NCBI RefSeq assembly: GCF_000374305.1
Contig: NZ_KB894100.1
Span: 124,001 to 188,000, forward strand
Direction: 5' to 3'
DNA length: 64,000 bases
Source of the DNA: Actinomadura flavalba DSM 45200
Lineage (GTDB): Bacteria > Actinomycetota > Actinomycetes > Streptosporangiales > Streptosporangiaceae
In this document: positions 1 to 64,000 of the stretch, one piece after another
Position numbering within the stretch: position 1 is the stretch's first letter
Layout: every line of letters begins with the position of its first letter
Notes under the pieces: generated by a model
Databases searched by the model: none
The model's input: the letters and a program-made list of their open reading frames with translations, nothing else
Told to the model about the DNA's origin: nothing
Program-made: the position numbers and the translations under genes

Positions 1-10
1 GGAGATGCGC
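1..10 (+). promoter_or_regulatory. GGAGATGCGC motif, copy upstream of the sugar genes
   Basis: The first ten bases read GGAGATGCGC. The same decamer or its complement recurs in the divergent promoter regions at 5932-5994 and 9899-9949. Here it lies 83 nt upstream of the C-methyltransferase gene; a partner half-site, if any, is outside the window. No coding region is supported in 1-92. Confidence 0.35.
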
Positions 11-92
11 GGGCCGTCGCGGCGTCGGAAGCTGGGCCCGCGGGTCGGCCCCGCCGCGCGGACGGCGCGGCCGACGAGACCACGGAGAAAGG

Positions 93-1319
93 GTGTGCCG
101 CGTGACCGGATGCCGGATCTGCGGAGGCGCCGTCGAGGAGTTCCTCGACCTCGGCCGACAGCCCCTTTCGGACGCGTTCCGGCGTCCGGACGACGACGCG
201 GAGGAGTTCTTCTACCGGCTCGCGGTCGGCCAGTGCGGCGACTGCACGATGGTGCAGTTGATGGAGGAGGTTCCGCGCGAGCGGATGTTCCACGAGGACT
301 ACCCGTACCACTCGTCGGGCTCGGCGGTGATGCGCGAGCACTTCACCCGCACGGCCCTCGGCTTCCTCGGCACCGAGCTGGACCACGACGACGCGTTCAT
401 GGTCGAGATCGGCTGCAACGACGGGGTGCTGCTACGCACCGTCGCTGACGCGGGCGTGCGGCACCTGGGCTTCGAGCCGTCCGGCGGCGTCGCCGCGCTC
501 GCCGCCGCCGCCGGGGTGCGGGTGCGCACCGAGTTCTTCGAGGAGGAGACGGCCGCGGCCGTCCGCGCCGCCGAGGGGCCCGCCGACGTCATCTTCGCGG
601 CCAACACCATCTGCCACATCCCCTACCTGGACTCGGTGCTGCGCGGCGCCGACGCCCTGCTCGGCCCCGACGGCGTCTTCGTCTTCGAGGACCCGTACTG
701 GGGCGACATCGTCGCCAAGACCTCCTTCGACCAGATCTACGACGAGCACTTCTACCTGTTCACCGTCCGGTCGGTGTCGGAGCTGGCCGAGCGGTTCGGG
801 TTCGCGCTCGTCGACATCGAACGGCTGCCCGTCCACGGCGGCGAGATCCGCTACACGCTCGCCCGCGCCGGGGCCCGCACGCCCTCGCCCGCGGTCGCCG
901 AGGCGCGCGCCGCCGAGGACGCGCGGCGGCTGACCGCCCCGGACGTGCTCACCGGCTTCGCCACGTCGGTCGCGGCGATCCGCGACGACCTGGTCGCGCT
1001 GCTGCGCACGCTGCGCGCCGAGGGACGCACCGTCGCCGCCTACGGCGCCACGGCCAAGAGCGCCACCGTCGCCAACTACTGCGGCATCGGGCCCGACCTG
1101 GTCTCCTACGTCTGCGACACGACCCCGGCCAAGCAGCACCGCGTCACGCCAGGGATGCACATCCCCGTCGAGCCGCCGGAGACGTTCGCCGGGAGCTACC
1201 CCGACTACGCGCTGCTGTTCGCCTGGAACCACGCCGAGGAGATCATGGCCAAGGAGGAGGGCTTCCGGGCCTCCGGCGGCAAGTGGATCGGGTACGTGCC
1301 CGACGTCAGGGTGAGCTGA
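93..1319 (+). CDS. NDP-sugar C-methyltransferase (EvaC/TylCIII type)
   Basis: Predicted SAM-dependent C-methyltransferase that adds the branch methyl group to C-3 of a keto-sugar nucleotide. The 408-residue length matches the EvaC/TylCIII/TcaB9 family. An N-terminal zinc site is visible (Cys7, Cys10, Cys48, Cys51), followed by the SAM-binding stretch VEIGCNDGVL (residues 104-113). An IYDEHF segment carries the Tyr/Glu/His set that the TcaB9 structure places at the active site. The C-terminal half fits the Methyltransf_14 domain. GTG at 93 has GGAGAAA 5 nt upstream; GTG at 102 is an alternative start. The stop codon directly abuts the GTG of the next gene. Substrate is inferred from the neighbouring 2,3-dehydratase and aminotransferase; family assignment is firm, exact sugar is not. 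Confidence 0.9.
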   Translation: MCRVTGCRICGGAVEEFLDLGRQPLSDAFRRPDDDAEEFFYRLAVGQCGDCTMVQLMEEVPRERMFHEDYPYHSSGSAVMREHFTRTALGFLGTELDHDDAFMVEIGCNDGVLLRTVADAGVRHLGFEPSGGVAALAAAAGVRVRTEFFEEETAAAVRAAEGPADVIFAANTICHIPYLDSVLRGADALLGPDGVFVFEDPYWGDIVAKTSFDQIYDEHFYLFTVRSVSELAERFGFALVDIERLPVHGGEIRYTLARAGARTPSPAVAEARAAEDARRLTAPDVLTGFATSVAAIRDDLVALLRTLRAEGRTVAAYGATAKSATVANYCGIGPDLVSYVCDTTPAKQHRVTPGMHIPVEPPETFAGSYPDYALLFAWNHAEEIMAKEEGFRASGGKWIGYVPDVRVS

Positions 1320-2048
1320 GTGCGCGGCGTCTCCCCGATCTACTCGCGGGCGGAGATCTACGACGCGGTGTACCGGGGCCGGGGCCGGGACTACCGCGCC
1401 GACTCCGCCCGGCTCACCGCCCTGGTCCGCGAACGCAACCCCGCCGCGTCGTCGCTGCTCGACGTCGCCTGCGGCACCGGCGCGAACCTCGCGCACTTCG
1501 CCGCCGACTTCCCCGACGTCGCCGGCGTCGACCTGGCGCCCGACATGCTGCGCGTCGCGCGGGAACGGCTGCCCGGCGCGCTGCTGCACGAGGGCGACAT
1601 GCGCTCGTTCGAGCTGGGCCGCCGCTTCGACGCCGTCACCTGCCTGTTCAGCTCGATCGGCTACGTGGACGACCTGGCGCAGCTCACCGCCGCCCTGGAA
1701 CGCTGCGTCGCCCACCTCAACCCCGGCGGCGTCATGCTCATCGAGCCGTGGCACTTCACCGAGAACGCGCTGTCCGGGCACGTCACGGGCGACACCGTCG
1801 CGGTGGACGGGCGCACCATCTCCCGGATGTCGCACACCGTCCGGGAGGGGGACGGGCACCGGATGACCGTGCACTACCTCGTCGCGGACGCCGCGTCCGG
1901 CATCGACCACTTCACCGACCTGCACATGCTCGCGCTGTTCAGCCGCGCCGAGTACGAGCGCGCGTTCACCGACGCGGGCGCGGCCCGGCTGGAGTTCCTG
2001 GACACCGGGCCGGGACGGCCGGGGCTGTTCGTCGCCGTCCGGCCCTGA
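1320..2048 (+). CDS. NDP-aminosugar N-methyltransferase (DesVI/TylM1-like)
   Basis: Predicted SAM-dependent methyltransferase of the sugar N,N-dimethyltransferase group (DesVI, TylM1), 242 aa, the usual length. The N-terminal YSRAEIYDAVYRGRGRDY segment and the SAM motif LLDVACGTG (residues 46-54) are typical, as is the VDLAPDML acidic loop. It starts with GTG immediately after the TGA of the C-methyltransferase gene (zero spacing), so the two are co-transcribed and probably translationally coupled. With the DnmJ-like aminotransferase next door, the likely role is mono- or dimethylation of the new sugar amine. Whether one or two methyl groups are added cannot be read from sequence. Confidence 0.85.
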   Translation: MRGVSPIYSRAEIYDAVYRGRGRDYRADSARLTALVRERNPAASSLLDVACGTGANLAHFAADFPDVAGVDLAPDMLRVARERLPGALLHEGDMRSFELGRRFDAVTCLFSSIGYVDDLAQLTAALERCVAHLNPGGVMLIEPWHFTENALSGHVTGDTVAVDGRTISRMSHTVREGDGHRMTVHYLVADAASGIDHFTDLHMLALFSRAEYERAFTDAGAARLEFLDTGPGRPGLFVAVRP

Positions 2049-2050
2049 GA

Positions 2051-2100
2051 CGACCGGAACCGGCCGGGACCTCGCGCGAGGTCCCGGCCGGTTCCGGTCG
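2051..2100. terminator. Bidirectional hairpin between convergent genes
   Basis: A perfect 24-bp inverted repeat (2051-2074 against 2077-2100) fills the space between the convergent methyltransferase and aminotransferase genes. There is no T-tract on either side, but such long GC-rich stems between convergent genes are the usual actinomycete terminators. Confidence 0.85.
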
Positions 2101-2109
2101 CGGGGGGTC

Positions 2110-3219
2110 TCAGCCGCGCGCGAGGATGTCGCGCAGCGTCGAGATCACCTTGTCCTGGAGCCCCGGGTCGAGCGTGGGGTACATCGGCAGCGAGAAGATC
2201 TCGTCCGCCGCCGACTCGGTCTCGGGGAAGTCGCCCGTCCCGTAGCCGAGGTGGGCGAAGCCGGTCATCGTGTGCACCGGCCACGGGTAGCTGATGTTGA
2301 AGTGGAAGTCGTGGCCGCGCAGCGCCTCCATCACCGCGTCGCGCTGCGGGTGGCGGACCACGTAGACGTAGTAGACGTGGTCGTTGCCCTCGGCCGGGCC
2401 GGGCAGCAGCAGCCCGGTGTCGCCGAGGCCCTCCTCGTACCGGCGGGCGACGGCGCGGCGCGCGGCGATGTAGTCGTCCAGGCGGCCGAGCTTGCGGCGC
2501 AGGATCTCGGCGTGGACCTCGTCCAGCCGGGCGTTGTGGCCCGGGGTCTCCACGACGTAGTAGCGCTCCTCCATGCCGTAGTAGCGCAGCCGCCGCAGGT
2601 TCTCCTCGACGGTGTCGTCGGCGGTGACGACCGCGCCCGCGTCGCCGTAGGCGCCGAGCACCTTGGTCGGGTAGAACGAGAACGCGCCCGCGTCGCCGGT
2701 CGTCCCGGCGAGCCGGCCGTGCCGCCGGGCGCCGTGCGCCTGGGCGCAGTCCTCCAGCACCTTCAGCCCGTGCTGTTCGGCGAGGCGTTGCAGCGGCGCG
2801 AGGTCCACGCACTGCCCGTACAGGTGCACCGGCAGCAGGCAGCGCGTCCGCTCGGTGATCGCGGCGGCGACCTGCGCGGTGTCCATCAGGTACGTCTCGG
2901 GGTCGATGTCCACGAAGACGGGCCGCGCGCCCACGCCGTCGATCGCCAGGACGGTCGGCGCCGCGGTGTTCGACACCGTGATGACCTCGTCGCCGGGTCC
3001 GACCCCGATCGCCTGGAGCGCCAGCTTCACCGCGTTGGTGCCGTTGTCGACCCCCACGCAGTGCCCGATCCCGTGGTAGGCGGCGAACTCGGTCTCGAAG
3101 CCGCGCACGCTCTCCCCGAGGATGAGCCGGCCGGAACGGAAGACCGTGTCGACCGCGTCGAGGATGTCCTCTCTCTCGTTCTCGTACTCGCCCACGTAGT
3201 CCCATACGAGTGTCGGCAT
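2110..3219 (-). CDS. NDP-keto-sugar 3-aminotransferase (DnmJ/EvaB-like)
   Basis: PLP-dependent sugar aminotransferase of the DegT/DnrJ/EryC1 family, 369 aa. The sequence closely resembles what I recall of DnmJ (daunosamine) and Eva[36 protein letters not shown] and [13 protein letters not shown], the last with the Schiff-base lysine at position 186. These relatives aminate C-3 of 2-deoxy-3-keto sugars. ATG at 3219 follows GAGGGGCCG. It is the last gene of a minus-strand operon, 7 nt after the glycosyltransferase gene. Glutamate as amino donor is assumed from the family. C-3 regiochemistry is inferred; C-4 amination as in calicheamicin aminopentose is an alternative. Confidence 0.9.
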
Positions 3220-3226
3220 CGGCCCC

Positions 3227-4555
3227 TCACCCTTCCGTCGCGGTCAGCTTCTCGAGTTCGACGGCGATGTCGGCGGGGCCCGGACGGCTCCGCCACTCGC
3301 GCTGGAGTTCCAGCGCCGCCGCCCGGTGCGACGGGTCACCGAGCACCTTGGCGATCGTGGCGCGGATCTCCGTCACCGAGTCCGTCTGGTGGTTGAGCGC
3401 GGCGCCGGCGCCGCGCTCGGCGATGTAGCCCGACAGCCACGAGTCGGTGTCGCGGTCGGCGTTGGTCACCGAGATGGCGTCGCCCTCGCCGCTGAAGATC
3501 TGCCGCAGCTTCTCGTCGGTGTGGAACACGAGTTGCGGGACGCCCGCCGCGATCGACGACAGGAACGCGCCGCTGGAACCGTGGTGCACCACCGCCGAGC
3601 ACGTCGGCAGGAGCTGCGACAGCGGCACGTACTCCACGACGCGGACGTTGTCCGGCAGCCGGGGCACCTGCTTGAGCTGCTCCTCGTCGCAGGTGGCGAT
3701 CACCTCGACGTCCAGCTCCCCGAGCGCCTCCAGCACCTTGGTCAGCCGAGGGTCGCCGCCGCGCTGCCACAGCCGGACCGACAGCCCGAGCGTCACCGCG
3801 ACGCGCGGCTTGGCCGGGGGCGTGTGCAGCCACTCGGGCTTGACGGCGCCGCCGTTGTAGGTGATCCAGCGGACGGGCAGCGTGTCGGGGCCGGGGGTGA
3901 GGCTGCGCGCGGGCGGCAGCGGGTCCAGCGAGCGGGCGCCGAGCACCAGGTCGTCGTCGAGCGGCACCCCGTACCGTTCCGCGACCGGGCGCAGCGCCTC
4001 CAGCAGCGGTTCGCCGCCGAGCGCGTCGGTCTCCGGCCCGCCCCGCTCGGCCAGGACCTTGTGCGCCCAGCCGCTGTAGTCCGGCCCGATGAGGATGCGC
4101 GCGTGCGGCGCCCCGCACGCGCGCGCCACGATGCCGCCGAGCGGGAACCAGGCGTCCCACAGCACCAGGTCGGGCTTCCATTTCCGCGCGAACTCGATCA
4201 GGCCGTCGATGTCGGCGCGCGGTTCGCGCTGGAGGAAGAACCGGGCGTTGAACGCGTAGTACTGGTAGTAGGTGTCCCACCAGTCCTGCTCGTCCTCGTT
4301 CAGGCCGAGCACCTCGGTGTACCGCTGTCGCTTCTCCTGGTCGGGGAGCAGCCCGAGGCGCTTCCAGTTCGCCAGCGACAGCGGGGTCGGCTCGCCGAAC
4401 GACACCGCCGGGAGCCCGGCGGCCACCGCGTCGGCGTCCCCGCCGGGCATCGTGCCGAACACGACCTCGTGCCCGGCGAGCTGGAACGCCTGCGCGTACG
4501 GGACGGCGATGTACAGGTGGGCGGGATGGGGGACCGATGCGATCAGGACGCGCAT
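3227..4555 (-). CDS. Antibiotic glycosyltransferase (EryCIII/DesVII-like, GT1)
   Basis: Predicted GT-B glycosyltransferase, 442 aa, that transfers the finished deoxyaminosugar to an aglycone. It shows the N-terminal acceptor-side start [15 protein letters not shown], a C-terminal donor-binding segment [20 protein letters not shown] (the HHG motif of macrolide-type enzymes) and the [15 protein letters not shown] approach to it. ATG at 4555 has GAAGGAG at 9 nt. It sits between the 2,3-dehydratase (12 nt upstream) and aminotransferase (7 nt downstream) genes. DesVII/EryCIII enzymes usually need a P450-like activator protein; no such gene is in this window. The aglycone is unknown because no polyketide or peptide synthase lies here. 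Confidence 0.88.
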
Positions 4556-4567
4556 CTCGGGGCTCCT

Positions 4568-5878
4568 TCAGGAGTCGTTCTCGGTGAGCGGTGAACGGGA
4601 CAGCAGGAAGAGCAGGCTGCGGTTCTCGATGGTCACGTAGTAGCTGTGCCGCTGGAGGTCCGCGAGCTGCCGGGGCGTGATCCACAGGTAGTCGTCCGGC
4701 ACCGCGACCGGGAAGTCGTCGCCGACCTCCGCGACGACGTAGCGGGTGCGGCCGTGCAGGAAGCGCCCGCCCTCCTCCGACTGGACGACGTCGTAGTGCA
4801 GCGTCGCGCGCTCGGGCCGCACGTGCTCCAGGAAGTCCGGCTCGGGGTCGCCGGCGCCGGGCGTCCAGCGGACGGTCGGTCCCATCTCCACGGTGTCGCG
4901 GTGCCCCGGCTGCACCTCGGCGTGCACCAGCACGTGCCGGACGCCGCCGATGTCGCGGACCAGCAGCGCCGCCAGGCCGACGCCGCGCGGGGCCAGCAGC
5001 GGCTGGCACCAGGCCGTCACCTCGCGGGTCTGCGCGTGGACCCGGACGCCGACGATGTCGAAGCCGCCGCCGTTCTCGGGCGCGATGCGCGCGCCGTCGG
5101 CGCGCCACCCGGGCAGCGCCGTGACGGGGGCGGGCCGCACCCGCATCCGGTAGGCGGCCTTGCGCCCGGTGAACCAGCTCTGGATCTCCTCGGGCGTGTG
5201 CAGCGCCCGTTCCCCGCCCGGCGCGGGGGCGGCGACGGCCGACAGGCAGGCCAGCACGGTCCGGGAGTCCATGTTGATGACGTCCGGGCGGCGCAGCAGC
5301 CGGTGCACCTGCTCCAGTGTCACCCAGCAGAAGTCGTCGTGCTCGGGCACGTCGCCGTCGACCTCGACGACGACGTTGCGGTTGCGCTTCTGGTGGAACC
5401 AGGCGCCCTGCTCGCATTGGAGCACGTCCACCAGGACCCGGCCGCGCTCGGGCTCGGTGAAGAACTCGACGTAGGGCGCGCGCGGCCCCCGGTGCACGCG
5501 CGTGTAGTTGCTGGACGTCGCCTGCACGGTGGGGGAGAGCTGCACCACGTCGGTGTTGCCCGGCTCCATCTTCGCCTGGAGCAGGAAGTGCCGGACCCCG
5601 CCGAACGTACGCGCGATGATTCCCAGAATGGCGATGTCGGACTGGATCAGAATCGGCTGCCACCACTCGCGGACGGCGCCGTGGTCGGTCTCCACGTGAA
5701 TTCCGCCGACGGTGAAGAAGCGTCCGGTGCGGTGCTCGAAAGAGCCGTTCTCGGGAACGTAGCCCCAGTGCTCGACCTCGGCCAGCGGAATGCGCGTCAC
5801 GCCGAAGGGGCGCTCCCGTTTCGCGGTGAGCCAGTCGGTGAGCGCCACGTCGTCGCCCGGGTCAAAGCGGTGCGTCAT
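4568..5878 (-). CDS. NDP-hexose/pentose 2,3-dehydratase (EvaA-like)
   Basis: Predicted C-2 deoxygenase of the EvaA/TylX3/DnmT family, 436 aa. Two homologous halves are visible, each with a QxIL(S)(D/N)I-type core followed by HFLLQAK (first) and HVLVHAE (second) and a closing VEVDGDVPEHDDFCWVTL / AEVGDDFPVAVPDDYLWITP segment. This is the internal duplication expected of the family. ATG at 5878 is preceded by GGAAGGGG. It opens the minus-strand operon dehydratase-glycosyltransferase-aminotransferase and is divergent from the sugar dehydrogenase. The immediate product of this family is an unstable 3,4-diketo sugar that must be captured by a ketoreductase or aminotransferase; here the aminotransferase is the evident partner. 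Confidence 0.88.
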   Translation of the reverse strand: MTHRFDPGDDVALTDWLTAKRERPFGVTRIPLAEVEHWGYVPENGSFEHRTGRFFTVGGIHVETDHGAVREWWQPILIQSDIAILGIIARTFGGVRHFLLQAKMEPGNTDVVQLSPTVQATSSNYTRVHRGPRAPYVEFFTEPERGRVLVDVLQCEQGAWFHQKRNRNVVVEVDGDVPEHDDFCWVTLEQVHRLLRRPDVINMDSRTVLACLSAVAAPAPGGERALHTPEEIQSWFTGRKAAYRMRVRPAPVTALPGWRADGARIAPENGGGFDIVGVRVHAQTREVTAWCQPLLAPRGVGLAALLVRDIGGVRHVLVHAEVQPGHRDTVEMGPTVRWTPGAGDPEPDFLEHVRPERATLHYDVVQSEEGGRFLHGRTRYVVAEVGDDFPVAVPDDYLWITPRQLADLQRHSYYVTIENRSLLFLLSRSPLTENDS

Positions 5879-5931
5879 CGGTCCCCTTCCGCGGACGGCT
5901 CCGACTCATGGTTCCGCCGGGCGCCGCGCGG

Positions 5932-5994
5932 ACGCATCTCCGAGAATGCGGTGGCCGCATTCGACCGCTTTCGAGGGCATCGCCGAAGATGCGC
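5932..5994. promoter_or_regulatory. Divergent sugar-gene promoter region with GGAGATGCGC-like half-sites
   Basis: The 180-nt divergent region between the dehydratase and dehydrogenase genes contains ACGCATCTCC (5932-5941) and, inverted, GAAGATGCGC (5985-5994), both one mismatch from the motif at 1-10 and at 9899-9949. Between them lies a perfect 8-3-8 inverted repeat, GAATGCGG/CCGCATTC (5944-5962). A second short dyad GCATC-N6-GATGC spans 5977-5992. The arrangement looks like an operator for a dimeric regulator; which protein binds is unknown. Confidence 0.5.
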
Positions 5995-6058
5995 GGTCGC
6001 GCGGGCCGGGGACACGCTGACGGTGGTCCATAACACTTCTTCGGCAGATGGGCGGCAC

Positions 6059-7408
6059 ATGCGTTTCTTCTCCGACCGCGAACGGATCTCCGTCGCGGTC
6101 ATCGGGCTCGGATATGTGGGATCGACGGTCGCGGCGGTGCTGGCCGACGGCGACGTCGACGTGGTGGGCATCGACATCGACCCGGAGGTGGTCGCGCGGC
6201 TGAACGAACGGCGGGTGCACTTCAGCGAACCCGGGCTTCCGGAGCTGCTGAACGCGGCGCTGGACTCGAGGCGGCTGCGCGCCACGACGGGTTTCGACGA
6301 CGTCGGTACGGTCGACGTCGTGATCATCGCGGTGAACACCCCGGTCCGCGAGGGCGGGCTGGTGGACGTCTACCTCAGCAGCGCCTGCGCCGAGGTGGGA
6401 CGCCGGCTGCGCCCCGGGCAGCTCGTCATCCTCAAGAGCACGGTCCCGCCCGGGGTCTCCCGGTCGCTGGCCGTGCCGGTGCTGGAGAGCGGCGGGCTGC
6501 GCGCGGGCGAGGACTTCGGCGTCGTGTTCTGCCCCGAACGCCTCTCGGAGGGCCAGGCCCTGCACGAGCTGCGCACGTTCCCGATCGCGATCGGCGGGCA
6601 CGACCCCGACGCCGCCGCCGCGGCGGCGGCGTTCTGGCGGCGGACGCTCGGCGCCGAGGTGCTGCCGTGCGGATCGCTGGAGGCCGCCGAGATGGTCAAG
6701 CTCGCCAACAACTGGTGGATCGACCACAACATCGCCATGGCCAACGAACTCGCCAAGCTCTGCGGCGTCCTGGACGTCGACGTCCTGGAGGTCATCGCGG
6801 CGGCCAACACCATGCGCAAGAACAGCGGCAACGTCAACATCCTGCTGCCCGGCGTCGGCGTCGGCGGCTCCTGCCTCACCAAGGACCCGTGGATGGTGTG
6901 GCAGGCGGGACGCGACCACGACATCGACCTGCGCACGGTGCCCGTCGCCCGCGAGGTCAACGACACCATGCCCGGCTACACCGCCGACCTCGTCGCCCGG
7001 GAACTGGCCCTGCTGGACCGGCCGCTGGCCGGGGCGCGCATCGCCGTCCTCGGCGTCGCGTTCAAGAACAACACCGGCGACCTGCGCGCCACGCCGACCC
7101 TCCCGGTCGTCGCGGCGCTGCGCGACGGCGGCGCCGACGTCGTCCTGCACGACCCGCTCGCCGAGCCCGGCGAGGTCGCCAAGCTGTTCGGGCAGACGCC
7201 CGTGCCCGACGTCCGGGACGCGCTGGCGGGCGCGGACTGTATCGCGGTGCTGGCCCGGCACGACGTCTTCGACGAGCTGGACTTCGCCGAGCTGCGCCCG
7301 CACGTGGCCGAGCACTGCGTCGTGATCGACGGCCGGGCGCACTACCCGGCGGCGACCGTCGAACGGCTCCGGGGGCTCGGCTACGCCTACCGGGGCATCG
7401 GGCGGTGA
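6059..7408 (+). CDS. Nucleotide-sugar 6-dehydrogenase (UDP-glucose DH family)
   Basis: NAD-dependent four-electron dehydrogenase, 449 aa, predicted to oxidise NDP-glucose to NDP-glucuronate. The N-terminal Rossmann start is VAVIGLGYVGSTVA, the middle domain has EAAEMVKLANN, and the catalytic cysteine is Cys272 in GVGVGGSCLTKDP. The C-terminal UDP-binding domain includes VLGVAFKNNTGDLRATPT. ATG at 6059 was chosen because the conserved Rossmann strand starts 11 residues later, although the frame stays open far upstream. The stop overlaps the GTG of the decarboxylase gene, so the two are coupled. The calicheamicin pair CalS8/CalS9 is a precedent for this enzyme in aminopentose biosynthesis. UDP versus TDP specificity is not visible. 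Confidence 0.88.
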   Translation: MRFFSDRERISVAVIGLGYVGSTVAAVLADGDVDVVGIDIDPEVVARLNERRVHFSEPGLPELLNAALDSRRLRATTGFDDVGTVDVVIIAVNTPVREGGLVDVYLSSACAEVGRRLRPGQLVILKSTVPPGVSRSLAVPVLESGGLRAGEDFGVVFCPERLSEGQALHELRTFPIAIGGHDPDAAAAAAAFWRRTLGAEVLPCGSLEAAEMVKLANNWWIDHNIAMANELAKLCGVLDVDVLEVIAAANTMRKNSGNVNILLPGVGVGGSCLTKDPWMVWQAGRDHDIDLRTVPVAREVNDTMPGYTADLVARELALLDRPLAGARIAVLGVAFKNNTGDLRATPTLPVVAALRDGGADVVLHDPLAEPGEVAKLFGQTPVPDVRDALAGADCIAVLARHDVFDELDFAELRPHVAEHCVVIDGRAHYPAATVERLRGLGYAYRGIGR

Positions 7409-8409
7409 GCGGCGTGACGAGCGGCACGAAGGTCGCGGTCACCGGCGGCTGCGGGTTCCTCGGCAGCCACCTGGTGGACGCGCTCGCGGCGCGCGGCCAC
7501 GAGATCACCGTGCTCGACGGCGGCTCCCCGCCGCCCGACCAGAAGACCGACGGCGTCCACTACGTCCCGGCCGACGTGCGCGACCCCGCCGACGTCACGG
7601 CGGGACTGCCCGACGACGTCGAGGTCGTCTACCACCTCGCCGCCGTCGTCGGCGTCGACCGGTACCTGGACCGGCCGCTGGACGTCATCGACATCAACCT
7701 GCTCGGCACCCGCAACGTCCTGGAGCGGGCGTCGCGGACCGGCGCGCGCGTCGTCGTCGCCAGCACCAGCGAGGTCTTCGGGAAGAACCCGGCCGTGCCG
7801 TGGGCCGAGGACGCCGACCGCGTCCTCGGCTCCACCTCGGTGGACCGCTGGTGCTACTCCTCCAGCAAGGCCCTGGCCGAGCACCTGGTGTTCGGCTACG
7901 TGCGGGAGAAGGGGCTGAACGCCTCGATCGTCCGGTACTTCAACGTCTACGGCCCGCGTCAGCGGCCCGCGTTCGTGGTGAGCCGGGGCGTGCACCGGGC
8001 GCTGAACGGCCTGCCGCCGGTGCTCTACGACGACGGCGGCCAGACGCGCTGCTTCACCTACGTCCAGGACGCGATCGACGCGACGATCGCCGTGGCCGGG
8101 CATCCGGCGGCGACGGGCGAGGCGTTCAACGTCGGCAGCCACACCGAGACCTCGGTCGGCGAGGTGACGGCCCTCATCGCGGAACTGACGGGCGCCGCGC
8201 CGCCCGCGCCGGTCGCGACCGCCGACGCGCTCGGCGCCCGCTACCAGGACCTGCGCCGCCGCATTCCGGACACCCGCAAGATCGGTGAGCGGGTCGGCTG
8301 GACGTGCTCGACGGACCTGCGCGACGGCCTGGCCCACACGATCGACTGGGCCCGGCGCAACCCGTGGTGGCTGGCCCAGGACGACAGCGGCCTGTCGGCC
8401 CCCGGCTGA
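7405..8409 (+). CDS. NDP-glucuronate decarboxylase (UXS/ArnA-like SDR)
   Basis: Extended-SDR enzyme, 334 aa, predicted to decarboxylate NDP-glucuronate to an NDP-4-keto-pentose or NDP-xylose. The NAD-binding motif is VTGGCGFLGSH and the catalytic pair is in RWCYSSSKALAEH. The residues that set ArnA/UXS decarboxylases apart from epimerases are present: STSEVFG (ArnA Ser433/Glu434 equivalent) and DGGQTRCFTYVQD (ArnA Arg619 equivalent). GTG at 7405 overlaps the dehydrogenase TGA (GTGA). ArnA-type enzymes release the 4-keto-pentose while UXS re-reduces it to xylose; only the former would feed the 2,3-dehydratase directly. An epimerase label would be the default alternative, but the decarboxylase signature argues against it. 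Confidence 0.82.
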   Translation: MSGVTSGTKVAVTGGCGFLGSHLVDALAARGHEITVLDGGSPPPDQKTDGVHYVPADVRDPADVTAGLPDDVEVVYHLAAVVGVDRYLDRPLDVIDINLLGTRNVLERASRTGARVVVASTSEVFGKNPAVPWAEDADRVLGSTSVDRWCYSSSKALAEHLVFGYVREKGLNASIVRYFNVYGPRQRPAFVVSRGVHRALNGLPPVLYDDGGQTRCFTYVQDAIDATIAVAGHPAATGEAFNVGSHTETSVGEVTALIAELTGAAPPAPVATADALGARYQDLRRRIPDTRKIGERVGWTCSTDLRDGLAHTIDWARRNPWWLAQDDSGLSAPG

Positions 8410-8413
8410 AGCG

Positions 8414-8446
8414 GAGGACGGCCCCGGCGAGCCCGGGGCCGTCCTC
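8414..8446. terminator. Hairpin between convergent genes
   Basis: A perfect 14-bp stem (8414-8427 with 8433-8446) and 5-nt loop lies just after the decarboxylase stop and immediately before the convergent solute-binding-like gene stop. Confidence 0.8.
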
Positions 8447-8450
8447 TCGC

Positions 8451-9833
8451 TCAGCGCCGCTCGGCGCGCGCGACGTCGTCCATGTCGGCGCCCGAGTACG
8501 CCTTGGCGTCGGTGAAGAACTCCACCCGCAACGTCTCGGCGCCGCCCGGGAAGACGCCCGGAGCACCGGCGTTGTAGGCGTCCAGCAGGCGCTGCGCCTC
8601 CCGCGTCGCGGCGGCGAAGCTCGCCCCGACGTCGGCGCGGCCGGCCAGGACGTCGGCCATCGCGCGGGTCATGACGTCCTGGATGCCCGCGAAGTCGCCG
8701 TACACCGCGCCGCGCGACGGCGGCCCGGCGAGCATGTCGCTCGGCACCCGGTGGTGCGGGTTCGCGGCGAACCAGCCGTCCTCGTCCAGCAGCGCGTACG
8801 CCGCGTGCGTGAGCGGCAGGAAGCTGTTGTCCCGGTGCCGGTCCGCCGCGATGCGCGGGCCGTGCACGTACTGGAGGAACGCCAGCGCGCCCTCGCGGAC
8901 GGGCTCGTCGAGGCCGTCGGCGAGCCACAGCGAGCTGCCCGCGACCGCGTTCCCCGCGTACGGCCGCCGGTCGTCGTAGGGGTAGGGGCCGACGGCGAGG
9001 CCGAAGCCCGAACCGCCCGCCGCCTGGACGGTGTAGTTGACGTCGTTGGACGAGCTGAGCCGCAGCCCGGTGCGCCGCTCGGCGAACGCCTGGAACGTCT
9101 GCTGCCAGTCGGGGATGCCGCCGGTGTCCAGGTAGTGGCCCGCGCCGTGCATCTCCTGCCACCAGGTCGCCCAGGCGAGCATCTCGGGCGTCGCGAGGTC
9201 GATGGCCGTGGCCCGCCCCGTCCGGCCGTTGCCGTGGTCGGTGAGCGCCCCGCCCGCCGACGCGACGGCCTGCTGGAAGAACATCCCGTGGTTCGACCAC
9301 GTGACGCCGTGCTCCGGACCGCCGGGACGCGCGGCCAGCGCCTCGCACGCCGCCCGCACCTCCGCCCAGGTGCGCGGCATCTCCGCGACGCCGGCCGCCT
9401 CCAGCGCGTCGGTGTTCCCGTACAGGACGCTGGTCGTCCCGACCGACGGCATCGACAGCAGCTCGCCGCCGAAGGTGTAGTAGTCGCGCAGCGCCGGGAT
9501 CACGTCGTCCGCGACGACGGGCTCCCCGAGCACCTCGGTCCGTCCGCCGAGCGCCTTCTCCAGCGAGGCGTACAGGGGCGCGCCGTCGGGCGTGCGCATG
9601 TCGCGCGCCACCTGGTTCAGATAGAAGTAGTACTCGGCCACCGCCGGGACGCGGCCGTCCGCGACCGCCGCCGCGATCTCGCGCGGCGCGGTGAAGAAGC
9701 CGAGCGCGGTGATCGCGACGGTGTACTCGGGATGGCGCTCCTCGAACTCGGCCGCCCGGGCGGCCCACCAGTCCATGTAGCCGGGGAACGTGAGGTCGAC
9801 GACCCAGACGTCCAGAACGGTCTTGCTCTGCAC
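8451..9833 (-). CDS. Solute-binding-protein family 1 homologue lacking a signal peptide
   Basis: 460-aa protein with the fold signature of family 1 extracellular sugar-binding proteins: VWVVDLTFPGYMDWWAARAA, PSVGTTSVLYGNTDALEAAG, PRTWAEVRAACEAL, and a C-terminal AFLQYVHGPRIAADRH. GTG at 9833 has GGAG 7 nt upstream and starts directly on the first strand. Neither this start nor the upstream frame (charged, proline-rich) encodes a signal peptide or lipobox cysteine, so the protein should be cytoplasmic. No ABC permease or ATPase is adjacent. It is convergent with the sugar genes and divergent from a secreted hydrolase. It may have been recruited for sugar or glycoconjugate binding inside the cell, but no function is assigned. 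Confidence 0.8.
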   Translation of the reverse strand: MQSKTVLDVWVVDLTFPGYMDWWAARAAEFEERHPEYTVAITALGFFTAPREIAAAVADGRVPAVAEYYFYLNQVARDMRTPDGAPLYASLEKALGGRTEVLGEPVVADDVIPALRDYYTFGGELLSMPSVGTTSVLYGNTDALEAAGVAEMPRTWAEVRAACEALAARPGGPEHGVTWSNHGMFFQQAVASAGGALTDHGNGRTGRATAIDLATPEMLAWATWWQEMHGAGHYLDTGGIPDWQQTFQAFAERRTGLRLSSSNDVNYTVQAAGGSGFGLAVGPYPYDDRRPYAGNAVAGSSLWLADGLDEPVREGALAFLQYVHGPRIAADRHRDNSFLPLTHAAYALLDEDGWFAANPHHRVPSDMLAGPPSRGAVYGDFAGIQDVMTRAMADVLAGRADVGASFAAATREAQRLLDAYNAGAPGVFPGGAETLRVEFFTDAKAYSGADMDDVARAERR

Positions 9834-9898
9834 GGCGTCACTCCTGTCCGTGGATGGGGGGAACCGCACATCGGATGCTTCCGCCTCCCCGGACCCGG

Positions 9899-9949
9899 GC
9901 GCATCTCCGCTCGTGCCGAGCCGCCACCGTCGCATGGCGGGAGATGCGC
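9899..9949. promoter_or_regulatory. Paired GCGCATCTCC / GGAGATGCGC inverted sites in divergent promoter
   Basis: GCGCATCTCC (9899-9908) and its exact complement GGAGATGCGC (9940-9949) face each other across 31 nt in the 177-nt divergent region between the solute-binding-like and hydrolase genes. The same decamer starts the window and near-copies flank the dyad at 5932-5994, suggesting a shared regulator of the cluster. Confidence 0.5.
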
Positions 9950-10010
9950 GCCGTCCGCACGGCGGTGAGAGTGGGACACGCCCACCGTCTCCTCCACGCG
10001 GACGTGATCC

Positions 10011-11489
10011 ATGCGCGCATTCCGGAAATCCCCCCGCCGAATCCCCCCGCTGCTGCTCGTCGCGGCGGTGACGGCCGCCCTGCTGCCCACCGCCGCCCCG
10101 GCCGCCGCCGGGCCGCCGCCCGGCGCGGCGCCGGTCGCGCCGCCCGTCTGGCGCGCCTGCCCCGACCTCGGCGAGCCCGCGCCCGGCCTGCGGTGCGCGA
10201 CGCTCCGCGTGCCGCTCGACCACGCCCGGCCGTCCGGCCCCACGATCGACTTCGCCGTCTCGATGCTGCCCGCGACGTCGCGCAAGCTGCGCCGGGGCGT
10301 GCTCGTGCTGGAGCCGGGCGGCACCGACCGCTCCGAACTGGCGCTGCCCGCGCGGCTCGCCGCGCAGGGCATGCCCGCGAGCGTCCGGGAACGCTACGAC
10401 CTCATCGGCTTCGACCCGCGCGGCATCGGCCGCAGCAGCCCGGTGACCTGCGACCTGCGGCCCGGCCAGGACCTCAGCATCCCGGCGTCGCAGGCGGCGT
10501 CCGGCCCGGCGGCCGTCGCGCGCCGCGCCGCCGAGCTGCGCGTCATCGCCCGCCAGTGCGGCGCGTCCGCGACCGGCGCGCAACTGCCGCACCAGTCGAC
10601 CGCCAACGTGGCACGCGACGTGGACCGGCTGCGCGTCGCGCTGGGCGAGCGCAAGATCTCCTACCTCGGCTACTCCTACGGCACCTACGTCGGCGCCGTC
10701 TACGCCACGCTGTTCCCCCACCGCACCGACCGCGTCGTCCTGGACAGCGTCGTCGGCCCCGGCGGCATGGACCACACGTGGTCGCGGCGGCTCGGCCGCG
10801 GCGTCGAGGACCGCTTCCCCGACTTCGCCCGCTGGGCGGCGGCGCGGCACGCCGAGTACGGGCTCGGCCGCACGCCCGCGCAGGTCCGCGCCTCGTTCCA
10901 CCGGATCGCCGCCAAGCTGGAGCGCCGCCCGGCCGGGGGCTATGACGGGCCGGGGTTCCGGTACCTCACGTTCAGCTCGCTGTTCGCCGACGCGATCTTC
11001 CCCGACCTGGCCCGGACGTGGAGCGAACTCGACCGGGGCACCGCCGCCGAGCCGCCGCCCTCGACCGGCGTCATGGACTTCTCCGGGCTCATCTCGCTGG
11101 CCTGCAACGACGGGAACTGGCGCCGCGACGTCGGGTACTACCAGCGCGCCGTCGCGCTGGACCGCCTCCGGTACCCGATCTTCGGGGCGTCCGGCGCGAA
11201 CCTGTGGCCGTGCGCGTTCTGGCCGGTCCAGCGGGCGGAGCCGCCGGTGCGGATCGGCCAGAACGGCCCGTCCAACGTCCTGCTGGTGTCGAACCTGCGC
11301 GATCCGGGCACGCCCTATGTGGGAGCGACGGCGATGCGCCGGGCGCTCGGCGCGCGGGCACGGCTGGTCAGCGTCGACCAGGGCGGGCACCTGGTCTACC
11401 TCTACGGGGTCAGCGCCTGCGCCGACGCGATCGTCACCCGGTTCCTGGTGACGGGGGAGCGTCCCCGGACGGACGTGCGCTGCGCCTGA
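10011..11489 (+). CDS. Secreted alpha/beta-hydrolase with TAP-like C-terminal domain
   Basis: Predicted exported serine hydrolase of the tripeptidyl-aminopeptidase/SlpD group, 492 aa. A twin-arginine-poor Sec-type signal runs over residues 1-33 (RRIPPLLLVAAVTAALL, then an Ala-rich cleavage zone). The fold is shown by LRVPLDHARPSGPTIDF, GFDPRGIGRSS and the nucleophile elbow GYSYGTYVGAVYA. The C-terminal TAP-like domain carries SNLRDPGTPYVGATAMR (the Asp region) and DQGGHLVYLYG (catalytic His). It is divergent from the solute-binding homologue. Substrates of this family are usually small peptides or hydrophobic amides and esters; a role in trimming or inactivating an exported glycoside is only speculation. 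Confidence 0.88.
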   Translation: MRAFRKSPRRIPPLLLVAAVTAALLPTAAPAAAGPPPGAAPVAPPVWRACPDLGEPAPGLRCATLRVPLDHARPSGPTIDFAVSMLPATSRKLRRGVLVLEPGGTDRSELALPARLAAQGMPASVRERYDLIGFDPRGIGRSSPVTCDLRPGQDLSIPASQAASGPAAVARRAAELRVIARQCGASATGAQLPHQSTANVARDVDRLRVALGERKISYLGYSYGTYVGAVYATLFPHRTDRVVLDSVVGPGGMDHTWSRRLGRGVEDRFPDFARWAAARHAEYGLGRTPAQVRASFHRIAAKLERRPAGGYDGPGFRYLTFSSLFADAIFPDLARTWSELDRGTAAEPPPSTGVMDFSGLISLACNDGNWRRDVGYYQRAVALDRLRYPIFGASGANLWPCAFWPVQRAEPPVRIGQNGPSNVLLVSNLRDPGTPYVGATAMRRALGARARLVSVDQGGHLVYLYGVSACADAIVTRFLVTGERPRTDVRCA

Positions 11490-11505
11490 CGGCGCGGTAC
11501 CGCCA

Positions 11506-11534
11506 TTGACAAGAACCTTTTTTACGTACAGACT
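11506..11534 (+). promoter_or_regulatory. Candidate sigma-70-type promoter
   Basis: A perfect -35 box TTGACA (11506-11511) is followed after 17 nt by CAGACT (11529-11534, 3/6 to the -10 consensus), in a locally AT-rich patch just upstream of the ArsR-like gene. Confidence 0.4.
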
Positions 11535-11559
11535 TCATCGTATGCGAGAGGTCCTTGTC

Positions 11560-12123
11560 ATGGAGCGGCTTGAGCAGGCCGAGGCCCTGCTCAAGCCGCA
11601 GCGCGTCGAGGTGCTCAAGCAGCTCGCGGAACCTCGCTCGTGCACCGAGGTCGCCGAGCGGCTGGGCCAGACGCCGCAGTGGGTGTACTACCACGTGACC
11701 CGCCTGGTCGCGGCCGGGCTCGTCACGCAGACGGCCCAGCGCCGCGTGCGCGGCATTCACGAGGGCATCTACCAGGCCGCCGCCCGCTCCTACTGGCTCT
11801 CACCCGGGCTGGTCGGCCAGATCGGGCCGCAGACCGCGCGCGACCAGTTCAGCCTCGGCTACGTGCTCGACCTCGTCCAGGAGGTCCAGTCCGACCTGGC
11901 GATCGTCGCCGCGACCGTCGGCACCGAGATCGCCCCCGAGGTGCCCTCCATCGGCATCTCCGGCGAGATCCGCGTCCCGCCCGACCGCCGCCAGCAGTTC
12001 CTGGACGAACTCCAGTCCTCCCTCCAGGACCTGTTCACCCGCTACGGCGGCGCCGAAGGCGACGCGTTCAAGCTCGCCGTCGCCTGCTATCCGGCCTTCC
12101 CCCGGGAGGAGGCCGCCCCATGA
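11560..12123 (+). CDS. ArsR-like winged-helix transcriptional regulator
   Basis: 187-aa regulator with an N-terminal HTH_20/ArsR-type winged helix: LLKPQRVEVLKQLAEP, then CTEVAERLGQTPQWVYYHVTR as helix-turn-helix and LVAAGLVTQT before the wing. The C-terminal 120 residues resemble those of winged-helix proteins paired with SRPBCC genes. ATG at 11560 is supported by GAGAGG at 8 nt; ATG 11542 and TTG 11506 are in frame, but the latter is the -35 box of the likely promoter. Its TGA overlaps the ATG of the SRPBCC gene (ATGA), opening a four-gene coupled operon. Metal-binding cysteines are not evident, so the ligand is unknown. Confidence 0.85.
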   Translation: MERLEQAEALLKPQRVEVLKQLAEPRSCTEVAERLGQTPQWVYYHVTRLVAAGLVTQTAQRRVRGIHEGIYQAAARSYWLSPGLVGQIGPQTARDQFSLGYVLDLVQEVQSDLAIVAATVGTEIAPEVPSIGISGEIRVPPDRRQQFLDELQSSLQDLFTRYGGAEGDAFKLAVACYPAFPREEAAP

Positions 12124-12992
12124 CCGCGCCGCTGCGGCTCCGCGCGCGCGTCGAGGCCCCCGCCACCGACGTGTGGCGGGCCATCACCGACGCCGAGGCC
12201 CTGCGGGTCTGGCTGGCCGAGCACGCCGAGGTCGACCTGCCGCGCGCCTTCTCCTTCTGGGGCCGCTACACCCCCGAGGGCGACGTCCCGCGCCAGCGCC
12301 CGCTGCACACCGACTCGGGCACCCTGCGCTTCGCGTGGTCGATCGGCGGCGCCGAGACCACCGTCGAGATCAGCGTGACCGACGAGGGGCCGGGCTGCGC
12401 CCACGTCGTCCTCACCCAGACCCACGTCCCCGACTGGCGCGACGTCGTCCGCGAGAAGGGCGCCCGGTCGGTGCTCGCCACCTTCTGGTCGCTGTCCATC
12501 GCCAACCTCGTCGACTACGTCGAGGGCCGTCCCCTCACCCCCCGCTGCGACTTCACCTCCCCCCGCCTCGCCGACTGCGTCGTCGTCGCCGGGCCGCCGG
12601 AGGAGGTGTTCGACTCCCTGGTCGACCCCGACAAGATCCGCAACTGGCTCGGCGCCGTCGTCGACGTCGACCTGCGCGAGGGCGGCCACTGGCACATGGA
12701 CGGCGCCGACACCGGCCCGTCCGCCGCCAAGGTCCTCAGCCTGGAGCCCGGCCGCCGCGTCGAGCTGGACTGGGGATCGTTCGCGTCCACGTGGGAGCTG
12801 GAGGGCTCCGGCGGCCGGACGCGCCTGACGTTCGTGCACAGCCGTTTCAACGACGGCGGAACGCCCTACGCGGGCTGGCTCGGATGGCTCAGCGGCATGG
12901 CCGAACTGCGCCGTTTCCACGAGCGGCGCCCGTCCATCTGGCTGGAGAGCACGATCCCGGGGGCCCCGGGCGGGGCCCCGCAACCCAACTGA
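12120..12992 (+). CDS. Two-domain SRPBCC (AHSA1/START-like) protein
   Basis: 290-aa protein made of two tandem SRPBCC ligand-binding domains. The first begins RARVEAPATDVWRAITDAEALRVWLAE and the second VVVAGPPEEVFDSLVDPDKIRNWLG, each with the hydrophobic-cavity pattern and a terminal long helix (WLSGMAELRRF in the second). No catalytic residues can be named. ATG at 12120 overlaps the regulator stop. ArsR-like/AHSA1 gene pairs are common in actinobacteria and the regulator presumably controls this gene. With the SnoaL-like and VOC genes downstream, the operon combines three small-molecule-binding folds that also occur as tailoring enzymes in aromatic polyketide clusters. Confidence 0.82.
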   Translation: MTAPLRLRARVEAPATDVWRAITDAEALRVWLAEHAEVDLPRAFSFWGRYTPEGDVPRQRPLHTDSGTLRFAWSIGGAETTVEISVTDEGPGCAHVVLTQTHVPDWRDVVREKGARSVLATFWSLSIANLVDYVEGRPLTPRCDFTSPRLADCVVVAGPPEEVFDSLVDPDKIRNWLGAVVDVDLREGGHWHMDGADTGPSAAKVLSLEPGRRVELDWGSFASTWELEGSGGRTRLTFVHSRFNDGGTPYAGWLGWLSGMAELRRFHERRPSIWLESTIPGAPGGAPQPN

Positions 12993-13027
12993 CGGCCGTC
13001 CGGGGGCGGCCGGGAACGGAGTGCGAC

Positions 13028-13426
13028 ATGGCGCAGGACACGAACACGGCCGAGGTACGCGAGGTCATTTACCGCTGGGCCAAGGCCGTCCGCGACGGTG
13101 ACATGGACGGCGTGCTCGCCGGGCATACCGACGACGTCCTCATGTACGACGTGGTGCCGCCGCAGCGCATCCGCGGCGAGGCCGAGTACCGCAAGCAGTG
13201 GGAGCTGTTCTTCCAGTACAGTCCCGGCGGCGAGGGCAGCTTCGAGCTGATCGACGTGGAGATCTTCGCATCCGACACCGTCGCCTACTGCACCGCGCTG
13301 CTCGGCATCGTCACCGAGCGCTGCCGCCTCACCCTCGGCCTGCGCAAGGTCGACGGCAAGTGGCTCATCGCGCACGAGCACCACAGCTTCCCCGGCGACC
13401 TCGGCGACCCGCCGGCCCAGTCGTGA
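13028..13426 (+). CDS. SnoaL-like/NTF2-fold protein
   Basis: 132-aa NTF2-like (SnoaL_3) protein: EVREVIYRWAKAVRDGDMDGVLAG helix pair, then DVLMYDVVPPQRIRG and the C-terminal sheet LRKVDGKWLIAHEHHSFP. ATG at 13028 is preceded by CGGAG at 6 nt. It lies 35 nt after the SRPBCC stop and its TGA overlaps the GTG of the VOC gene. Family members include polyketide cyclases, isomerases and proteins of unknown role; the His-rich C-terminal strand is typical of the stress-associated group. Confidence 0.82.
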   Translation: MAQDTNTAEVREVIYRWAKAVRDGDMDGVLAGHTDDVLMYDVVPPQRIRGEAEYRKQWELFFQYSPGGEGSFELIDVEIFASDTVAYCTALLGIVTERCRLTLGLRKVDGKWLIAHEHHSFPGDLGDPPAQS

Positions 13427-14235
13427 CCGCGGCGCCCGGAGGCGTCCCCGAACTCGGCAGCATCCTGCTCGGCACCCGCGACCCCGGACGCCTCCTCGCC
13501 TGGTACGAGCGCTGCTTCGGCGCGGTGCCCGACGGCGACGGCTTCCTGCGGCTCGGCGGCGTCGGCGTCCTCATCGACCCCCGGCAGGACGTCGCTCCGC
13601 GCAACCCCGAGCCGGGCCGGGTCCTGCTCAACCTGCACGTCCCGGACGCGCGGGCGACCGCGCGCCACCTGGACGCCGCCGGGGTGTCGTGGGTGGCGGC
13701 GCTGGAGTACCGGGACGACTCCGGCGCCTGGTTCGGCACCGTCGCCGATCCGGACGGCAACCACGTCCAGATCATCGAGCTGACGCCCGCGTACTGGTCG
13801 CTCCGCCGGGAGCGGCTGGGCCTCGGGGCGGGCGGCCTGGCGGCGGCGGGCGTCGCGACGCGGCTCCCCGCGCAGGATCTCGACCGCGCGCGCCGGTTCT
13901 TCGCCGAGAAGCTCGGCCTGGAGCCCGCCGAATCGCGTCCGGGCGGGCTTCGTTACCGCTGCGGCGCGGGGTCTTTCGCGATCTTCGAGTCGCAGGGCGA
14001 GGCGTCCGGCGAGCACACCCAGATGGGGTGGAGCGTGGCCGACCTGGCGGCGGTCGTGGCGGAGCTGCGCGAGCGCGGGGTGCGGTTCGAGCGGTTCGAC
14101 ATGCCCGGCCTGGACGACGACGGGATCGTCGAGGTCAAGGGGCACTATCCGTCCGAGGGCGGGGTCGGCGAACGGGCCGTCTGGTTCTATGACAGCGAGG
14201 GAAACCTGCACGGAATCGGGCAGGCGATCCGGTGA
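13423..14235 (+). CDS. Two-domain VOC (glyoxalase-like) protein
   Basis: 270-aa protein with two vicinal-oxygen-chelate domains. Domain 1 runs from LGSILLGTRDPGRLLAWYERCFG to DPDGNHVQIIELT and domain 2 from GVATRLPAQDLDRARRFFAEKLGL to WFYDSEGNLHGIGQ. A potential metal-site His/Glu is retained in NHVQIIE; in domain 2 the equivalents are less clear. GTG at 13423 overlaps the SnoaL-like stop (GTGA). Candidate roles are dioxygenase, lyase or antibiotic-binding (bleomycin-resistance-like) protein; nothing in the sequence selects one. Confidence 0.82.
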   Translation: MTAAPGGVPELGSILLGTRDPGRLLAWYERCFGAVPDGDGFLRLGGVGVLIDPRQDVAPRNPEPGRVLLNLHVPDARATARHLDAAGVSWVAALEYRDDSGAWFGTVADPDGNHVQIIELTPAYWSLRRERLGLGAGGLAAAGVATRLPAQDLDRARRFFAEKLGLEPAESRPGGLRYRCGAGSFAIFESQGEASGEHTQMGWSVADLAAVVAELRERGVRFERFDMPGLDDDGIVEVKGHYPSEGGVGERAVWFYDSEGNLHGIGQAIR

Positions 14236-14492
14236 ACGGCGGGCGTACGGGGCGCGGACCGCCCCGTGCGCCGGGCTGTCAAGCGTTCACGACCGATTCT
14301 CCTGTCCGCTTGCGGCCATAACGTCCGATATTCGCCGCGCCCCATCGTCACCTCCTCTGTCTGGCACAGCGTCATCGTCCGGGTGCTCAGCGTGCGGGTG
14401 TACCGGTGCGTTAACTCCGCATCCGGATGGGTCAGCTTCCTCGTTTCTGGTCATTACTACCGTGGTGGTAGCGGCTGACCGTCTGACATGGG
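14236..14492. promoter_or_regulatory. Upstream region of the StrR-like gene with dyads
   Basis: This 257-nt gene-free stretch is less GC-rich than its flanks. It holds a 10-bp palindrome CATCCGGATG (14420-14429) and an inverted repeat CTACC-N5-GGTAG (14457-14471) shortly before the StrR-like gene. No convincing -35/-10 pair was found. Confidence 0.4.
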
Positions 14493-15548
14493 GTGTACCG
14501 GGCTGTGCACGTGGATGAGGCCGATTCAGGTAGGTCGGGCGACGATCGCGTCGATACGAGTCCCGCCCCGGTACGACGACCCGGAAACCGTCTGATGCAC
14601 GTGCCGGTCGACGCGCCGCCGCAGTCGGTGCCGTTGTCCGCGCTGCGCCTGGGCGTTTCGCCGCGCGCGACTCCGGACGAGGAGCACATTCGGCGGCTGG
14701 CGCAGACCGAGCATCCGCTGCCGCCCATTCTGGTCCACCGTTCCACCATGCTCGTGATCGACGGTCTGCACCGCGTGATGGCGGCGCGGCTGCGCCGTTC
14801 GGAGACCATCGACGTCGAATTCTTCGAGGGCAGCGAGCGGGACGCGTTCCTGCTGGCGGTGGCGGAGAACACCTGGCACGGACTGCCGCTCTCGCTGGCG
14901 GAGCGCAAGGAGGCCGCCGTCCGCATCATCCACTCCCATCCCGAGCTGTCCGACCGCGCCGTGGCCGAGGTCGCCGGGCTCGCCGCCCGGACGGTGGCGT
15001 CCCTGCGCCGCCGTTCGAGCGAGTCTTTTCCGCAGACGAACACCCGGGTCGGCATCGACGGACGCGCCCGTCCGCTGAACGCCGCGGAGGGGCGGCGCCG
15101 CGCGGCCGAGGCGATGACGGCCGATCCCACGGCGTCGCTGCGCGAGATCGCCCGCCGGGCGCGGGTCTCCCTCGGCACGGCCCACGACGTGCGCGTGCGG
15201 ATGCGGCGCGGGGAGAGCCCGCTGCCCGCCGGGGCGGACCGGTCGCAGCCGGCCGCGCAGGCGGGGGCGTCCGCCGACGCCCCGCCCGACGAGGAGGCGC
15301 TGACCGACATGGCGGTGATGCTGCGGCGGCTCGCGCGCGACCCGGCGCTGCGGCAGACCGAGCCGGGACGCGAACTGCTGCAACTGCTGTACTCGCGCGC
15401 CCTGATCGGCACGGAGTGGCGGGACCTGGTGGACGCGATCCCGCCGCACTGCATCGACGCCGTCGCGGTCGTCGCCCGCCGGTGCGCCGAGAGCTGGAAC
15501 GGCATCGCTCGCGCGGTGGAACTACGCGGCCGACCGGGTGATCACTGA
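14493..15548 (+). CDS. StrR-like pathway-specific transcriptional activator (ParB-fold)
   Basis: DNA-binding regulator of the StrR/NovG/Tei15 group, up to 351 aa. The ParB-like N-terminal part reads VPLSALRLGVSPRATPDEEH, VIDGLHRVMAARLRR and AVAENTWHGLPLSLAERKEA, close to StrR as I recall it. A first helix-turn-helix follows (LSDRAVAEVAGLAARTVASL), then the conserved [20 protein letters not shown] and a second HTH (SLREIARRARVSLGTAHDVR). GTG at 14493 gives the longest product without a clear ribosome site; ATG at 14595 is an equally good start. StrR proteins activate antibiotic clusters, which supports the nearby sugar cassette being part of one. No StrR consensus dyad was recognised in the sugar promoters. 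Confidence 0.85.
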   Translation: MYRAVHVDEADSGRSGDDRVDTSPAPVRRPGNRLMHVPVDAPPQSVPLSALRLGVSPRATPDEEHIRRLAQTEHPLPPILVHRSTMLVIDGLHRVMAARLRRSETIDVEFFEGSERDAFLLAVAENTWHGLPLSLAERKEAAVRIIHSHPELSDRAVAEVAGLAARTVASLRRRSSESFPQTNTRVGIDGRARPLNAAEGRRRAAEAMTADPTASLREIARRARVSLGTAHDVRVRMRRGESPLPAGADRSQPAAQAGASADAPPDEEALTDMAVMLRRLARDPALRQTEPGRELLQLLYSRALIGTEWRDLVDAIPPHCIDAVAVVARRCAESWNGIARAVELRGRPGDH

Positions 15549-15853
15549 GCACCTTTGATCCGCCGAAGGACACAGCAATTTTCAATATGCGGTGAACATC
15601 TCCCGCAAATAGTAGGGCCAATGCTGTTACTTTCCGTCATGGGTGAAGTGCGCATGGTAATTTTTGTTCAGACCACGTATAGGCAGACGGCGCCACGATT
15701 GATACCGTCTGCGCGGTATGTGTAGGTCGGCTCCGGAAGGGTGACAAAAATGTTGCCATGCGGGCAGTACCTGGCCGGTCGGTCATTCCTCGTGCTGTCG
15801 GCCCGGCAACCGCAGGGGTCATCCATCGCCATTCACAGGGGAGGGCTGTGTTA
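15549..15853. promoter_or_regulatory. AT-richer intergenic region before the AraC-type gene
   Basis: About 300 nt without a supported gene. Its first 110 nt are unusually AT-rich for this window. A GCAGACGG/CCGTCTGC inverted repeat (15683-15690, 15705-15712) could be a weak terminator for the StrR-like gene or an operator. Confidence 0.4.
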
Positions 15854-16639
15854 ATGGAAACAATGGAAAGAAGCGCCGCCGCCGCAATTCAACGCGCCAT
15901 CGACGACATTCATCAGAACATCGGCGAGGCCATCACCATCGACGACCTGGCGCGGACGGCGATGTTCAGCAAGTTCCACTTCTCGCGCCTCTTCCGGCAG
16001 GTGACGGGCGTCTCCCCGGGGCGCTTCCTGTCGGCCGTCCGCCTTGAGGAGGCCAAGCGACTGCTGCTCACGACGTCGATGAGCGTCACCGAGATCACCT
16101 ACCGGGTCGGCTACAACAGCGTCGGCACCTTCAGCACGCGGTTCAAGAACAGCGTCGGCATGTCGCCGACGACGTACCGCGAGCGCCGGGGGTTCGCCCC
16201 GCGCATCACCGACCACGGGCCGGTACGGGGCGGCCACGCCGCCATCGTCCAGGGCGAGGTCGTCCCGTCCCACGACGAGGAACCCGGCACCGTGTTCCTG
16301 GGCCTGTTCCCGGACACGATCCCGCAGGGCGTCCCGGCGCGCTGCACGGTCCTGGAACGGGCGGGCCGGTTCCGGCTGGACCGGGTTCCGCAGGGCACCT
16401 GGTTCCTGCTCGCCCAGTCCGTCCCGCACGGCGAGGAGCGCGTCATCGGGGACGCGCCTCCGACGGTGGCGGCCCACGGGCCGCTCACCGTGCGCGGTGA
16501 CATGATCTTGAGCAACGTCGAGCTGCGGCTGCGGTCGATGCGCAGCATCGACCCGCCGGTCCTGCTCGCGCTGCTGGACGCGCGCCGCATCGCCCTGCAA
16601 CGCATGGAGGTGCGGACGCCCCAGGAGGAGACCGCCTAG
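15854..16639 (+). CDS. AraC-family transcriptional regulator (N-terminal HTH)
   Basis: 261-aa regulator with the AraC double helix-turn-helix at the N-terminus: IDDLARTAMFSKFHFSRLFR, then RLEEAKRLLLTTSMSVTEIT and YNSVGTFSTRFKNSVGMSPT. The remaining 150 residues form a sensor-like domain with no recognised motif. ATG at 15854 has GGGGAGG at 9 nt. A GTG at 15848 is also in frame and would place a rare TTA leucine codon second, which would make the gene bldA-dependent; the ribosome-site spacing disfavours it. The long AT-rich upstream region suggests its own promoter. Targets and ligand are unknown. Confidence 0.87.
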   Translation: METMERSAAAAIQRAIDDIHQNIGEAITIDDLARTAMFSKFHFSRLFRQVTGVSPGRFLSAVRLEEAKRLLLTTSMSVTEITYRVGYNSVGTFSTRFKNSVGMSPTTYRERRGFAPRITDHGPVRGGHAAIVQGEVVPSHDEEPGTVFLGLFPDTIPQGVPARCTVLERAGRFRLDRVPQGTWFLLAQSVPHGEERVIGDAPPTVAAHGPLTVRGDMILSNVELRLRSMRSIDPPVLLALLDARRIALQRMEVRTPQEETA

Positions 16640-16697
16640 GGCGTTCCCGGCACCGTCCGGCCGGACCCGGTCCACGCCGGACGGTGACACGCCCCGG

Positions 16698-16726
16698 CCG
16701 CCCCGTCGCGTCGAGCGACGGGGCGG
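16698..16726. terminator. Hairpin between convergent genes
   Basis: Perfect 12-bp stem (16698-16709 with 16715-16726) and 5-nt loop between the AraC-type gene and the convergent small gene. Confidence 0.8.
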
Positions 16727-16743
16727 TCTCGCACAGCCGGGGT

Positions 16744-16977
16744 CTACGCGGTGCGGCGCGAGTCGTCGGTGCGCTCGGCCTCCTCGACGCCCGCCTCGTC
16801 CGGCGGCAGCGAGTCGGGGTGGGCGCTCCCGCTCCCCGGCACGCCCGTTCCGCTGGTGCCGGGCTCTCCCGCCCCGGCCTCGGTCCGCCCGCGTGCGTCG
16901 GCCCCCTCGTTGACCGGCCCGAAGTACTCGTCGTCCGTCTGCTCGGGCTCCCGCCCGAGATCATCGCGCTTCGTCAT
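16744..16977 (-). CDS. Small acidic disordered protein
   Basis: 77-aa hydrophilic protein rich in Asp, Glu, Gly and Pro with no hydrophobic core, starting MTKRDDLGREPEQTDDEYFG. ATG at 16977 follows GGCGGGGGC, a reasonable ribosome site, and a terminator lies just downstream. I do not recognise a family. Short disordered proteins of this composition are common in actinomycetes. It lies upstream-adjacent to the end of the MerR/HEAT gene on the same strand. Confidence 0.55.
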   Translation of the reverse strand: MTKRDDLGREPEQTDDEYFGPVNEGADARGRTEAGAGEPGTSGTGVPGSGSAHPDSLPPDEAGVEEAERTDDSRRTA

Positions 16978-17064
16978 GCCCCCGCCCTACCCACCGACCG
17001 CGCGCCCTCACGTCCAGACCGACCGTGCCCGGCGGCCGACCGGGCGCGGCGGTGCCGACCCCGT

Positions 17065-18078
17065 TCAGCGCGGAACGTCGTCGGGCCGGGTGCGCAGTCC
17101 TCGCACGTAGGTCGCGGTGAGGGCGACGGCGTGGTCGTCGTCGCGTGCCAGACGGGTGAGGGCGCCCGTGGCCGCGTCCCCCGGGATCTCCGCGAGGGCC
17201 TGGGCGAGGCGGCGCCGGGCGGACGCCGGGCCGGAGCCGAGCCGGTCCACGAGACCGGCGGTGATCCGGTCGGCCAGCGCGGGGCGGGACGCCAGCGCGC
17301 CGAGGGCGTCGGACGCCTCGACGTCGTTCGCCTCCGCCGCCACCATGTCGATCAGCACCGGCACGGCGGCGGCGACGCCGCGCGGCCCGAGGGCCAGCGC
17401 CGCCACCCGGCGGACCACGACGTCGGGATGCGCGAGCGCGTCCCGCAGCGGCGCGCCCGCCGCGTCGTCCGCGATCTCGACGAGGGACCGGACGGCGCGC
17501 TCCCGCACCCGCGCCGACGGGGAACCCAGCCCCTCCGCCAGCAGTGCGGCGCCGCGCGCGCCCGACCCGGCCAGCGCCCAGCGCACGGCCCCGGCGACGT
17601 TCGCGTCCGTCTCGGTCAGCGCCGCCTCGACCAGCGCCTCCACCGGCACCGGCGCGTCCTCGGCCGAGGCGAGCGCCGCGAGCTGCCGCGTTCCGGCGCT
17701 CCGGGACCGGAGCCCCTGGAGCAGGGCGACGACGCGCAGCACGTCCTCCCACCCGGCGGGTTCGGCGGCGCCGATCCGGTCGAGCCGGGTGAGCAGTTCG
17801 GTCTCGGCCGCGATGCGCTCCCGCGTTCGGCGGACGAGGTCGGCGACGAGCGCGGCGGGCTCGAACCCGGGCTCGTCGAGGGCGCGCCCGACGTCCCGCA
17901 GCGACAGCCCCAGCGACCGCAGGCTCTCCACGTGGAAGATGCGCCGGATGTCCTCGTCGGAGTACTCCCGGTAGCCGCCGCCGCTCCGGCCCGTCGGACG
18001 CACCAGTCCGAGCGCGTCGTAGTGCCGGAGCATGCGCGCGCTGACGCCCGACCGCCGGGCCACCTCACCGATGAGCAT
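17065..18078 (-). CDS. MerR-family regulator with C-terminal HEAT repeats
   Basis: 337-aa protein. Residues 1-70 are a MerR DNA-binding domain (MLIGEVARRSGVSARMLRHY, GGYREYSDEDIRRI), then a dimerisation coiled helix (residues 75-105). Residues 115-330 form HEAT-type alpha-helical repeats (VRERAVRSLVEIADDAAGAP, VVRRVAALALGPRGVAAAVP). HEAT sensor domains are unusual for MerR, whose effector domains are normally short. The gene lies 17 nt downstream of another HEAT-repeat gene, in the same operon, and a MerR-type promoter precedes that operon. Autoregulation is therefore likely. The signal may be a protein partner, possibly the neighbouring HEAT protein. Confidence 0.85.
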   Translation of the reverse strand: MLIGEVARRSGVSARMLRHYDALGLVRPTGRSGGGYREYSDEDIRRIFHVESLRSLGLSLRDVGRALDEPGFEPAALVADLVRRTRERIAAETELLTRLDRIGAAEPAGWEDVLRVVALLQGLRSRSAGTRQLAALASAEDAPVPVEALVEAALTETDANVAGAVRWALAGSGARGAALLAEGLGSPSARVRERAVRSLVEIADDAAGAPLRDALAHPDVVVRRVAALALGPRGVAAAVPVLIDMVAAEANDVEASDALGALASRPALADRITAGLVDRLGSGPASARRRLAQALAEIPGDAATGALTRLARDDDHAVALTATYVRGLRTRPDDVPR

Positions 18079-18095
18079 CGCGTCCCCCTCTCCCG

Positions 18096-18743
18096 CTACC
18101 TACCCCCGAGCGCCACGATCCGCTTCGCCTCCTCGACGGCGGACTCGAATCCGGCGTCGGGGTCGCGCAGCAGCCGCTCGGTGGCGATCGCGTGGGTGCG
18201 CGCCTCCGGGCCGGGACGCGTCGCGGCCGCCCGCAGCGCGGGCATGATCACCTCACCGAGCGCGACCAGCGCCCGGCTGAGGCTGAGCCGCACGTCACGC
18301 CCGCCCCGGCCGAGCTGCGCCGCGAGCGCGGCGGCCAGCTCCGGCCTCTCGTCGTCGGGGACGAGTACGACCGCCGCCCGCCACGCGCTGCGCGCCACCT
18401 CGTCGTCGGCGTCGGCCAGCAGCGCCGGGGTGATCACCGGCCACGCCGCCCGGTCCCCGAGCTTGGACAGCGTGTGCAGCGCCTGGCTCCGCGCCTGCGC
18501 CCGCTCCGACCGCACCTCCGCCAGCAGCTCCGGCAGCGTCAGCGCCGCCGGGTGCCGGGTGAGCGCCCACGTGAGCATGTCGCGCACGTAGAACTCGGGC
18601 TCCACCGCGCTCCGCTCGATGAGCGCCCCGACGAACTCCGCGTCCGGGTGCGTCCCGACCGCCAGCGCCGCCCGCAGCCGCACCGACGCGTCCTCGTGCT
18701 CCAGTCCGCGCAGCGCCCGCCGGACGTCCGTCTCCGTGACCAT
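18096..18743 (-). CDS. HEAT-repeat protein
   Basis: 215-aa all-helical protein composed of HEAT/PBS-lyase-like repeats (DVRRALRGLEHEDASVRLRA, LAEVRSERAQARSQALHTLS, VRLSLSRALVALGEVIMPAL). ATG at 18743 has GAGGAGGT at 7 nt. It is the first gene of a two-gene operon with the MerR/HEAT regulator, whose C-terminal domain is of the same repeat type, so the two may interact. No catalytic residues are visible. Confidence 0.82.
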   Translation of the reverse strand: MVTETDVRRALRGLEHEDASVRLRAALAVGTHPDAEFVGALIERSAVEPEFYVRDMLTWALTRHPAALTLPELLAEVRSERAQARSQALHTLSKLGDRAAWPVITPALLADADDEVARSAWRAAVVLVPDDERPELAAALAAQLGRGGRDVRLSLSRALVALGEVIMPALRAAATRPGPEARTHAIATERLLRDPDAGFESAVEEAKRIVALGGR

Positions 18744-18763
18744 CGTGACCACCTCCTCACCCC

Positions 18764-18794
18764 AGTGAAGAGGTTGCCACCGTGTCAAGGTCAA
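18764..18794 (-). promoter_or_regulatory. MerR-type promoter with operator in a 19-bp spacer
   Basis: On the minus strand a TTGACC -35 box (18794-18789) and TTCACT -10-like box (18769-18764) are separated by 19 bp. The spacer contains an imperfect dyad GGTTGCCAC-C-GTGTCAAGG (18772-18790). The long spacer with an internal dyad is the hallmark of MerR-controlled promoters, and the operon it drives ends with a MerR gene. Confidence 0.65.
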
Positions 18795-18846
18795 GCCGGT
18801 CAGCCGCACGTGGCCGGGCGTCCGGTTCGGTGCGGAGGGGGAGGGG

Positions 18847-19593
18847 TCAGCCCGCGTGGGCGCGGCGGCGCGCGCGCAGGGTCTCGGCGTAGCGGTGCAG
18901 GACGAGGTCCGCGATCTCCGGGGCCGCGCCGAGGACGGGGGAGACGACGTCCGCCCCGGCCGCCAGCGACGCGCGGCGGACCTTGTCCGCGAAGTGGCCC
19001 GGCGCCAGGAAGTAGGACGCCACCGCCACGCGGCGGGCGCCCCCGGCGCGCAGCGCGGCCACGGCCTCGTCGGGCCGGGGCCCGGACGCCGAGGCGTACG
19101 CCGCCGTCACCTGGCGCCAGCCGCGCGCGCGCCAGCCCGCCGCCAGCTCGCGGACGGTCGCGTTCGCCGCCGCGTCGCTCGACCCCGCCGACACCAGCAC
19201 GACCGCCGTGTCCGGGTCGCCCGGCGGCACGCCCGCCTCGGCGAGCCGGCGTTCCAGCGCGGCGACCAGCAGCGGCGACGGCCCCAGCGTGTCCGCCGTC
19301 CGCAGCGCCAGCCGGGGACGCGCCTGCCGCACCTTCGCCAGCACGCCCGGAATGTCGGTCTTGCTGTGGTAGGCGGCGGTGAGCAGCAGCGGCAGCACCA
19401 CCGCCTCGGAGACGCCGTCGGCCGCGAGCCGCCCCAGCACGCGCGCCGGGTCCGGCGCGGCGTGGTCCAGGAACGACGCGTGCACCGGCACGTCCGGGTT
19501 CAGCGCCCGGACGGCCGACAGCAGCTCGGTCACGGTCGCGGCGGCGCGCGGGTCCTTGCTCCCGTGCGCCACCGCCACCAGCGGGATCGTCAC
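18847..19593 (-). CDS. Sirohydrochlorin chelatase (CbiX/SirB-like)
   Basis: 248-aa two-domain chelatase that inserts iron (or cobalt) into sirohydrochlorin, here to make siroheme for the sulfite reductase encoded upstream. The N-terminal VAVAHGSKDPRAAATV has the metal-binding His; the second domain includes VLVSAGSSDAAANATV and VASYFLAPGHFADKVRR with a further His. GTG at 19593 overlaps the cysH stop (GTGA), so the genes are translationally coupled. Last gene of the sulfate-reduction operon. Iron is favoured over cobalt from context only. Confidence 0.88.
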   Translation of the reverse strand: MTIPLVAVAHGSKDPRAAATVTELLSAVRALNPDVPVHASFLDHAAPDPARVLGRLAADGVSEAVVLPLLLTAAYHSKTDIPGVLAKVRQARPRLALRTADTLGPSPLLVAALERRLAEAGVPPGDPDTAVVLVSAGSSDAAANATVRELAAGWRARGWRQVTAAYASASGPRPDEAVAALRAGGARRVAVASYFLAPGHFADKVRRASLAAGADVVSPVLGAAPEIADLVLHRYAETLRARRRAHAG

Positions 19594-20300
19594 AGGTGAA
19601 TCCCGCACTCGGTCTTGCCCATGCCGGCCCACCGGCCGCTGCGCGGGTCCTCGCCGGGCGCCACCGGGCTCGTGCACGGCTCGCACCCGATCGACGGGTA
19701 GCCGTCGTAGTGCAGCGGGTTCACCAGGACGCCGTTGTCGGACATGTAGTTGTCCATGTCGTCCTGCGACCAGTCCAGGATCGGGTTGACCTTCACCATC
19801 CCGCGCTTGCGGTCCCACTCCACGACGCGGCGGTCCTTGCGCGACGACGTCTCGTCCCGCCGGATGCCGCTGAACCACGCCATGTAGCCCTCCAGCGCCC
19901 GGCCCAGCGGCTCGACCTTGCGCAGGTGGCAGCACAGGTCCGGGTTGCGGCCGTGCAGGCGCGGGCCCAGCGCCGCGTCCTGCTCGGCGACCGTCCGCGA
20001 CGGCGTCACGTTGATGACGTTGACCGGGTAGACGGCCTCGACGGCGTCGCGGGTGCCGATCGTCTCGGCGAAGTGGTAGCCGGTGTCGACGAACAGCACG
20101 TCGATGCCGGGCTTGACCTTCGACACCAGGTGGATCAGCGCCGCGTCCGACATGGACGAGGTGAGGCAGATGCGGTCACCGAACGTGGCCGCCGCCCAGC
20201 GGATCACCTCCAGCGTCGACGCGCCCTCCAGCGCGGTCGCCGCCGACGCGACGATGTCCTCCAAGTCGAGGGCCGGTCTGTCAGTCTCCAGCAGGGTCAC
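19590..20300 (-). CDS. cysH: Adenylylsulfate (APS) reductase, assimilatory
   Basis: 236-aa thiol-dependent reductase that converts APS to sulfite in the cytoplasm. Motifs: CLTSSMSDAALIHLVS (PP-loop-like), VDTGYHFAETI, and the four iron-sulfur cysteines as DLCCHLRK and GCEPCTSP, which mark the [4Fe-4S] APS-type enzyme rather than PAPS reductase. The catalytic cysteine is in the C-terminal KTECGIHL. GTG at 20300 has AAGGAGA at 6 nt; an in-frame GTG at 20336 would overlap the preceding small gene by 56 nt. The start lies inside the zinc-ribbon gene, indicating coupling. Confidence 0.92.
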   Translation of the reverse strand: MTLLETDRPALDLEDIVASAATALEGASTLEVIRWAAATFGDRICLTSSMSDAALIHLVSKVKPGIDVLFVDTGYHFAETIGTRDAVEAVYPVNVINVTPSRTVAEQDAALGPRLHGRNPDLCCHLRKVEPLGRALEGYMAWFSGIRRDETSSRKDRRVVEWDRKRGMVKVNPILDWSQDDMDNYMSDNGVLVNPLHYDGYPSIGCEPCTSPVAPGEDPRSGRWAGMGKTECGIHL

Positions 20301-20460
20301 CGGTGGTCTCCTTCGCAGGCCGGGGGGCTCCGACACCGAGGAACTTCAGGCGGAACGAGCGGACGCAGTCCTCGCAGAACCACGCCCCCTCCTCTTCACG
20401 CGGGACGAGGTGCTCGTCGCCGCAGTAGGGGCAGTAGAAGGGAGCGGCACGCTCACTCAT
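20281..20460 (-). CDS. Small zinc-ribbon protein of the sulfite-reductase operon
   Basis: 59-aa protein beginning MSERAAPFYCPYCG, with paired CPYC (Cys10/13) and CEDC (Cys29/32) motifs that form a likely zinc ribbon, and a conserved-looking FRLKFLG after them. ATG at 20460 lies 8 nt downstream of the sulfite reductase stop, and the last 20 nt overlap the cysH start. A small protein of this type occupies the same position in many Streptomyces sulfur operons, to my knowledge without an assigned role. It could act as an assembly or electron-transfer accessory; that is conjecture. Confidence 0.85.
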   Translation of the reverse strand: MSERAAPFYCPYCGDEHLVPREEEGAWFCEDCVRSFRLKFLGVGAPRPAKETTGDPAGD

Positions 20461-20468
20461 GGGAGCCC

Positions 20469-22121
20469 CTACTTCAGGTCGGCGTCGTCGGCGCGCTGCA
20501 CCCAGGCGGCGAACGTCTCGCCGTCCGAGCGCTGCGCGTCGAAGTTGCGGACGACCCGCTCGACGTAGTCGGTCAGCCCGGCCGAGGTGGTCTTGAGGCC
20601 GCGCACCTTCTTGCCGAAGGACGCGCCGACCTGCCCGCCGAGGTGGATCTGGAAGCCCTCGACCTGGCGGCCGTCCTCGTCGATGACGAGCTGGCCCTTC
20701 AGGCCGATGTCCGCGACCTGGATGCGCGCGCAGGCGTTCGGGCAGCCGTTGATGTTGATCGTCAGCGGCTGGTCGAAGTCGGGCAGCCGCTTCTCCAGGT
20801 CCTCGATGAGGTCCATGCCGCGCTGCTTGGTCTCGACGATCGCCAGCTTGCAGAACTCGATGCCGGTGCAGGCCATCGTCTGCCGCCGGAACGTGGACGG
20901 GTGCACCTGGAGGTCGTGCGCGGCCAGGGCGTCGGCCAGCGCCTCGGTGTTCTCGGCGGGGACGTCCAGGATGACCATCTTCTGCTCGACGGTCGTGCGG
21001 ACGCGGCCCGACCCGTACCGGTCGGCCAGGTCACCGATGACGCCGAGCAGTTCGCCGTTGAGGCGGCCGACGCGCGGCGCGAACCCGACGTAGAAGTTCC
21101 CGTCGTTCTGCGGGTGGACGCCGACGTGGTCGCGGCGGGGGAGCGGCGCGGCCGGCTCGGGGCCGTCCGGCAGGGCGTACCCGAGGTACTCCCGCTCCAG
21201 CACCTCGCGGAACTTCTCCGGGCCCCAGTCGTTCATGAGGAACTTGATGCGGGCGCGGTGCCGCAGCCGCCGGTACCCGTAGTCCCGGAAGATCGAGATG
21301 ATGCCCTTCCAGACCTCGTGGGCCTGCTCGGGCTCGATGAAGACGCCGAGGCTCTTGGCGAACATCGGGTTGGTGGACAGGCCGCCGCCGACGAACGCCT
21401 GGTAGCCGACCCGGCCGTCCTCGTGCACGGTGCCGACGAAGGCGACGTCGTTGATCTCGTGGACGGTGCAGTGCGCGGTGCAGCCGCTGATCGCGGACTT
21501 GAACTTGCGCGGCAAATTGGAGAACTCGGGCAGGCCGATGTAGCGGTCGTGGATGTCGCGGATCTGCGGCGTGCCGTCGATGACCTCGTCGGCGGCGATG
21601 CCGGCCAGCGGGCAGCCGAGGATCACGCGCGGGGTGTCGCCGCACGCCTCCATCGTGGACAGGCCGACGGCCTCCAGCGCGTCCCAGATGGCGGGGACGT
21701 CCTCGATGCGGATCCAGTGGTACTGGATGTTCTGCCGGTCGGTGACGTCGGCGGTGCCGCGCGCATACTTTGTGGCGATGTCGGCCAGGACGCGGAGCTG
21801 CGCCGGGTCGAGCTGGCCCCCGTCGATGCGGACGCGCAGCATGAAGTAGCGGTCGTCCAGCTCCTCGTCGGGCAGCGCGCCGGTCTTGCCGCCGTCCAGG
21901 CCGGGGCGGCGCTGGGTGTAGAGCCCGTACCAGCGCATGCGACCGCGCAGGTCGGCGGGGTCGATGGAGTCGAAGCCCGCCTTGGAGTAGACGTCGATGA
22001 TCCGCTGGCGGACGTTCAGCCCGTCGTCGTTCTTCTTGTTCTCTTCGTTCTTGTTGAGCGGTTCACGGTAGCCGAGGGCCCACTGGCCCTCACCCCGCTT
22101 GCGCTTGGTCGCAGGTGGCAC
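20469..22121 (-). CDS. sirA: Ferredoxin-dependent sulfite reductase (NirA/SirA)
   Basis: 550-aa siroheme/[4Fe-4S] enzyme reducing sulfite to sulfide with ferredoxin. The tandem nitrite/sulfite-reductase half-domains are visible, with TDRQNIQYHWI and FVGGGLSTNPMFA. The cluster/siroheme cysteines lie in MACTGIEFCKLA and INGCPNACARIQ. GTG at 22121 has GAGGA at 7 nt. First structural gene of the operon sirA, zinc ribbon, cysH, cbiX, preceded by a cysteine leader peptide. Nitrite reductase is the alternative, rejected because of the operon. The N-terminus carries a short basic tail typical of actinobacterial members. Confidence 0.92.
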   Translation of the reverse strand: MPPATKRKRGEGQWALGYREPLNKNEENKKNDDGLNVRQRIIDVYSKAGFDSIDPADLRGRMRWYGLYTQRRPGLDGGKTGALPDEELDDRYFMLRVRIDGGQLDPAQLRVLADIATKYARGTADVTDRQNIQYHWIRIEDVPAIWDALEAVGLSTMEACGDTPRVILGCPLAGIAADEVIDGTPQIRDIHDRYIGLPEFSNLPRKFKSAISGCTAHCTVHEINDVAFVGTVHEDGRVGYQAFVGGGLSTNPMFAKSLGVFIEPEQAHEVWKGIISIFRDYGYRRLRHRARIKFLMNDWGPEKFREVLEREYLGYALPDGPEPAAPLPRRDHVGVHPQNDGNFYVGFAPRVGRLNGELLGVIGDLADRYGSGRVRTTVEQKMVILDVPAENTEALADALAAHDLQVHPSTFRRQTMACTGIEFCKLAIVETKQRGMDLIEDLEKRLPDFDQPLTININGCPNACARIQVADIGLKGQLVIDEDGRQVEGFQIHLGGQVGASFGKKVRGLKTTSAGLTDYVERVVRNFDAQRSDGETFAAWVQRADDADLK

Positions 22122-22262
22122 GGCGCGATCCTCATCGTGTCGAGGACGCGTGGCTGCACCGGCATCTCGCAGGCCGGCTCGACGGTGAGCAGGAGAAAAT
22201 GGGAGAAGTGACGCCGATACGCCACGCGCCCGGAGTTCAGAAGCTGGGGCGTGGTGGGGGCG
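22122..22262 (-). promoter_or_regulatory. Putative attenuator region of the sulfur operon
   Basis: The 141 nt between the leader peptide stop and sirA can form stems, including CCACGCCC with GGGCGcGTGG right after the leader stop, and GTCGAG with CTCGAC near sirA. This is where alternative structures for translation-coupled attenuation would be expected. Confidence 0.45.
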
Positions 22263-22340
22263 TCACGGACAGATCGCGCTGCGGACGCGCAGGAAGTCCA
22301 CGTGCCGGCGCATCACCAGCAGGGGGTCCGCAGCAGTCAT
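22263..22340 (-). CDS. Cysteine-type leader peptide upstream of sirA
   Basis: 25-aa peptide ending in MRRHVDFLRVRSAICP. The R-H-x-D-x-x-R-x-x-S-A-I-C core matches the actinobacterial putative leader peptides found in front of sulfur-metabolism operons, with a cysteine codon next to the stop. ATG at 22340 has only a weak ribosome site, and the internal ATG at 22313 would give 16 residues. Ribosome stalling at the Cys codon under cysteine starvation would be the expected mechanism; this is inferred from the leader class. Confidence 0.75.
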   Translation of the reverse strand: MTAADPLLVMRRHVDFLRVRSAICP

Positions 22341-22432
22341 GCCTGAACTCTGACATGCGGTTCCGCGGGCTGTCCAGTCGCGTCCGGCATGCGGACATTC
22401 AAGGCTTTTCCCACCCAATTTACCGGAAATCC

Positions 22433-22588
22433 TCATCCCTGCCGCCTCCAGTTCACCGGCGGTTCGGCGGGCTCCCCGCGCGGCGCGGGTTCCTCGGCCC
22501 GCCCCTGGGGTGGCTGATGCTGGCAGTCGCACCACGAGCCCTCGCGGCACTCGTCGTGGCGCCGCTCACGGCACGCTGCGCAGATCAT
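22433..22588 (-). CDS. Small cysteine-rich conserved protein
   Basis: 51-aa protein starting MICAACRERRHDECREGSWC and continuing CDCQHQPP, so six cysteines and several histidines fall in the first 25 residues, followed by a proline-rich tail. This pattern is familiar from Streptomyces genomes as an uncharacterised small protein with a likely metal-binding head. ATG at 22588, stop at 22433. It lies between the sulfur-operon leader and the divergent YihY gene. Function unknown. Confidence 0.7.
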   Translation of the reverse strand: MICAACRERRHDECREGSWCDCQHQPPQGRAEEPAPRGEPAEPPVNWRRQG

Positions 22589-22774
22589 GTACCCATTGTC
22601 ACCGATGCCGGCCGGTGCCCCGCACGCGACCCCGGACCGACCAGGTAACGATCATGGGCGCGGGGTCGATGAGCGGCGTCGAAGCGGGTAAGCCTGATCC
22701 AGTGGACGGCCCCCGCGTCACCGAGCGGCACGGTTCGGTGACGTCCCGTCCCGCGACCCCTACCGTGAGGTGAC

Positions 22775-23869
22775 GTGACCGCCGCCCATCCGACCCCCGC
22801 CACCCCCGGCGCCGCCGACGGCGCGGTGCCCGCCGTCGCGTCCGAGGGCACCGTGCCGCCCGCCCGCGCGCCGGAACCGGAGGAGCGCCCGGGGAGGGAG
22901 CGACGGGACGGCCGCCGCCGGGCGCGGGTCCGCCGCGCGCTGCCCGCCTGGGTGCCCCGGCCGCCGTGGCTGCGGACGGTCTGGAGCGTCGTCAAGGACA
23001 CGACGGTCAACGCCTTCAACAACCGCGTCACCGGCCTGGCGGCCGAGGCGGCGTTCTTCGCGCTGCTGTCGCTGCCGCCGCTGGTGATCGGCCTGGTCGG
23101 CACGATGGGCCACTTCGCGGGCGTGCTCGGCGACGAGTCGATCGCGGAGATCCGCACGTGGATCATCGAGCAGGCGCGGACGGCGCTCACCGGCCAGGCC
23201 GTGGACTCCGTCGTCGTGCCGCTGGTGGACGAGGTGATCCGGGGCGGCAGCCCGGACATCGTGTCGGTCAGCTTCCTGATCTCGCTGTGGGCGGGGTCGC
23301 GGGCGACCAACGTCTACGTGGACACGATCACGATCTCCTACGGCCTGTCGGGGCTGCGCGGCGTCGTCCGCACCCGCATCCGGGCGTTCCTGCTCTACCT
23401 GGTCGGGCTGGTCGCGATGCTGCTGGTGATCCCGCTGCTCGTCGCCGGGCCGACGCTGGCGCGCGCCGCCGTCCCGGAGAGCGGGAGCGTGATCGAGAAC
23501 CTGTACTGGCCGATCGTGATCACGGTCTCGGTGCTGTTCCTGACGCTGCTCTACCACGCGAGCGTCCCGGTGCGGACGGCGTGGTGGCGGGAGGCGCCGG
23601 GCGCGGTGCTGGCGCTGGTGATCTGGGTCGTCGGCAGCTTCCTGCTCCGGCTCTACCTGGCCGGGTCGATGAGCGGGGTGTCGGTCTACGGATCGCTGTC
23701 GGCGGCGATCGCCGTGCTGGCCTGGCTGTACGTGGCGGCCTTCGCGGTGCTCATCGGCGCGGCGCTCAACGCCGAGATCGACCGGCGCTGGCCGAGCGCC
23801 GACACCGCGCGGGCCCGCGCGGTGCAAGCGGCGGTTCAAGCGGACCGCGAGCAACGAGACGAACCGTAA
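22775..23869 (+). CDS. YihY/UPF0761 (BrkB-like) inner-membrane protein
   Basis: 364-aa integral membrane protein of the YihY family. After a long Pro/Arg-rich cytoplasmic N-terminus (residues 1-65) come TVNAFNNRVTGLAAEAAFFA and about six membrane segments, including LVGLVAMLLVIPLLVAG, ITVSVLFLTLLYHASVPV and AVLALVIWVVGSFLLRLYLA. The characteristic VYGSLSAAIAVLAWLYVAAF precedes the last helix, and the C-terminus is cytoplasmic. GTG at 22775. Members were once called ribonuclease BN in error; the transport or other role remains unknown. Confidence 0.88.
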   Translation: MTAAHPTPATPGAADGAVPAVASEGTVPPARAPEPEERPGRERRDGRRRARVRRALPAWVPRPPWLRTVWSVVKDTTVNAFNNRVTGLAAEAAFFALLSLPPLVIGLVGTMGHFAGVLGDESIAEIRTWIIEQARTALTGQAVDSVVVPLVDEVIRGGSPDIVSVSFLISLWAGSRATNVYVDTITISYGLSGLRGVVRTRIRAFLLYLVGLVAMLLVIPLLVAGPTLARAAVPESGSVIENLYWPIVITVSVLFLTLLYHASVPVRTAWWREAPGAVLALVIWVVGSFLLRLYLAGSMSGVSVYGSLSAAIAVLAWLYVAAFAVLIGAALNAEIDRRWPSADTARARAVQAAVQADREQRDEP

Positions 23870-23924
23870 AACTTACCCCTGACCACCGCCGGTAATGCCT
23901 AAACATGTCGTAATCTCGGGATAC

Positions 23925-24881
23925 ATGACCCCTCGTGAGGAGACCGGGCGGCTGCGCACCGTGACCGGCACGATCCCGACGTCCGCCATCACCGGCGCGG
24001 TGCTCCCGCACGAGCACCTCCAGCTCGATCTGCGCTGGCCCGCGCGCCCCGCGCTGCTCGACTCCGATCCCCGCCGCTGGCTGGACGAGGAGAAGCCGGT
24101 CACCGCCGAGCTGACGGCGCTGCGCAACGAGCGCGACCTCGGTCTCGTCGTCGACCTCACCAGCGCGGGCATGGGCCGCAACGCCGCCGCGCTGGCGCGG
24201 ATGAGCGCCGGTTCCCGCGTCGCGGTCGTCGCCGCCACCGGCTACTTCGGGGAGCCCTTCCACCCGGCGTTCGTCGCCGACGCCGACGTCGACCGCCTCG
24301 CGGAACGGCTGCTCGCGGAGATCGGCTTCGGCATGGACGGCACCAGCGCGCTGCCCGGCGTCATCGGGGAGGTCGGCGCGTGGGGCGACGTCCCGAGCGC
24401 CGCCGAGGAGCGCTGCCTGCGCGCCGCCGCGCAGACCGCCCGCTACTCGGGCCTGCCCGTCGCCACCTACGGCCGCGCGGGCCTGGCCGAACTGGAGATC
24501 CTGACCACGGCCGGGCTGAACCCGGCGCGGATCGCGGTCGGCCGCCAGGACCTCGTCGACGACCCCGCCGTCACCCGCAAGATCGCCGAGAGCGGCGCCT
24601 ACGTCACGTTCGGCTCGCTCGGCCTGGCGGCGGGCGACCCCGCCGCGCTCGGCACGCGGGTGCGGGCCGTCCTGGAGCTGCTGGACGCCGGGCACGCCGA
24701 CCGCGTCCTGCTGAGCACCGGCATCGCCCGCATGACCCAGATCCGCCGCTACGACGGCCACGGCTTCGGCTACCTCTTCGAGGAGTTCCTGCCCGCGCTG
24801 CGCGCCGCCGGCGCCGACGACGCCACGCTCGACGGCATCGTCCGCGCCAACCCGCTGCGCTGGCTCACCACGTCCGCCTGA
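23925..24881 (+). CDS. Phosphotriesterase-family protein with degenerate metal site
   Basis: 318-aa TIM-barrel protein of the phosphotriesterase/PHP family. The first metal pair is kept (LPHEHL, His29/His31) and the bridging-acid strand reads GVIGEVG as in E. coli PHP. Later ligands are replaced: STHTSF becomes ATYGRAG, VGHCDL becomes VGRQDL, and LSMDITR becomes LSTGIAR, so both later histidines and the aspartate are missing. The C-terminal YDGHGFGYLFEEFLPALRAA and RANPLRWL match the family. ATG at 23925 was preferred over 23895 for N-terminal length; neither has a strong ribosome site. Probably a non-catalytic or re-purposed member. Confidence 0.82.
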   Translation: MTPREETGRLRTVTGTIPTSAITGAVLPHEHLQLDLRWPARPALLDSDPRRWLDEEKPVTAELTALRNERDLGLVVDLTSAGMGRNAAALARMSAGSRVAVVAATGYFGEPFHPAFVADADVDRLAERLLAEIGFGMDGTSALPGVIGEVGAWGDVPSAAEERCLRAAAQTARYSGLPVATYGRAGLAELEILTTAGLNPARIAVGRQDLVDDPAVTRKIAESGAYVTFGSLGLAAGDPAALGTRVRAVLELLDAGHADRVLLSTGIARMTQIRRYDGHGFGYLFEEFLPALRAAGADDATLDGIVRANPLRWLTTSA

Positions 24882-24888
24882 CCCGTAC

Positions 24889-24928
24889 GACGAAGGCGCC
24901 GCCCCGAGGCCGGGGCGGCGCCTTCGTC
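24889..24928. terminator. Strong hairpin after the phosphotriesterase-like gene
   Basis: Perfect 18-bp stem (24889-24906 with 24911-24928) with a 4-nt loop starting 7 nt after the stop codon. Confidence 0.9.
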
Positions 24929-25163
24929 ATGTCCGCCGGTGTCCCTTCGTGTCCCGTTTCCGGACAAGGACGCGATCGGGCCGTTGACCGTATCCGGGTG
25001 AGGCATCGGGAAAAGGTCTTCTTCCGATTCCGTGAAAAGGTGTGCGCGTCAGTAAGCGGTGCGGTATCGGACGCCGTTGATCGACGTCTTGCGCGTTCAT
25101 CACGAACCGGTGACGACCGTGCGCGCGCGCCGTTGATCGGCTAAGGGGCCCCGGAGAACGCAA
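24929..25163. other. Gene-free spacer between terminators
   Basis: No supported gene. The 12-mer CGCCGTTGATCG occurs twice (near 25074 and 25128), and a related GGCCGTTGACCG is near 24980. Nothing else was recognised. Confidence 0.4.
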
Positions 25164-25186
25164 ACGGCCCCGCGGGGCGGGGCCGT
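25164..25186. terminator. Hairpin downstream of the WhiB-like gene
   Basis: Perfect 9-bp stem (25164-25172 with 25178-25186), 60 nt beyond the stop of the minus-strand WhiB-like gene. Confidence 0.7.
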
Positions 25187-25246
25187 AACGTTTCCGGGTG
25201 GCGTGCCGGGGTGTAGGGACCGTCGGTGCCGATGAGACCGCGAGAG

Positions 25247-25543
25247 CTAGGCGGCGTTGGCGCGGCGCATGCGGCGACGACGCTCGGAGGCGCGCTCGTC
25301 CTCGTTCAGGCCGCCCCAGGTGCCGTACTTCTCGGGCCGGGACACGGCGTAGTCCAGGCATTCCGAACGGACCGGACAGCCCATGCAGATCTGCTTCGCC
25401 TTGCGCTCGCGGATCTCACGCTCGGGCTGGCGCTCGCCGTCGGGGCCGAAGAAGAGCACGAGGTCTTCTCCCCGGCACGCCGCGGCGTCCTGCCAGCCCC
25501 AGCTGGGACGAGGGAGGTTTGCCTGCCGACGTACCTGAGCCAT
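25247..25543 (-). CDS. WhiB-family iron-sulfur transcription factor
   Basis: 98-aa WhiB-like protein that should carry a redox/NO-sensitive [4Fe-4S] cluster and bind the principal sigma factor. The four ligands are Cys23, Cys53, Cys56 and Cys62 (AACRGED, ICMGCPVRSECLDYA). They are followed by the GTWGGLNEDER turn and the basic C-terminal RRRRMRRAN for DNA contact. ATG at 25543 follows AAGGTGGG. The single-gene setting with its own terminator and the long acidic loop resemble the WblE/WhiB1-type, but the exact paralogue is not certain. Confidence 0.92.
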   Translation of the reverse strand: MAQVRRQANLPRPSWGWQDAAACRGEDLVLFFGPDGERQPEREIRERKAKQICMGCPVRSECLDYAVSRPEKYGTWGGLNEDERASERRRRMRRANAA

Positions 25544-25736
25544 GGAACACCCACCTTGATTAGTTTTCTTACTGAGCCATTGCGGACATGGACGCTCGAC
25601 GTGCTTCGTCAGAGATGCGTCCGAAGCGCCGAATGGTCCAACGTCTGGAGTTGCCGCTCTTGTTCCCCGTCCGGATGCACCGGGAGCGCGGGGTGGTCGT
25701 GCGGCAGGAGGGCTCGCGAAAGGAGCCTTCGAGAGA

Positions 25737-26645
25737 TTACACGAGGGCGGCCTCGTTGAGAAGGGTGAGGTCGCTAACAGTGTAGGTTTCGAGATTCTCT
25801 TGACAGTCCGTGGCGCAAGCGCGGCCGGGCGTCGTCCGCTCCAGCACGACGCGATAACGCGCCGGGCCCACGGAAACGACCGCTTCATACGGAGAAGTAC
25901 CGATCAGCGATTCCACTCGCACGCCGTCCAGTCCGAGGACGCCGGTGTGCTCGCGGGCGAAGTGCTCGGCGGCCTGCACGGGCTCGGGCAGCCCGGCGCG
26001 GCCCCGCAGCCGGTCGAGCGCGACCTCGCCGCGCCGGTACGCCTCGATCGCGCGCACGGCGGCGGCGGTGTCGAGGTCGCCGTAGTAGAGGCCGTGCGGG
26101 AAGCAGACGAGGTTGGCGGCGAACCGGTCGCCGCCGACGTGGGTGGTCTCCCACACCAGGTCACCGAACCGGGCCGCCAGGTCGCGGGCCAGCGGCGCGC
26201 CGGTGCGGGCGCAGCAGGCGTTGCGGCGCCCGTGCGTGCAGACCAGCAGGACGGGGTCGCGGACGAGCGGGCCGAGCCCGGGCCGCCGCCCGGCCGCCAG
26301 CGCGGCCAGGTCGAGCCCGGCCAGCTCGGCGGGGTCGTCCAGCGCGCGGCCCTCGATCCACACGGCGGCGCCGTGCGACCAGACCGCGTAGACCTGGACG
26401 GGCGGGACGCCGCGCCGCCGCCCGGTGCGCCGGATGAGCTGGGGCCGCACCCCGGCGGCCAGCGCGGCGCGGACGGCGGTCGCCACCGGCCCGTCGCCGG
26501 GCAGGTCCTCGATGCGCTCGGGCCAGGGGCCGGGGTGCTCGATCAGCAGCCAGCTCCGGGGTTTGACGGTCGCGCTGGCGAGGCAGGGCCGCTCGCCCGA
26601 GTGGCTACCCGGGCAGTGGTCGCAGCTCGTGCGGCGCGTGGTCAA
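25737..26645 (-). CDS. Sucrase/ferredoxin-like family protein (iron-regulated)
   Basis: 302-aa protein of the Suc_Fer-like family, a thioredoxin-fold ferredoxin-type domain. The putative cluster or redox cysteines are in LLVCTHGRRNACCARTGAP and the conserved THVGGDRFAANLVCFPHGLY follows. The N-terminal SWLLIEHPGPWPE motif is also typical. Additional cysteines occur at both termini (SCDHCPG, ACATDCQE). TTG at 26645 is the apparent start and lies 40 nt from a near-perfect iron box, implying DmdR1/IdeR repression by iron. A role in siderophore reduction or iron handling is inferred from that regulation. Confidence 0.82.
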   Translation of the reverse strand: MTTRRTSCDHCPGSHSGERPCLASATVKPRSWLLIEHPGPWPERIEDLPGDGPVATAVRAALAAGVRPQLIRRTGRRRGVPPVQVYAVWSHGAAVWIEGRALDDPAELAGLDLAALAAGRRPGLGPLVRDPVLLVCTHGRRNACCARTGAPLARDLAARFGDLVWETTHVGGDRFAANLVCFPHGLYYGDLDTAAAVRAIEAYRRGEVALDRLRGRAGLPEPVQAAEHFAREHTGVLGLDGVRVESLIGTSPYEAVVSVGPARYRVVLERTTPGRACATDCQENLETYTVSDLTLLNEAALV

Positions 26646-26684
26646 CGAAGGCCCCCGTGTTCGTGATCTTCCTGCGGCGAAGAA

Positions 26685-26703
26685 TTAGGTAAGGGTAACC
26701 TAA
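26685..26703. promoter_or_regulatory. Iron box (IdeR/DmdR1 operator)
   Basis: TTAGGTAAGGGTAACCTAA matches the 19-bp iron-box consensus TTAGGTTAGGCTAACCTAA at 17 positions and retains the inverted TTAGGT...AACCTAA arms. It sits 40 nt upstream of the sucrase/ferredoxin-like start and beyond the end of glpD. Confidence 0.88.
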
Positions 26704-26755
26704 GTATCACCGCATCGGGCAAGTGCAACACGTCATACCCACGGGGCGATCTTCT

Positions 26756-28297
26756 TCACCTTCGTCCCACCGCTCCCACCAGGGACTCGGCCAGCGGCAG
26801 CGCCGCCGCGCGGTCCGCGGGGACGAGCCCGACGCGGGTCCGGCGGTCGAGCAGGTCGGCGGCGTCCAGCGCGCCCTCGTGCCGCACCGCCCACGCCAGC
26901 TCCGCGCCCAGCACCGGCAGGCCGGGGGCCACCGGCTCCAGCAGGGCCGGGTCGGCGGCGCCGAGCGCGGCGACCAGCGGCGCCTCGGCGCCGTAGCGCC
27001 GGACGAGACGGGCGGGCGCGTCCAGCCGCGCCAGGCGGTCGGGGCCGGCCGCGCCGACCAGCGGGACGCGCGCCGTGCGCGACGGCGGGGCCGCGAACCG
27101 GGCGGCCACCGCGTCCACGGCGTCCTGCGCCATCCGGCGGTAGGTCGTCAGCTTGCCCCCGACGACCGTGACGACACCGTCCCGCGAGGTGAGCACGGCG
27201 TGCCTGCGGGACAGGTCGGCGGTCTCCCCGGGCACGCCGGTGTCCAGCAGCGGGCGCAGGCCCGCGAACGCCCCGACGACGTCGGACGCCCGCACCGGCA
27301 CGTCCAGCGCCGTGCCGAGGATGTCCAGCAGGAACCCGATCTCGGCGGCCGTCGGCTCGGGCACGTCGGGGATCGGGCCGTCGGCCGGTTCGTCGGTCAG
27401 CCCGACGTAGACGCGGCCGTCGCCCTGCGGCAGCACGAGCAGGAACCGGCTCGTCGAGCCCGGCACCGGCACGTGCAGGCCGGTGGCCAGGCCCTCCAGC
27501 GTCGCGGCGCGGACGACGATGTGGGTGCCGCGCGACGGGCGCAGCGTGATGCCGTCCACCAGCCCGCCCGCCCACACGCCCGCCGCGTTGATCACTGCGC
27601 GGGCGCGGACGCCGAACTCGGCGCCGGTCAGCTCGTCGCGGACCTGCGCGCCGTCACCGGTGAGCGTCAGCGCCCGGCAGCGGGTCAGGACGCGCGCGCC
27701 GTGCGCGGCGGCGGTGCGGGCCAGCGCGGTGACGAGCCGGGCGTCGTCGGCGAGCTGCCCGTCGAAGGACAGCAGCCCGCCGCGCAGCCCCGCGCCGCGC
27801 ACCGGGGGCGCGGTCCGCCGCGTCTCCACCGCCGACAGGCGGCGCGGGCCGGGCAGCACCCGGCGCGGCGTGCCCGCCGCCGCCCGCAGCGCGTCGCCCG
27901 CCCGCAGCCCCGCGCGGGTCAGGGCCTCCTGGCGGCGCGACACCAGCGGCGTCAGCGGCAGCACGAACGGCAGCGCCCGCACCAGGTGCGGCGCGGTGCG
28001 GGTCATGAGGACGCCGCGCTCGACCGCGCTCTCGTGCGCCACGTCGAGCTGCCCGGACGCCAGGTAGCGCAGGCCGCCGTGGATCAGCTTGGAACTCCAC
28101 CGGGACGTGCCGAACGCCAGGTCGTGCGCGTCGATCGCGGCGACCGACAGCCCGCGCGCGGCGGCGTCCAGCGCGACGCCCGCGCCGGTCGCGCCGAGCC
28201 CGACGACGAGGACGTCCACGACCTCGTCCGGAAGCGCGGCCAGCTCGCGGGCGCGCCGCGCCGCGTTCAGCGAGGAGCGGGCGGGGGTCATGCTCAC
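26756..28297 (-). CDS. glpD: Glycerol-3-phosphate dehydrogenase, FAD-dependent
   Basis: 513-aa flavoenzyme oxidising glycerol-3-phosphate to DHAP at the membrane. FAD-binding start VDVLVVGLGATGAGVALDAA, the GlpD signature GTSRWSSKLIHGGLRYLASG, VINAAGVWAG, and the C-terminal VVGGKLTTYRRMAQDAVDA. GTG at 28297 has AGGAG at 5 nt; ATG 28291 is second in-frame choice. It lies 14 nt after a TetR gene on the same strand and is divergent from an AGPS-like oxidase and DAG kinase, forming a glycerolipid gene group. The TetR protein probably controls it. Confidence 0.9.
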   Translation of the reverse strand: MSMTPARSSLNAARRARELAALPDEVVDVLVVGLGATGAGVALDAAARGLSVAAIDAHDLAFGTSRWSSKLIHGGLRYLASGQLDVAHESAVERGVLMTRTAPHLVRALPFVLPLTPLVSRRQEALTRAGLRAGDALRAAAGTPRRVLPGPRRLSAVETRRTAPPVRGAGLRGGLLSFDGQLADDARLVTALARTAAAHGARVLTRCRALTLTGDGAQVRDELTGAEFGVRARAVINAAGVWAGGLVDGITLRPSRGTHIVVRAATLEGLATGLHVPVPGSTSRFLLVLPQGDGRVYVGLTDEPADGPIPDVPEPTAAEIGFLLDILGTALDVPVRASDVVGAFAGLRPLLDTGVPGETADLSRRHAVLTSRDGVVTVVGGKLTTYRRMAQDAVDAVAARFAAPPSRTARVPLVGAAGPDRLARLDAPARLVRRYGAEAPLVAALGAADPALLEPVAPGLPVLGAELAWAVRHEGALDAADLLDRRTRVGLVPADRAAALPLAESLVGAVGRR

Positions 28298-28311
28298 GGG
28301 GACTCCTGGCG

Positions 28312-28908
28312 TCAGGGTTGCAGGCTGGTCAGCAGGATGTGGCGGAGTTCGGCGGTGAAGGCGTCGTCGGACAGGCCCGGCGCGGCCGGGTCGGTCATCG
28401 TGGACAGCGACAGCCCGAACGACTGGACGACCAGCAGCACCGCCCGCGCCTGCCGGACGGGGTCGCCGGGGCGGACCGAGCCGTCGGCGTGCCCGGCGGC
28501 GATCGCCGCCTCGAACACCTCCAGCAGGCGCCGCTGCGTGCCGCCGAGGCGGTCCAGCACGTAGGGGAGCAGCAGTTCGGGGTCGACCTCGACGATCTTG
28601 CGCAGCAGCGGGTGCGCGCGGAACGTGGCGACGCCGTCGGCGACGGCGTCCACGAACCGCTCCAGCACCGGGCCGCTGCCCGCGCCGGGGTCGGCGTCGG
28701 CGGCGAGCGCGGTGAACTCGCGCGTCATGAGGTCGGTGACGATGGTGCGCACGTCCGGCCAGCGCCGGTAGAGCGTCATCCGGGACAGGCCCGCGCGGCG
28801 GGCGATGTCGGTGAGCGTGGTGCGGCGGACGCCGACGGCGAGGACGCAGTCGCGGGCGGCGTCCAGCACCGCGTCGTCCGCGGTTCTGTTGTGACGATTC
28901 GACGTCAT
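28312..28908 (-). CDS. TetR-family regulator
   Basis: 198-aa repressor with an N-terminal TetR helix-turn-helix (VLDAARDCVLAVGVRRTTLT, IARRAGLSRMTLYRRWPDV). The C-terminal ligand domain is of the kind associated with lipid genes. ATG at 28908. It is the first gene of an operon with glpD and is divergent (42 nt) from the AGPS-like gene. The short divergent space carries TGTGTCACAGTGTAAG, a plausible operator. The proposed role is control of both transcription units by a lipid or glycerol-phosphate signal. Confidence 0.87.
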   Translation of the reverse strand: MTSNRHNRTADDAVLDAARDCVLAVGVRRTTLTDIARRAGLSRMTLYRRWPDVRTIVTDLMTREFTALAADADPGAGSGPVLERFVDAVADGVATFRAHPLLRKIVEVDPELLLPYVLDRLGGTQRRLLEVFEAAIAAGHADGSVRPGDPVRQARAVLLVVQSFGLSLSTMTDPAAPGLSDDAFTAELRHILLTSLQP

Positions 28909-28950
28909 GTGTCACAGTGTAAGCCACGGTCGAGACCCGAGGAGGCACCA

Positions 28951-30519
28951 GTGAGCGCGGACATGCTGTGGAGCGGATGGGGCGACCCCGACGAGGCCGC
29001 CCCGCTGCCCGACGCGGTCGTCGGGCTGCTGCGCGACCTGCTGGGCGTCCGTCCCGCCGCCGCGCCGCCCGCCGAACTCGGCGAGATCCGCGTGCGGCCG
29101 TCCCGGCTCGCCCCCGGCATTGTGGCGGATCTGGAGAAGGTCGCGCGCGTCCGCGCCGACGACGAGAGCCGTATCCGGCACACGCGCGGCAAGTCGACGC
29201 CCGACCTGCTGCGCATCCGCGCCGGGGACGTCACCGACGCGCCCGACGCCGTCGTGCTGCCCGGCACCCACGACGACGTCCTGGCCGTACTGCGGATCTG
29301 CTCGGCGGCGGGCGTGGCCGTCGTCCCGTTCGGCGGCGGGACCTCCGTCGTCGGCGGCCTCACCCCGCAGGGCGTGGACGCGGTGATCGCGCTGGACGTC
29401 GGCCGCCTGGACGAACTGGTCGAACTCGACGAGACCTCCCGCACGGCCGTCCTGGAACCCGGCCTCAAGGGCCCGGTCGCCGAGGACCTGCTGCGCGAGC
29501 GCGGCTACACCCTCGGCCACTTCCCCCAGTCGTTCGAGTGGGCCACGATCGGCGGGTTCGCCGCCGCCCGCTCCAGCGGCCAGGCGTCCGCCGGATACGG
29601 GCGCTTCGACGAGATGGTCGTCGGGCTGACCGTCGCCACTCCGCAGGGCACGCTGGACCTCGGGCGCGCGCCCAAGTCGGCCGCCGGGCCCGATCTGCGG
29701 CAACTCGTCCTCGGCTCCGAGGGCGCGTTCGGCGTCATCACCGCCGTCCGGGTGCGCGTCCGGCCGCTGCCCGAGCACACCGCGTACGAGGGCTGGCGGT
29801 TCCCGTCCTTCGAGGCGGGCGCCGCCGCGCTGCGCTCGGTCGCCCAGGACGGCCCGCGCCCCGCCGTGCTGCGGCTCTCCGACGAGACCGAGACGATGAT
29901 CGGCCTCGCCGACCCCGGCGCCATCGGCGGCGGCGCGTCCGGCGCGGCCGGCTGCCTGGCCGTCCTCGGCTTCGAGGGGCCCGGCGTCGAGGGCGCCCGC
30001 GAACGGCTCGCGGCGGCGGGCGGCGAACCGCTCGGCGCGGCGCCGGGGGAGAAGTGGGAGCACGGCCGGTTCAAGGCCCCGTACCTGCGCGACGCGCTGC
30101 TGGACGTCGGCGCGCTGGTCGAGACGCTGGAGACCGCCGCGTTCTGGTCGGCGATCCCCGCCGTGTACACCGCCGTCCGCGACGCGCTCACCGCCGCGCT
30201 GACCGTGGACGGCGCCGGGCCGCTCGTCCTCTGCCACATCTCGCACGTGTACGAGACCGGGGCATCGCTGTACTTCACCGTCGTCACCGCGCAGGGCCTC
30301 GACCGGTGGACCGCCGCCAAGCACGCCGCCAACGACGCCATCCTCGCCGCCGGAGGTACGATCAGCCACCACCACGGCGTCGGCGCGGACCACCGCGACT
30401 GGTTCGCCCGCGAGATCGGCCCGCTCGGCGTGGACGTGCTGCGCGCCGTGAAGGACCGGCTCGACCCCGCCGGCATCCTCAACCCCGGGGTGCTCGTCCC
30501 GCCCGTGTCGCAGGAGTAG
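28951..30519 (+). CDS. FAD-binding oxidase, alkyl-DHAP synthase-like (AGPS)
   Basis: 522-aa VAO/PCMH-type flavoprotein. FAD-binding segments are VVPFGGGTSVVGGLTPQG and FEWATIGGFAAARSSGQASA; the C-terminal cap has CHISHVYETGASLYFTV and the conserved SHHHGVGADHRDWF, the histidine run typical of alkyldihydroxyacetonephosphate synthases. GTG at 28951 has GAGGAGG at 5 nt. The DAG kinase gene follows 6 nt later. AGPS exchanges acyl for alkyl on DHAP in ether-lipid synthesis. In actinobacteria these homologues are mostly uncharacterised, so D-lactate or glycolate-type oxidase activity remains possible. Confidence 0.85.
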   Translation: MSADMLWSGWGDPDEAAPLPDAVVGLLRDLLGVRPAAAPPAELGEIRVRPSRLAPGIVADLEKVARVRADDESRIRHTRGKSTPDLLRIRAGDVTDAPDAVVLPGTHDDVLAVLRICSAAGVAVVPFGGGTSVVGGLTPQGVDAVIALDVGRLDELVELDETSRTAVLEPGLKGPVAEDLLRERGYTLGHFPQSFEWATIGGFAAARSSGQASAGYGRFDEMVVGLTVATPQGTLDLGRAPKSAAGPDLRQLVLGSEGAFGVITAVRVRVRPLPEHTAYEGWRFPSFEAGAAALRSVAQDGPRPAVLRLSDETETMIGLADPGAIGGGASGAAGCLAVLGFEGPGVEGARERLAAAGGEPLGAAPGEKWEHGRFKAPYLRDALLDVGALVETLETAAFWSAIPAVYTAVRDALTAALTVDGAGPLVLCHISHVYETGASLYFTVVTAQGLDRWTAAKHAANDAILAAGGTISHHHGVGADHRDWFAREIGPLGVDVLRAVKDRLDPAGILNPGVLVPPVSQE

Positions 30520-30525
30520 CCGCCG

Positions 30526-31419
30526 ATGCCCACCCCCCGGAGCTTCACCGCGATCGTCAACCCGTCCGCCGGAGGCGCGGCGGCGGCCTCGCTGCTGGTG
30601 CCGCTGGCCCGGCTGCTGCGCGAGGCCGGCGCGGACGTCGCCGTCGAGTACAGCCGCGGGCTGGACCACGCGCGCACGCTGGCGCGTACCGCCGCCCGCG
30701 ACGGCCGCGCCGTGCTCGGCGTCGGCGGCGACGGCATGGTCGGCTGCGTCGGCGGCGCCCTGGCCGGGACGGACGCGGTCTTCGGCGTCGTGCCCGCCGG
30801 GCGCGGCAACGACTTCGCCCGCCAGCTCGGCCTGCCCGCCGACCCGGCCGGGCTCGCCGCCGTGCTGCTGGACGGCGCGGCCCGGCCGGTGGACGTGATC
30901 GAGGCCAACGGCGTGCCGGTGCTCGGCAGCGTCTACGCGGGCGTGGACGCCGTCGCCAACCAGTACGCCAACGAGACCCGGCTGCTGCGCGGCCGGATCT
31001 CCTACACGGTCGGCGCGGCGCGCGCCGTGCTGGGCTGGCGGCCCGCCGACTACCGCGTCACCGTGGACGGCGCCGAGCACCGCGAACGCGGTTTCACCGT
31101 CGTCGCCGCGAACTCGGGGTTCTACGGCTTCGGGCGGCACATCGCCCCGGACGCCCGGGTGGACGACGGGCTGCTCGACGTCGTCATCGTCGCGGACGGC
31201 CCCAAGCGCATGTTCCTCGGCGTGATGAACGAACTGGAGGACGGCGCGCACCTGCGCCGCCCGCAGGTCCGCGTGCTGCGCGGGCGCGAGGTGCGCATCG
31301 AGCTGCTGACGCCGGGGCGCACGCTGCCCTACGGCGCCGACGGCGAGCTGCCCGGCACGCTGCCGGTCACCGCGAAGGTGCTGCCCGGCGCGCTGAACGT
31401 CCTGCTGCCGGTGGATTGA
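30526..31419 (+). CDS. Diacylglycerol/lipid kinase (DAGK catalytic domain)
   Basis: 297-aa soluble lipid kinase. The nucleotide-binding motifs are IVNPSAGGAAAASLLVPLA, VLGVGGDGMVGCVGGALAG and VPAGRGNDFARQLGLP, the GGDGT-type loop here being GGDGM. The C-terminal beta-sandwich includes FGRHIAPDARVDDGLLDVVI and LPYGADGELPGTLP. ATG at 30526 lies 6 nt after the oxidase stop, so they form one operon. Substrate may be diacylglycerol, sphingosine-like lipid or alkylglycerol; the operon suggests a glycerolipid. Confidence 0.9.
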   Translation: MPTPRSFTAIVNPSAGGAAAASLLVPLARLLREAGADVAVEYSRGLDHARTLARTAARDGRAVLGVGGDGMVGCVGGALAGTDAVFGVVPAGRGNDFARQLGLPADPAGLAAVLLDGAARPVDVIEANGVPVLGSVYAGVDAVANQYANETRLLRGRISYTVGAARAVLGWRPADYRVTVDGAEHRERGFTVVAANSGFYGFGRHIAPDARVDDGLLDVVIVADGPKRMFLGVMNELEDGAHLRRPQVRVLRGREVRIELLTPGRTLPYGADGELPGTLPVTAKVLPGALNVLLPVD

Positions 31420-32225
31420 AGACGATCTTCACTGCCGTTTACGCGCCGATTACGCCGCTCGGGCTAGCGTGATGGACAAGTCCCGATTCAGGGGCTTACG
31501 GCTGTTCGTGGAGGCGTCATGAGAAGGCGTGTTACGCCGTTCTGGGGGGACTCATGACGCCCGCGGACAGGCCCGTCGTGGCGGCGCCGGTGTCTACGGG
31601 GGTGGCACCGGCGGCCACGGCCGTCCGGGCCGGGGGAGGCGTGGCACGTTCCGCGCCCCCGGCCCGTCCCGTCCGAGCCGTGACCGCGCACACTCGCAAC
31701 GCGAGCCCTGACCCGGTCGCCCACCACCAAGCCTGAGCGACCACCGGGGCACCACCACGCGGTTCCCGCGGCCTCCACGGAGGCCGCGTCCGTCTGCCCG
31801 CGCCTGCGCTACGAGCGGCGGCGCGAATCCGCGTCGTCCATGCCAGGTGGGCGGGCCCGGGGGGTGTCGCGGAGGCCGCGTCGCCCCGCCCGCGCGACGC
31901 GCGGCCGTGCGAACCTGCGTCGCCCGCCCCCACGCCTGAGCAACCGCCGGGGGCGCCATCACGCGGTTCCCGCCGTTCTGCCCGTGCTGCGAGCGGCGGT
32001 GCAATCCGCGTCGTCCGTGTTAGGTGGGCGGGCCCGGGGGTGGCGCGGAGGCTGCGTTGGTCTGCCGCGCTGCACGCGGCCGTGCGAATCCGCGTCGTCC
32101 GTGCCTGCTCGATCCCGTGTCGTTCGTGCCCAGGTCGGGGGATTTATGGGGTGTTTCGGGAGGAGTCGATTGGGGTGTGGAGGTTTTGCGGGTCGTGGGG
32201 CGGGCAGCGCCCTAGGGTGAGTGTG
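31420..32225. repeat. Gene-poor region with degenerate approximately 180-200-bp tandem repeats
   Basis: About 800 nt without a convincing gene. A block beginning GCCTGAGC at 31731 recurs at 31934 (203 nt later). Both blocks contain the same sequence of islands: CACGCGGTTCCCGC, GCGAGCGGCGG, AATCCGCGTCGTCC, GTGGGCGGGCCCGGGG and GCGCGGCCGTGCGAA. A partial third copy (GCGAATCCGCGTCGTCCGTG) is at 32083. The copies differ by many substitutions and short indels. Short open frames here lack codon bias. Confidence 0.6.
31519..31736 (+). other. Two overlapping short open frames (12 and 60 codons), uncertain
   Basis: ATG at 31519 follows GTGGAGGCGTC and encodes a 12-residue peptide whose TGA overlaps the ATG of a 60-aa Ala/Pro/Arg-rich frame ending at 31736. 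The coupling looks designed, but composition of the second product is that of random GC-rich DNA. Listed as a possibility only. Confidence 0.2.
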
Positions 32226-32624
32226 ATGCGGACGTTGCTGAACGTGTTGTGGCTGGTGCTGTCCGGGTTCTGGATGGCGATCGGGTACGTGATCGCCGGA
32301 ATCATCTGCTGTGTCCTGATCATCACCATCCCGTTCGGCATCGCGTCGTTCCGCATCGCGGTGTTCGCGCTGTGGCCGTTCGGGAACCGGGTGGTGCGGC
32401 GGCCGGGCGCCGGGGCGGGATCGGCCGTCGGCAACGTCATCTGGATCGTGGTGGCCGGATGGTGGCTGGCGCTCGGGCACATCACCACCGGGATCGCGCT
32501 CTGCTTGACGATCATCGGCATCCCCTTCGGCATCGCGAACTTCAAGCTCGTCCCGGTCTCGCTGGTGCCGCTCGGACGGGAGATCGTGCCGACCGACGAC
32601 CGGCAGCGCTTCGCGGTCGAGTAG
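32226..32624 (+). CDS. YccF-domain membrane protein
   Basis: 132-aa protein with two YccF repeats, each a membrane hairpin followed by an IPFGIA(S/N)F motif: IICCVLIITIPFGIASFRIA and ALCLTIIGIPFGIANFKLVP. Helices start at LLNVLWLVLSGFWMAIGY and AVGNVIWIVVAGWWLALGHI. ATG at 32226. The family is widespread and without known function. Its stop codon overlaps a CRP-type box that belongs to the downstream genes. Confidence 0.88.
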   Translation: MRTLLNVLWLVLSGFWMAIGYVIAGIICCVLIITIPFGIASFRIAVFALWPFGNRVVRRPGAGAGSAVGNVIWIVVAGWWLALGHITTGIALCLTIIGIPFGIANFKLVPVSLVPLGREIVPTDDRQRFAVE

Positions 32625-32638
32625 TGACCTACATCACA
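32623..32638. promoter_or_regulatory. CRP/GlxR-type box
   Basis: AGTGACCTACATCACA fits TGTGA-N6-TCACA with one mismatch and has the central TA common in GlxR/Crp sites of actinobacteria. It lies 163 nt upstream of the DUF485-symporter operon, a class of genes often under cAMP-receptor control. Confidence 0.6.
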
Positions 32639-32800
32639 TTTGTGTATCACCCACGTGTTTCGGCGCGTTGTCCCTCCACTTCCCAACCAACCTTTTGGTC
32701 AAATGACCTCCGCCGGTTCTCCTAGCCGGGCAGTGTGTCCGCCGGTGTGACGCGAACGCGTCGCGCGGTGACACTGGGCTAACCCTCGCCGGAGGTATGT

Positions 32801-33400
32801 GTGACAACCGAGTCGTCCGGGCCCCCTCCCGGGCCCGCCGGAGGTGGGCCGGACCAGGCGGCCTATCTCCAGATCCAGCAGAGCCCCGAGTTCCAGCGGT
32901 TGCGGACGGCCTTCCGGCGGTTCGTCTTCCCGATGACCGCGGCCTTCCTCACCTGGTACCTGCTCTACGTCGTGCTGTCGGCGTACGCGCGCGGCTTCAT
33001 GGGCACCAAGGTGATCGGCGAGATCAACGTGGCGCTGGTCTTCGGCCTGCTCCAGTTCCTCTCGACCTTCCTCATCGCCTGGCTGTACGAGCGGTACGCC
33101 CGGCGCACCCTCGAACCCCTCGCCGCCGCCGTCGACACCGACGCCGCCGGAGACGCCCCCGCCGAGAACGGCGGCGCCACACGCGCGGGCGCGACGCGCG
33201 CCGACGACGCGGCCCCCGCGGCGGGCGGCGGCGTCACCCGCGCCGGTGACGCGCCCACCGCGACGCCCCCCGCCGACCACGCGGACGACACGTCTCCCGG
33301 CACCGGCGCCACGCGCGCGGGCGGGACGCCCCCCGGCGGCGCCACCCGCGCCGACGACGATGACGCGTCCGGTGACGGCCGCGAGGAGGAGGGCCGATGA
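32801..33400 (+). CDS. DUF485 membrane protein with repetitive acidic tail
   Basis: 199-aa partner of an acetate-type symporter. Residues 25-110 are the DUF485 domain with two membrane helices (FVFPMTAAFLTWYLLYVVLS, LVFGLLQFLSTFLIAWLYER). The remaining 85 residues are low-complexity, with recurring GATRAG, TRADD and VTRAGD units. GTG at 32801 follows GGAGG. Its stop overlaps the symporter ATG (ATGA). Canonical YjcH-type DUF485 proteins are about 100 aa, so the tail is an extension specific to this lineage. Confidence 0.88.
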   Translation: MTTESSGPPPGPAGGGPDQAAYLQIQQSPEFQRLRTAFRRFVFPMTAAFLTWYLLYVVLSAYARGFMGTKVIGEINVALVFGLLQFLSTFLIAWLYERYARRTLEPLAAAVDTDAAGDAPAENGGATRAGATRADDAAPAAGGGVTRAGDAPTATPPADHADDTSPGTGATRAGGTPPGGATRADDDDASGDGREEEGR

Positions 33401-35058
33401 CCGGCACGTTCGCCGCCCCCGTGCTGGCGGCCGCCGAGGGCAGCCACCGGACGCTCTCGCTCGCCCTGTTCGGCGCGTTCGTCGCGCTGACCCTCTACAT
33501 CACGATCTGGGCCAGCCGCCAGACGCGCACCGCCGCCGACTTCTACGCGGGCGGACGCTCGTTCTCCGCCGTCCAGAACGGCCTGGCCATCGGCGGCGAC
33601 TACATGTCGGCCGCCTCGTTCCTCGGCATCGCGGGCATGTTCGCGCTGTCGGGCTACGACGGGTTCCTGTACTCGATCGGGTTTCTCGTCGCGTGGCTCG
33701 TCGCGCTGCTGCTCGTCGCGGAGATGCTGCGCAACTCGGGCCGGTTCACCATGGCCGACGTGCTGGCGTTCCGGATGCGGCAGCGTCCGGTGCGCGCCGC
33801 CGCCGGGCTCTCCACCATCGTCGTGTCGATCTTCTACCTGCTCGCGCAGATGGTCGGCGCGGGCGCGCTCGTCACGCTGCTGCTCGGCTCGCAGAGCGAG
33901 TCCACCAAGATCGTGACGATCATCGTCGTGGGCGCCCTGATGATCTTCTACGTCACGGTCGGCGGCATGAAGGGCACCACCTGGGTGCAGATCGTCAAGG
34001 CCGTGCTGCTGATGAGCGGCGCGTTCGTCATGACGGTCTGGGTGCTGGCCAAGTACGGCTTCAACCTGTCCAGCCTGCTCGGCGCCGCCGCCGACGCCAG
34101 CGGCAAGGGCGACGCGTTCCTCGAACCCGGCCTCAAGTACGGCGCGACCGACCTGTGGTCCAAGCTGGACCTGCTGTCGCTCGGCCTCGCGCTCGTCCTC
34201 GGCACCGCCGGGCTGCCGCACATCCTCATCCGCTTCTACACGGTGCCGAACGCGCGCGCCGCCCGCTCCTCGGTGAACTGGGCGATCGGCATCATCGGCG
34301 CGTTCTACCTGATGACGCTCGTCATCGGCTTCGGCGCCGCCGCGCTCGTCGGCGGCAAGGCCATCGCCGCCCAGGACAAGGGCGGCAACACCGCCGCGCC
34401 CCAGCTCGCGCTGGAACTCGGCGGCGGGGAGGGCTCCACCGGCGGGGCGGTGTTCCTGGCGGTGATCGCGGCGGTCGCGTTCGCGACGATCCTCGCGGTC
34501 GTCGCGGGCCTCACGCTGGCGTCCTCCTCGTCGTTCGCGCACGACGTCTACGCCAGCGTGCTCCGGCGCGGGAAGGCGAGCGAGCGGGACGAGGTCCGCA
34601 CCGCGCGGATCGCGGCCCTGGTCATCGGCGCCATCGCGATCGTGCTGTCGATCTTCGCGCGCGGGCTGAACGTCGCGTTCCTCGTCGCGCTGGCGTTCGC
34701 GGTGGCCGCGTCGGCGAACCTGCCGACGCTGCTGCTGTCGCTGTTCTGGAAGCGGTTCACCACCTCGGGCGCCGTCGCGGGCATCTACGGCGGTCTGGTC
34801 TCGGCGGTCGGGCTCGTCCTGCTCAGCCCGGTCTGCTGGGGCGGCGCGTCCAGCACGATCCCCAAGGGCAACGCCGACGCGCTGTTCAGCACGACGGCCG
34901 TCGCCCCGGTGCCGCTCCAGAACCCGGGCCTGCTGTCCATCCCGATCGGGTTCCTGTGCGCCTACCTCGGCACGGTGCTCAGCAAGGACAAGACGAGCGG
35001 CGCGGGCAAGTACGCCGAACTGGAGGTCCGCGCCCTCACCGGAAAGGGAGCCCACTAG
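33397..35058 (+). CDS. actP: Sodium:solute symporter, acetate-type
   Basis: 553-aa SSS-family transporter with about 13 membrane helices, close to ActP/MctC. Recognisable segments are SRQTRTAADFYAGGRSFSAV, NGLAIGGDYMSAASFLGIAG, VGGMKGTTWVQIVKAVLLMS and TAGLPHILIRFYTVPNARAA. ATG at 33397 overlaps the DUF485 stop. The pair is expected to import acetate, pyruvate or propionate with sodium or protons at the cytoplasmic membrane; substrate choice is not visible. Possible CRP control from the box at 32623-32638. Confidence 0.88.
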   Translation: MTGTFAAPVLAAAEGSHRTLSLALFGAFVALTLYITIWASRQTRTAADFYAGGRSFSAVQNGLAIGGDYMSAASFLGIAGMFALSGYDGFLYSIGFLVAWLVALLLVAEMLRNSGRFTMADVLAFRMRQRPVRAAAGLSTIVVSIFYLLAQMVGAGALVTLLLGSQSESTKIVTIIVVGALMIFYVTVGGMKGTTWVQIVKAVLLMSGAFVMTVWVLAKYGFNLSSLLGAAADASGKGDAFLEPGLKYGATDLWSKLDLLSLGLALVLGTAGLPHILIRFYTVPNARAARSSVNWAIGIIGAFYLMTLVIGFGAAALVGGKAIAAQDKGGNTAAPQLALELGGGEGSTGGAVFLAVIAAVAFATILAVVAGLTLASSSSFAHDVYASVLRRGKASERDEVRTARIAALVIGAIAIVLSIFARGLNVAFLVALAFAVAASANLPTLLLSLFWKRFTTSGAVAGIYGGLVSAVGLVLLSPVCWGGASSTIPKGNADALFSTTAVAPVPLQNPGLLSIPIGFLCAYLGTVLSKDKTSGAGKYAELEVRALTGKGAH

Positions 35059-35163
35059 CCCCCGCGCGGAGGCGCGGCAAGAGAATAGGGTGGCGGTGCC
35101 CGGTCCGTCCGGGCTCCGTCACCTTGTGGCGTTTTCGGCCCCTCTACCCCCGGAGGTTGCTCG

Positions 35164-36687
35164 GTGCGTGCCCAGGACGCCGTCCCCCAGCCCGCGTCCG
35201 GGAACTCGCGGTCGTCGGAGGCCGGGGCCGGGTGGACGTGCGGAACCCCTGGACGGTACGAGGCGCTGGTGCCACCGCGCACCCGGGCGTTCTCCTGGTG
35301 GCGGCCCGGCACGCTGCTGCGATCGCGCAACGACGTCCTCGCGCACGTGTTCGGCGACCCGTCCGACGACATCCGGCGCGCGTCGCTGGCGGCGCTGACC
35401 GAGCGCGGCGTCCCGGCGGCGTTCACGGTGCAGCGCCGCGAGGAGGACGTGTCGTTCGTCCTCATGGGCGACACCGGCGAGGGCGACCGGTCGCAGTGGG
35501 CGGTGGTCCCGGCGCTGGACCGGATCGGCGCGGGCACCGACTTCCTCGTCATCGCCAGCGACGTGATCTACCCGGCGGGCGACACCGCCGACTACCCGGA
35601 CAAGTTCTTCCGCCCCTACACGAACTATCCCGGGCCGATCTACGCCATCCCCGGCAACCACGACTGGTACGACGGGCTGCGCGGCTTCCTGCGCGTCTTC
35701 TGCGACCTGCGCGAAGACCACGCCAGGCCCGTCTTCACCGGCTTCTTCGGCCCGCTCGCCCGGCTGCTGTGGCGCAGGCCCGGCGCGGTGGACGACGCCG
35801 CGCTCGACGCGGCCCGCGCCCGGTACCGGGGCGCGCCCGGCCAGCAGGCCGTGCAGCCCGGTCCGTACTGGGCCGTCGACACGCCGCGGCTGCGGATCAT
35901 CGCGATCGACACCGGCATCGCCGGCGGCATCGACCGCGACCAGGGCGCGTGGCTGCGCGAGGTCTCGGCGGGGCCCAAGCCCAAGCTGCTCATCACCGGC
36001 AAGCCGCTGCTGGTGGACGACGAGCGCAGGCCCGGCCCGATCGAGGGCGGCGGGACCGTGGACGACATCGTCCGCGACCCGGCGCACCACTACGTCGCGG
36101 CGATCGGCGGCGACATCCACAACTACCAGCGCTACCCGGTCAAGGTCGGCGACCGGACGCTGCACTACGTCGTCGCGGGCGGGGGAGGCGCGTTCATGCA
36201 CGCCACCCACACGATCCGCCGCACCCGCTCGGTCGACGAGGACGCGTTCCGCTGCTACCCGCTGCGCGGCGACTCGCTGTCGCGCTACAGCAAGCTGTAC
36301 GGCGCGTGGACGCGGCTGCCGAAGCTGTTCGAGCTGACGCCCCAGGAGGCGACGGCGGCGGCGAGGCACCGGCTCGGCATCCGCCCGGCGCGCGGGTACG
36401 GCGACGCGCCGACGCCGCCGTCGGCGCGGGCCAAGTTCGTCGCGGCCCTGCTCGGCGTCCCGCGCGGGAACCGCAAGCGCACCGGCCTGCTGCGGCTGCC
36501 GGTGCGGCGGGTGCCGCGCTGGTTCCGCTCGGAGCTGGCCGACTGGGACCGTCCGCCGTTCTTCAAGAGCGTGCTGCGCCTGGACGTGTCCGACGGCGAA
36601 CTGCGCATCCGCTGCTTCGGGGTGAGCGGCTGCGGCGAGCACGAGGACGCCCCGCCCGTCGAGGACGAAGTGACGATTCAGCTCTAA
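35164..36687 (+). CDS. Calcineurin-like metallophosphoesterase
   Basis: 507-aa phosphoesterase. The metal-binding series is present in order: LMGDTGEG, ASDVIYPAGD (Asp in place of the usual GDxxY Gly), AIPGNHDWYDGLRGFLRVF, KPKLLITGKPLL and GGDIHNYQRYPV with the final histidine. GTG at 35164 has GGAGG at 8 nt. No signal peptide is evident, so the enzyme is probably cytoplasmic. The C-terminal 150 residues (LFELTPQEATAAARHRLGIR onward) are an extension without a recognised domain. Substrate unknown. Confidence 0.85.
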   Translation: MRAQDAVPQPASGNSRSSEAGAGWTCGTPGRYEALVPPRTRAFSWWRPGTLLRSRNDVLAHVFGDPSDDIRRASLAALTERGVPAAFTVQRREEDVSFVLMGDTGEGDRSQWAVVPALDRIGAGTDFLVIASDVIYPAGDTADYPDKFFRPYTNYPGPIYAIPGNHDWYDGLRGFLRVFCDLREDHARPVFTGFFGPLARLLWRRPGAVDDAALDAARARYRGAPGQQAVQPGPYWAVDTPRLRIIAIDTGIAGGIDRDQGAWLREVSAGPKPKLLITGKPLLVDDERRPGPIEGGGTVDDIVRDPAHHYVAAIGGDIHNYQRYPVKVGDRTLHYVVAGGGGAFMHATHTIRRTRSVDEDAFRCYPLRGDSLSRYSKLYGAWTRLPKLFELTPQEATAAARHRLGIRPARGYGDAPTPPSARAKFVAALLGVPRGNRKRTGLLRLPVRRVPRWFRSELADWDRPPFFKSVLRLDVSDGELRIRCFGVSGCGEHEDAPPVEDEVTIQL

Positions 36688-36796
36688 TTCGCCCGCAAAT
36701 GGGGTGATCGGGCTACAGTTCTGCCGTCGCCACGGATGTACCCCCGCACGCACCGTCGGCATGACGTACCGGGACGCATCCTCACCAGGAGACACG

Positions 36797-37294
36797 ATGG
36801 GTTACCCCCAGCAGGGGCAGCAGCAGTACCAGCAGTACCAGCAGGGCGGGGGCGTGCCCGCCCACGCGCCGCAGCACGCCCCGGCGCCGGTCGGCTCCGG
36901 CTACAACATGAAGCGCCGCAACCCCGTCGCCGCCTGGCTCGGCCTGCCGCTCATCACGTTCGGCATCTACGGCATCGTGTGGTTCTACAAGGTGCACAGC
37001 GAGCTGTTCGGCTACGACCGCCGCACTGGCGACGCCGCCACCAACGCGCTGCTGTCGCTGATCTTCGGCTTCATCACGCTCGGCATCTGGCCGCTGGTGA
37101 TGTGGGTCAAGCTCGGCGGGCGCATCGCCCAGGCGCAGCGCGGCGCGGGCCTCGCCCCCACGTGCAGCGGCGGCGTCGGCTTCCTCCTCGGCCTCATCGG
37201 CTTCGGCACGCTGTACTACCAGATCCAGCTCAACAAGATCACCGACCGGTACGGCACCATCGCCCCCGGCCAGCAGGTCTCCCTGGCGGGCTGA
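36797..37294 (+). CDS. DUF4234 membrane protein with Gln-rich N-terminus
   Basis: 165-aa protein. Residues 1-40 are a glutamine/tyrosine-rich, repetitive tail (QQQYQQYQQGGG). The DUF4234 domain follows with three or four helices: NPVAAWLGLPLITFGIYGIV, LLSLIFGFITLGIWPLVMWV and GGVGFLLGLIGFGTLYYQIQ. ATG at 36797 has AGGAG at 5 nt. Single-gene unit ended by a strong hairpin. Function unknown. Confidence 0.85.
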   Translation: MGYPQQGQQQYQQYQQGGGVPAHAPQHAPAPVGSGYNMKRRNPVAAWLGLPLITFGIYGIVWFYKVHSELFGYDRRTGDAATNALLSLIFGFITLGIWPLVMWVKLGGRIAQAQRGAGLAPTCSGGVGFLLGLIGFGTLYYQIQLNKITDRYGTIAPGQQVSLAG

Positions 37295-37304
37295 CACCTT
37301 CGCC

Positions 37305-37339
37305 CACGGCCCGCGCCCCGCTCCGGGGCGCGGGCCGTG
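37305..37339. terminator. Strong hairpin after the DUF4234 gene
   Basis: Perfect 16-bp stem (37305-37320 with 37324-37339), 3-nt loop, then TTT. Confidence 0.88.
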
Positions 37340-37371
37340 TTTCTGTCGGAGGGCGGCGGCAGAATGGCGGG

Positions 37372-39033
37372 GTGAGGATCGCGGTGGTCGCCGACGGGGC
37401 GGGTGGCGGGCTGCTCGCACCGCTCGACGACGACGGCGCACCCGCCGGACCGGTACATGAGGCGGCCGACGTCGCGGCGGCGGTGGCGGCCGCCGAGCGC
37501 GAGCACGCCCCGCGCTGGGTGTGGGCGTCCACGGCGCGGATCTACCCGGCGCTGCTGACGGCCGGGGTGCGGGTCGCGCGCTGCCACGACCTGGAGCTCA
37601 CCGAGTCGCTGCTGCTCGGCCACGCCGGACGGTACGGCGAACCGCGCTCCGTCGAGGCCGCGCACGCGCGGCTCACCGGCGCGCCCGTCCCCGACGACCC
37701 GGTCCCCGCCGCCGCGCCGCCGCCGCAGGCGTCGCTGTTCGATCCCGCGCCGCCGCCCGCCGACGACACGGCGGGCGCGCTGGAACGGGCCGTCGCCGTG
37801 CACGCCGACCAGCGGCGCCGCGCCGCCGCGCTGCCCGGATTCGCGCTGCTGACGGCGGCCGAGTCGGCGGGGGCGCTCGTCGCCGCCGAGATGACCCGGG
37901 CCGGGGTGCCCTGGTCGGTGGAGCGGCACGACGCGCTGCTCACCGAGCTGCTCGGGCCGCGTCCGTCCGGCGGGCTGCGGCCCCGCCGCCTCCAGGACCT
38001 CGCCGACCGGATCAACGCCGCGTTCGGGCCGCGCTCGGCGGTCAACCCCGACTCGCCCGCGCAGATCGTCAAGGCGCTCGCGGCGGCCGGGCACCCCGTC
38101 ACCAGCACCCGCGCGCACGTGCTCAAGGGCATCGGCCATCCGGCGATCCCGCTGCTGCTGGAGTACAAGGAGCTGGCGCGGCTGCACACCGCGCACGGCT
38201 GGGCCTGGCTCGACACCTGGGTGCGCGGCGGACGGTTCCGCCCCGAGTACGTCGTCGGCGGCGTCGTGTCGGGCCGGTGGGCGACCAGCGGCGGGGGCGC
38301 GTTGCAGATCCCGCGCACGCTGCGCCGGGCCGTCGTCGCTGACCCGGGCTGGAAGCTCGTCGTCGCTGACGCCGCCCAGCTCGAACCGCGCGTGCTCGCC
38401 GCGCTCGCCCGCGACCGGCCGTTCACCGAGGCCGCCGCGCACGGCGACCTGTACGCCGCGCTGTCGGACGCGTTCCCGTCCGGCGGCACGACGTCCGCCC
38501 GCGACAAGGCCAAGATCGCGCTGCTGTCAGCGATGTACGGCGGCGGCACCGGCGAGGCCGTCGAACTGCTCGCCGTCCTGCGCCGCCGCTTCCCGGACGC
38601 GTTCGGCTTCGTCGAGGCCGCCGCCCGCGAGGGCGAACGCGGTCACCTGGTGCGCTCGCTGCTCGGCCGCACCTGCCCGCCGCCGTCGCCCGGCTGGCGC
38701 GAGCTGACCGCCACCGGCGACGCCCGCGCCGCCTCCGCCCTGCGCAGCCGGGGCCGCTTCACCCGCAATTTCGTCGTCCAGGCCACCGCCGCCGACTGGG
38801 CCCTGGCCCTCCTCGGCGGCCTGCGCCGCCGCCTGCACGCCCTCGGTGCCCCGCACCTGGTCTTCTTCCAGCACGACGAAGTGATCGTCCACACCCCGGC
38901 GGACCTGGCCGAGCAGTCCGCCCAGGCCGTCCACGCCGCCGCCGACGAGGCCCGCCACCTCCTGTTCGGCGCCACCACCGTCCGCTTCCCCATGCAGACG
39001 ACCACCGTCGACTCCTACGCCGACGCCAAGTGA
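37372..39033 (+). CDS. PolI-type DNA polymerase with vestigial exonuclease domain
   Basis: 553-aa family A polymerase-like protein, called bifunctional 3'-5' exonuclease/DNA polymerase in actinobacteria. Motif A reads VVADAAQLEPRVLAALA (canonical DYSQIELR; Asp, Gln, Glu and Arg kept). Motif B is RDKAKIALLSAMYGGGTGEA, with Lys kept but the usual Phe/Tyr context altered. Motif C is FFQHDEVIVHTP. The N-terminal 190 residues lack the DxE and later acidic motifs of an active 3'-5' exonuclease. GTG at 37372 is the best start, 33 nt after the DUF4234 terminator. Likely an accessory repair polymerase. Confidence 0.85.
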   Translation: MRIAVVADGAGGGLLAPLDDDGAPAGPVHEAADVAAAVAAAEREHAPRWVWASTARIYPALLTAGVRVARCHDLELTESLLLGHAGRYGEPRSVEAAHARLTGAPVPDDPVPAAAPPPQASLFDPAPPPADDTAGALERAVAVHADQRRRAAALPGFALLTAAESAGALVAAEMTRAGVPWSVERHDALLTELLGPRPSGGLRPRRLQDLADRINAAFGPRSAVNPDSPAQIVKALAAAGHPVTSTRAHVLKGIGHPAIPLLLEYKELARLHTAHGWAWLDTWVRGGRFRPEYVVGGVVSGRWATSGGGALQIPRTLRRAVVADPGWKLVVADAAQLEPRVLAALARDRPFTEAAAHGDLYAALSDAFPSGGTTSARDKAKIALLSAMYGGGTGEAVELLAVLRRRFPDAFGFVEAAAREGERGHLVRSLLGRTCPPPSPGWRELTATGDARAASALRSRGRFTRNFVVQATAADWALALLGGLRRRLHALGAPHLVFFQHDEVIVHTPADLAEQSAQAVHAAADEARHLLFGATTVRFPMQTTTVDSYADAK

Positions 39034-39057
39034 CCGGCCCCGTGGGGATGCCGGGGA

Positions 39058-39846
39058 TCACTCGTGGACGACGGTCTTCGTCGGGGCGGCGGCGCCTCGG
39101 ACCAGGGTGCTCACCTCGGTGCGGAGGGAGACGAAGTCGGGGTGGGCGCGGGTGGTGGTCTGGTCGCGGGGGGCCGGGAGGTGGACGGGGAGTTCGGCGC
39201 GGACGCCGCCCGGGTCGCGGCCCAGGACGACGACGCGGTCGCCGACGTAGACCGACTCGTCGATGTCGTGGGTGACCAGGAGGATCGTCATGCCCTCGTC
39301 GCGGTGGACGCGCAGCACGAGATCCTCCAGGTCCTCGCGGGTCTGGGCGTCGACCGAGCCGAACGGCTCGTCCATCAGCAGCAGCGACGGACGGTACGCC
39401 AGCGCCCGCGCGATCGACACGCGCTGCTGCATCCCGCCCGAGAGCTGCCACGGGTACTTGCGGCCCGCGCCGTCCAGCCCGACCGACGTCAGCGCCTCCT
39501 CGGCGGCGGCGCGCCGCTCGGCCCGCGAGCCGCCGCGCCGGCGCAGCGGCAGCGCCACGTTGTCGCGGACGGTCAGCCACGGCAGCAGCGACCGGCTGTA
39601 GTCCTGGAAGACGACGGCCAGCTCGTCCGGCACCCCGTCGATGGCCGTGCCGTCCAGCACGACCCGCCCGCCGGTGGGCCGGACGAGCCCGGCGATGCAG
39701 CGCAGCAGCGTCGACTTGCCGCACCCGGACGGGCCGACGATGCTGACCAGCTCGCCGCGCGGCACCCGCAGGCTCATCTTCTCCAGGACGGTGTGGTCGC
39801 CGTAGGAGTGCGTCAGCCCGTCGATCTCCAGCATGTTCTCGGACAT
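39058..39846 (-). CDS. ABC transporter ATP-binding protein (SsuB/TauB-like)
   Basis: 262-aa ABC ATPase. Walker A GPSGCGKST, Q-loop VFQDYSRSLLPWL, signature LSGGMQQRVSIARAL, Walker B LLLMDEPFGSVD and switch HDIDESVYVGDRV. Last gene of a four-gene minus-strand operon with two permeases and a lipoprotein. The combination fits the nitrate/sulfonate/taurine/thiamine-precursor import class. ATG at 39846. Confidence 0.9.
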   Translation of the reverse strand: MSENMLEIDGLTHSYGDHTVLEKMSLRVPRGELVSIVGPSGCGKSTLLRCIAGLVRPTGGRVVLDGTAIDGVPDELAVVFQDYSRSLLPWLTVRDNVALPLRRRGGSRAERRAAAEEALTSVGLDGAGRKYPWQLSGGMQQRVSIARALAYRPSLLLMDEPFGSVDAQTREDLEDLVLRVHRDEGMTILLVTHDIDESVYVGDRVVVLGRDPGGVRAELPVHLPAPRDQTTTRAHPDFVSLRTEVSTLVRGAAAPTKTVVHE

Positions 39847-39861
39847 TCGTGGACTCCCGTC

Positions 39862-40716
39862 TCAGTCGTTACGGCGTGCGTTGTCGTGCCACGCCAGCGC
39901 ACGCCGCTCCACGAGCGCGAACACCAGGTTGAACAGGCAGCCGAGCACGCCGAGCAGCACGATGCCGCCCCACATCTGCGGGATCTCGAACGCCTGCTGC
40001 GCCAGCAGGATGTGCGCGCCGATGCCCTGCCCGGCGCCGACCAGCTCGGAGATCACCATGAGGATCAGCGCGAAGCCGAGGCTGACCCGCAGCCCGGCGA
40101 AGATCTTCGGCGCGGCCGACGGCAGGATGACCCGCCGCATCCGCAGCCATCCGGTGATGCCGAACACGCGGGCCGTCTCCAGTTGGAGCCGGTCCACCGA
40201 CCGCACGCCGTCGATGGTGTTGAGCAGGACGGGCCACACGACGCCGAACACGATCGTCGCGACCTGCATCTGCGTGCCGAGGTCCAGCAGCGCGAGCAGG
40301 AACGGGATGAGGGTCGGCGGCGGCACCGAGCGCAGGAAGTGCAGGACGGGTTCGACCAGGTGCCCGAGCGCACGGGAGCGTCCGATGAGCACGCCCCCGG
40401 CGACGCCGATGACACCGGCCAGCCCCCAGCCGAGGAACAGGTTGCGGAAGCTCGGCCCGAAGTCGGCGCGGGCCTTCTCGGTGAGGAACAGGTCGCCCGC
40501 CGGGCCGGAGAACCACATGTCGCGCAGCGCGGGCAGGATCGCGGACGGCGGCGGGAAGAACTCGTCGTCCACGGCGCGCGTGACCAGCTCCCACGCGATC
40601 ACCAGCAGGACGAGCAGCCACACCTGCGCGATCCCCGACAGCGCCCCGAGCAGGCGCCGCCGCCCGCGCCGCGCGGGTTCGGCGGCGGGGGGACGTTCCA
40701 CGGTCGCGGTGCTCAC
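39862..40716 (-). CDS. ABC transporter permease 1 (SsuC-like)
   Basis: 284-aa permease with about six helices. It has an N-terminal Arg/Pro-rich cytoplasmic tail, then LLVLLVIAWELVTRAV, and the coupling (EAA) loop ETARVFGITGWLRMRRVILP. The conserved APKIFAGLRVSLGFALILMV helix follows. GTG at 40716 overlaps the stop of permease 2 (GTGA). Having two different permeases in an SsuABC-type operon suggests a heterodimeric channel. Confidence 0.88.
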   Translation of the reverse strand: MSTATVERPPAAEPARRGRRRLLGALSGIAQVWLLVLLVIAWELVTRAVDDEFFPPPSAILPALRDMWFSGPAGDLFLTEKARADFGPSFRNLFLGWGLAGVIGVAGGVLIGRSRALGHLVEPVLHFLRSVPPPTLIPFLLALLDLGTQMQVATIVFGVVWPVLLNTIDGVRSVDRLQLETARVFGITGWLRMRRVILPSAAPKIFAGLRVSLGFALILMVISELVGAGQGIGAHILLAQQAFEIPQMWGGIVLLGVLGCLFNLVFALVERRALAWHDNARRND

Positions 40717-41489
40717 GTCGCGGCCTCCGTTCCGGCCAGGTGCCAGCGGAACGCGCGCCGTTCCAGCGCGGTCAGCACGGCGTTGACGACGAGGCCGAGC
40801 AGCCCCGCCCACACCGCGCCCGCCAGCATGTAGTCGGGCTGCCCGCCGCCGGTCTGGCTCTGGCTGAGGAAGCCGCCGACGCCGTCGGCGCCGCCCGCGA
40901 TCAGCTCGGTCGACACGACCACGACGAGCCCGACGGACGCGGCGATCCGCACGCCGGTCGCGACGAACGGCGCCGAGCTGGGCAGCGAGACCCGCAGCAG
41001 CACCGCGACCTTGCCGAACCCGAAGCTGCGCAGCGTCTCCTTGGCGACCGGGTCGACGTCGCGCAGCGCGTACAGGGTGTTGATCAGGATGGGCCACGTG
41101 CAGGCGTAGAACACCAGCGCGGTCCGGCCCTGGGACTGGGAGCTGAAACTGACCAGCGCCAGCGGGATGAGCGCCAGGGCGGGAATCGGCCGCAGCACCT
41201 CGACGACGAGGCGCGCGGCGCGGTTCAGCCAGGGCGCGCTGCTCAGCACGAGCCCGAGCAGGACGGCCGCGGCGGTGGCGAGCAGCAGCCCGCCGAACCA
41301 CACGCGGACCGTCTGCCCGACCTGCGCGAGGTAGGCGCCGTCGACGCTCATCTCCGCGGCGCGCCGCAGCACGGTGGAGGCGGGCGGGACGGCCTCGGCA
41401 TCGACCAGACCGGTCCTGACGACCAGTTCGGCGACCGCGACCGCCCCCGCCACGCCGACCGCGCCGAGCGCGAGTCGGGAGTGCCTCAT
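40713..41489 (-). CDS. ABC transporter permease 2 (SsuC-like)
   Basis: 258-aa permease. Membrane segments include GGLLLATAAAVLLGLVLSSA and VVEVLRPIPALALIPLALVS; the coupling loop is ETLRSFGFGKVAVLLRVSLP, followed by APFVATGVRIAASVGLVVVV. Its stop overlaps the permease 1 start and its ATG (41489) overlaps the lipoprotein stop (ATGA), so the operon is coupled throughout. It is paralogous to permease 1. Confidence 0.88.
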   Translation of the reverse strand: MRHSRLALGAVGVAGAVAVAELVVRTGLVDAEAVPPASTVLRRAAEMSVDGAYLAQVGQTVRVWFGGLLLATAAAVLLGLVLSSAPWLNRAARLVVEVLRPIPALALIPLALVSFSSQSQGRTALVFYACTWPILINTLYALRDVDPVAKETLRSFGFGKVAVLLRVSLPSSAPFVATGVRIAASVGLVVVVSTELIAGGADGVGGFLSQSQTGGGQPDYMLAGAVWAGLLGLVVNAVLTALERRAFRWHLAGTEAAT

Positions 41490-42463
41490 CCGGTTTCGGC
41501 CACCATGGGCTTGATGTCGAAGTCCTGCTTGAGGTACTCGAACTGCCGCATGACGTCGGCCACGCGCTGGATGCGCTTGGCGTTGGTGGACGTCGGGTAG
41601 GCGCTCAGCGTGATCGTGCTGATGACCTTCGGGTCCATCTTGGTAAAGCGCGGCATCGCGTCCTGGAGCTCGGCGCGGTCGGTGGCCAGCGCCTGGGCCT
41701 TGGCGAACGCCCGCTGGAACGCGGCGACCGTCTTGGGGTTCTTGGACGCGAACTCGTCGGTCGTCACGTAGCCGGTGATCGGGAAGTCCTTGGTCGGACC
41801 CGAGGAGAAGTCGGTGAGCAGCCGGGCGCCGAGGGACTGCTGGACGCCGGAGATGAACGGCTCGGGGACGACGATCGCGTCGACCTTGCCGGTCTTGAGA
41901 AGCTGCTCCTGGTTCGGGAACGGCGCGACGACGACGTTCTTCTCCTCGTCGATCTTCACGCCGTGCGGCTCCAGGGTGGCCCGCAGCAGCAGGCTCATCT
42001 GGTCGCCCTTGGAGTTGGTGCCGATCTTCTTGCCCGCCAGGTCGGCGGGCGTCTTGATCGGGGAGTCCTTGGGGACGAGCACGCCGTTGAGGTTCTTGGT
42101 CATGGCCGACGCCTCGGCGACGATCCGCAGCTTGGCGACGCCCTCGGACTGGGCCTTGATCGTGCCGACGTGGCCGCCGTGCGCGAAGTCGATGCTGCCG
42201 CCCTTGAGCAGCGGGAGCGCGGCGGCGAAGCCGTTGACGGTCTGGAGCTTGACGTCCAGGCCCTCGGCCTTGAAGAAGCCCTTGGTGATGGCGATCTGGA
42301 CGGCGGCGCCCTCGGTGATGGGCATCGCGCCGACGTTGATGGAGGTCTTCTCCAGACCGGTGGCGGACTTCTCCTCACCGCCGCCACAGGCGGCCAGGGA
42401 CACGCCCAGCACGGTGGCGAGGGTGGCGCCGAGGGTGACGCGGCGCAGGCGAGCGAACTTCAT
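41486..42463 (-). CDS. ABC transporter substrate-binding lipoprotein (NMT1/SsuA-like)
   Basis: 325-aa periplasmic-type binding protein anchored as a lipoprotein: signal MKFARLRRVTLGATLATVLG and lipobox SLAACGGG. The NMT1/SsuA fold is seen in VGAMPITEGAAVQIAITKGF, GSIDFAHGGHVGTIKAQSEG and TGKVDAIVVPEPFISGVQQS. ATG at 42463 has GAAGGAG at 6 nt. It heads the ABC operon. Ligand class (sulfonate, taurine, nitrate, pyrimidine) is open; the sulfur-assimilation genes are 20 kb away and give no direct support. Confidence 0.9.
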   Translation of the reverse strand: MKFARLRRVTLGATLATVLGVSLAACGGGEEKSATGLEKTSINVGAMPITEGAAVQIAITKGFFKAEGLDVKLQTVNGFAAALPLLKGGSIDFAHGGHVGTIKAQSEGVAKLRIVAEASAMTKNLNGVLVPKDSPIKTPADLAGKKIGTNSKGDQMSLLLRATLEPHGVKIDEEKNVVVAPFPNQEQLLKTGKVDAIVVPEPFISGVQQSLGARLLTDFSSGPTKDFPITGYVTTDEFASKNPKTVAAFQRAFAKAQALATDRAELQDAMPRFTKMDPKVISTITLSAYPTSTNAKRIQRVADVMRQFEYLKQDFDIKPMVAETG

Positions 42464-42800
42464 GAACGCTCCTTCGAGTGTGAGATGACGGGGGGTCATG
42501 ACGGGGGGAGCCGTGCGCACAGCTTGATCGTCGGGGACTCTAGCGCAGCCACCTGTACGAATCGTCTGGTTTCCGGTTGTTTATCCGAGTGAGATGTGAA
42601 CCAGACAAAACGGGACGAATAGGGCGACACCCTGTCAAATCCTGCAAAGTACTGAATGACAGTCATCAGGTTGGCCACAGGGATTACTCTGTGCTCCAAT
42701 GACCCACGCCCCAGAGGCATCAGTGGTCATGGGCACCGACTGGCCGGGCTCCCCGAACACCCCGGCCCGGGCCCACTGCCGTGAGAGGTGATGGAGGGAA
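42464..42800. promoter_or_regulatory. Divergent promoter region, ABC operon / conservon
   Basis: 337 nt without a gene, AT-rich in the middle. It contains an ATGAC-A-GTCAT dyad (42656-42666) and ATTACTCTGTG (42683-42693), an 11-mer also found upstream of the small membrane gene at 53585. The latter matches 7 of 9 fixed positions of the BldD consensus. Confidence 0.5.
42683..42697. promoter_or_regulatory. BldD-like box upstream of the conservon
   Basis: ATTACTCTGTGCTCC agrees with nTnACnCWGnGTnAn at 7 of 9 fixed positions. It lies about 105 nt upstream of cvnA. Confidence 0.35.
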
Positions 42801-45800
42801 GTGCGACCGGCGACGGAGCGGGACCGGCCCCCGGGTCCCGATGCGGAATCCCTCCGCAAGAGCGCTGCTGAGCAGGAGCGACACCCGAAGAGAAGAGGTG
42901 GTTTCCGGCTCGCCGACCGGCGGGTCGCGACGCGGCTGGTGGCACTGATCGCCATCCCCGTGGCGGTCGCCGGCATCCTGGCCGGGCTGCGTCTGCGCGA
43001 CGCCGCGACCGAGGTTCAGGTGTACACGCGCATCGAGCAGTTGGCTACGCTGAGTGACCGAACGTCGGGTCTCGTCCAGGAACTGGAGGACGAGCGGGAC
43101 GTCACGGTCAGGTTCCTGAGCCTGTCCCGGAAGAAGCGCGACGACCTCTCCCAGACGCTGCGCGAGCAGTACGCCGCGACCGACCGCTCCGCCCAGAACG
43201 TCCGGGGCGCGCTCGGCGCGCTCGACCCCGCCGCGCACAACGAGCAGATCGCCGCCAAGCTCCGCGACATCGCCTACCGGCTCGACACGCTCGGCACCGT
43301 CCGGCAGCTCTCGGGCACCCGCAGCGCGTCCGCGTCGTCCACGCTGGACGTCTACGGCCAGCTCGTCGCGTCGCTGATCGGCGTCGACGACCTGGTCGCG
43401 CAGGGCAGCCCCGACCCCGGCCTCGCCGAGAGCACCCGGGCGTTCGCCGCGCTGGCCCGCGCCAAGGACCACGCCTCCCAGGAACGCGCCCGCGTCGACA
43501 TGACACTGCTCGCCGGACGGTTCGCCAACCCCGCCGACCGCGAGGGGCTCCAGGCGCTGCGCTCCCAGCAGGACAGCCAGATCGCGCTGTTCCGCGCCAT
43601 CGCCACGCCCGCCGAACGGCAGATCTTCGAGGACCTGGTGACCGGCCCCGAGATCGGCCAGGTCGAGCGCACCTACCAGCAGGCGCTGATCCGCTCCGGC
43701 AACGACCCGAACCTGTCGGTCCGCCCGCTGCGCCCGCGCGACTCGGTCGAGTGGAACCGCGTCGCCACCGCGCGGCTGGAGCAGATGCGCGGCGCCGAGC
43801 AGCGGCTCGCCGCCGCCATCGGCACCCGCGCCACCGAACTGAAGGACGGCGCCTGGCGCCGCGCCTTCACCGACGCGGCCGTCCTCATCGTCGGGCTGCT
43901 GCTGGCCGGGATCGCGACCGTCGTCGTCGCCCGTTCGCTGGTGCGCCCGCTGCGGCGCCTCCAGGTGGGCGCGCTGGAGGTCGCCGACAACCGGCTGCCG
44001 AGCCTGGTCGACCGGCTCCGCGACCCCGACGCCGCCAGCGGCGGCATCGAGGTCGAGCCCATCGACGTCCACTCCACCGACGAGATCGGCCAGGTGGCCC
44101 GCGCGTTCGACGAGGTCCACCGCGAGGCCGTCCGGCTCGCCGCCGACGAGGCCGTGCTGCGCGGCAACATCAACGCGATGTTCGTCAACCTGTCGCGGCG
44201 CAGCCAGACCCTCATCGAACGGCAGCTCCAGCTCATCGAGGAACTGGAGCAGAGCGAGCGCGACGAGGAGCAGCTCGCCAACCTGTTCCGCCTCGACCAC
44301 CTGGCCACCCGCATGCGCCGCAACTGCGAGAACCTGCTGGTCCTCGGCGGCCAGGACCAGGTGCGCCGGTGGAACCGGCCGGTGCCGCTCATCGACATCG
44401 TCCGCGCGTCGCTGTCGGAGGTCGAGCAGTACGAGCGCGTCGCGCTGCGCGTCGCCGGTGACATGACCGTCGCCGGGCCCGTCGTCAACGACCTCGTCCA
44501 CCTGCTCGCCGAGCTGGTGGAGAACGCCACCGTGTTCTCCGACGAGCGCACCAAGGTGACGATCTCCGGGCAGGCGCTCAGCGGCGGCGGGGCCATGCTC
44601 CAGATCACCGACAACGGCGTGGGCATGTCCCAGGAGGAGCTGGAGGACGCCAACTGGCGGCTCGCCAACCCGCCGGTCATCGACTTCTCGGCGGCCCGCC
44701 GCATGGGCCTGTTCGTGGTCGGGCGGCTGGCGGTCCGGCACGGCGTCCGCGTCGAGCTGCGCGCCGCGCAGGGCGGCGGGCTCACCGCGTTCGTGCTGCT
44801 GCCCGAACCGGTGATCAGCCCCGGCGACCCCGGCGGCATCGGCAGCCGCGCCTTCGGCCGCGACAGCGGCATGCACGAGGTCGTCCCGGCGCTGGCGGGC
44901 GACCCCCGCCTCAACGGCGGCCCCGCCGCCCCGCACCACGCGCCGCAGGACACCGGCGGCTTCGGCGCGTTCGGCGGCCCCGGCCAGCCGCCCCGCCCGC
45001 GCGGCACCGGGCCGCTGCCCGCGATCAGCGGCGACACCGGCCAGTTCCCCGCCCTCGGCGGCGGCGACACCGGCCAGTTCCCGGCCGTGCGCGGCGAGAC
45101 CGGGCCGCTGCCCGCGCTCGGCGGCGGACGGCGGCACGCCGCCGACGGTCCGCCGCCCCGGCGCTCGGACACCGGCCAGTTCCCGGCGATCGGCGCCACC
45201 GGACGGCCTCCGGCCGAGCAGCCGGTGCCGCCCGCGCCGCCGTCCCGCCCGGCCGTGCCCCGGCACGACGGGACCGGCCCGCTGCCGGTCCAGAGCGGAG
45301 AGACCGGTCCGCCGCCCGTCCAGCGCGGGGAGACCGGACCGCTCCCGCCCCAGCGCGGGGAGACGGGGCCGCTCCCGGTCCAGCGCGGCGGGACCGGACC
45401 GATCCCCGTCCAGCGCGGGGAGACCGGCCCGATCCCGGCCGTCCGCCCGGACGCGCCGGACCGTCCGGCCCCGGGCGGCGACCTGCCCGTCCGCACGCCG
45501 GGCGCGCAGCTCCCGGGCCGCGCGTCCCGGAGCACCACGCCCGACCAGGACCTGTTCCAGCCGAGCCCGGCCCGGCGGCAGGCGGCGGACCCGACGACGA
45601 CGGGGCCGCTCCCGCCCCCGTCCGAGCCGGTGCCGCCCGTGCCAGAGGGGCAGCGGCGCCCCTTCAGTTGGGACACCGGCCCGCTCCGGCCGCCGTCCGA
45701 GGACGGCGCCGCCGAGCAGCCGCCCCGGCGACCGGCTCCGCCGCCGCGGCCCGTCCGACCGCCCACGCCCCCCGCCGCGCCCCCGAGGCGCACGTCGCCG

Positions 45801-46205
45801 ATCTTCGACGCCATGCAGTCGGAGTGGTTCCAGCGCCGGTCCGGTTCGGCGACCGACGATCCGGCGAAGGGCTGGGAGTCCCCGGCCGACGCCGGGTTCC
45901 AGGCCGCCGAGTCGCTGCGCAGCCCCGTCGAGGGCGAGCGGACGGCCGTGGGCCTGCCCAAGCGGGTTCCCGGTCGCAACCGGGTGCCCGGTGCGGTCAG
46001 CCCGCAGCCGCAGCCCCAGATTCCGGTGACGGCCGAACGACGGCCCGAAACGGAACAGGGCATATCGGCCGATACCGTACGGAACCGTTTCGCTAGCCTG
46101 CAACGCGGTGTCCAGCGTGGACGCACCGAGACACGCGGTGAGTCCGGACCCGCGGGCAACGAAGGACCGTCGCACGACGACGGAGAGACAGGAGGCTCCC
46201 GGTGA
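42801..46205 (+). CDS. cvnA: Conservon sensor histidine kinase (CvnA) with repeat-rich tail
   Basis: 1134-aa membrane sensor kinase. A first helix (VATRLVALIAIPVAVAGILA), a nitrate/nitrite-sensing-type extracellular domain and a second helix (AAVLIVGLLLAGIATVVVAR) are followed by HAMP. The kinase core has FRLDHLATRMRRNCENLLVL, ELVENATVFSDE (N box) and ITDNGVGMS (G box). The C-terminal 430 residues are Pro-rich and include six exact-length 10-residue units of the type GETGPLPVQR. GTG at 42801 follows GGAGGGA. Its TGA overlaps the cvnB GTG. Together with the three downstream genes it makes a conservon, a GPCR-like signalling complex of actinomycetes. Confidence 0.92.
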   Translation: MRPATERDRPPGPDAESLRKSAAEQERHPKRRGGFRLADRRVATRLVALIAIPVAVAGILAGLRLRDAATEVQVYTRIEQLATLSDRTSGLVQELEDERDVTVRFLSLSRKKRDDLSQTLREQYAATDRSAQNVRGALGALDPAAHNEQIAAKLRDIAYRLDTLGTVRQLSGTRSASASSTLDVYGQLVASLIGVDDLVAQGSPDPGLAESTRAFAALARAKDHASQERARVDMTLLAGRFANPADREGLQALRSQQDSQIALFRAIATPAERQIFEDLVTGPEIGQVERTYQQALIRSGNDPNLSVRPLRPRDSVEWNRVATARLEQMRGAEQRLAAAIGTRATELKDGAWRRAFTDAAVLIVGLLLAGIATVVVARSLVRPLRRLQVGALEVADNRLPSLVDRLRDPDAASGGIEVEPIDVHSTDEIGQVARAFDEVHREAVRLAADEAVLRGNINAMFVNLSRRSQTLIERQLQLIEELEQSERDEEQLANLFRLDHLATRMRRNCENLLVLGGQDQVRRWNRPVPLIDIVRASLSEVEQYERVALRVAGDMTVAGPVVNDLVHLLAELVENATVFSDERTKVTISGQALSGGGAMLQITDNGVGMSQEELEDANWRLANPPVIDFSAARRMGLFVVGRLAVRHGVRVELRAAQGGGLTAFVLLPEPVISPGDPGGIGSRAFGRDSGMHEVVPALAGDPRLNGGPAAPHHAPQDTGGFGAFGGPGQPPRPRGTGPLPAISGDTGQFPALGGGDTGQFPAVRGETGPLPALGGGRRHAADGPPPRRSDTGQFPAIGATGRPPAEQPVPPAPPSRPAVPRHDGTGPLPVQSGETGPPPVQRGETGPLPPQRGETGPLPVQRGGTGPIPVQRGETGPIPAVRPDAPDRPAPGGDLPVRTPGAQLPGRASRSTTPDQDLFQPSPARRQAADPTTTGPLPPPSEPVPPVPEGQRRPFSWDTGPLRPPSEDGAAEQPPRRPAPPPRPVRPPTPPAAPPRRTSPIFDAMQSEWFQRRSGSATDDPAKGWESPADAGFQAAESLRSPVEGERTAVGLPKRVPGRNRVPGAVSPQPQPQIPVTAERRPETEQGISADTVRNRFASLQRGVQRGRTETRGESGPAGNEGPSHDDGETGGSR
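45002..45449 (+). repeat. 30-bp in-frame tandem repeats in cvnA
   Basis: Between about 45270 and 45449 six contiguous 30-bp units encode G-(E/G)-T-G-P-(L/P/I)-P-(V/P)-Q-(R/S). Looser relatives (DTGQFPA, GTGPLPA) start at about 45002. The period is exact, so recent expansion or contraction by slippage is likely. Confidence 0.8.
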
Positions 46206-46627
46206 GCGGGCAGGATCTCAACTGGTTGGTGACGAACTTCGCGGACCGGGTTCCGAAGGTCGCCCACGCCGTGGTGGTGTCCTCCGACGGGCTGCCGATG
46301 GCCTACTCCGCGGGCTTCCCGCCCGAGCGGGCCGACCAGCTCTCGGCGATCGCCTCGGGGCTGATGAGCCTCACCCAGGGCGCCGCCAAGATCTTCGAGG
46401 CGGGCGGCGTCAACCAGACCGTCGTCGAGATGGACCGCGGGCTGCTGTTCGTCATGGCGATCGCCAACGGCTCGGTGTTCGCGGTCCTGGCCGCGCCCGA
46501 CTGCGACCTCGGCCTGGTCGCCTACGAGATGACGCTGCTGGTCGAGCGCGTCGGGCGGGCGCTGACGCCCGCGCTGCGCGGCCAGGAGAAGCAGCCGCCC
46601 TACGGGGCCGGCGCGGCCCGGTACTGA
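46202..46627 (+). CDS. cvnB: Conservon roadblock/LC7 protein (CvnB)
   Basis: 141-aa roadblock/LC7 protein, the putative GTPase-activating partner of CvnD. NWLVTNFADRVPKVAHAVVV, SSDGLPMAYSAGFPPERADQ and LLFVMAIANGSVFAVLAAPD give the expected fold. GTG at 46202 overlaps the cvnA stop. Order and spacing are exactly those of other conservons. Confidence 0.92.
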   Translation: MSGQDLNWLVTNFADRVPKVAHAVVVSSDGLPMAYSAGFPPERADQLSAIASGLMSLTQGAAKIFEAGGVNQTVVEMDRGLLFVMAIANGSVFAVLAAPDCDLGLVAYEMTLLVERVGRALTPALRGQEKQPPYGAGAARY

Positions 46628-46654
46628 CCTGGATGATCGACGGAGGCCAGCGCG

Positions 46655-47074
46655 ATGGATCACGGCAGTCCCTACGGGCCCGGTGCGGGCGGGCGTCCCG
46701 GCTGGCGGGACGCCCCCGGGCGGCCCGCCCCGGGCGACGGCAGTTCCCTGGTGCGTCCGTACGCGGTCACGGGCGGACGCACCAAACCGCGCTACGACCT
46801 GGCGGTCGAGGCGCTGGTCACCGCGGCGCCCTACCCGCCGCGTGACGTCGCCGTACTGACGCCCGAGTACCGGGCGATCATGGATCTGTGCCGGTCGGCG
46901 CGGTCGGTCGCGGAGGTCTCCGCGCTGCTGCGGCTGCCGCTGGGCGTGGCCCGCGTGCTGGTCGCCGACATGGCCTTGGAGGGGCTGCTGCGACTGCACC
47001 AGTCGCGCCCCGCCGGCACGCAGCCGGACGTCCGGCTGCTGGAAAGGGTGCTCAGTGGACTTCGCAAGCTCTGA
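46655..47074 (+). CDS. cvnC: Conservon DUF742 protein (CvnC)
   Basis: 139-aa DUF742 protein. The N-terminal Gly/Pro-rich part is followed by LVRPYAVTGGRTKPRYDLAV and a winged-helix-like segment SVAEVSALLRLPLGVARVLV, ending LLERVLSGLRKL. ATG at 46655 is preceded by GGAGG. Overlaps the cvnD start by 20 nt. Confidence 0.9.
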   Translation: MDHGSPYGPGAGGRPGWRDAPGRPAPGDGSSLVRPYAVTGGRTKPRYDLAVEALVTAAPYPPRDVAVLTPEYRAIMDLCRSARSVAEVSALLRLPLGVARVLVADMALEGLLRLHQSRPAGTQPDVRLLERVLSGLRKL

Positions 47075-47705
47075 CCGGCCGCCGGCCGGGCCGCCCGCGG
47101 GCCAGGACGTGGAGCTGACGTCCGTCAAGATCGTGGTGGGCGGCGGGTTCGGCGTCGGCAAGACGACGTTCGTCGGCTCGGTGTCGGAGATCATGCCCCT
47201 CACCACCGAGGCCGTCATGACGGCGGCCAGCGCCGAGGTGGACGACCTGTCGGCCGTCCCCGACAAGACCACCACGACGGTCGCGATGGACTTCGGCCGC
47301 GTCTCCCTGGACCGCGAGCTGATCCTGTACCTGTTCGGCACGCCGGGCCAGCACCGGTTCTGGTTCATGTGGGACGACCTGGTGCGCGGCGCGATCGGCG
47401 CCGTCGTGCTGGTGGACACGCGCCGGCTGGCCGACTGCTTCGCGGCGGTGGACTACTTCGAGGAGCTGGGGCTGCCGTTCGTCGTCGGCGTCAACGGCTT
47501 CAACGGCGAGTTCCAGTACGCCGCCGAGGACATCCGCGAGGCGCTGTCGATCAGCGCGCACGTGCCGATCATGGAGTGCGACGCGCGCAGCCGCGAGTCG
47601 ACCAAGCAGGTGCTCATCACCCTGGTGCAGCACGCGCTGACCATGCACACGGCGGGCGGCCCGCCCGCCGGGTCGGTCGGCACGGTCTCGCCGTCCTGGA
47701 CGTAG
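47055..47705 (+). CDS. cvnD: Conservon small GTPase (CvnD)
   Basis: 216-aa Ras-like GTPase. G1/P-loop GGGFGVGKT (residues 29-37), switch residue segment LTTEAVMTAAS, G3-type region LFGTPGQHRFWFMWDDLVRG, and G4-like VGVNGFNGE (NxxD partly altered). GTG at 47055 lies within the end of cvnC. Expected to cycle at the membrane with CvnA, CvnB and CvnC. No CvnE cytochrome P450 gene follows. Confidence 0.92.
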   Translation: MDFASSDRPPAGPPAGQDVELTSVKIVVGGGFGVGKTTFVGSVSEIMPLTTEAVMTAASAEVDDLSAVPDKTTTTVAMDFGRVSLDRELILYLFGTPGQHRFWFMWDDLVRGAIGAVVLVDTRRLADCFAAVDYFEELGLPFVVGVNGFNGEFQYAAEDIREALSISAHVPIMECDARSRESTKQVLITLVQHALTMHTAGGPPAGSVGTVSPSWT

Positions 47706-47715
47706 CGCCGCCCGT

Positions 47716-47752
47716 CCGGTGCCCCGGGGTCGTGACGGCCCCGGGGCACCGG
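47716..47752. terminator. Hairpin closing the conservon operon
   Basis: Perfect 14-bp stem (47716-47729 with 47739-47752), 9-nt loop, between cvnD and the convergent STAS gene. Confidence 0.85.
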
Positions 47753-47756
47753 CGCG

Positions 47757-48137
47757 TCAGGCGGGGGCGCCGTCGGACGTCTCCTGCCCGGCCGGGGCGC
47801 GCAGCGCCTCGGCGACCGAGGCGACGACGGTCATCCGGCGGGCCAGCCCGGTGATCTCCAGGGTGCGGCGGACGAGCGGACGCGGGGACGCCAGCGTCAG
47901 GCTGCCGCCCGCGGCCTGGACCGACTTGTGACAGCCGATCAGCACCGACAGGCCGTGCGAGTCCATGAACTCCAGCCCGGCCAGGTCGACGACGAGATGC
48001 TCGCCGTGCTCGCGGCGGGCGGCGCGCAGCCGCGCGCGCAGGTCGTCGGCGACCGCGAGGTCCAGTTCGCCGCGCAGCCGCACGACCGTGCGCCCGCGCT
48101 CGGACCGTGCGGTGATCTCCAGCAGGGGTTGCGCCAC
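47757..48137 (-). CDS. STAS-domain anti-sigma factor antagonist
   Basis: 126-aa SpoIIAA/RsbV-like protein. VVRLRGELDLAVADDLRARL and the phosphorylation loop LEFMDSHGLSVLIG with Ser60 are typical. In its unphosphorylated state it would sequester an anti-sigma kinase; that kinase is not encoded nearby. ATG at 48137. Divergent from the AAA gene and convergent with the conservon. Confidence 0.88.
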   Translation of the reverse strand: MAQPLLEITARSERGRTVVRLRGELDLAVADDLRARLRAARREHGEHLVVDLAGLEFMDSHGLSVLIGCHKSVQAAGGSLTLASPRPLVRRTLEITGLARRMTVVASVAEALRAPAGQETSDGAPA

Positions 48138-48342
48138 GGGGTTCTCCCCTTACGTTCCGTGAGAGGCCGCCGTCACGGGCGCGACGGAAGCTTTCCCTGT
48201 GGCAACTATCGCGGACGCCGGTCCCGGTGCCAAGCCGGTTGGGCGAACCGGCCTGCGGCGTCGCACCGCGTGGGCCGTCCGCGTCATAGGGTGCTGGCGA
48301 GCCCCCGCGCCCCCGCCCCCCGCGATGCGAAGGACCCCCTTG

Positions 48343-51300
48343 GTGAGCACCCTCCGGCTGCCGGACCACCTCGAAGCGCTCCTCATCGACGAACCCGTCC
48401 TGGACGTCTACGCCACCGGGCCGTGGCGCGTCCCCGACGGCCTGTTCGAGGAACTGCGCGACCGGTGCCTGGCCCACAACGGGGACGCGCGCGCCCAGGG
48501 GCACCCGGTGCGGCGGCCCCACCACCGCAAGGGCACCACCGCCGCCGGGGCCGACCTGTGGCCGCTGCTGGAGTTCCTGACCGGCGCGGCGGCCCTGCGC
48601 GGGGGAGCACGGGCGGACGTGGAGCACGAACTGCTGCCCGGCCTGCTCGCCGCGCCCGAACCGCCGCAGCGCGACCGGTTCGGCTGGTCCGCCCCGGCCG
48701 GGCGCTGGCGGCCCCCCGGCCTGTGGCTGACCGACACCGCCGACGACGACGCCGGGGCGCGCGAGGTCATGGTCGACCTGGCCCGCGACGGCGTCGAGGT
48801 CTTCGCCGGGCTCGTCCCGGCCGAGCCGCGCCGCCGCGCCCTGCTGGACCTGTTCGACGCCCGCCGCGCCGACGCCGGAGCCCGCACCCGCGACCGCGAC
48901 CTCCCGCACGACGCGCTGCCCGCCGACTGGGCCAAGGGCGCGTCCGACGCGACGCTGGCCGCGCTGCCCGAACTGGGCGGCCCCGTCGGCTACCTCGGCT
49001 GGGCGCTGGACGGGCTGCGCGCCGCGCACGCCCGGCTCGGTGACGACGAGCCGTTCCCCGACGCCGTCGCGGCGCTGCTGCTGGCGGCCGGGCTCACCGC
49101 CGTCCCCGCCGAGACGGCCGCCGTCCTCGGCGCCGACGCCCGCGCCGAGATCGGTGAACGGCTCCGCGCGCGCCGCTCCACGCTCACCACCGCCGCGTGG
49201 CGGCGCGGCGTCCGCGACCGGCTCGCGGACGGCCTGGTCGCCGGGGAGATCGACGCGTGCCGCGCCTGGCTCGACATGGCCGCCCGCGTCACCGGCTGCG
49301 TCCAGGGGCTGCCCGGCGCCGCGATCGCGCCGCGCAGCCCGCTGCCCGTGCGCGAGTTCCAGATCGACGTGCACAACCTGTTCAGCGTCCGCCGCGTCGC
49401 CAACCCCCTCACCCGCACGCTGCGCCCCCGGCCCCGGCCCGAGCCGCGCGCCACGGCGGCGCGGGCGGCGCTGCCGCCGGTGCCCGCGCTCGTCGGGCAG
49501 CCCGCCCTCACCGCCGTGCTGCGCGACGTCCTGCGCGCCCGGCTCGACGACGGCCCCGCCGTGCGGCTGCTCGTGGAAGGCCCCGAGGGCACCGGCCGCA
49601 GCACCGCCGCCGAGCTGGCCGAGACGTCGCTGGTCCAGTCCGGCGTGCTGCGCGGCGCCCTGACGATCTCCGAGCAGGTGTTCGCGTCCCTGCCGGTCAG
49701 CGACGCCGTGCTGTGGCTCCAGGCCCGCGTCCGCGAGTGCGCGGAGGACCGGCTGCTGCTCGTCGTCACCGAGATCGACCGGCTCGCGGGCAACGAGCGG
49801 TGCGGCGCGGCCGTCGCCGAGGAACTGCGCACGCTGCTGGCCCGCACCGCCGGGCTCGACGTCGTCGTGCTCTGCCGGCCCGGCGGCGAACGGCGGCTGT
49901 TCGACCTCAACCCCGCGCTCGCCCGCGCGTTCCGTGCCGCCCGCACCGTCGACTTCACCGAGGACGGGTTCACCGAGCTGTTCACCCGCGCCGTCGCCGC
50001 GCGCGGCGCCACCGTCGACCCCGGCGCCGCCCGCACCGCCGGGGTCCTGCTGTCGCGGACACCGCCGCTGCGCAACCTGCGCGGCGCCCGGCTCGCCGCC
50101 CACCTCGCCCTCGACGCCGTGACCGCCGCCGCCCAGCGCGGCGACGGCCCGCCGGAGGTCACCGCCGCCGACCTGCCGCAGCGGCTCGTCGCCGCCGGGA
50201 CCGGCGACCCCGACCCGTTCGCGGAGCTGGACGCCTGCGTCGGCATCGAGGCCGTCAAGCGCGAGGTGCACGCGCTCGTCGCGGAGGCCCGCGCCGCCCG
50301 GCTGCGCCGCGAGGCGGGCATGGCCGCCGCCGAACGCTCCCGGCACCTGGTGTTCGCGGGCAACCCCGGCACCGGCAAGAGCAGGGTCGCCCGCATCCTC
50401 GGCCGCCTCTACGCCGACCTCGGCGTGCTCGCCGGAGGGCACGTCGTCGAGGTCGACCGCGCCGACCTGCTGGGGGAGTACGCCAGCGACAGCGCGCTGC
50501 GGGTGCGGCGCGCCGTCGAACGGGCGCTGGGCGGCGTGCTGCTCGTCCGCGACGCGCACGCCTTCGGCGCGGCCGGCGCCGACGCCGAACGCGGCCGGGA
50601 GGTACTGGACGTGCTGCTCACCGCCGTGCAGGGCCACGCCGACGACCTCGTGGTGATCCTCACCGGGCCGGAGGCCGAGCTGAACGGGCTGCTGAAGTCG
50701 CACCCGCAGCTCGCGGGCCGGTTCGACCGGCGGCTGCACTTCGCGGACCTCACGGCCGCCGAACTCGCGGAGGTGTTCGCCGCCCGCGCCGCCGACGGCG
50801 GCTTCACCCTCGCCGACGGCGTGCTGGACAAGGTGCGCGGCGTGCTGCGCGACGCCCCCCGCGACCGCGCGTCCGGCGGCGCCCGGCTCGCGCTCGGGCT
50901 GCTGGACCGGGCCGTCGCGGAACAGGGCCGCCGCGTCCTGGCCGACGGCGTCGTGGACGAGACCGAGTCGCTGCACGAGATCCTGCTGGTCGACGTCCCG
51001 GACGCGCCGCTGCCCGTCCGGACGCGCCCCGGCGACCCGCTCGGTGAGATCGAACGGCTCATCGGGCTGCGCGACATCAAGCAGGAGATCCAGGCGCTCG
51101 TCGCCGAGGCCCGCGCCGAGCAACTGCGCCGCGACGCGGGCATCCCGCTGGCCGCGCCGACCCGGCACATGGTGTTCCTCGGCAACCCCGGCACCGCCAA
51201 GACCACCGTCGCCCGGCTCGTCGCCGCCGTGTACGCCCGGCTCGGGCTGCTGTCGTCCGGGCACCTGGTCGAGGTGACCCGCGCCGACCTCGTGGCCGAG

Positions 51301-51867
51301 TACGTCGGGCAGACCGCGCCGCGCGTCCGCGCCGCCGTCGACCGGGCGCTCGGCGGCGTGCTGTTCGTGGACGAGGCGTACGCGCTGACCATGACGGGCA
51401 CCGCGCACCGCGACTACGGCGCCGAGGCCGTCGCGGAGCTGCTGCGGCTCATGGAGGAGCACCGGTCCGACCTCGTCGTCATCGTCGCCGGGTACGACGC
51501 GGAGATGCGCGCGTTCCTGGAGTCCAATCCGGGCCTGGCGTCGCGGTTCCCCAAGGTGCTGCGCTTCCCCGACTACTCCGTCGCGGAACTGCTGGCGATC
51601 TTCGAGGCGATGGCGGGCGCCGCCGGGTTCACCCTCGACCCCGCCGTGCTGCCCGTGCTGCGGCGGCGCATCGAGGAGGAGGCGCGCGGCACGTCCTTCG
51701 GCAACGCCCGCTTCGTCCGCAACCTGCTCGACGCCGCCGTCGCCCGGCAGGCCCAGCGCATCACCGCCGCCGAGGCCCTGGCGCACGACGAGGTCCGGCT
51801 GCTGCGCCCCGCCGACGTCACCGGTACCGGTCCGGTCCGCCGTCCCGACCCCGGCCCCTACCTCTAG
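48343..51867 (+). CDS. Triple-AAA (CbxX/CfxQ-type) ATPase, motifs partly degenerate
   Basis: 1174-aa protein with three P-loop modules. Module 1 (about 390-620) has EGPEGTGRS with Arg in place of the P-loop Lys and LLLVVTEIDRL. Module 2 (about 620-880) has an intact GNPGTGKS but LLVRDAHAF instead of a Walker B DEA. Module 3 (about 900-1160) has GNPGTAKTT, with Ala for the P-loop Gly, and an intact LFVDEAYAL. Modules 2 and 3 are of the CbxX/CfxQ/EccA type. Residues 1-380 have no recognised domain. GTG at 48343 has AAGGA at 9 nt. No ESX genes are adjacent, so an EccA label would be unsupported. Confidence 0.85.
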   Translation: MSTLRLPDHLEALLIDEPVLDVYATGPWRVPDGLFEELRDRCLAHNGDARAQGHPVRRPHHRKGTTAAGADLWPLLEFLTGAAALRGGARADVEHELLPGLLAAPEPPQRDRFGWSAPAGRWRPPGLWLTDTADDDAGAREVMVDLARDGVEVFAGLVPAEPRRRALLDLFDARRADAGARTRDRDLPHDALPADWAKGASDATLAALPELGGPVGYLGWALDGLRAAHARLGDDEPFPDAVAALLLAAGLTAVPAETAAVLGADARAEIGERLRARRSTLTTAAWRRGVRDRLADGLVAGEIDACRAWLDMAARVTGCVQGLPGAAIAPRSPLPVREFQIDVHNLFSVRRVANPLTRTLRPRPRPEPRATAARAALPPVPALVGQPALTAVLRDVLRARLDDGPAVRLLVEGPEGTGRSTAAELAETSLVQSGVLRGALTISEQVFASLPVSDAVLWLQARVRECAEDRLLLVVTEIDRLAGNERCGAAVAEELRTLLARTAGLDVVVLCRPGGERRLFDLNPALARAFRAARTVDFTEDGFTELFTRAVAARGATVDPGAARTAGVLLSRTPPLRNLRGARLAAHLALDAVTAAAQRGDGPPEVTAADLPQRLVAAGTGDPDPFAELDACVGIEAVKREVHALVAEARAARLRREAGMAAAERSRHLVFAGNPGTGKSRVARILGRLYADLGVLAGGHVVEVDRADLLGEYASDSALRVRRAVERALGGVLLVRDAHAFGAAGADAERGREVLDVLLTAVQGHADDLVVILTGPEAELNGLLKSHPQLAGRFDRRLHFADLTAAELAEVFAARAADGGFTLADGVLDKVRGVLRDAPRDRASGGARLALGLLDRAVAEQGRRVLADGVVDETESLHEILLVDVPDAPLPVRTRPGDPLGEIERLIGLRDIKQEIQALVAEARAEQLRRDAGIPLAAPTRHMVFLGNPGTAKTTVARLVAAVYARLGLLSSGHLVEVTRADLVAEYVGQTAPRVRAAVDRALGGVLFVDEAYALTMTGTAHRDYGAEAVAELLRLMEEHRSDLVVIVAGYDAEMRAFLESNPGLASRFPKVLRFPDYSVAELLAIFEAMAGAAGFTLDPAVLPVLRRRIEEEARGTSFGNARFVRNLLDAAVARQAQRITAAEALAHDEVRLLRPADVTGTGPVRRPDPGPYL

Positions 51868-52007
51868 TCGGACAAGGCGTCACATTCCGCGGTGACCGCG
51901 AGCGGACGACAATCATGCGCGGGAGGGACGCGAGTACCGCCCCGCAGTGTCTAGTGTCTAGGCACACGCTCCGCCCCGGCGGCGGAACCGGCCCGAAAGG
52001 AAGACCC

Positions 52008-53126
52008 GTGGCGCGCAGCAGGTCCGCCCCCGTCCCCCCGGACGACCCGTACGGCTACGCAGGCGATCAGCTCCGCGGCTACGGGAACGACGGGCGCGGC
52101 GGCGGGCACGGCGGCGGCTACGACGACGGGTACGGCGGCCGGTACGGGGACGAGCCCGCCCCGGTGCGGCGGCCCCGGCGGCGCCGCTGGCCCCGGGTGC
52201 TCGCGCTGGTGCTCGCCCTGCTGCTCGTCGGCACGGCCGGGTTCGCCTTCTACCTCGACACGCGGCTGCAACGCGAGGACGTCCTGTCCGACTACGCCGG
52301 CCGCGTCGCCGACACGCCCGGGACCACCTGGCTCATCGTCGGGTCCGACAGCCGCGAGGGCCTGTCCCGCGAGCAGCGCCGCGAGTTCGCCACCGGCCGC
52401 GCGCAGGGGCGCCGCACCGACTCGATGATGCTGCTGCACTACGGCGCGGGCGGCACCACGCTCGTCAGCCTCCCGCGCGACTCGTTCGTCCCCATCCCGG
52501 GGCACGGGTCCAACAAGCTGAACGCCGCGTTCGCGTTCGGCGGCCCCAAGCTGCTCGTGCGGACGCTGGAGCAGGCCACCGGCGTGCGCATCGACCACTA
52601 CGCCGAGGTCGGCTTCGGCGGGTTCGTCGGCGTGGTCGACGCGGTCGGCGGCGTCGACATCTGCGTCAAGCGCCCCATCCGCGACCCCAAGGCGGGCCTG
52701 AACCTCAAGCGCGGCTGCCAGACGCTCAGCGGCGGGCAGGCGCTCGGCTTCGTCCGCACCCGCGCCACCGCCCGCGCCGACCTGGACCGCGTCGACAACC
52801 AGCGGGCGTTCTTCGGCGCGCTGATGAAGAAGTCCACGAGCCCCGGCGTGCTGTTCAACCCCTTCCGCAGCGTGCCGCTGGCGCTCCACGCCACCAGCAA
52901 CTTCACCGTCGACGACGGCGACCACCTGCACCACCTGGTGCGGATGATGTGGGCGATGCGCGACGTGACCGGCGACGACGGGCTGACCACGACCGTCCCG
53001 CTGGGCGGGCAGGGTTCGGCGCCCGGCGTCGGCGCCTACATCACCTGGGACCGGCAGAAGGCGCGGCGCCTGTTCGGCGCCCTGGCCAACGACGAGCGCG
53101 TCCCCGCCGACGTCGTGACCAAGTAG
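52008..53126 (+). CDS. LytR-CpsA-Psr (LCP) family cell-wall glycopolymer ligase
   Basis: 372-aa membrane-anchored LCP protein. Cytoplasmic N-terminus with Gly/Tyr-rich repeats (residues 10-55), one helix (VLALVLALLLVGTAGFAFYL), then the extracytoplasmic LCP domain: WLIVGSDSRE, RTDSMMLLHYGAGGTTLVSL, PRDSFVPIPG, KLNAAFAFGGPKLLVRTLEQ, VDAVGGVDICV and FVRTRATARADLDRVDNQRA. The conserved Arg/Asp residues for lipid pyrophosphate binding are present. GTG at 52008 follows AAAGGAAG. It attaches teichoic-acid-like or polysaccharide chains to peptidoglycan. Confidence 0.9.
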   Translation: MARSRSAPVPPDDPYGYAGDQLRGYGNDGRGGGHGGGYDDGYGGRYGDEPAPVRRPRRRRWPRVLALVLALLLVGTAGFAFYLDTRLQREDVLSDYAGRVADTPGTTWLIVGSDSREGLSREQRREFATGRAQGRRTDSMMLLHYGAGGTTLVSLPRDSFVPIPGHGSNKLNAAFAFGGPKLLVRTLEQATGVRIDHYAEVGFGGFVGVVDAVGGVDICVKRPIRDPKAGLNLKRGCQTLSGGQALGFVRTRATARADLDRVDNQRAFFGALMKKSTSPGVLFNPFRSVPLALHATSNFTVDDGDHLHHLVRMMWAMRDVTGDDGLTTTVPLGGQGSAPGVGAYITWDRQKARRLFGALANDERVPADVVTK

Positions 53127-53154
53127 AAGATCGCCGGAATATAGAGTCGGTCGC

Positions 53155-53463
53155 ATGGCCGACGACACGAACACCGGTGCCGACACCGCCGCCGAGCTGG
53201 ACCGGCTGCCCACCTCCGTGCTGCACGATCGCGCCGTCTCCCTCGCCCGGGAGCGGCGCGACGTGAAGTTCGTCTGGGAGCTGCTGAAGGCGATCCCGGC
53301 CGCGGCGGCGGCCGAGGGCGAGACGGACCGCGCCCAGTTCGACATGCTGCACGCGCTGTCGCTGCTGGAGGAGTACCGCAACGCCGGCGACAGCGATCTC
53401 GCGGACGCCCTGCGGCCCGTCTATGTGACCTATCTCACCGAACATGCCGGAGATCACCGCTGA
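53155..53463 (+). CDS. Conserved helical hypothetical protein
   Basis: 102-aa soluble, helix-rich, acidic protein (LDRLPTSVLHDRAVSLARER, DVKFVWELLKAIPAAAAAEG, FDMLHALSLLEEYRNAGDSD). It resembles uncharacterised actinobacterial proteins that I recall without a name. ATG at 53155 is 28 nt after the LCP gene. No catalytic motif is visible. Confidence 0.75.
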   Translation: MADDTNTGADTAAELDRLPTSVLHDRAVSLARERRDVKFVWELLKAIPAAAAAEGETDRAQFDMLHALSLLEEYRNAGDSDLADALRPVYVTYLTEHAGDHR

Positions 53464-53544
53464 CCTGGGATGACACCCCGGTTCCCGGCCGTGCCCTGGG
53501 CGTGTCTTTACTCCGGAGAGATCGCCTCCGCCTCCCTGCGGGGA

Positions 53545-53559
53545 ATTACTCTGTGTAGG
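53545..53559. promoter_or_regulatory. BldD-like box
   Basis: ATTACTCTGTGTAGG matches 8 of 9 fixed positions of nTnACnCWGnGTnAn. It lies 26 nt upstream of the first small membrane gene and shares its first 11 bases with the site at 42683. Confidence 0.5.
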
Positions 53560-53584
53560 CAAGTCACCGCAGAGGGTGGGGGAC

Positions 53585-53740
53585 GTGAACAAGAAGTATC
53601 TGAAACTCAGTGCGATCGCCTTTGTCGCGTGGTACGTGATCAGCCGGCCCGAGGGGGCGGCGAACCTGGTCAACAGCGCGCTGGGCGGGCTGGGCGGCGC
53701 CGCCGAGTCGCTGTCCCAATTCGTGAGCGCCATCCCTTAG
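53585..53740 (+). CDS. Small membrane protein, paralogue 1 (51 aa)
   Basis: 51-aa peptide starting MNKKYLKLSAIAFVAWYVIS with one predicted membrane helix, then an amphipathic C-terminal half (EGAANLVNSALGGLGGAAES, SLSQFVSAIP). GTG at 53585 follows GAGGGTGGGGGAC. It is clearly related to the 51-aa peptide encoded at 53950 (shared K-L/Y-x-AIAFV, AAN-VN-A, L-FV-AI). Ended by a hairpin. Function unknown; position beside an LCP gene suggests an envelope role. Confidence 0.8.
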   Translation: MNKKYLKLSAIAFVAWYVISRPEGAANLVNSALGGLGGAAESLSQFVSAIP

Positions 53741-53756
53741 TGCGGAACTGACGCAA

Positions 53757-53784
53757 GCCCCGTACCCTGCCAGTGGTACGGGGC
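53757..53784. terminator. Hairpin between the two small membrane genes
   Basis: Perfect 10-bp stem (53757-53766 with 53775-53784), 8-nt loop, then a short T-containing tail. Confidence 0.8.
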
Positions 53785-53949
53785 CTTGTCACGCCCGGAG
53801 CCTCCGCTGCGGCCGCCCGCCGCCGAATCCGGGGAGAGCAAGCGCTGGCCGTACCGTCACAGTAAAATCCGCTTTGCGGGTCGGAGCAGAAGGGCACACT
53901 GTTCATGGATTCAGTGTGTCGCTGCGCTTACTAAGGGACGGGCGTACGG

Positions 53950-54105
53950 ATGAAGAAGAACCTCCGCTATGTGGCCATCGCCTTCGTCATCTTCTACCTG
54001 TTGAGCTCTCCGAACTCGGCGGCGAACGTGGTGAACAACGCGATCGACCAGCTCGGCAACGCCGGCGGGCAGCTCTCGGCCTTCGTGACCGCCATCGCCA
54101 CGTGA
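53950..54105 (+). CDS. Small membrane protein, paralogue 2 (51 aa)
   Basis: 51-aa peptide starting MKKNLRYVAIAFVIFYLLSS, with a single helix and a C-terminal amphipathic part (SAANVVNNAIDQLGNAGGQL, SAFVTAIAT). Same length and pattern as the peptide at 53585, so the two arose by duplication. ATG at 53950; the separating terminator shows independent transcription. Unknown function. Confidence 0.8.
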   Translation: MKKNLRYVAIAFVIFYLLSSPNSAANVVNNAIDQLGNAGGQLSAFVTAIAT

Positions 54106-54138
54106 CCGTGCCGGGCCGGTCCGCCTAAGATCGGCTCC

Positions 54139-54627
54139 ATGTCTGTCTTCGACGTAGAGATCGAGAGTCTGCGCGGCGGTGCCGCGGACCTCGGGCAGTA
54201 CCGGGGCAAGGCCGTCCTTGTCGTCAACGTCGCCTCCAAGTGCGGCCTCACCCCGCAGTACAACGGGTTGGAGCGTCTCCAGGAGCGGTACGCCGAGCGC
54301 GGCTTCACCGTCCTCGGCGTGCCCTGCAACCAGTTCATGGGCCAGGAGCCCGGCAGCGCCGAGGAGATCGCCGAGTTCTGCTCGGCGACCTACGGCGTCA
54401 CCTTCCCCCTCACCGAGAAGGTCGACGTCAACGGCCCCGCCCGGCACCCCCTGTACGACGAGCTGACCGGCGTCGCCGACGCCGAGGGCCACACCGGCGA
54501 CATCCGGTGGAACTTCGAGAAGTTCCTGGTCGCTCCCGACGGCGCCGTCGTCGCCCGCTTCGCGCCGCAGGCCGAGCCGGAGTCGGCGGAGGTCGTCTCG
54601 GCCGTGGAGGGTCAGCTTCCCCGCTGA
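54139..54627 (+). CDS. Glutathione-peroxidase-family thiol peroxidase
   Basis: 162-aa peroxidase using cysteine rather than selenocysteine: Cys35 in VNVASKCGLTPQYNG. The other members of the catalytic tetrad are in VPCNQFMGQEPGS and IRWNFEKFLV. Actinomycetes lack glutathione, so thioredoxin or mycothiol-linked reduction is expected. ATG at 54139 lies 33 nt after the small membrane gene. Confidence 0.92.
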   Translation: MSVFDVEIESLRGGAADLGQYRGKAVLVVNVASKCGLTPQYNGLERLQERYAERGFTVLGVPCNQFMGQEPGSAEEIAEFCSATYGVTFPLTEKVDVNGPARHPLYDELTGVADAEGHTGDIRWNFEKFLVAPDGAVVARFAPQAEPESAEVVSAVEGQLPR

Positions 54628-54683
54628 CCGGCCGTCCCGGGCGGCGCCGCACGGGCGCCGCCTCCCGACCTGGAGGTCATCGC

Positions 54684-55580
54684 ATGGGCTGGACGTCCGA
54701 CGACATCCCCGACCTGGCGGGACGGCGCGCGATCGTCACCGGCGCCAACAGCGGCATCGGCTACCACGCGGCGCTGCAGCTCGCCCGGCACGGCGCGTCC
54801 GTCGTGCTGGCCTGCCGGAGCCCCGAACGCGGCGAGACGGCGCTCAAGCGCGTCCGCGCCGCCGCCCCGGGCTGCGACGCCGCCCTGGCCGGACTCGACC
54901 TCGCCGACCTGGCGTCGGTGCGGGCGTTCGCCGCCGACCAGACCGCCCCGCTCGACCTGCTCGTCAACAACGCGGGCGTCATGGCGCTGCCGCACCGCAC
55001 CACGGCCGACGGGTTCGAGATGCAGTTCGGCACCAACCACCTCGGCCACTTCGCGTTGACGGGCCTGCTGCTCCCGGCCCTGCTGAAGGCCGACGCCCCG
55101 CGCGTCATCACCGTGTCCAGCGGCGCAGCCTGGCTGGGCCGGATGCGTTTCACCGACCTCCAGAGCGAGCGCCGCTACCGCAAGTGGGTCGCCTACGCCC
55201 AGTCCAAGCTGGCGAACCTGCTGTTCACGCGCGAGCTGGCCCGCCGTGTCCCGCAGGTCGTCAGCGCCGCCGCCCACCCCGGCTACGCGTCCACGAATCT
55301 CCAGCAGACCGGCCCGAAGATGGCCGGCAGCGCCCTCCAGGACCGCGTCGCCGGGCTCGGTAACGCGCTCATCGCCCAGCCCGCCGCCGCGGGCGCCCTC
55401 CCGACCCTGTACGCGGCCACCTCGCCGGACGTCACCACCGGCGCCTGCTACGGTCCGAGAGTCCTGCAATATCGCGGCACCCCGTCCCGCGCGCCGCTGC
55501 CTCCGGCGGCCAAGAACCCCGCCGACGCGGCCCGCCTCTGGGAGATCTCCGCCGACCTGACCGGCGTCTCCTACCCCTGA
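54684..55580 (+). CDS. Short-chain dehydrogenase/reductase
   Basis: 298-aa classical SDR of the retinol-dehydrogenase-like subgroup. NAD(P) site VTGANSGIGYHAALQ, DLLVNNAGVMALP, Ser in ITVSSGAAW and the catalytic pair YAQSKLANLLF. ATG at 54684 has GGAGG at 8 nt. Convergent, 2 nt apart, with a TetR gene. Substrate unknown. Confidence 0.88.
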   Translation: MGWTSDDIPDLAGRRAIVTGANSGIGYHAALQLARHGASVVLACRSPERGETALKRVRAAAPGCDAALAGLDLADLASVRAFAADQTAPLDLLVNNAGVMALPHRTTADGFEMQFGTNHLGHFALTGLLLPALLKADAPRVITVSSGAAWLGRMRFTDLQSERRYRKWVAYAQSKLANLLFTRELARRVPQVVSAAAHPGYASTNLQQTGPKMAGSALQDRVAGLGNALIAQPAAAGALPTLYAATSPDVTTGACYGPRVLQYRGTPSRAPLPPAAKNPADAARLWEISADLTGVSYP

Positions 55581-55582
55581 CG

Positions 55583-56182
55583 TCAGGACGCCGCGAGGCG
55601 GCCGGGGAGCGTCAGGCCGTGGACGGCCTGGTCGAGCGTCGCGGCGATGATCGCCTCGGCCTGGCCCGGGCGGCGCTGGGCCAGGTTCGCGGCGGCGTCC
55701 ACGATGCCCTGCACGAGTTCGGCGCGCAGCTCCGGCTCGGGCACGCCCGCCTCGGCGAACGCGCGCGCCAGCGGGCGCAGGAGCTGGGCGTGGCCGTCGC
55801 GGATGCGCTCGCGCGCCGGTTCGGCCAGGGCGTGCTCGACGAGCGCGACGGCGGCGGCGTGCCGCCCGTCGGTCATGACCTCCAGTTGCGAGCGCACGTA
55901 CGCCTCGACCTTGCCGACCAGGTCGGGCGGGCCCGCGAGCGCCGCCTCCACCAGCGACGCCCACCGGGGCAGCTCCTCCTCGACGATCGCCGCGACGAGG
56001 TCGTCCTTGGAGCGGAAGTACTCGTACAGGCTCGGCCGGGACAGCCCGACGCGCCGCGCAAGCGCCGCGAGCGACAGCGCCTCGATGCCCTCCTCGGCCA
56101 CCAGCGCGCGGGCGGCGTCCAGGAGGTTGCGGAGCTGGCGGGCGCGGTGCTCGGCCACGGTGCGTTCGCTGATTCTCGGCAC
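55583..56182 (-). CDS. TetR-family regulator of the adjacent MFS gene
   Basis: 199-aa repressor with the HTH in LSLAALARRVGLSRPSLYEY and the following FRSKDDLVAAIVEEE. It lies 41 nt downstream of the MFS gene on the same strand; the usual arrangement is autoregulated control of the exporter. ATG at 56182. Confidence 0.88.
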   Translation of the reverse strand: MPRISERTVAEHRARQLRNLLDAARALVAEEGIEALSLAALARRVGLSRPSLYEYFRSKDDLVAAIVEEELPRWASLVEAALAGPPDLVGKVEAYVRSQLEVMTDGRHAAAVALVEHALAEPARERIRDGHAQLLRPLARAFAEAGVPEPELRAELVQGIVDAAANLAQRRPGQAEAIIAATLDQAVHGLTLPGRLAAS

Positions 56183-56223
56183 TTGCCCATTCTACGTTTG
56201 CCGACGAGCCGTCGGCATGAGCC

Positions 56224-57480
56224 TCACGCCGGGCGGCGCGTCCCCGCCCGCAGCAGCACGACGGTCATCGGCGCGACGAGCGCCAGCGAGACCGTCGCCA
56301 GCACGCCGTAGGAGAACGCCGTCACCACGACCCCTGCGAGCAGGCTGGAACCCGCCGCGCCCGCGTTCATCAGCGCGTCCGACAGGCCCTGGACGGCCGG
56401 GCGCTCGTCCCGCTCCACCGCGTCGGTCAGCAGCGCCGACCCGGCGACCAGCCCGAACGACCAGCCCGCGCCCAGCAGCACCAGCGCGACGGTCAGCCGC
56501 CCGACGTCGTGCGGCGACGACACCGCCGCCAGCACGCACGCGACCGCGAGCATCGCCATCCCGGCGATCAGCACCGGCAGCCGCCCCACCCGGTCGGCGA
56601 GCCAGCCCGGCAGCGGCGACAGCGCGTACATGCCCGCGATGTGCAGGCTGATGACGACGCCGACGACGGTGAGCGACGCCGCGCCGTGGTGCAGATGGAC
56701 GGGCGTCATCGTCATCACGGCCACCATCACCATGTGGCTGACGATCATCGCCGCAACGGCAAGCCGCGCCCGCGACACCGCCACGAGCACCGCCCACCCC
56801 CCACGCCCCGACCCGCCCCCCTTCACCGCCGCTTTCGCGGGTGGTGGGTTCGGGGTGCGCATCGGGTCTGGGCGCAGGAGGGCGAACAGGCCGAGTGCCG
56901 TGAGCGTGAAGGCGACCGCCGTGGCGGCGAAGGGGCCCGACCACGCGTCGAGGCCGAGGCGGCGGCCGAGCGCGTCCGCCGGTTCGGCGAGGTTCGGCCC
57001 GGCGACCGAGCCCACCGTCGTCGCCCAGACGACGATCGACAGGTCGCGCGCCGCGTGCCGCGTCCCGGCGCGGTCGGTGGCGGCGTAGCGGGCGGCGAGC
57101 CCGGCCGCCGTGCCGCCGCCGAACAGGAACAGCCCCGCCAGCAGCAGCGGCCACGACCCGGTCGCGCAGGCGAGGGTCGCGACGGCCGCGCCCGTCGCCG
57201 CCGCGCCGTACCCGAACGTGAGCGCGGGGCGCCGTCCGTACCGCGCGGTCAGCCGTCCCAGCGGGACGGCCAGCGCGGCGGCGCCCGCGACCGCGATGGA
57301 CTGGGACAGCCCGCCGACCGCCTCGGAGCCGGAGAGGGACGTGGCGGCGAGGCTGCTGATCGCGACGCCCGTTCCGGCGCCCAGGCCGCCGAGGATCTGC
57401 GACGCGGTGAGGACGGCGACGATGCGTCCCTGCGCGGGGTCGCGCCCGGTGTCCGTGCCGTGCTCGCCGGTGACCGCCAT
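56224..57480 (-). CDS. MFS transporter
   Basis: 418-aa major facilitator with 12 predicted helices. The loop 2-3 motif is LGRLTARYGRRPAL and the second-half equivalent is LPGWLADRVGRLPVL. A His/Met-rich segment (MVMVAVMTMTPVHLHHG) falls in helix 7-8. ATG at 57480 has GGAGGGG at 7 nt. Paired with the TetR gene, so a drug or metabolite exporter is likely. Substrate unknown. Confidence 0.88.
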   Translation of the reverse strand: MAVTGEHGTDTGRDPAQGRIVAVLTASQILGGLGAGTGVAISSLAATSLSGSEAVGGLSQSIAVAGAAALAVPLGRLTARYGRRPALTFGYGAAATGAAVATLACATGSWPLLLAGLFLFGGGTAAGLAARYAATDRAGTRHAARDLSIVVWATTVGSVAGPNLAEPADALGRRLGLDAWSGPFAATAVAFTLTALGLFALLRPDPMRTPNPPPAKAAVKGGGSGRGGWAVLVAVSRARLAVAAMIVSHMVMVAVMTMTPVHLHHGAASLTVVGVVISLHIAGMYALSPLPGWLADRVGRLPVLIAGMAMLAVACVLAAVSSPHDVGRLTVALVLLGAGWSFGLVAGSALLTDAVERDERPAVQGLSDALMNAGAAGSSLLAGVVVTAFSYGVLATVSLALVAPMTVVLLRAGTRRPA

Positions 57481-57600
57481 CGTCCGTCCCCTCCGCAGAT
57501 GCTCAGGGGATGATAGGCCCGTCTCGTCCCCTTCCCGGGCGGAAGCCGCGAGAGCGGGGGCGGGCGCGGGCGTCCGGGCGGCGGGGGTACGCTCGATGAC

Positions 57601-57963
57601 GTGCGAAGGTTCCTCACTCCCGGCTGGCTCGGACTCCACGCGATCGCGATCACGCTGTGCGCGTCGTTCCTCGGGTTCGGCTGGTGGCAGTACGAGCGTG
57701 CGCAGGCCGGCAACGACCGGAGCTGGGCCTACACCTTCGAGTGGCCGATCTTCGCGCTGTTCGTCATCGTCATGTGGATCAAGATGATGCGCGACGAGCT
57801 GGCGGGCGAGGAGTCCCGCACGGCCCCCGCCGTCATCGAGGAGCCCGCCGAGGCCGAGGTCACCCGCGAGATCATCCGGCGGCAGGAGACCGAGGACCCG
57901 TCGCTCGCGGCCTACAACCGCTACCTCGCCCGGCTCAACTCCGAGACCCACCGGCGCGACTGA
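57601..57963 (+). CDS. Conserved two-helix membrane protein
   Basis: 120-aa protein: MRRFLTPGWLGLHAIAITLC starts the first helix, ending FLGFGWWQ; the second is WPIFALFVIVMWIKMMRDE. The first helix and its FGWWQYERA end resemble the N-terminus of SURF1-type proteins. The rest is a charged cytoplasmic tail. GTG at 57601. It precedes the DUF3817 gene by 43 nt, a pairing common in actinobacteria. Function unknown. Confidence 0.78.
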   Translation: MRRFLTPGWLGLHAIAITLCASFLGFGWWQYERAQAGNDRSWAYTFEWPIFALFVIVMWIKMMRDELAGEESRTAPAVIEEPAEAEVTREIIRRQETEDPSLAAYNRYLARLNSETHRRD

Positions 57964-58006
57964 CCGACCCCGCCACGCTCCCGGCGTGCTCTGAAAGGTG
58001 TGATCT

Positions 58007-58351
58007 GTGGAAGCGGCCATCAACCGGTACCGCGTCCTCGCGCTCATCGTGGGCGTGATGCTGCTCCTGGTCTGCTTCGTGGGCGTGCCGGTCCGCTACA
58101 TCGGCGGCAACCCGACGCCGTCGGGCATCATCTCCCCGATCCACGGCGCCCTCTACATCGTCTACCTGGGCATCGCCTACGACCTGTGGCGCAAGGCGAA
58201 CTGGCCGCTGAAGAAGATGCTCGTCATGGTCTCGGCCGGCCTCATCCCCTTCCTGGCCTTCTTCATCGAACGCCGCGTCGTCGCGGACGCCCGCGCCGAA
58301 CTGGCCTCCCGGCAGGCCGCCGACGGCCCGGAACCGGTCAAGACCCCCTGA
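58007..58351 (+). CDS. DUF3817 membrane protein
   Basis: 114-aa DUF3817 protein with three helices: VLALIVGVMLLLVCFVGVPV, SPIHGALYIVYLGIAYDLWR and MLVMVSAGLIPFLAFFIERR. The PIHG motif is conserved in the family. GTG at 58007. Likely cotranscribed with the preceding gene and ended by a strong T-tailed hairpin. Confidence 0.88.
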   Translation: MEAAINRYRVLALIVGVMLLLVCFVGVPVRYIGGNPTPSGIISPIHGALYIVYLGIAYDLWRKANWPLKKMLVMVSAGLIPFLAFFIERRVVADARAELASRQAADGPEPVKTP

Positions 58352-58364
58352 TCCACCGCCGTAG

Positions 58365-58402
58365 GGGCGGGCCGTGGCACTGCGCCACGGCCCGCCCTTT
58401 TT
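58365..58402 (+). terminator. Rho-independent terminator with T-tract
   Basis: Perfect 14-bp stem (58365-58378 with 58384-58397), loop ACTGC, followed by TTTTT. It is the most classical intrinsic terminator in the window. Confidence 0.93.
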
Positions 58403-58413
58403 CCATCGCCCAC

Positions 58414-58457
58414 TACTTGACGTCAGTCGTCCAGTACTTGACAGTTAGCGTCAAGTA
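58414..58457. promoter_or_regulatory. Three-copy TACTTGAC operator over a promoter
   Basis: TACTTGAC occurs at 58414-58421 and 58435-58442 (21 bp apart, two helical turns) and inverted as GTCAAGTA at 58450-58457. The last two form an exact 8-7-8 dyad. TTGACG inside the first copy, a 17-nt spacer and GACAGT (-10-like) make a plausible promoter, so bound protein would block it. It lies 10 nt upstream of a helix-turn-helix gene. Confidence 0.7.
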
Positions 58458-58466
58458 GGAGGTGGC

Positions 58467-58976
58467 ATGGGTGCCGAGATGCCCGCGTGGGGCGAACTGA
58501 CCGCGCAGTTGCTGTCGCTCGTGGAGGCGCGGCTGGTCGATCCGCTGGAGATCCTGCTGGAGGACGACCTGGCGACCGTCCGCTCCCGGCTCGCCGCGCG
58601 CGCCGGAACCTGGGCGCAGCGGCTGCTGGGCGACGACGGCCCCGCCGCCGCGCTCACCGCCGCCCGCCTGGTGGCCGCGCTGTATCCGGGCGACGGGCCG
58701 TTCGACCCGCCCGCCGCGTGGTGGGCGACCCCGCTCGGCCGCGTCGTCGCCTGGCGCGTGGGGCATCCGGGCGCCGAGGCCGTCTCGTACGCCGTCGCGG
58801 GCGCGATGCTCGGCGTCACCCGTCAGGGCGTCCACGACCTCGTCACCCGGGGCAAGCTCGCCCGGCATCCGTCCGGCGGCGTCACCACCGCGTCCGTCCG
58901 CGACCGCATCGACCAGCGCGCGGGCGCCGCCCTGCGCACCCGACGACGAGAGGCCGGCCATGCACCCGAACGATGA
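58467..58976 (+). CDS. Helix-turn-helix protein, probably autoregulated
   Basis: 169-aa protein. Residues 1-100 are helical, acidic and unrecognised. Residues 105-155 contain an excisionase/MerR-like helix-turn-helix, SYAVAGAMLGVTRQGVHDLV followed by TRGKLARHP and ASVRDRID. ATG at 58467 follows AGGAGG. A three-copy repeat overlaps its promoter, suggesting it binds there itself. It overlaps the start of the aldo/keto reductase gene by 17 nt, so that gene is probably a target. Confidence 0.75.
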   Translation: MGAEMPAWGELTAQLLSLVEARLVDPLEILLEDDLATVRSRLAARAGTWAQRLLGDDGPAAALTAARLVAALYPGDGPFDPPAAWWATPLGRVVAWRVGHPGAEAVSYAVAGAMLGVTRQGVHDLVTRGKLARHPSGGVTTASVRDRIDQRAGAALRTRRREAGHAPER

Positions 58977-59939
58977 CCCCGTACCTTCGGCCGCTGGAGG
59001 GCCGCGTTCCGCCGGGACGGCGGGTGCGGCGACCGCCGCCGGGCGGATCGGACTGGCCGAGGGGCTGAGCGCCGGTCGTCTCGGGTACGGGGCGATGCAG
59101 TTGCCGGGGCCCGGTGCCTGGGGGCCGCCGAAGGACCGCGGCGAGGCCGTCGCGGTGCTGCGGCAGGCGGTCGAGCGCGGCGTCGATCACGTCGACACCG
59201 CCGGCTTCTACGGGCCGCACGTCGCCAACGACCTGATCTGCGAGGCCCTGCACCCGTACGCGGACGGTCTCGTCATCGCCACGAAGGTCGGCGTCGAACG
59301 GGACGGGCTGGGCGCCTGGAACCCGTCCGCGTCACCGAGGTCGCTGCGTGAGCAGGTCGAGGACAACCTGGCCGCCTGCACCTGCCCGTCCTGGACCTGG
59401 TCTACCTGCGGGTCGGCGGTGACGGCCTGCTGCCGCCGGACGAGACGCCGTGGACGGAGTCGTTCCAGGCGCTGATCGACCTGCGCGGGCACGGGCTGAT
59501 CCGCCACCTGGGACTGAGCGGCGTCGACGCGGCTCAACTCGCGGAGGCCCGCACGATGGCGCCCGTCGTCGCGGTGCAGAACCGCTACAACCTGCTCGAC
59601 CGCGCCGGGGAGGACGTCCTCCGGGCGTGCGAGCTGCACGGCGTCGCCTTCGTGCCGTACTTCCCGCTGGCGGCGGGGTTGCTGCGCACGGACCTGGACC
59701 CCGCCCAGATCCCGCCGGGCATGGGCCCGACGGCGTCACAGTCCGGGACGCTCGACGCGATCGCCGCCCGCCACGCCGCGACCCGCGCCCAGATCGCCCT
59801 GGTCTGGCTGCTGGCGACCTCGCCGTCCACCCTGCTGATCCCCGGAACGTCCTCGACGGCACACCTGGCGGAGAACACCGCCGCCGCCTCCATGGCACTC
59901 ACGGCGGACGAGGTAACCGAGCTGAACGCCCTGCGCTGA
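58960..59939 (+). pseudogene. Aldo/keto reductase, frameshifted
   Basis: Two frames together encode a full-length aldo/keto reductase. The first (58960 to about 59371) has YGAMQLPGPGAWG, DHVDTAGFYGPHVANDLICE (catalytic Asp and Tyr) and VIATKVGVERD (Lys). The second (about 59374-59939) resumes LDLVYLRVGGD and continues through GLSGVDAAQL, VQNRYNLLDR, LVWLLATSPSTLLIPGTSS. A single missing base in CTGGCC-GCCTGCACC near 59372 explains the break; the unbroken first frame ends at 59475 in nonsense. Either a recent pseudogene or an assembly error. The 3' end is the first unit of a 70-bp tandem array. Confidence 0.8.
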
Positions 59940-60258
59940 TCGGGGTGCGGGCGATCCGGCCGGTGGGTGCCCGGGCGGGAGAGTCGCTGAGCTGGACGTC
60001 GTGCGCTGATGGGGCGTGCGGGCGATCGGGTCGGTGGCTGCCCGGCAGGGGAGTCGCTGAGCTGGACGCCCTGCGCTGATCGGGCGTGCGGCGGACCGGG
60101 CCGGTGGGTGCCCTGGCAGGAGAGCCGCTGAGCTGGACGCCGTGCCCTGGTCGGGCGTGCGGAAGACCGGGCCGGTGGCAGGAGAGTCGCTGAGTTGGAC
60201 GTCGTGCGCTGATGGGGGGTGCGGGGGGCCGGGCCGGCGGCTGCCCGGGGCAGGAGAG
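59921..60258. repeat. Five-copy 62-71-bp tandem array seeded by the AKR 3' end
   Basis: Units begin with GCTGAACGCC or a variant (GCTGGACG(C/T)C, GTTGGACGTC) at 59921, 59991, 60061, 60132 and 60194, so the spacing is 70, 70, 71 and 62. Each continues with a TGCGCTGAT-like segment, GTGCGG, a CCGGCCGGTGG-like segment and GGAGAGTC. The first unit contains the last codons and stop of the aldo/keto reductase. Copies are diverged by several substitutions each. Confidence 0.88.
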
Positions 60259-60847
60259 TCGCCGGCCCGGCGTCTGCGGGGCCCGGTGTGGGTGCGCGGC
60301 GCCGGTGGCCCGGGGTGCGGGACGGGCGGTTCGCCGCCGCTCCGCGCACGCGCGACGGCGAACCGGTCTTCAAGGGAGGCCGGACGGCCGAGGACCCGAG
60401 GTGTGCCACCGTGGGCGGCCGGATGTCCCGGGAACAGGGGAGGCCCCGGGACATCGGCGGTGGTGGCGTCCTCGGCCGTCCGGATGGATGCGCCCGTCAG
60501 CGCGCCGTCATCCGCGTGCGGCCGCGCCGCGCGGTGGCGGCCGGGCCGCGCTCGGACTGCTCGGCGCGGACGGCGAGGGTGGAACGTGCACGGTGACTCC
60601 TGGGCGATCTGGGGACTTTGCCGGGATCGTCACTTAGGGTCACGATCTCAATGCGTAAGGTACCCACGTGCCACGCGCGCGTAAACGCAGGTCAAGAAGA
60701 AAAGATGACCGGCAGTGATCATCCCGGTGCGGGCAAAGCGGCACCCTCAAGATCACGAATCGGGGGCCGGTGCCGTCCACCGCTTGCCCGGCGGGGCGGC
60801 GGCGGCGAGAGTGACCGGGTGGCGTCCCCTCCGATCGGAGCCCCCGC
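60259..60847. other. Gene-free region with nested inverted repeats
   Basis: No convincing gene in about 590 nt. Inverted repeats: GGTTCGCCG (60328-60336) with CGGCGAACC (60356-60364); a 16-bp pair at 60380-60395 and 60468-60483; and nested within it an 11-bp pair GATGTCCCGGG (60422-60432) / CCCGGGACATC (60445-60455). The last 200 nt (AT-richer near 60640-60720) probably contain the promoter of the MFS gene. Confidence 0.55.
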
Positions 60848-62131
60848 ATGCCCTCTGCCGCGTCCCCCCGCCGCGCGTGGACGATCGTCCTGCTGCTGTT
60901 CTTCTTCATGGTCGTCAACTTCATGGACAAGATGGTCCTCGGCCTGGCCGGGGCCGACATCAGGGACGACCTCGGGCTGACCGACAGCGAGTTCGGCGCC
61001 GTCGGCAGCTCGTTCTTCCTGCTGTTCAGCCTGTCCGGCGCCGCCATCGCGCTGTTCGCCGACCGGTTCCCCGCGCGCCGGCTGCTCGCGGTCCTCGTCC
61101 TGGTGTGGAGCGTGTCGCAGCTCGTCGTCGCGCTGCCCGTCGCCGGATTCCTCACGCTCGTCCTCACCCGCGTCACGCTCGGCGCGGCGGAGGGCCCGGC
61201 GTTCCCGCTGGCGAACAACACCGTGTTCGGCTGGTTCCCCGACAAGGAGCGGACGCTGCCCAGCAGCGTTCTGACGGTCGGCGGCGCGGCGGGCGTCGCC
61301 GTCGGCGCCCCGGTGCTCGCCGTGCTCATCGGCCAGTTCGGCTGGCGGGCCGCGTTCGCGTTCACCGGCCTGCTCGGCCTGGTGTGGATCGCGTTCTGGC
61401 TGCGCCTCGGCGCCGAGGGCCCCTACGCCGCGCGCAGCCTCAAGGACGCCGGTGGGGGACCGGCCGTCCCGTACCGGAGACTGCTCACGTGCGGCAGCGT
61501 CCTCGGCGGGCTGGCCGCCGGGTTCGCGGTGTTCTGGATGCTGGCGGTCGCGATGACGTGGCTGCCGCAGTTCCTCCAGCGCGTGCACGGCTACGAGCTG
61601 GAACGGGCGGGCATCGTCGCGGCGGGCGTTCAGGTGTTCGGCATCACGTTCATCCTCGGCCTCGGCGCGCTGTCGCAACGGCTGCTGCGGCGCGGCGTGC
61701 CGAGCCGGGTGGCGCGCGGCGCCCTGGGCGGCGCGGCCGTCGTCGTGTCGGGCACGGCCATGCTGGGGCTGACCCGGGTGGGCGGCGGGTTCGCGATCAT
61801 CCTGGTCATGCTCGTCGCGTTCACGATCGCCAACGCGTTCCAGGGCCTCGGCCAGGCGGCGCTGGCCGAGCTGGCGCCGGTGCGGCAGCGCGCGGGCCTG
61901 CTCGGCGTCGTCGTCGCGCTCGCGTCCAGCGCGGGCGCCTTCGGCCCGGCCGTCACCGGCGCGATCATCGAGGGCGCGGCGAGCGACGCGGCGGGCTTCC
62001 GCGTGGCCTTCGACGTCGTCGCCGTCATGATGATCGTCGGCGGGCTGCTGGCCGCCCTCCTCATCCGTCCCGGCCGCGACGCCGCCGCGCTGGGCGTCGC
62101 GGCCGAACGTCCCGTCGCGGCGCGGCCGTGA
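60848..62131 (+). CDS. MFS transporter (anion:cation symporter-like)
   Basis: 427-aa transporter with 12 helices. The N-terminal VNFMDKMVLGLAGADIRDDL and the RVTLGAAEGPAFPLANNTVF region with the GxxEGPxFP signature match the ACS/phthalate-glucarate subfamily. Further helices include FAVFWMLAVAMTWLPQFLQR and FAIILVMLVAFTIANAFQGL. ATG at 60848. It imports or exports an organic anion; the convergent glutamate decarboxylase gene gives no direct functional link. Confidence 0.87.
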   Translation: MPSAASPRRAWTIVLLLFFFMVVNFMDKMVLGLAGADIRDDLGLTDSEFGAVGSSFFLLFSLSGAAIALFADRFPARRLLAVLVLVWSVSQLVVALPVAGFLTLVLTRVTLGAAEGPAFPLANNTVFGWFPDKERTLPSSVLTVGGAAGVAVGAPVLAVLIGQFGWRAAFAFTGLLGLVWIAFWLRLGAEGPYAARSLKDAGGGPAVPYRRLLTCGSVLGGLAAGFAVFWMLAVAMTWLPQFLQRVHGYELERAGIVAAGVQVFGITFILGLGALSQRLLRRGVPSRVARGALGGAAVVVSGTAMLGLTRVGGGFAIILVMLVAFTIANAFQGLGQAALAELAPVRQRAGLLGVVVALASSAGAFGPAVTGAIIEGAASDAAGFRVAFDVVAVMMIVGGLLAALLIRPGRDAAALGVAAERPVAARP

Positions 62132-62137
62132 GGCCCG

Positions 62138-63511
62138 TCAGTGGTGGAATCCGGGCTGGTGCGGGGCGCCGGTGCCGCCGTCGCCGAGCCGGGTGAGCGA
62201 GCGTTCGATGTCGTCGGCGAGCAGCGCGATCTCGTCCCGGCCGACGCCGTGCCGCACCAGGACGCGCTGGACGGTGGTGTCCTGCCGGGCGGCGGGCAGC
62301 GGATAGGACGGCACCTGCCAGCCGCGCGTGCGGAGCTGCTCGGACAGGTCGTAGAGGGAGAAGCCCGCGTTCGGCTTCAGCGTGTACGAGACGGCCGGCA
62401 GCGCGCCGCGCCCGTCGTAGAGCAGCTCGAACGGGCCCATGTCGCGGATGCGGTCCGCGAGGTACTGCGCGGTGTCCGCGCACGCCTGCTGGACGCGCCG
62501 GTACCCCTCGCGGCCCAGCCGCAGCAGCGCGTAGTACTGGGCGATGACCTCGCCGCCGGGACGGGAGAAGTTCAGCGCGAACGTGGGCATGTCGCCGCCG
62601 AGGTAGTTCACCTGGAAGACCAGCTCCTCGGGGAGCAGGTCGGCCGAGCGCCACACGGCCCAGCCGCAGCCGAGCGGCGCCAGCCCGTACTTGTGGCCGG
62701 ACGCGTTGATCGACGCGACGCGCGGCAGCCGGAAGTCCCACGGCAGGTCGGGCCGGAGGAACGGGGCGACGAAGCCGCCGCTGGCGGCGTCCACGTGGAC
62801 GGGGACGTCGTGCCCGGTGTTGGCCTGGATCGCGTCGAGCGCCTTGGCGATCTCGGCGACGGGCTCGTAGTCGCAGGTGAACGTGACGCCGAGGATGGCG
62901 ACGACGCCGATGGTGTTCTCGTCGACGTGATGGGCGAGCTGGTGCGGGCGCAGGCCGGTGGCGCCGGGTTCCAGCGGGACCTGGCGGAGTTCGACGTCGA
63001 AGTAGCGGGCGAACTTCTCCCAGCAGACCTGCACCGGCCCGCACACCAGGTTGGGCTTGTCGGCGGGCTGCCCGGCGGCCTCGCGGGCCTGCCGCCAGCG
63101 CCACTTGAGCGCGAGGCCGGCGAGCATCGCGGCCTCGCTGGAGCCGGTCGTGGAGCAGCCCATCGTGTCGCCCTCGGCGGGGGAGTTCCACAGGTCGGCG
63201 AGGATGTGGACGCAGCGCCGCTCGATCTCGGCGGTCTGCGGGTACTCGTCCTTGTCGATCATGTTCTTGTCGAGCGACGCGGCCATCAGGCGGCGCACCT
63301 CGTCGCTGTTCCACGTGGTGCAGAACGTGGCGAGGTTCTGGGCCGAGTTCCCGTCCAGGAGCAGTTCGTCGCTGATGAGGTCGTGGACGACCTTCGGGTC
63401 GGCCTGCCCCTCGGGCATCCGGTACTTGGGCAGCACCTGCTCGCTGAGCGGCGACGCGAACACGTCGTCGAACCCGGCGCTGTCCTTCGTCGCCACCCTG
63501 TGCAGCGCCAT
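62138..63511 (-). CDS. gadB: Glutamate decarboxylase
   Basis: 457-aa PLP enzyme converting glutamate to GABA with proton consumption. Family landmarks: AQNLATFCTTWNSDEVRRLM, GCSTTGSSEAAMLAGLALKW, HVDAASGGFVAPFLRP and SINASGHKYGLAPLGCGWAV with the PLP lysine. ATG at 63511 follows AAGGGGGCGGAA. The length and ending (PHQPGFHH; many GadB end in His) are normal. Convergent with the MFS gene, 6 nt apart; a GABA antiporter relation is possible but the transporter is not of the GadC type. Confidence 0.93.
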   Translation of the reverse strand: MALHRVATKDSAGFDDVFASPLSEQVLPKYRMPEGQADPKVVHDLISDELLLDGNSAQNLATFCTTWNSDEVRRLMAASLDKNMIDKDEYPQTAEIERRCVHILADLWNSPAEGDTMGCSTTGSSEAAMLAGLALKWRWRQAREAAGQPADKPNLVCGPVQVCWEKFARYFDVELRQVPLEPGATGLRPHQLAHHVDENTIGVVAILGVTFTCDYEPVAEIAKALDAIQANTGHDVPVHVDAASGGFVAPFLRPDLPWDFRLPRVASINASGHKYGLAPLGCGWAVWRSADLLPEELVFQVNYLGGDMPTFALNFSRPGGEVIAQYYALLRLGREGYRRVQQACADTAQYLADRIRDMGPFELLYDGRGALPAVSYTLKPNAGFSLYDLSEQLRTRGWQVPSYPLPAARQDTTVQRVLVRHGVGRDEIALLADDIERSLTRLGDGGTGAPHQPGFHH

Positions 63512-63638
63512 TTCCGCCCCCTTCGCGTCGAATGTCCCCGGAGGATTCGTTCGCCGGGACGGCCCCGGACAACCCCGGCACGGAGTAAAGATCACCTCGC
63601 GCCCGCCCGCTCGCGGCGGTTCCGGTTGGATGTGGCCC

Positions 63639-64000
63639 GTGAACGCTCATGACGTGGCCGCCCTGCTGCCGGACGTCCCCCGGCTCCGTGATCTCTGCCG
63701 GTCGATCGCGATGCTGGAGGCGATCCTGAACCCCGACTGGGAGAGCCGCTGCCACTCCTTCGACGGGGACTGGTCGCCCGGCGAGGAGATGGCGTCGATG
63801 AGGGACGGTTCGGGCGCCGAGTACTCGATCGTTTTCAGCGCGGCGGGCGCGTACGTCCGGGGCTTCGACCACGGGTCACCGATGAGCCCGTACGCCGATG
63901 GGCGGCACCGGACGTGGCCGGGAGTGCTCGACTCCGTCCCGGAGGTGTTCCGGCCCTGCGTGGAGGAACCGGCGTTCGGTGACGAGGACGGCGTTCCGGT
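63639..64000 (+). CDS. Conserved hypothetical protein, truncated by window end
   Basis: First 120 residues of a protein with MNAHDVAALLPDVPRLRDLC, LEAILNPDWESRCHSFDGDW, MASMRDGSGAEYSIVFSAAG and FDHGSPMSPYADGRHRTWPG. I recall the same pattern in unnamed Streptomyces proteins. GTG at 63639 is preferred from the family-like N-terminus; ATG at 63630 is in frame. Divergent from gadB. Function unknown. Confidence 0.75.
   Translation, partial: MNAHDVAALLPDVPRLRDLCRSIAMLEAILNPDWESRCHSFDGDWSPGEEMASMRDGSGAEYSIVFSAAGAYVRGFDHGSPMSPYADGRHRTWPGVLDSVPEVFRPCVEEPAFGDEDGVP

Follow-up and report, generated by a model that had tools for sequence, protein, structure and literature searches.

Repeat arrays such as the one described here are commonly attributed to tandem duplication through replication slippage or unequal exchange, and the MIRU elements of mycobacteria are known as repeats dispersed over many loci. 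Among bacterial intergenic minisatellites, the rnc-fpg1 region of M. tuberculosis holds an array that begins 40 bp past the rnc stop codon and varies among strains, fpg1 expression being reported to rise with array length (PMC2734929). The 3' ends of genes in GC-rich bacteria have their own literature: U-less structured 3' ends are reported for Streptomyces clavuligerus (PMC8269248), and a survey reports hairpin clusters as terminators favoured in GC-rich genomes and places 98% of correctly identified termination sites no more than 80 bases from the stop codon (PMC8355165).

The locus analysed here is the 3' end of an aldo/keto reductase (AKR) gene in a 64-kb window, i.e. the whole stretch of DNA under study. 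We regard it as likely that the repeat found there is a neutral intergenic minisatellite confined to a single locus, which grew in place, had its edge in the gene end by chance and displaced the terminator of the gene. As the mechanism we infer slippage or unequal exchange, with no selected function.

The array and its genomic context

TRF delimits the array at 59919-60262, with a period of 70, 5.0 copies, 80% matches and a score of 406, and offers for the same array an alternative period of 141 with 2.5 copies and a score of 421. This is the highest TRF score within the window, and in 30 shuffles of the window the score stayed at or below 73, versus 406-421 for the real array. The array thus shows what characterizes intergenic minisatellites, a head-to-tail series of units in the range of about 10-100 bp that stands far above the chance level. 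The first-pass annotation had correctly recognized a repeat here, its span of 59921-60258 having now to be corrected to 59919-60263; the copies start at 59919, 59989, 60059, 60130 and 60192, reproducing exactly the five copies spaced 70, 70, 71 and 62 nt that it had proposed. The genes and copies are as follows.

58467-58976, + strand: open reading frame of 169 aa upstream of AKR; its ortholog adjoins AKR in the relative G069
58960-59475, + strand: aldo/keto reductase, N-terminal part (PF00248 positions 1-95, E 3e-14)
59556-59939, + strand: aldo/keto reductase, C-terminal part, in another frame (PF00248 positions 155-289, E 2.7e-22)
59919-59988, + strand: copy 1, 70 nt, made of the last six codons, TGA and 49 nt of noncoding DNA
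59989-60058, + strand: copy 2, 70 nt, TGA retained
60059-60129, + strand: copy 3, 71 nt, TGA retained
60130-60191, + strand: copy 4, 62 nt, with an internal deletion in the noncoding part and the stop triplet lost
60192-60263, + strand: copy 5, 72 nt, TGA retained
60848-62131, + strand: gene of an MFS transporter downstream (PF07690, E 3.8e-42)

Copy 1 opens with GAG CTG AAC GCC CTG CGC TGA, the final six codons of AKR and its stop, and the C-terminal frame of AKR terminates at this TGA. This agrees with the initial proposal that the array starts inside the last AKR codons and carries the stop region outward, TGA being kept in three of the four extra copies (2, 3 and 5) and reading TGG in copy 4. 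Pairwise identity among the five copies in a MAFFT alignment is 81-90%, a divergence that fits the old amplification also suggested at first. Variants are common to copies 1 and 3 and to copies 2 and 5; these shared variants, like the 141-nt period that scores slightly above that of 70, fit a later duplication of a dimer. When the gene end is aligned locally to copies 2 and 3, the match already sets in 37-38 nt upstream of the last base of the stop, and the left breakpoint can therefore be placed only approximately. Somewhere within the 200 nt preceding the array the unit consensus is matched with a score reached by 5 of 500 shuffles, and homology to the array may, judging by such alignments, extend deeper into the coding tail of AKR. 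A sixth, degenerate copy 3' of the array was sought and rejected (score 12 versus a shuffle mean of 13.2, with 406 of 500 shuffles as high), as was a CRISPR array, given that the entire unit of ~70 nt is repeated without unique spacers. The period is not a multiple of 3, and the best-frame codon score is -47.6 after the stop penalty; for the AKR array itself, these are the two features that would point to decay as noncoding DNA.

AKR itself is split over two frames, the shift lying near 59380 relative to the G069 ortholog; from the sequence, this interruption could be either a real lesion of a pseudogene or a sequencing error. No Pfam or NCBIfam family was found for the 169-aa gene at E<=0.001, and it has matches at E<=1e-15 in 17 of the 65 genus genomes, its own included. 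Immediately 5' of this gene, at 58406-58458, repeated and partly inverted half-sites of the TACTTGAC type are found, which are conserved 5' of its ortholog in G069 and visible at the same place in G082 (L290); this cluster looks like a candidate operator, perhaps that of the 58467 protein itself. Downstream, 586 nt separate the end of the array from the start of the MFS gene, and they include a very large stem-loop at 60380-60483, whose 16-nt arms match perfectly and are separated by 72 nt (MFE -79.4, z -4.9); searching the genome with 60290-60600 gave 13 other matches among the best 40 of 638 candidates, none covering this stem-loop. Elsewhere in the window, positions 45001-45480 hold arrays of period 30, 33, 63 and 90, which are possibly coding because these periods are multiples of 3.

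Predicted hairpins and the place of the terminator

The array and its distal edge are predicted to fold into the following structures.

59945-60003, + strand: first junction hairpin, running from copy 1 (5' arm) into copy 2 (3' arm)
60015-60073, + strand: similar fold at the next copy boundary
60086-60144, + strand: similar fold at the third copy boundary
60157-60206, + strand: similar fold at the last copy boundary
60228-60271, + strand: terminal hairpin, an inverted repeat with 15-nt arms, 93% complementary

Each junction stem takes its 5' arm from the noncoding part of one copy and its 3' arm from the coding-derived start of the next (in order, MFE -28.7, -38.9, -31.8 and -16.0; z -1.4, -4.1, -1.8 and -0.3). 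After copy 5 it is unique flanking sequence that completes the stem (60219-60280, MFE -48.1, z -3.95): the arms of the terminal hairpin lie at 60228-60242 and 60257-60271, the 3' one extending 8 nt past the array. This hairpin stands ~290 nt from the AKR stop, at the distal edge of the array. A comparison was made with sampled genes of the same genome that are followed by 400 nt or more of DNA called noncoding (220 genes, counting AKR). The best 60-mer at +240..360 of the AKR stop is the lowest of the set, and that at +0..120 is unexceptional, 72 of the 220 genes having one at least as low. A consensus scan of the + strand from 58000 to 62200 detected no U-tract terminator of the classical intrinsic type; the predicted 60219-60280 fold is, in turn, the kind of strong GC-rich stem-loop 3' of a stop codon that is expected of the U-less terminators of GC-rich bacteria.

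A view of the locus without the array comes from one relative. AKR-like DNA is matched at E<=1e-10 in 58 of the 65 genus genomes, own included, and the AKR of G069 is the standout among them (72% over 854 of 980 nt of DNA), its upstream gene being syntenic; at the protein level, the upstream gene is 65% and the C-terminal part of AKR 61% identical to those of the window. The G069 frame is open through to its stop and ends in a similar tail (ELD-), the core of a single hairpin, comparable with the terminal one of the window, begins ~9 nt 3' of that stop (MFE -41.2, z -3.7), and the surrounding stretch (L225) is free of noncoding arrays in the TRF survey. Orthologs of the 169-aa gene were inspected with 1.5-kb flanks at 11 loci from the 16 other genomes; G069 was the only one with AKR downstream, and in L290 a distantly related AKR lies on the upstream side. 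The array-free state thus rests on a single ortholog that is not a close one, and since G069 is one, fairly distant species it shows the likely usual layout and not a direct ancestor.

Taken together, these data favour the following course of events. A tandem duplication would have had one breakpoint in the last codons of AKR, possibly as far as 38 nt upstream of the final base of the stop, whereas the second would have cut the AKR terminator hairpin within its 3' arm. Repeated unequal copying, probably partly as dimers, would then have produced five units, whose copies decayed as noncoding DNA. The internal junctions would form chimeric hairpins and the intact one would be left only 3' of the final copy; because it is found only beyond the last copy, the array would have come to separate the stop codon from the terminator that once followed it. 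The distal hairpin would accordingly be the original AKR terminator as predicted from its fold, shifted away by growth of the array. The four added units amount to 273 nt by the copy spacings, and the 3' untranslated region of AKR would have become longer by ~270 nt. Intergenic DNA would tolerate such growth, and a breakpoint within the final codons would do AKR no harm, as its frame is still closed by copy 1. One point against this explanation is the survival of the stop triplet in three of the four extra copies. An effect of the array on transcript ends is plausible, likeliest through the displaced terminator. If the terminator has indeed been displaced, the locus would be a clear-cut natural example of how a growing tandem repeat extends the 3' untranslated region of a bacterial gene.

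The same folds could be taken as a selected multi-hairpin terminator, in which every added copy contributes one more hairpin and the cluster as a whole shields the MFS gene against transcription arriving from AKR. The junctions do fold alike, the second reaching z -4.1, and hairpin clusters have precedent as terminators in the published survey. When the structure of junction 2-3 was imposed on the five boundaries, 82.7% of the pair cells were standard, versus 28-56% when it was slid, a point in favour of a selected hairpin series, but shared ancestry alone would produce this figure. Three of the four internal hairpins are weak compared with shuffles (z -1.4, -1.8 and -0.3), only 3 of 21 boundary pairs change on both sides, a covariation matched by 101 of 500 shuffles, and the + strand scan detected no U-tract terminator. 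The array also far exceeds the 80-base range given for 98% of sites in the survey (PMC8355165). Such a terminator is thus unlikely.

By analogy with the M. tuberculosis array, the repeat could instead vary in copy number and regulate the gene downstream. The strain variation and the length-dependent fpg1 expression reported for that array speak in its favour, but the MFS gene lies 586 nt past the AKR array, beyond another strong stem-loop, and diverged copies point to an old array and not to one recently homogenised. We regard this possibility as quite improbable, and return to a displaced terminator in a neutral array as the preferred explanation.

Uniqueness of the unit

An in-place origin depends on whether the unit occurs at other loci. 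With the array DNA as query at E up to 10, the best 40 of 191 candidates in its own genome comprised the array plus short matches, the best of them at E 0.002. A sequence-only profile of 71 positions built from the five copies recovered those five alone among the best 150 of 15305 first-look candidates scored in this genome, the next match having E 0.008, and in the other 64 genus genomes, searched with stricter filters and 77 candidates scored per genome, it returned nothing at E<=0.001. In a DNA comparison covering 59 genomes, the own one among them, 23 had a match at E<=0.001; outside the own genome the matches listed extend over no more than 25-91 nt (identity 76-96%), and we read them as GC-rich similarity and not as the unit because the genus profile search returned none. 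The first-pass annotation had pointed out that a unit dispersed beside unrelated genes would refute its proposal, and the check revealed no second locus among the candidates scored in the genome or in the 64 others. As no further copy was found in these searches, we take the array to have arisen in place.

These searches bear directly on the idea that the stop codon was hit by a mobile or dispersed intergenic repeat, such as a MIRU, REP or MITE element. Its hallmark, related copies at other loci, is absent from the own genome and from the genus as searched. The position of the array at a gene end would suit such an element, and copies 2 and 5 read TGATG, a stop-start overlap known from MIRU units. 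However, copy 1 belongs to AKR itself as its genuine coding end, and the AKR of G069 ends similarly (ELD-), making a mobile origin very improbable. An assembly or sequencing artefact, for which the draft state of the assembly (22 contigs) and the interrupted AKR frame could be invoked, is just as hard to believe, since the copies differ by 10-19% with distinct indels, unlike a misassembled identical repeat.

Repeats at gene ends in the genus and in described systems

The extent to which gene ends are generally repeated was estimated in 60 stretches of 20 kb from the own genome plus the window (1.264 Mb) and in 400 kb of each of three relatives (G069, G021 and G002). Genes were called by a simple codon model, giving a coding fraction of 0.75-0.79; because calling is this crude, it misses some genes, and a number of the targets taken as noncoding could be coding. 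Every gene end, from -60 to +20, was aligned to the next 480 nt, counting scores of at least 22 in noncoding targets. Gene ends repeated downstream across the stop numbered 13 of 847 in the own genome, the AKR array included, and 8 of 818 in the relatives (4/264, 3/282 and 1/272, respectively), with none on shuffled targets; additional matches with targets called coding were 2, 2, 0 and 2 in the four genomes. The uncommonness at first attributed to arrays that arise from a gene end is therefore not upheld, most of these cases being single or double repeats, unlike the five-copy AKR array. The own genome showed no significant excess over the relatives (p 0.38). Gene starts compared with upstream noncoding DNA were repeated in 6 of 844 cases in the own genome and in 3/261, 0/287 and 0/267 in the relatives. 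Pooled over the four genomes, the figures are 21 of 1665 gene ends versus 9 of 1659 gene starts (Fisher p 0.042), a weak 3' excess suggesting that something might favour 3' ends. As ~1% of the sampled gene ends (21/1665) are repeated, an array that extends into the final codons of a gene is, within the genus, nothing that would have to be explained in a special way.

An offset control was performed with 80-nt windows aligned to the next 300 nt, coding as well as noncoding DNA being allowed as target, on the 251 genes of the own genome whose downstream DNA was called noncoding for 300 nt or more. For window starts of -60, +20, +60, +100 and +140, repeats numbered 8, 8, 12, 12 and 13 (n=250-251), for those inside genes (-360, -240 and -120) 4, 2 and 3 of 251, and shuffled targets gave 0-2. 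Windows deeper in intergenic DNA repeat as often as gene ends or more, which speaks against gene ends being a hot spot in the own genome. In G069, G021 and G002, where counts are small (0-5 per window, n 65-90), the -60 window gave 2, 1 and 0, the +20 window 4, 3 and 2 and the +60 window 3, 1 and 5.

Individual inspection confirmed clear coding tails within the repeat at L188, L214, L221 and L162, among others. Mismatches by codon position were counted for 11 other listed gene ends (12 of the 13 being listed, AKR included) plus L221, which stands outside the gene-end count because its flank is shorter than 500 nt. Of the resulting twelve rows two lack coding cells, leaving ten, the AKR array not among them, with 51/199, 49/203 and 47/207 mismatches at positions 1, 2 and 3. 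Mismatch is equal across codon positions, and therefore these ten other copies decay as noncoding DNA.

Among the 12 noncoding-like TRF arrays in the 1.264 Mb the AKR array ranks third by score, and these 12 are no significant excess over the 5 in 1.2 Mb of the relatives (p 0.15). Several stretches of the own genome deserve mention in their own right. In L162 (G000:C2:250001-270000) three gene ends are repeated downstream with scores of at least 22 within 20 kb, two of them facing each other, and arrays of period 5, 10 and 15 occur too. A 62-bp x 3.9 noncoding array begins 15 nt past a stop codon (L173:596-838, G000:C9), and a 129-bp x 3.2 one lies 3 nt past another (L209:6936-7333, G000:C6) in a stretch with several more arrays; both were rejected as gene-end repeats, the coding tail not being convincingly in the unit.

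It would be tempting to generalize to a genus-wide process in which tandem duplication recurrently captures gene ends with their terminators, displacing or multiplying these and driving fast evolution of 3' untranslated regions with measurable read-through into neighbouring genes, the AKR array being an extreme and functional case; on our data we find this doubtful. Plain intergenic DNA of the own genome repeats as much as gene ends do, and the AKR array is mainly a calibration.

A literature search of titles and abstract openings returned no description of gene-end repeats of this kind, and the array is best placed by its likeness to better known systems. The MIRU elements of mycobacteria resemble it in unit size and in their position at a stop codon; unlike them, its unit is found at a single locus. 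With the hairpin-cluster or U-less terminators of GC-rich bacteria (PMC8355165; PMC8269248) it shares GC-rich stem-loops 3' of the stop without a U tract. It departs from them in that its strongest hairpin lies ~290 nt from the stop, beyond the 80 bases within which the survey places most sites (PMC8355165), and in that its internal hairpins, known here from predicted folds, are chimeric and mostly weak. As for intergenic minisatellites or VNTR, the AKR unit, unlike the rnc-fpg1 array (PMC2734929), takes in the last codons and the stop of the upstream gene, and its copies, read in one strain, are diverged. Nonetheless, both consist of tandem units of tens of bp in intergenic DNA just past a stop codon, and both belong to a single lineage whose related species lack the array (PMC2734929).
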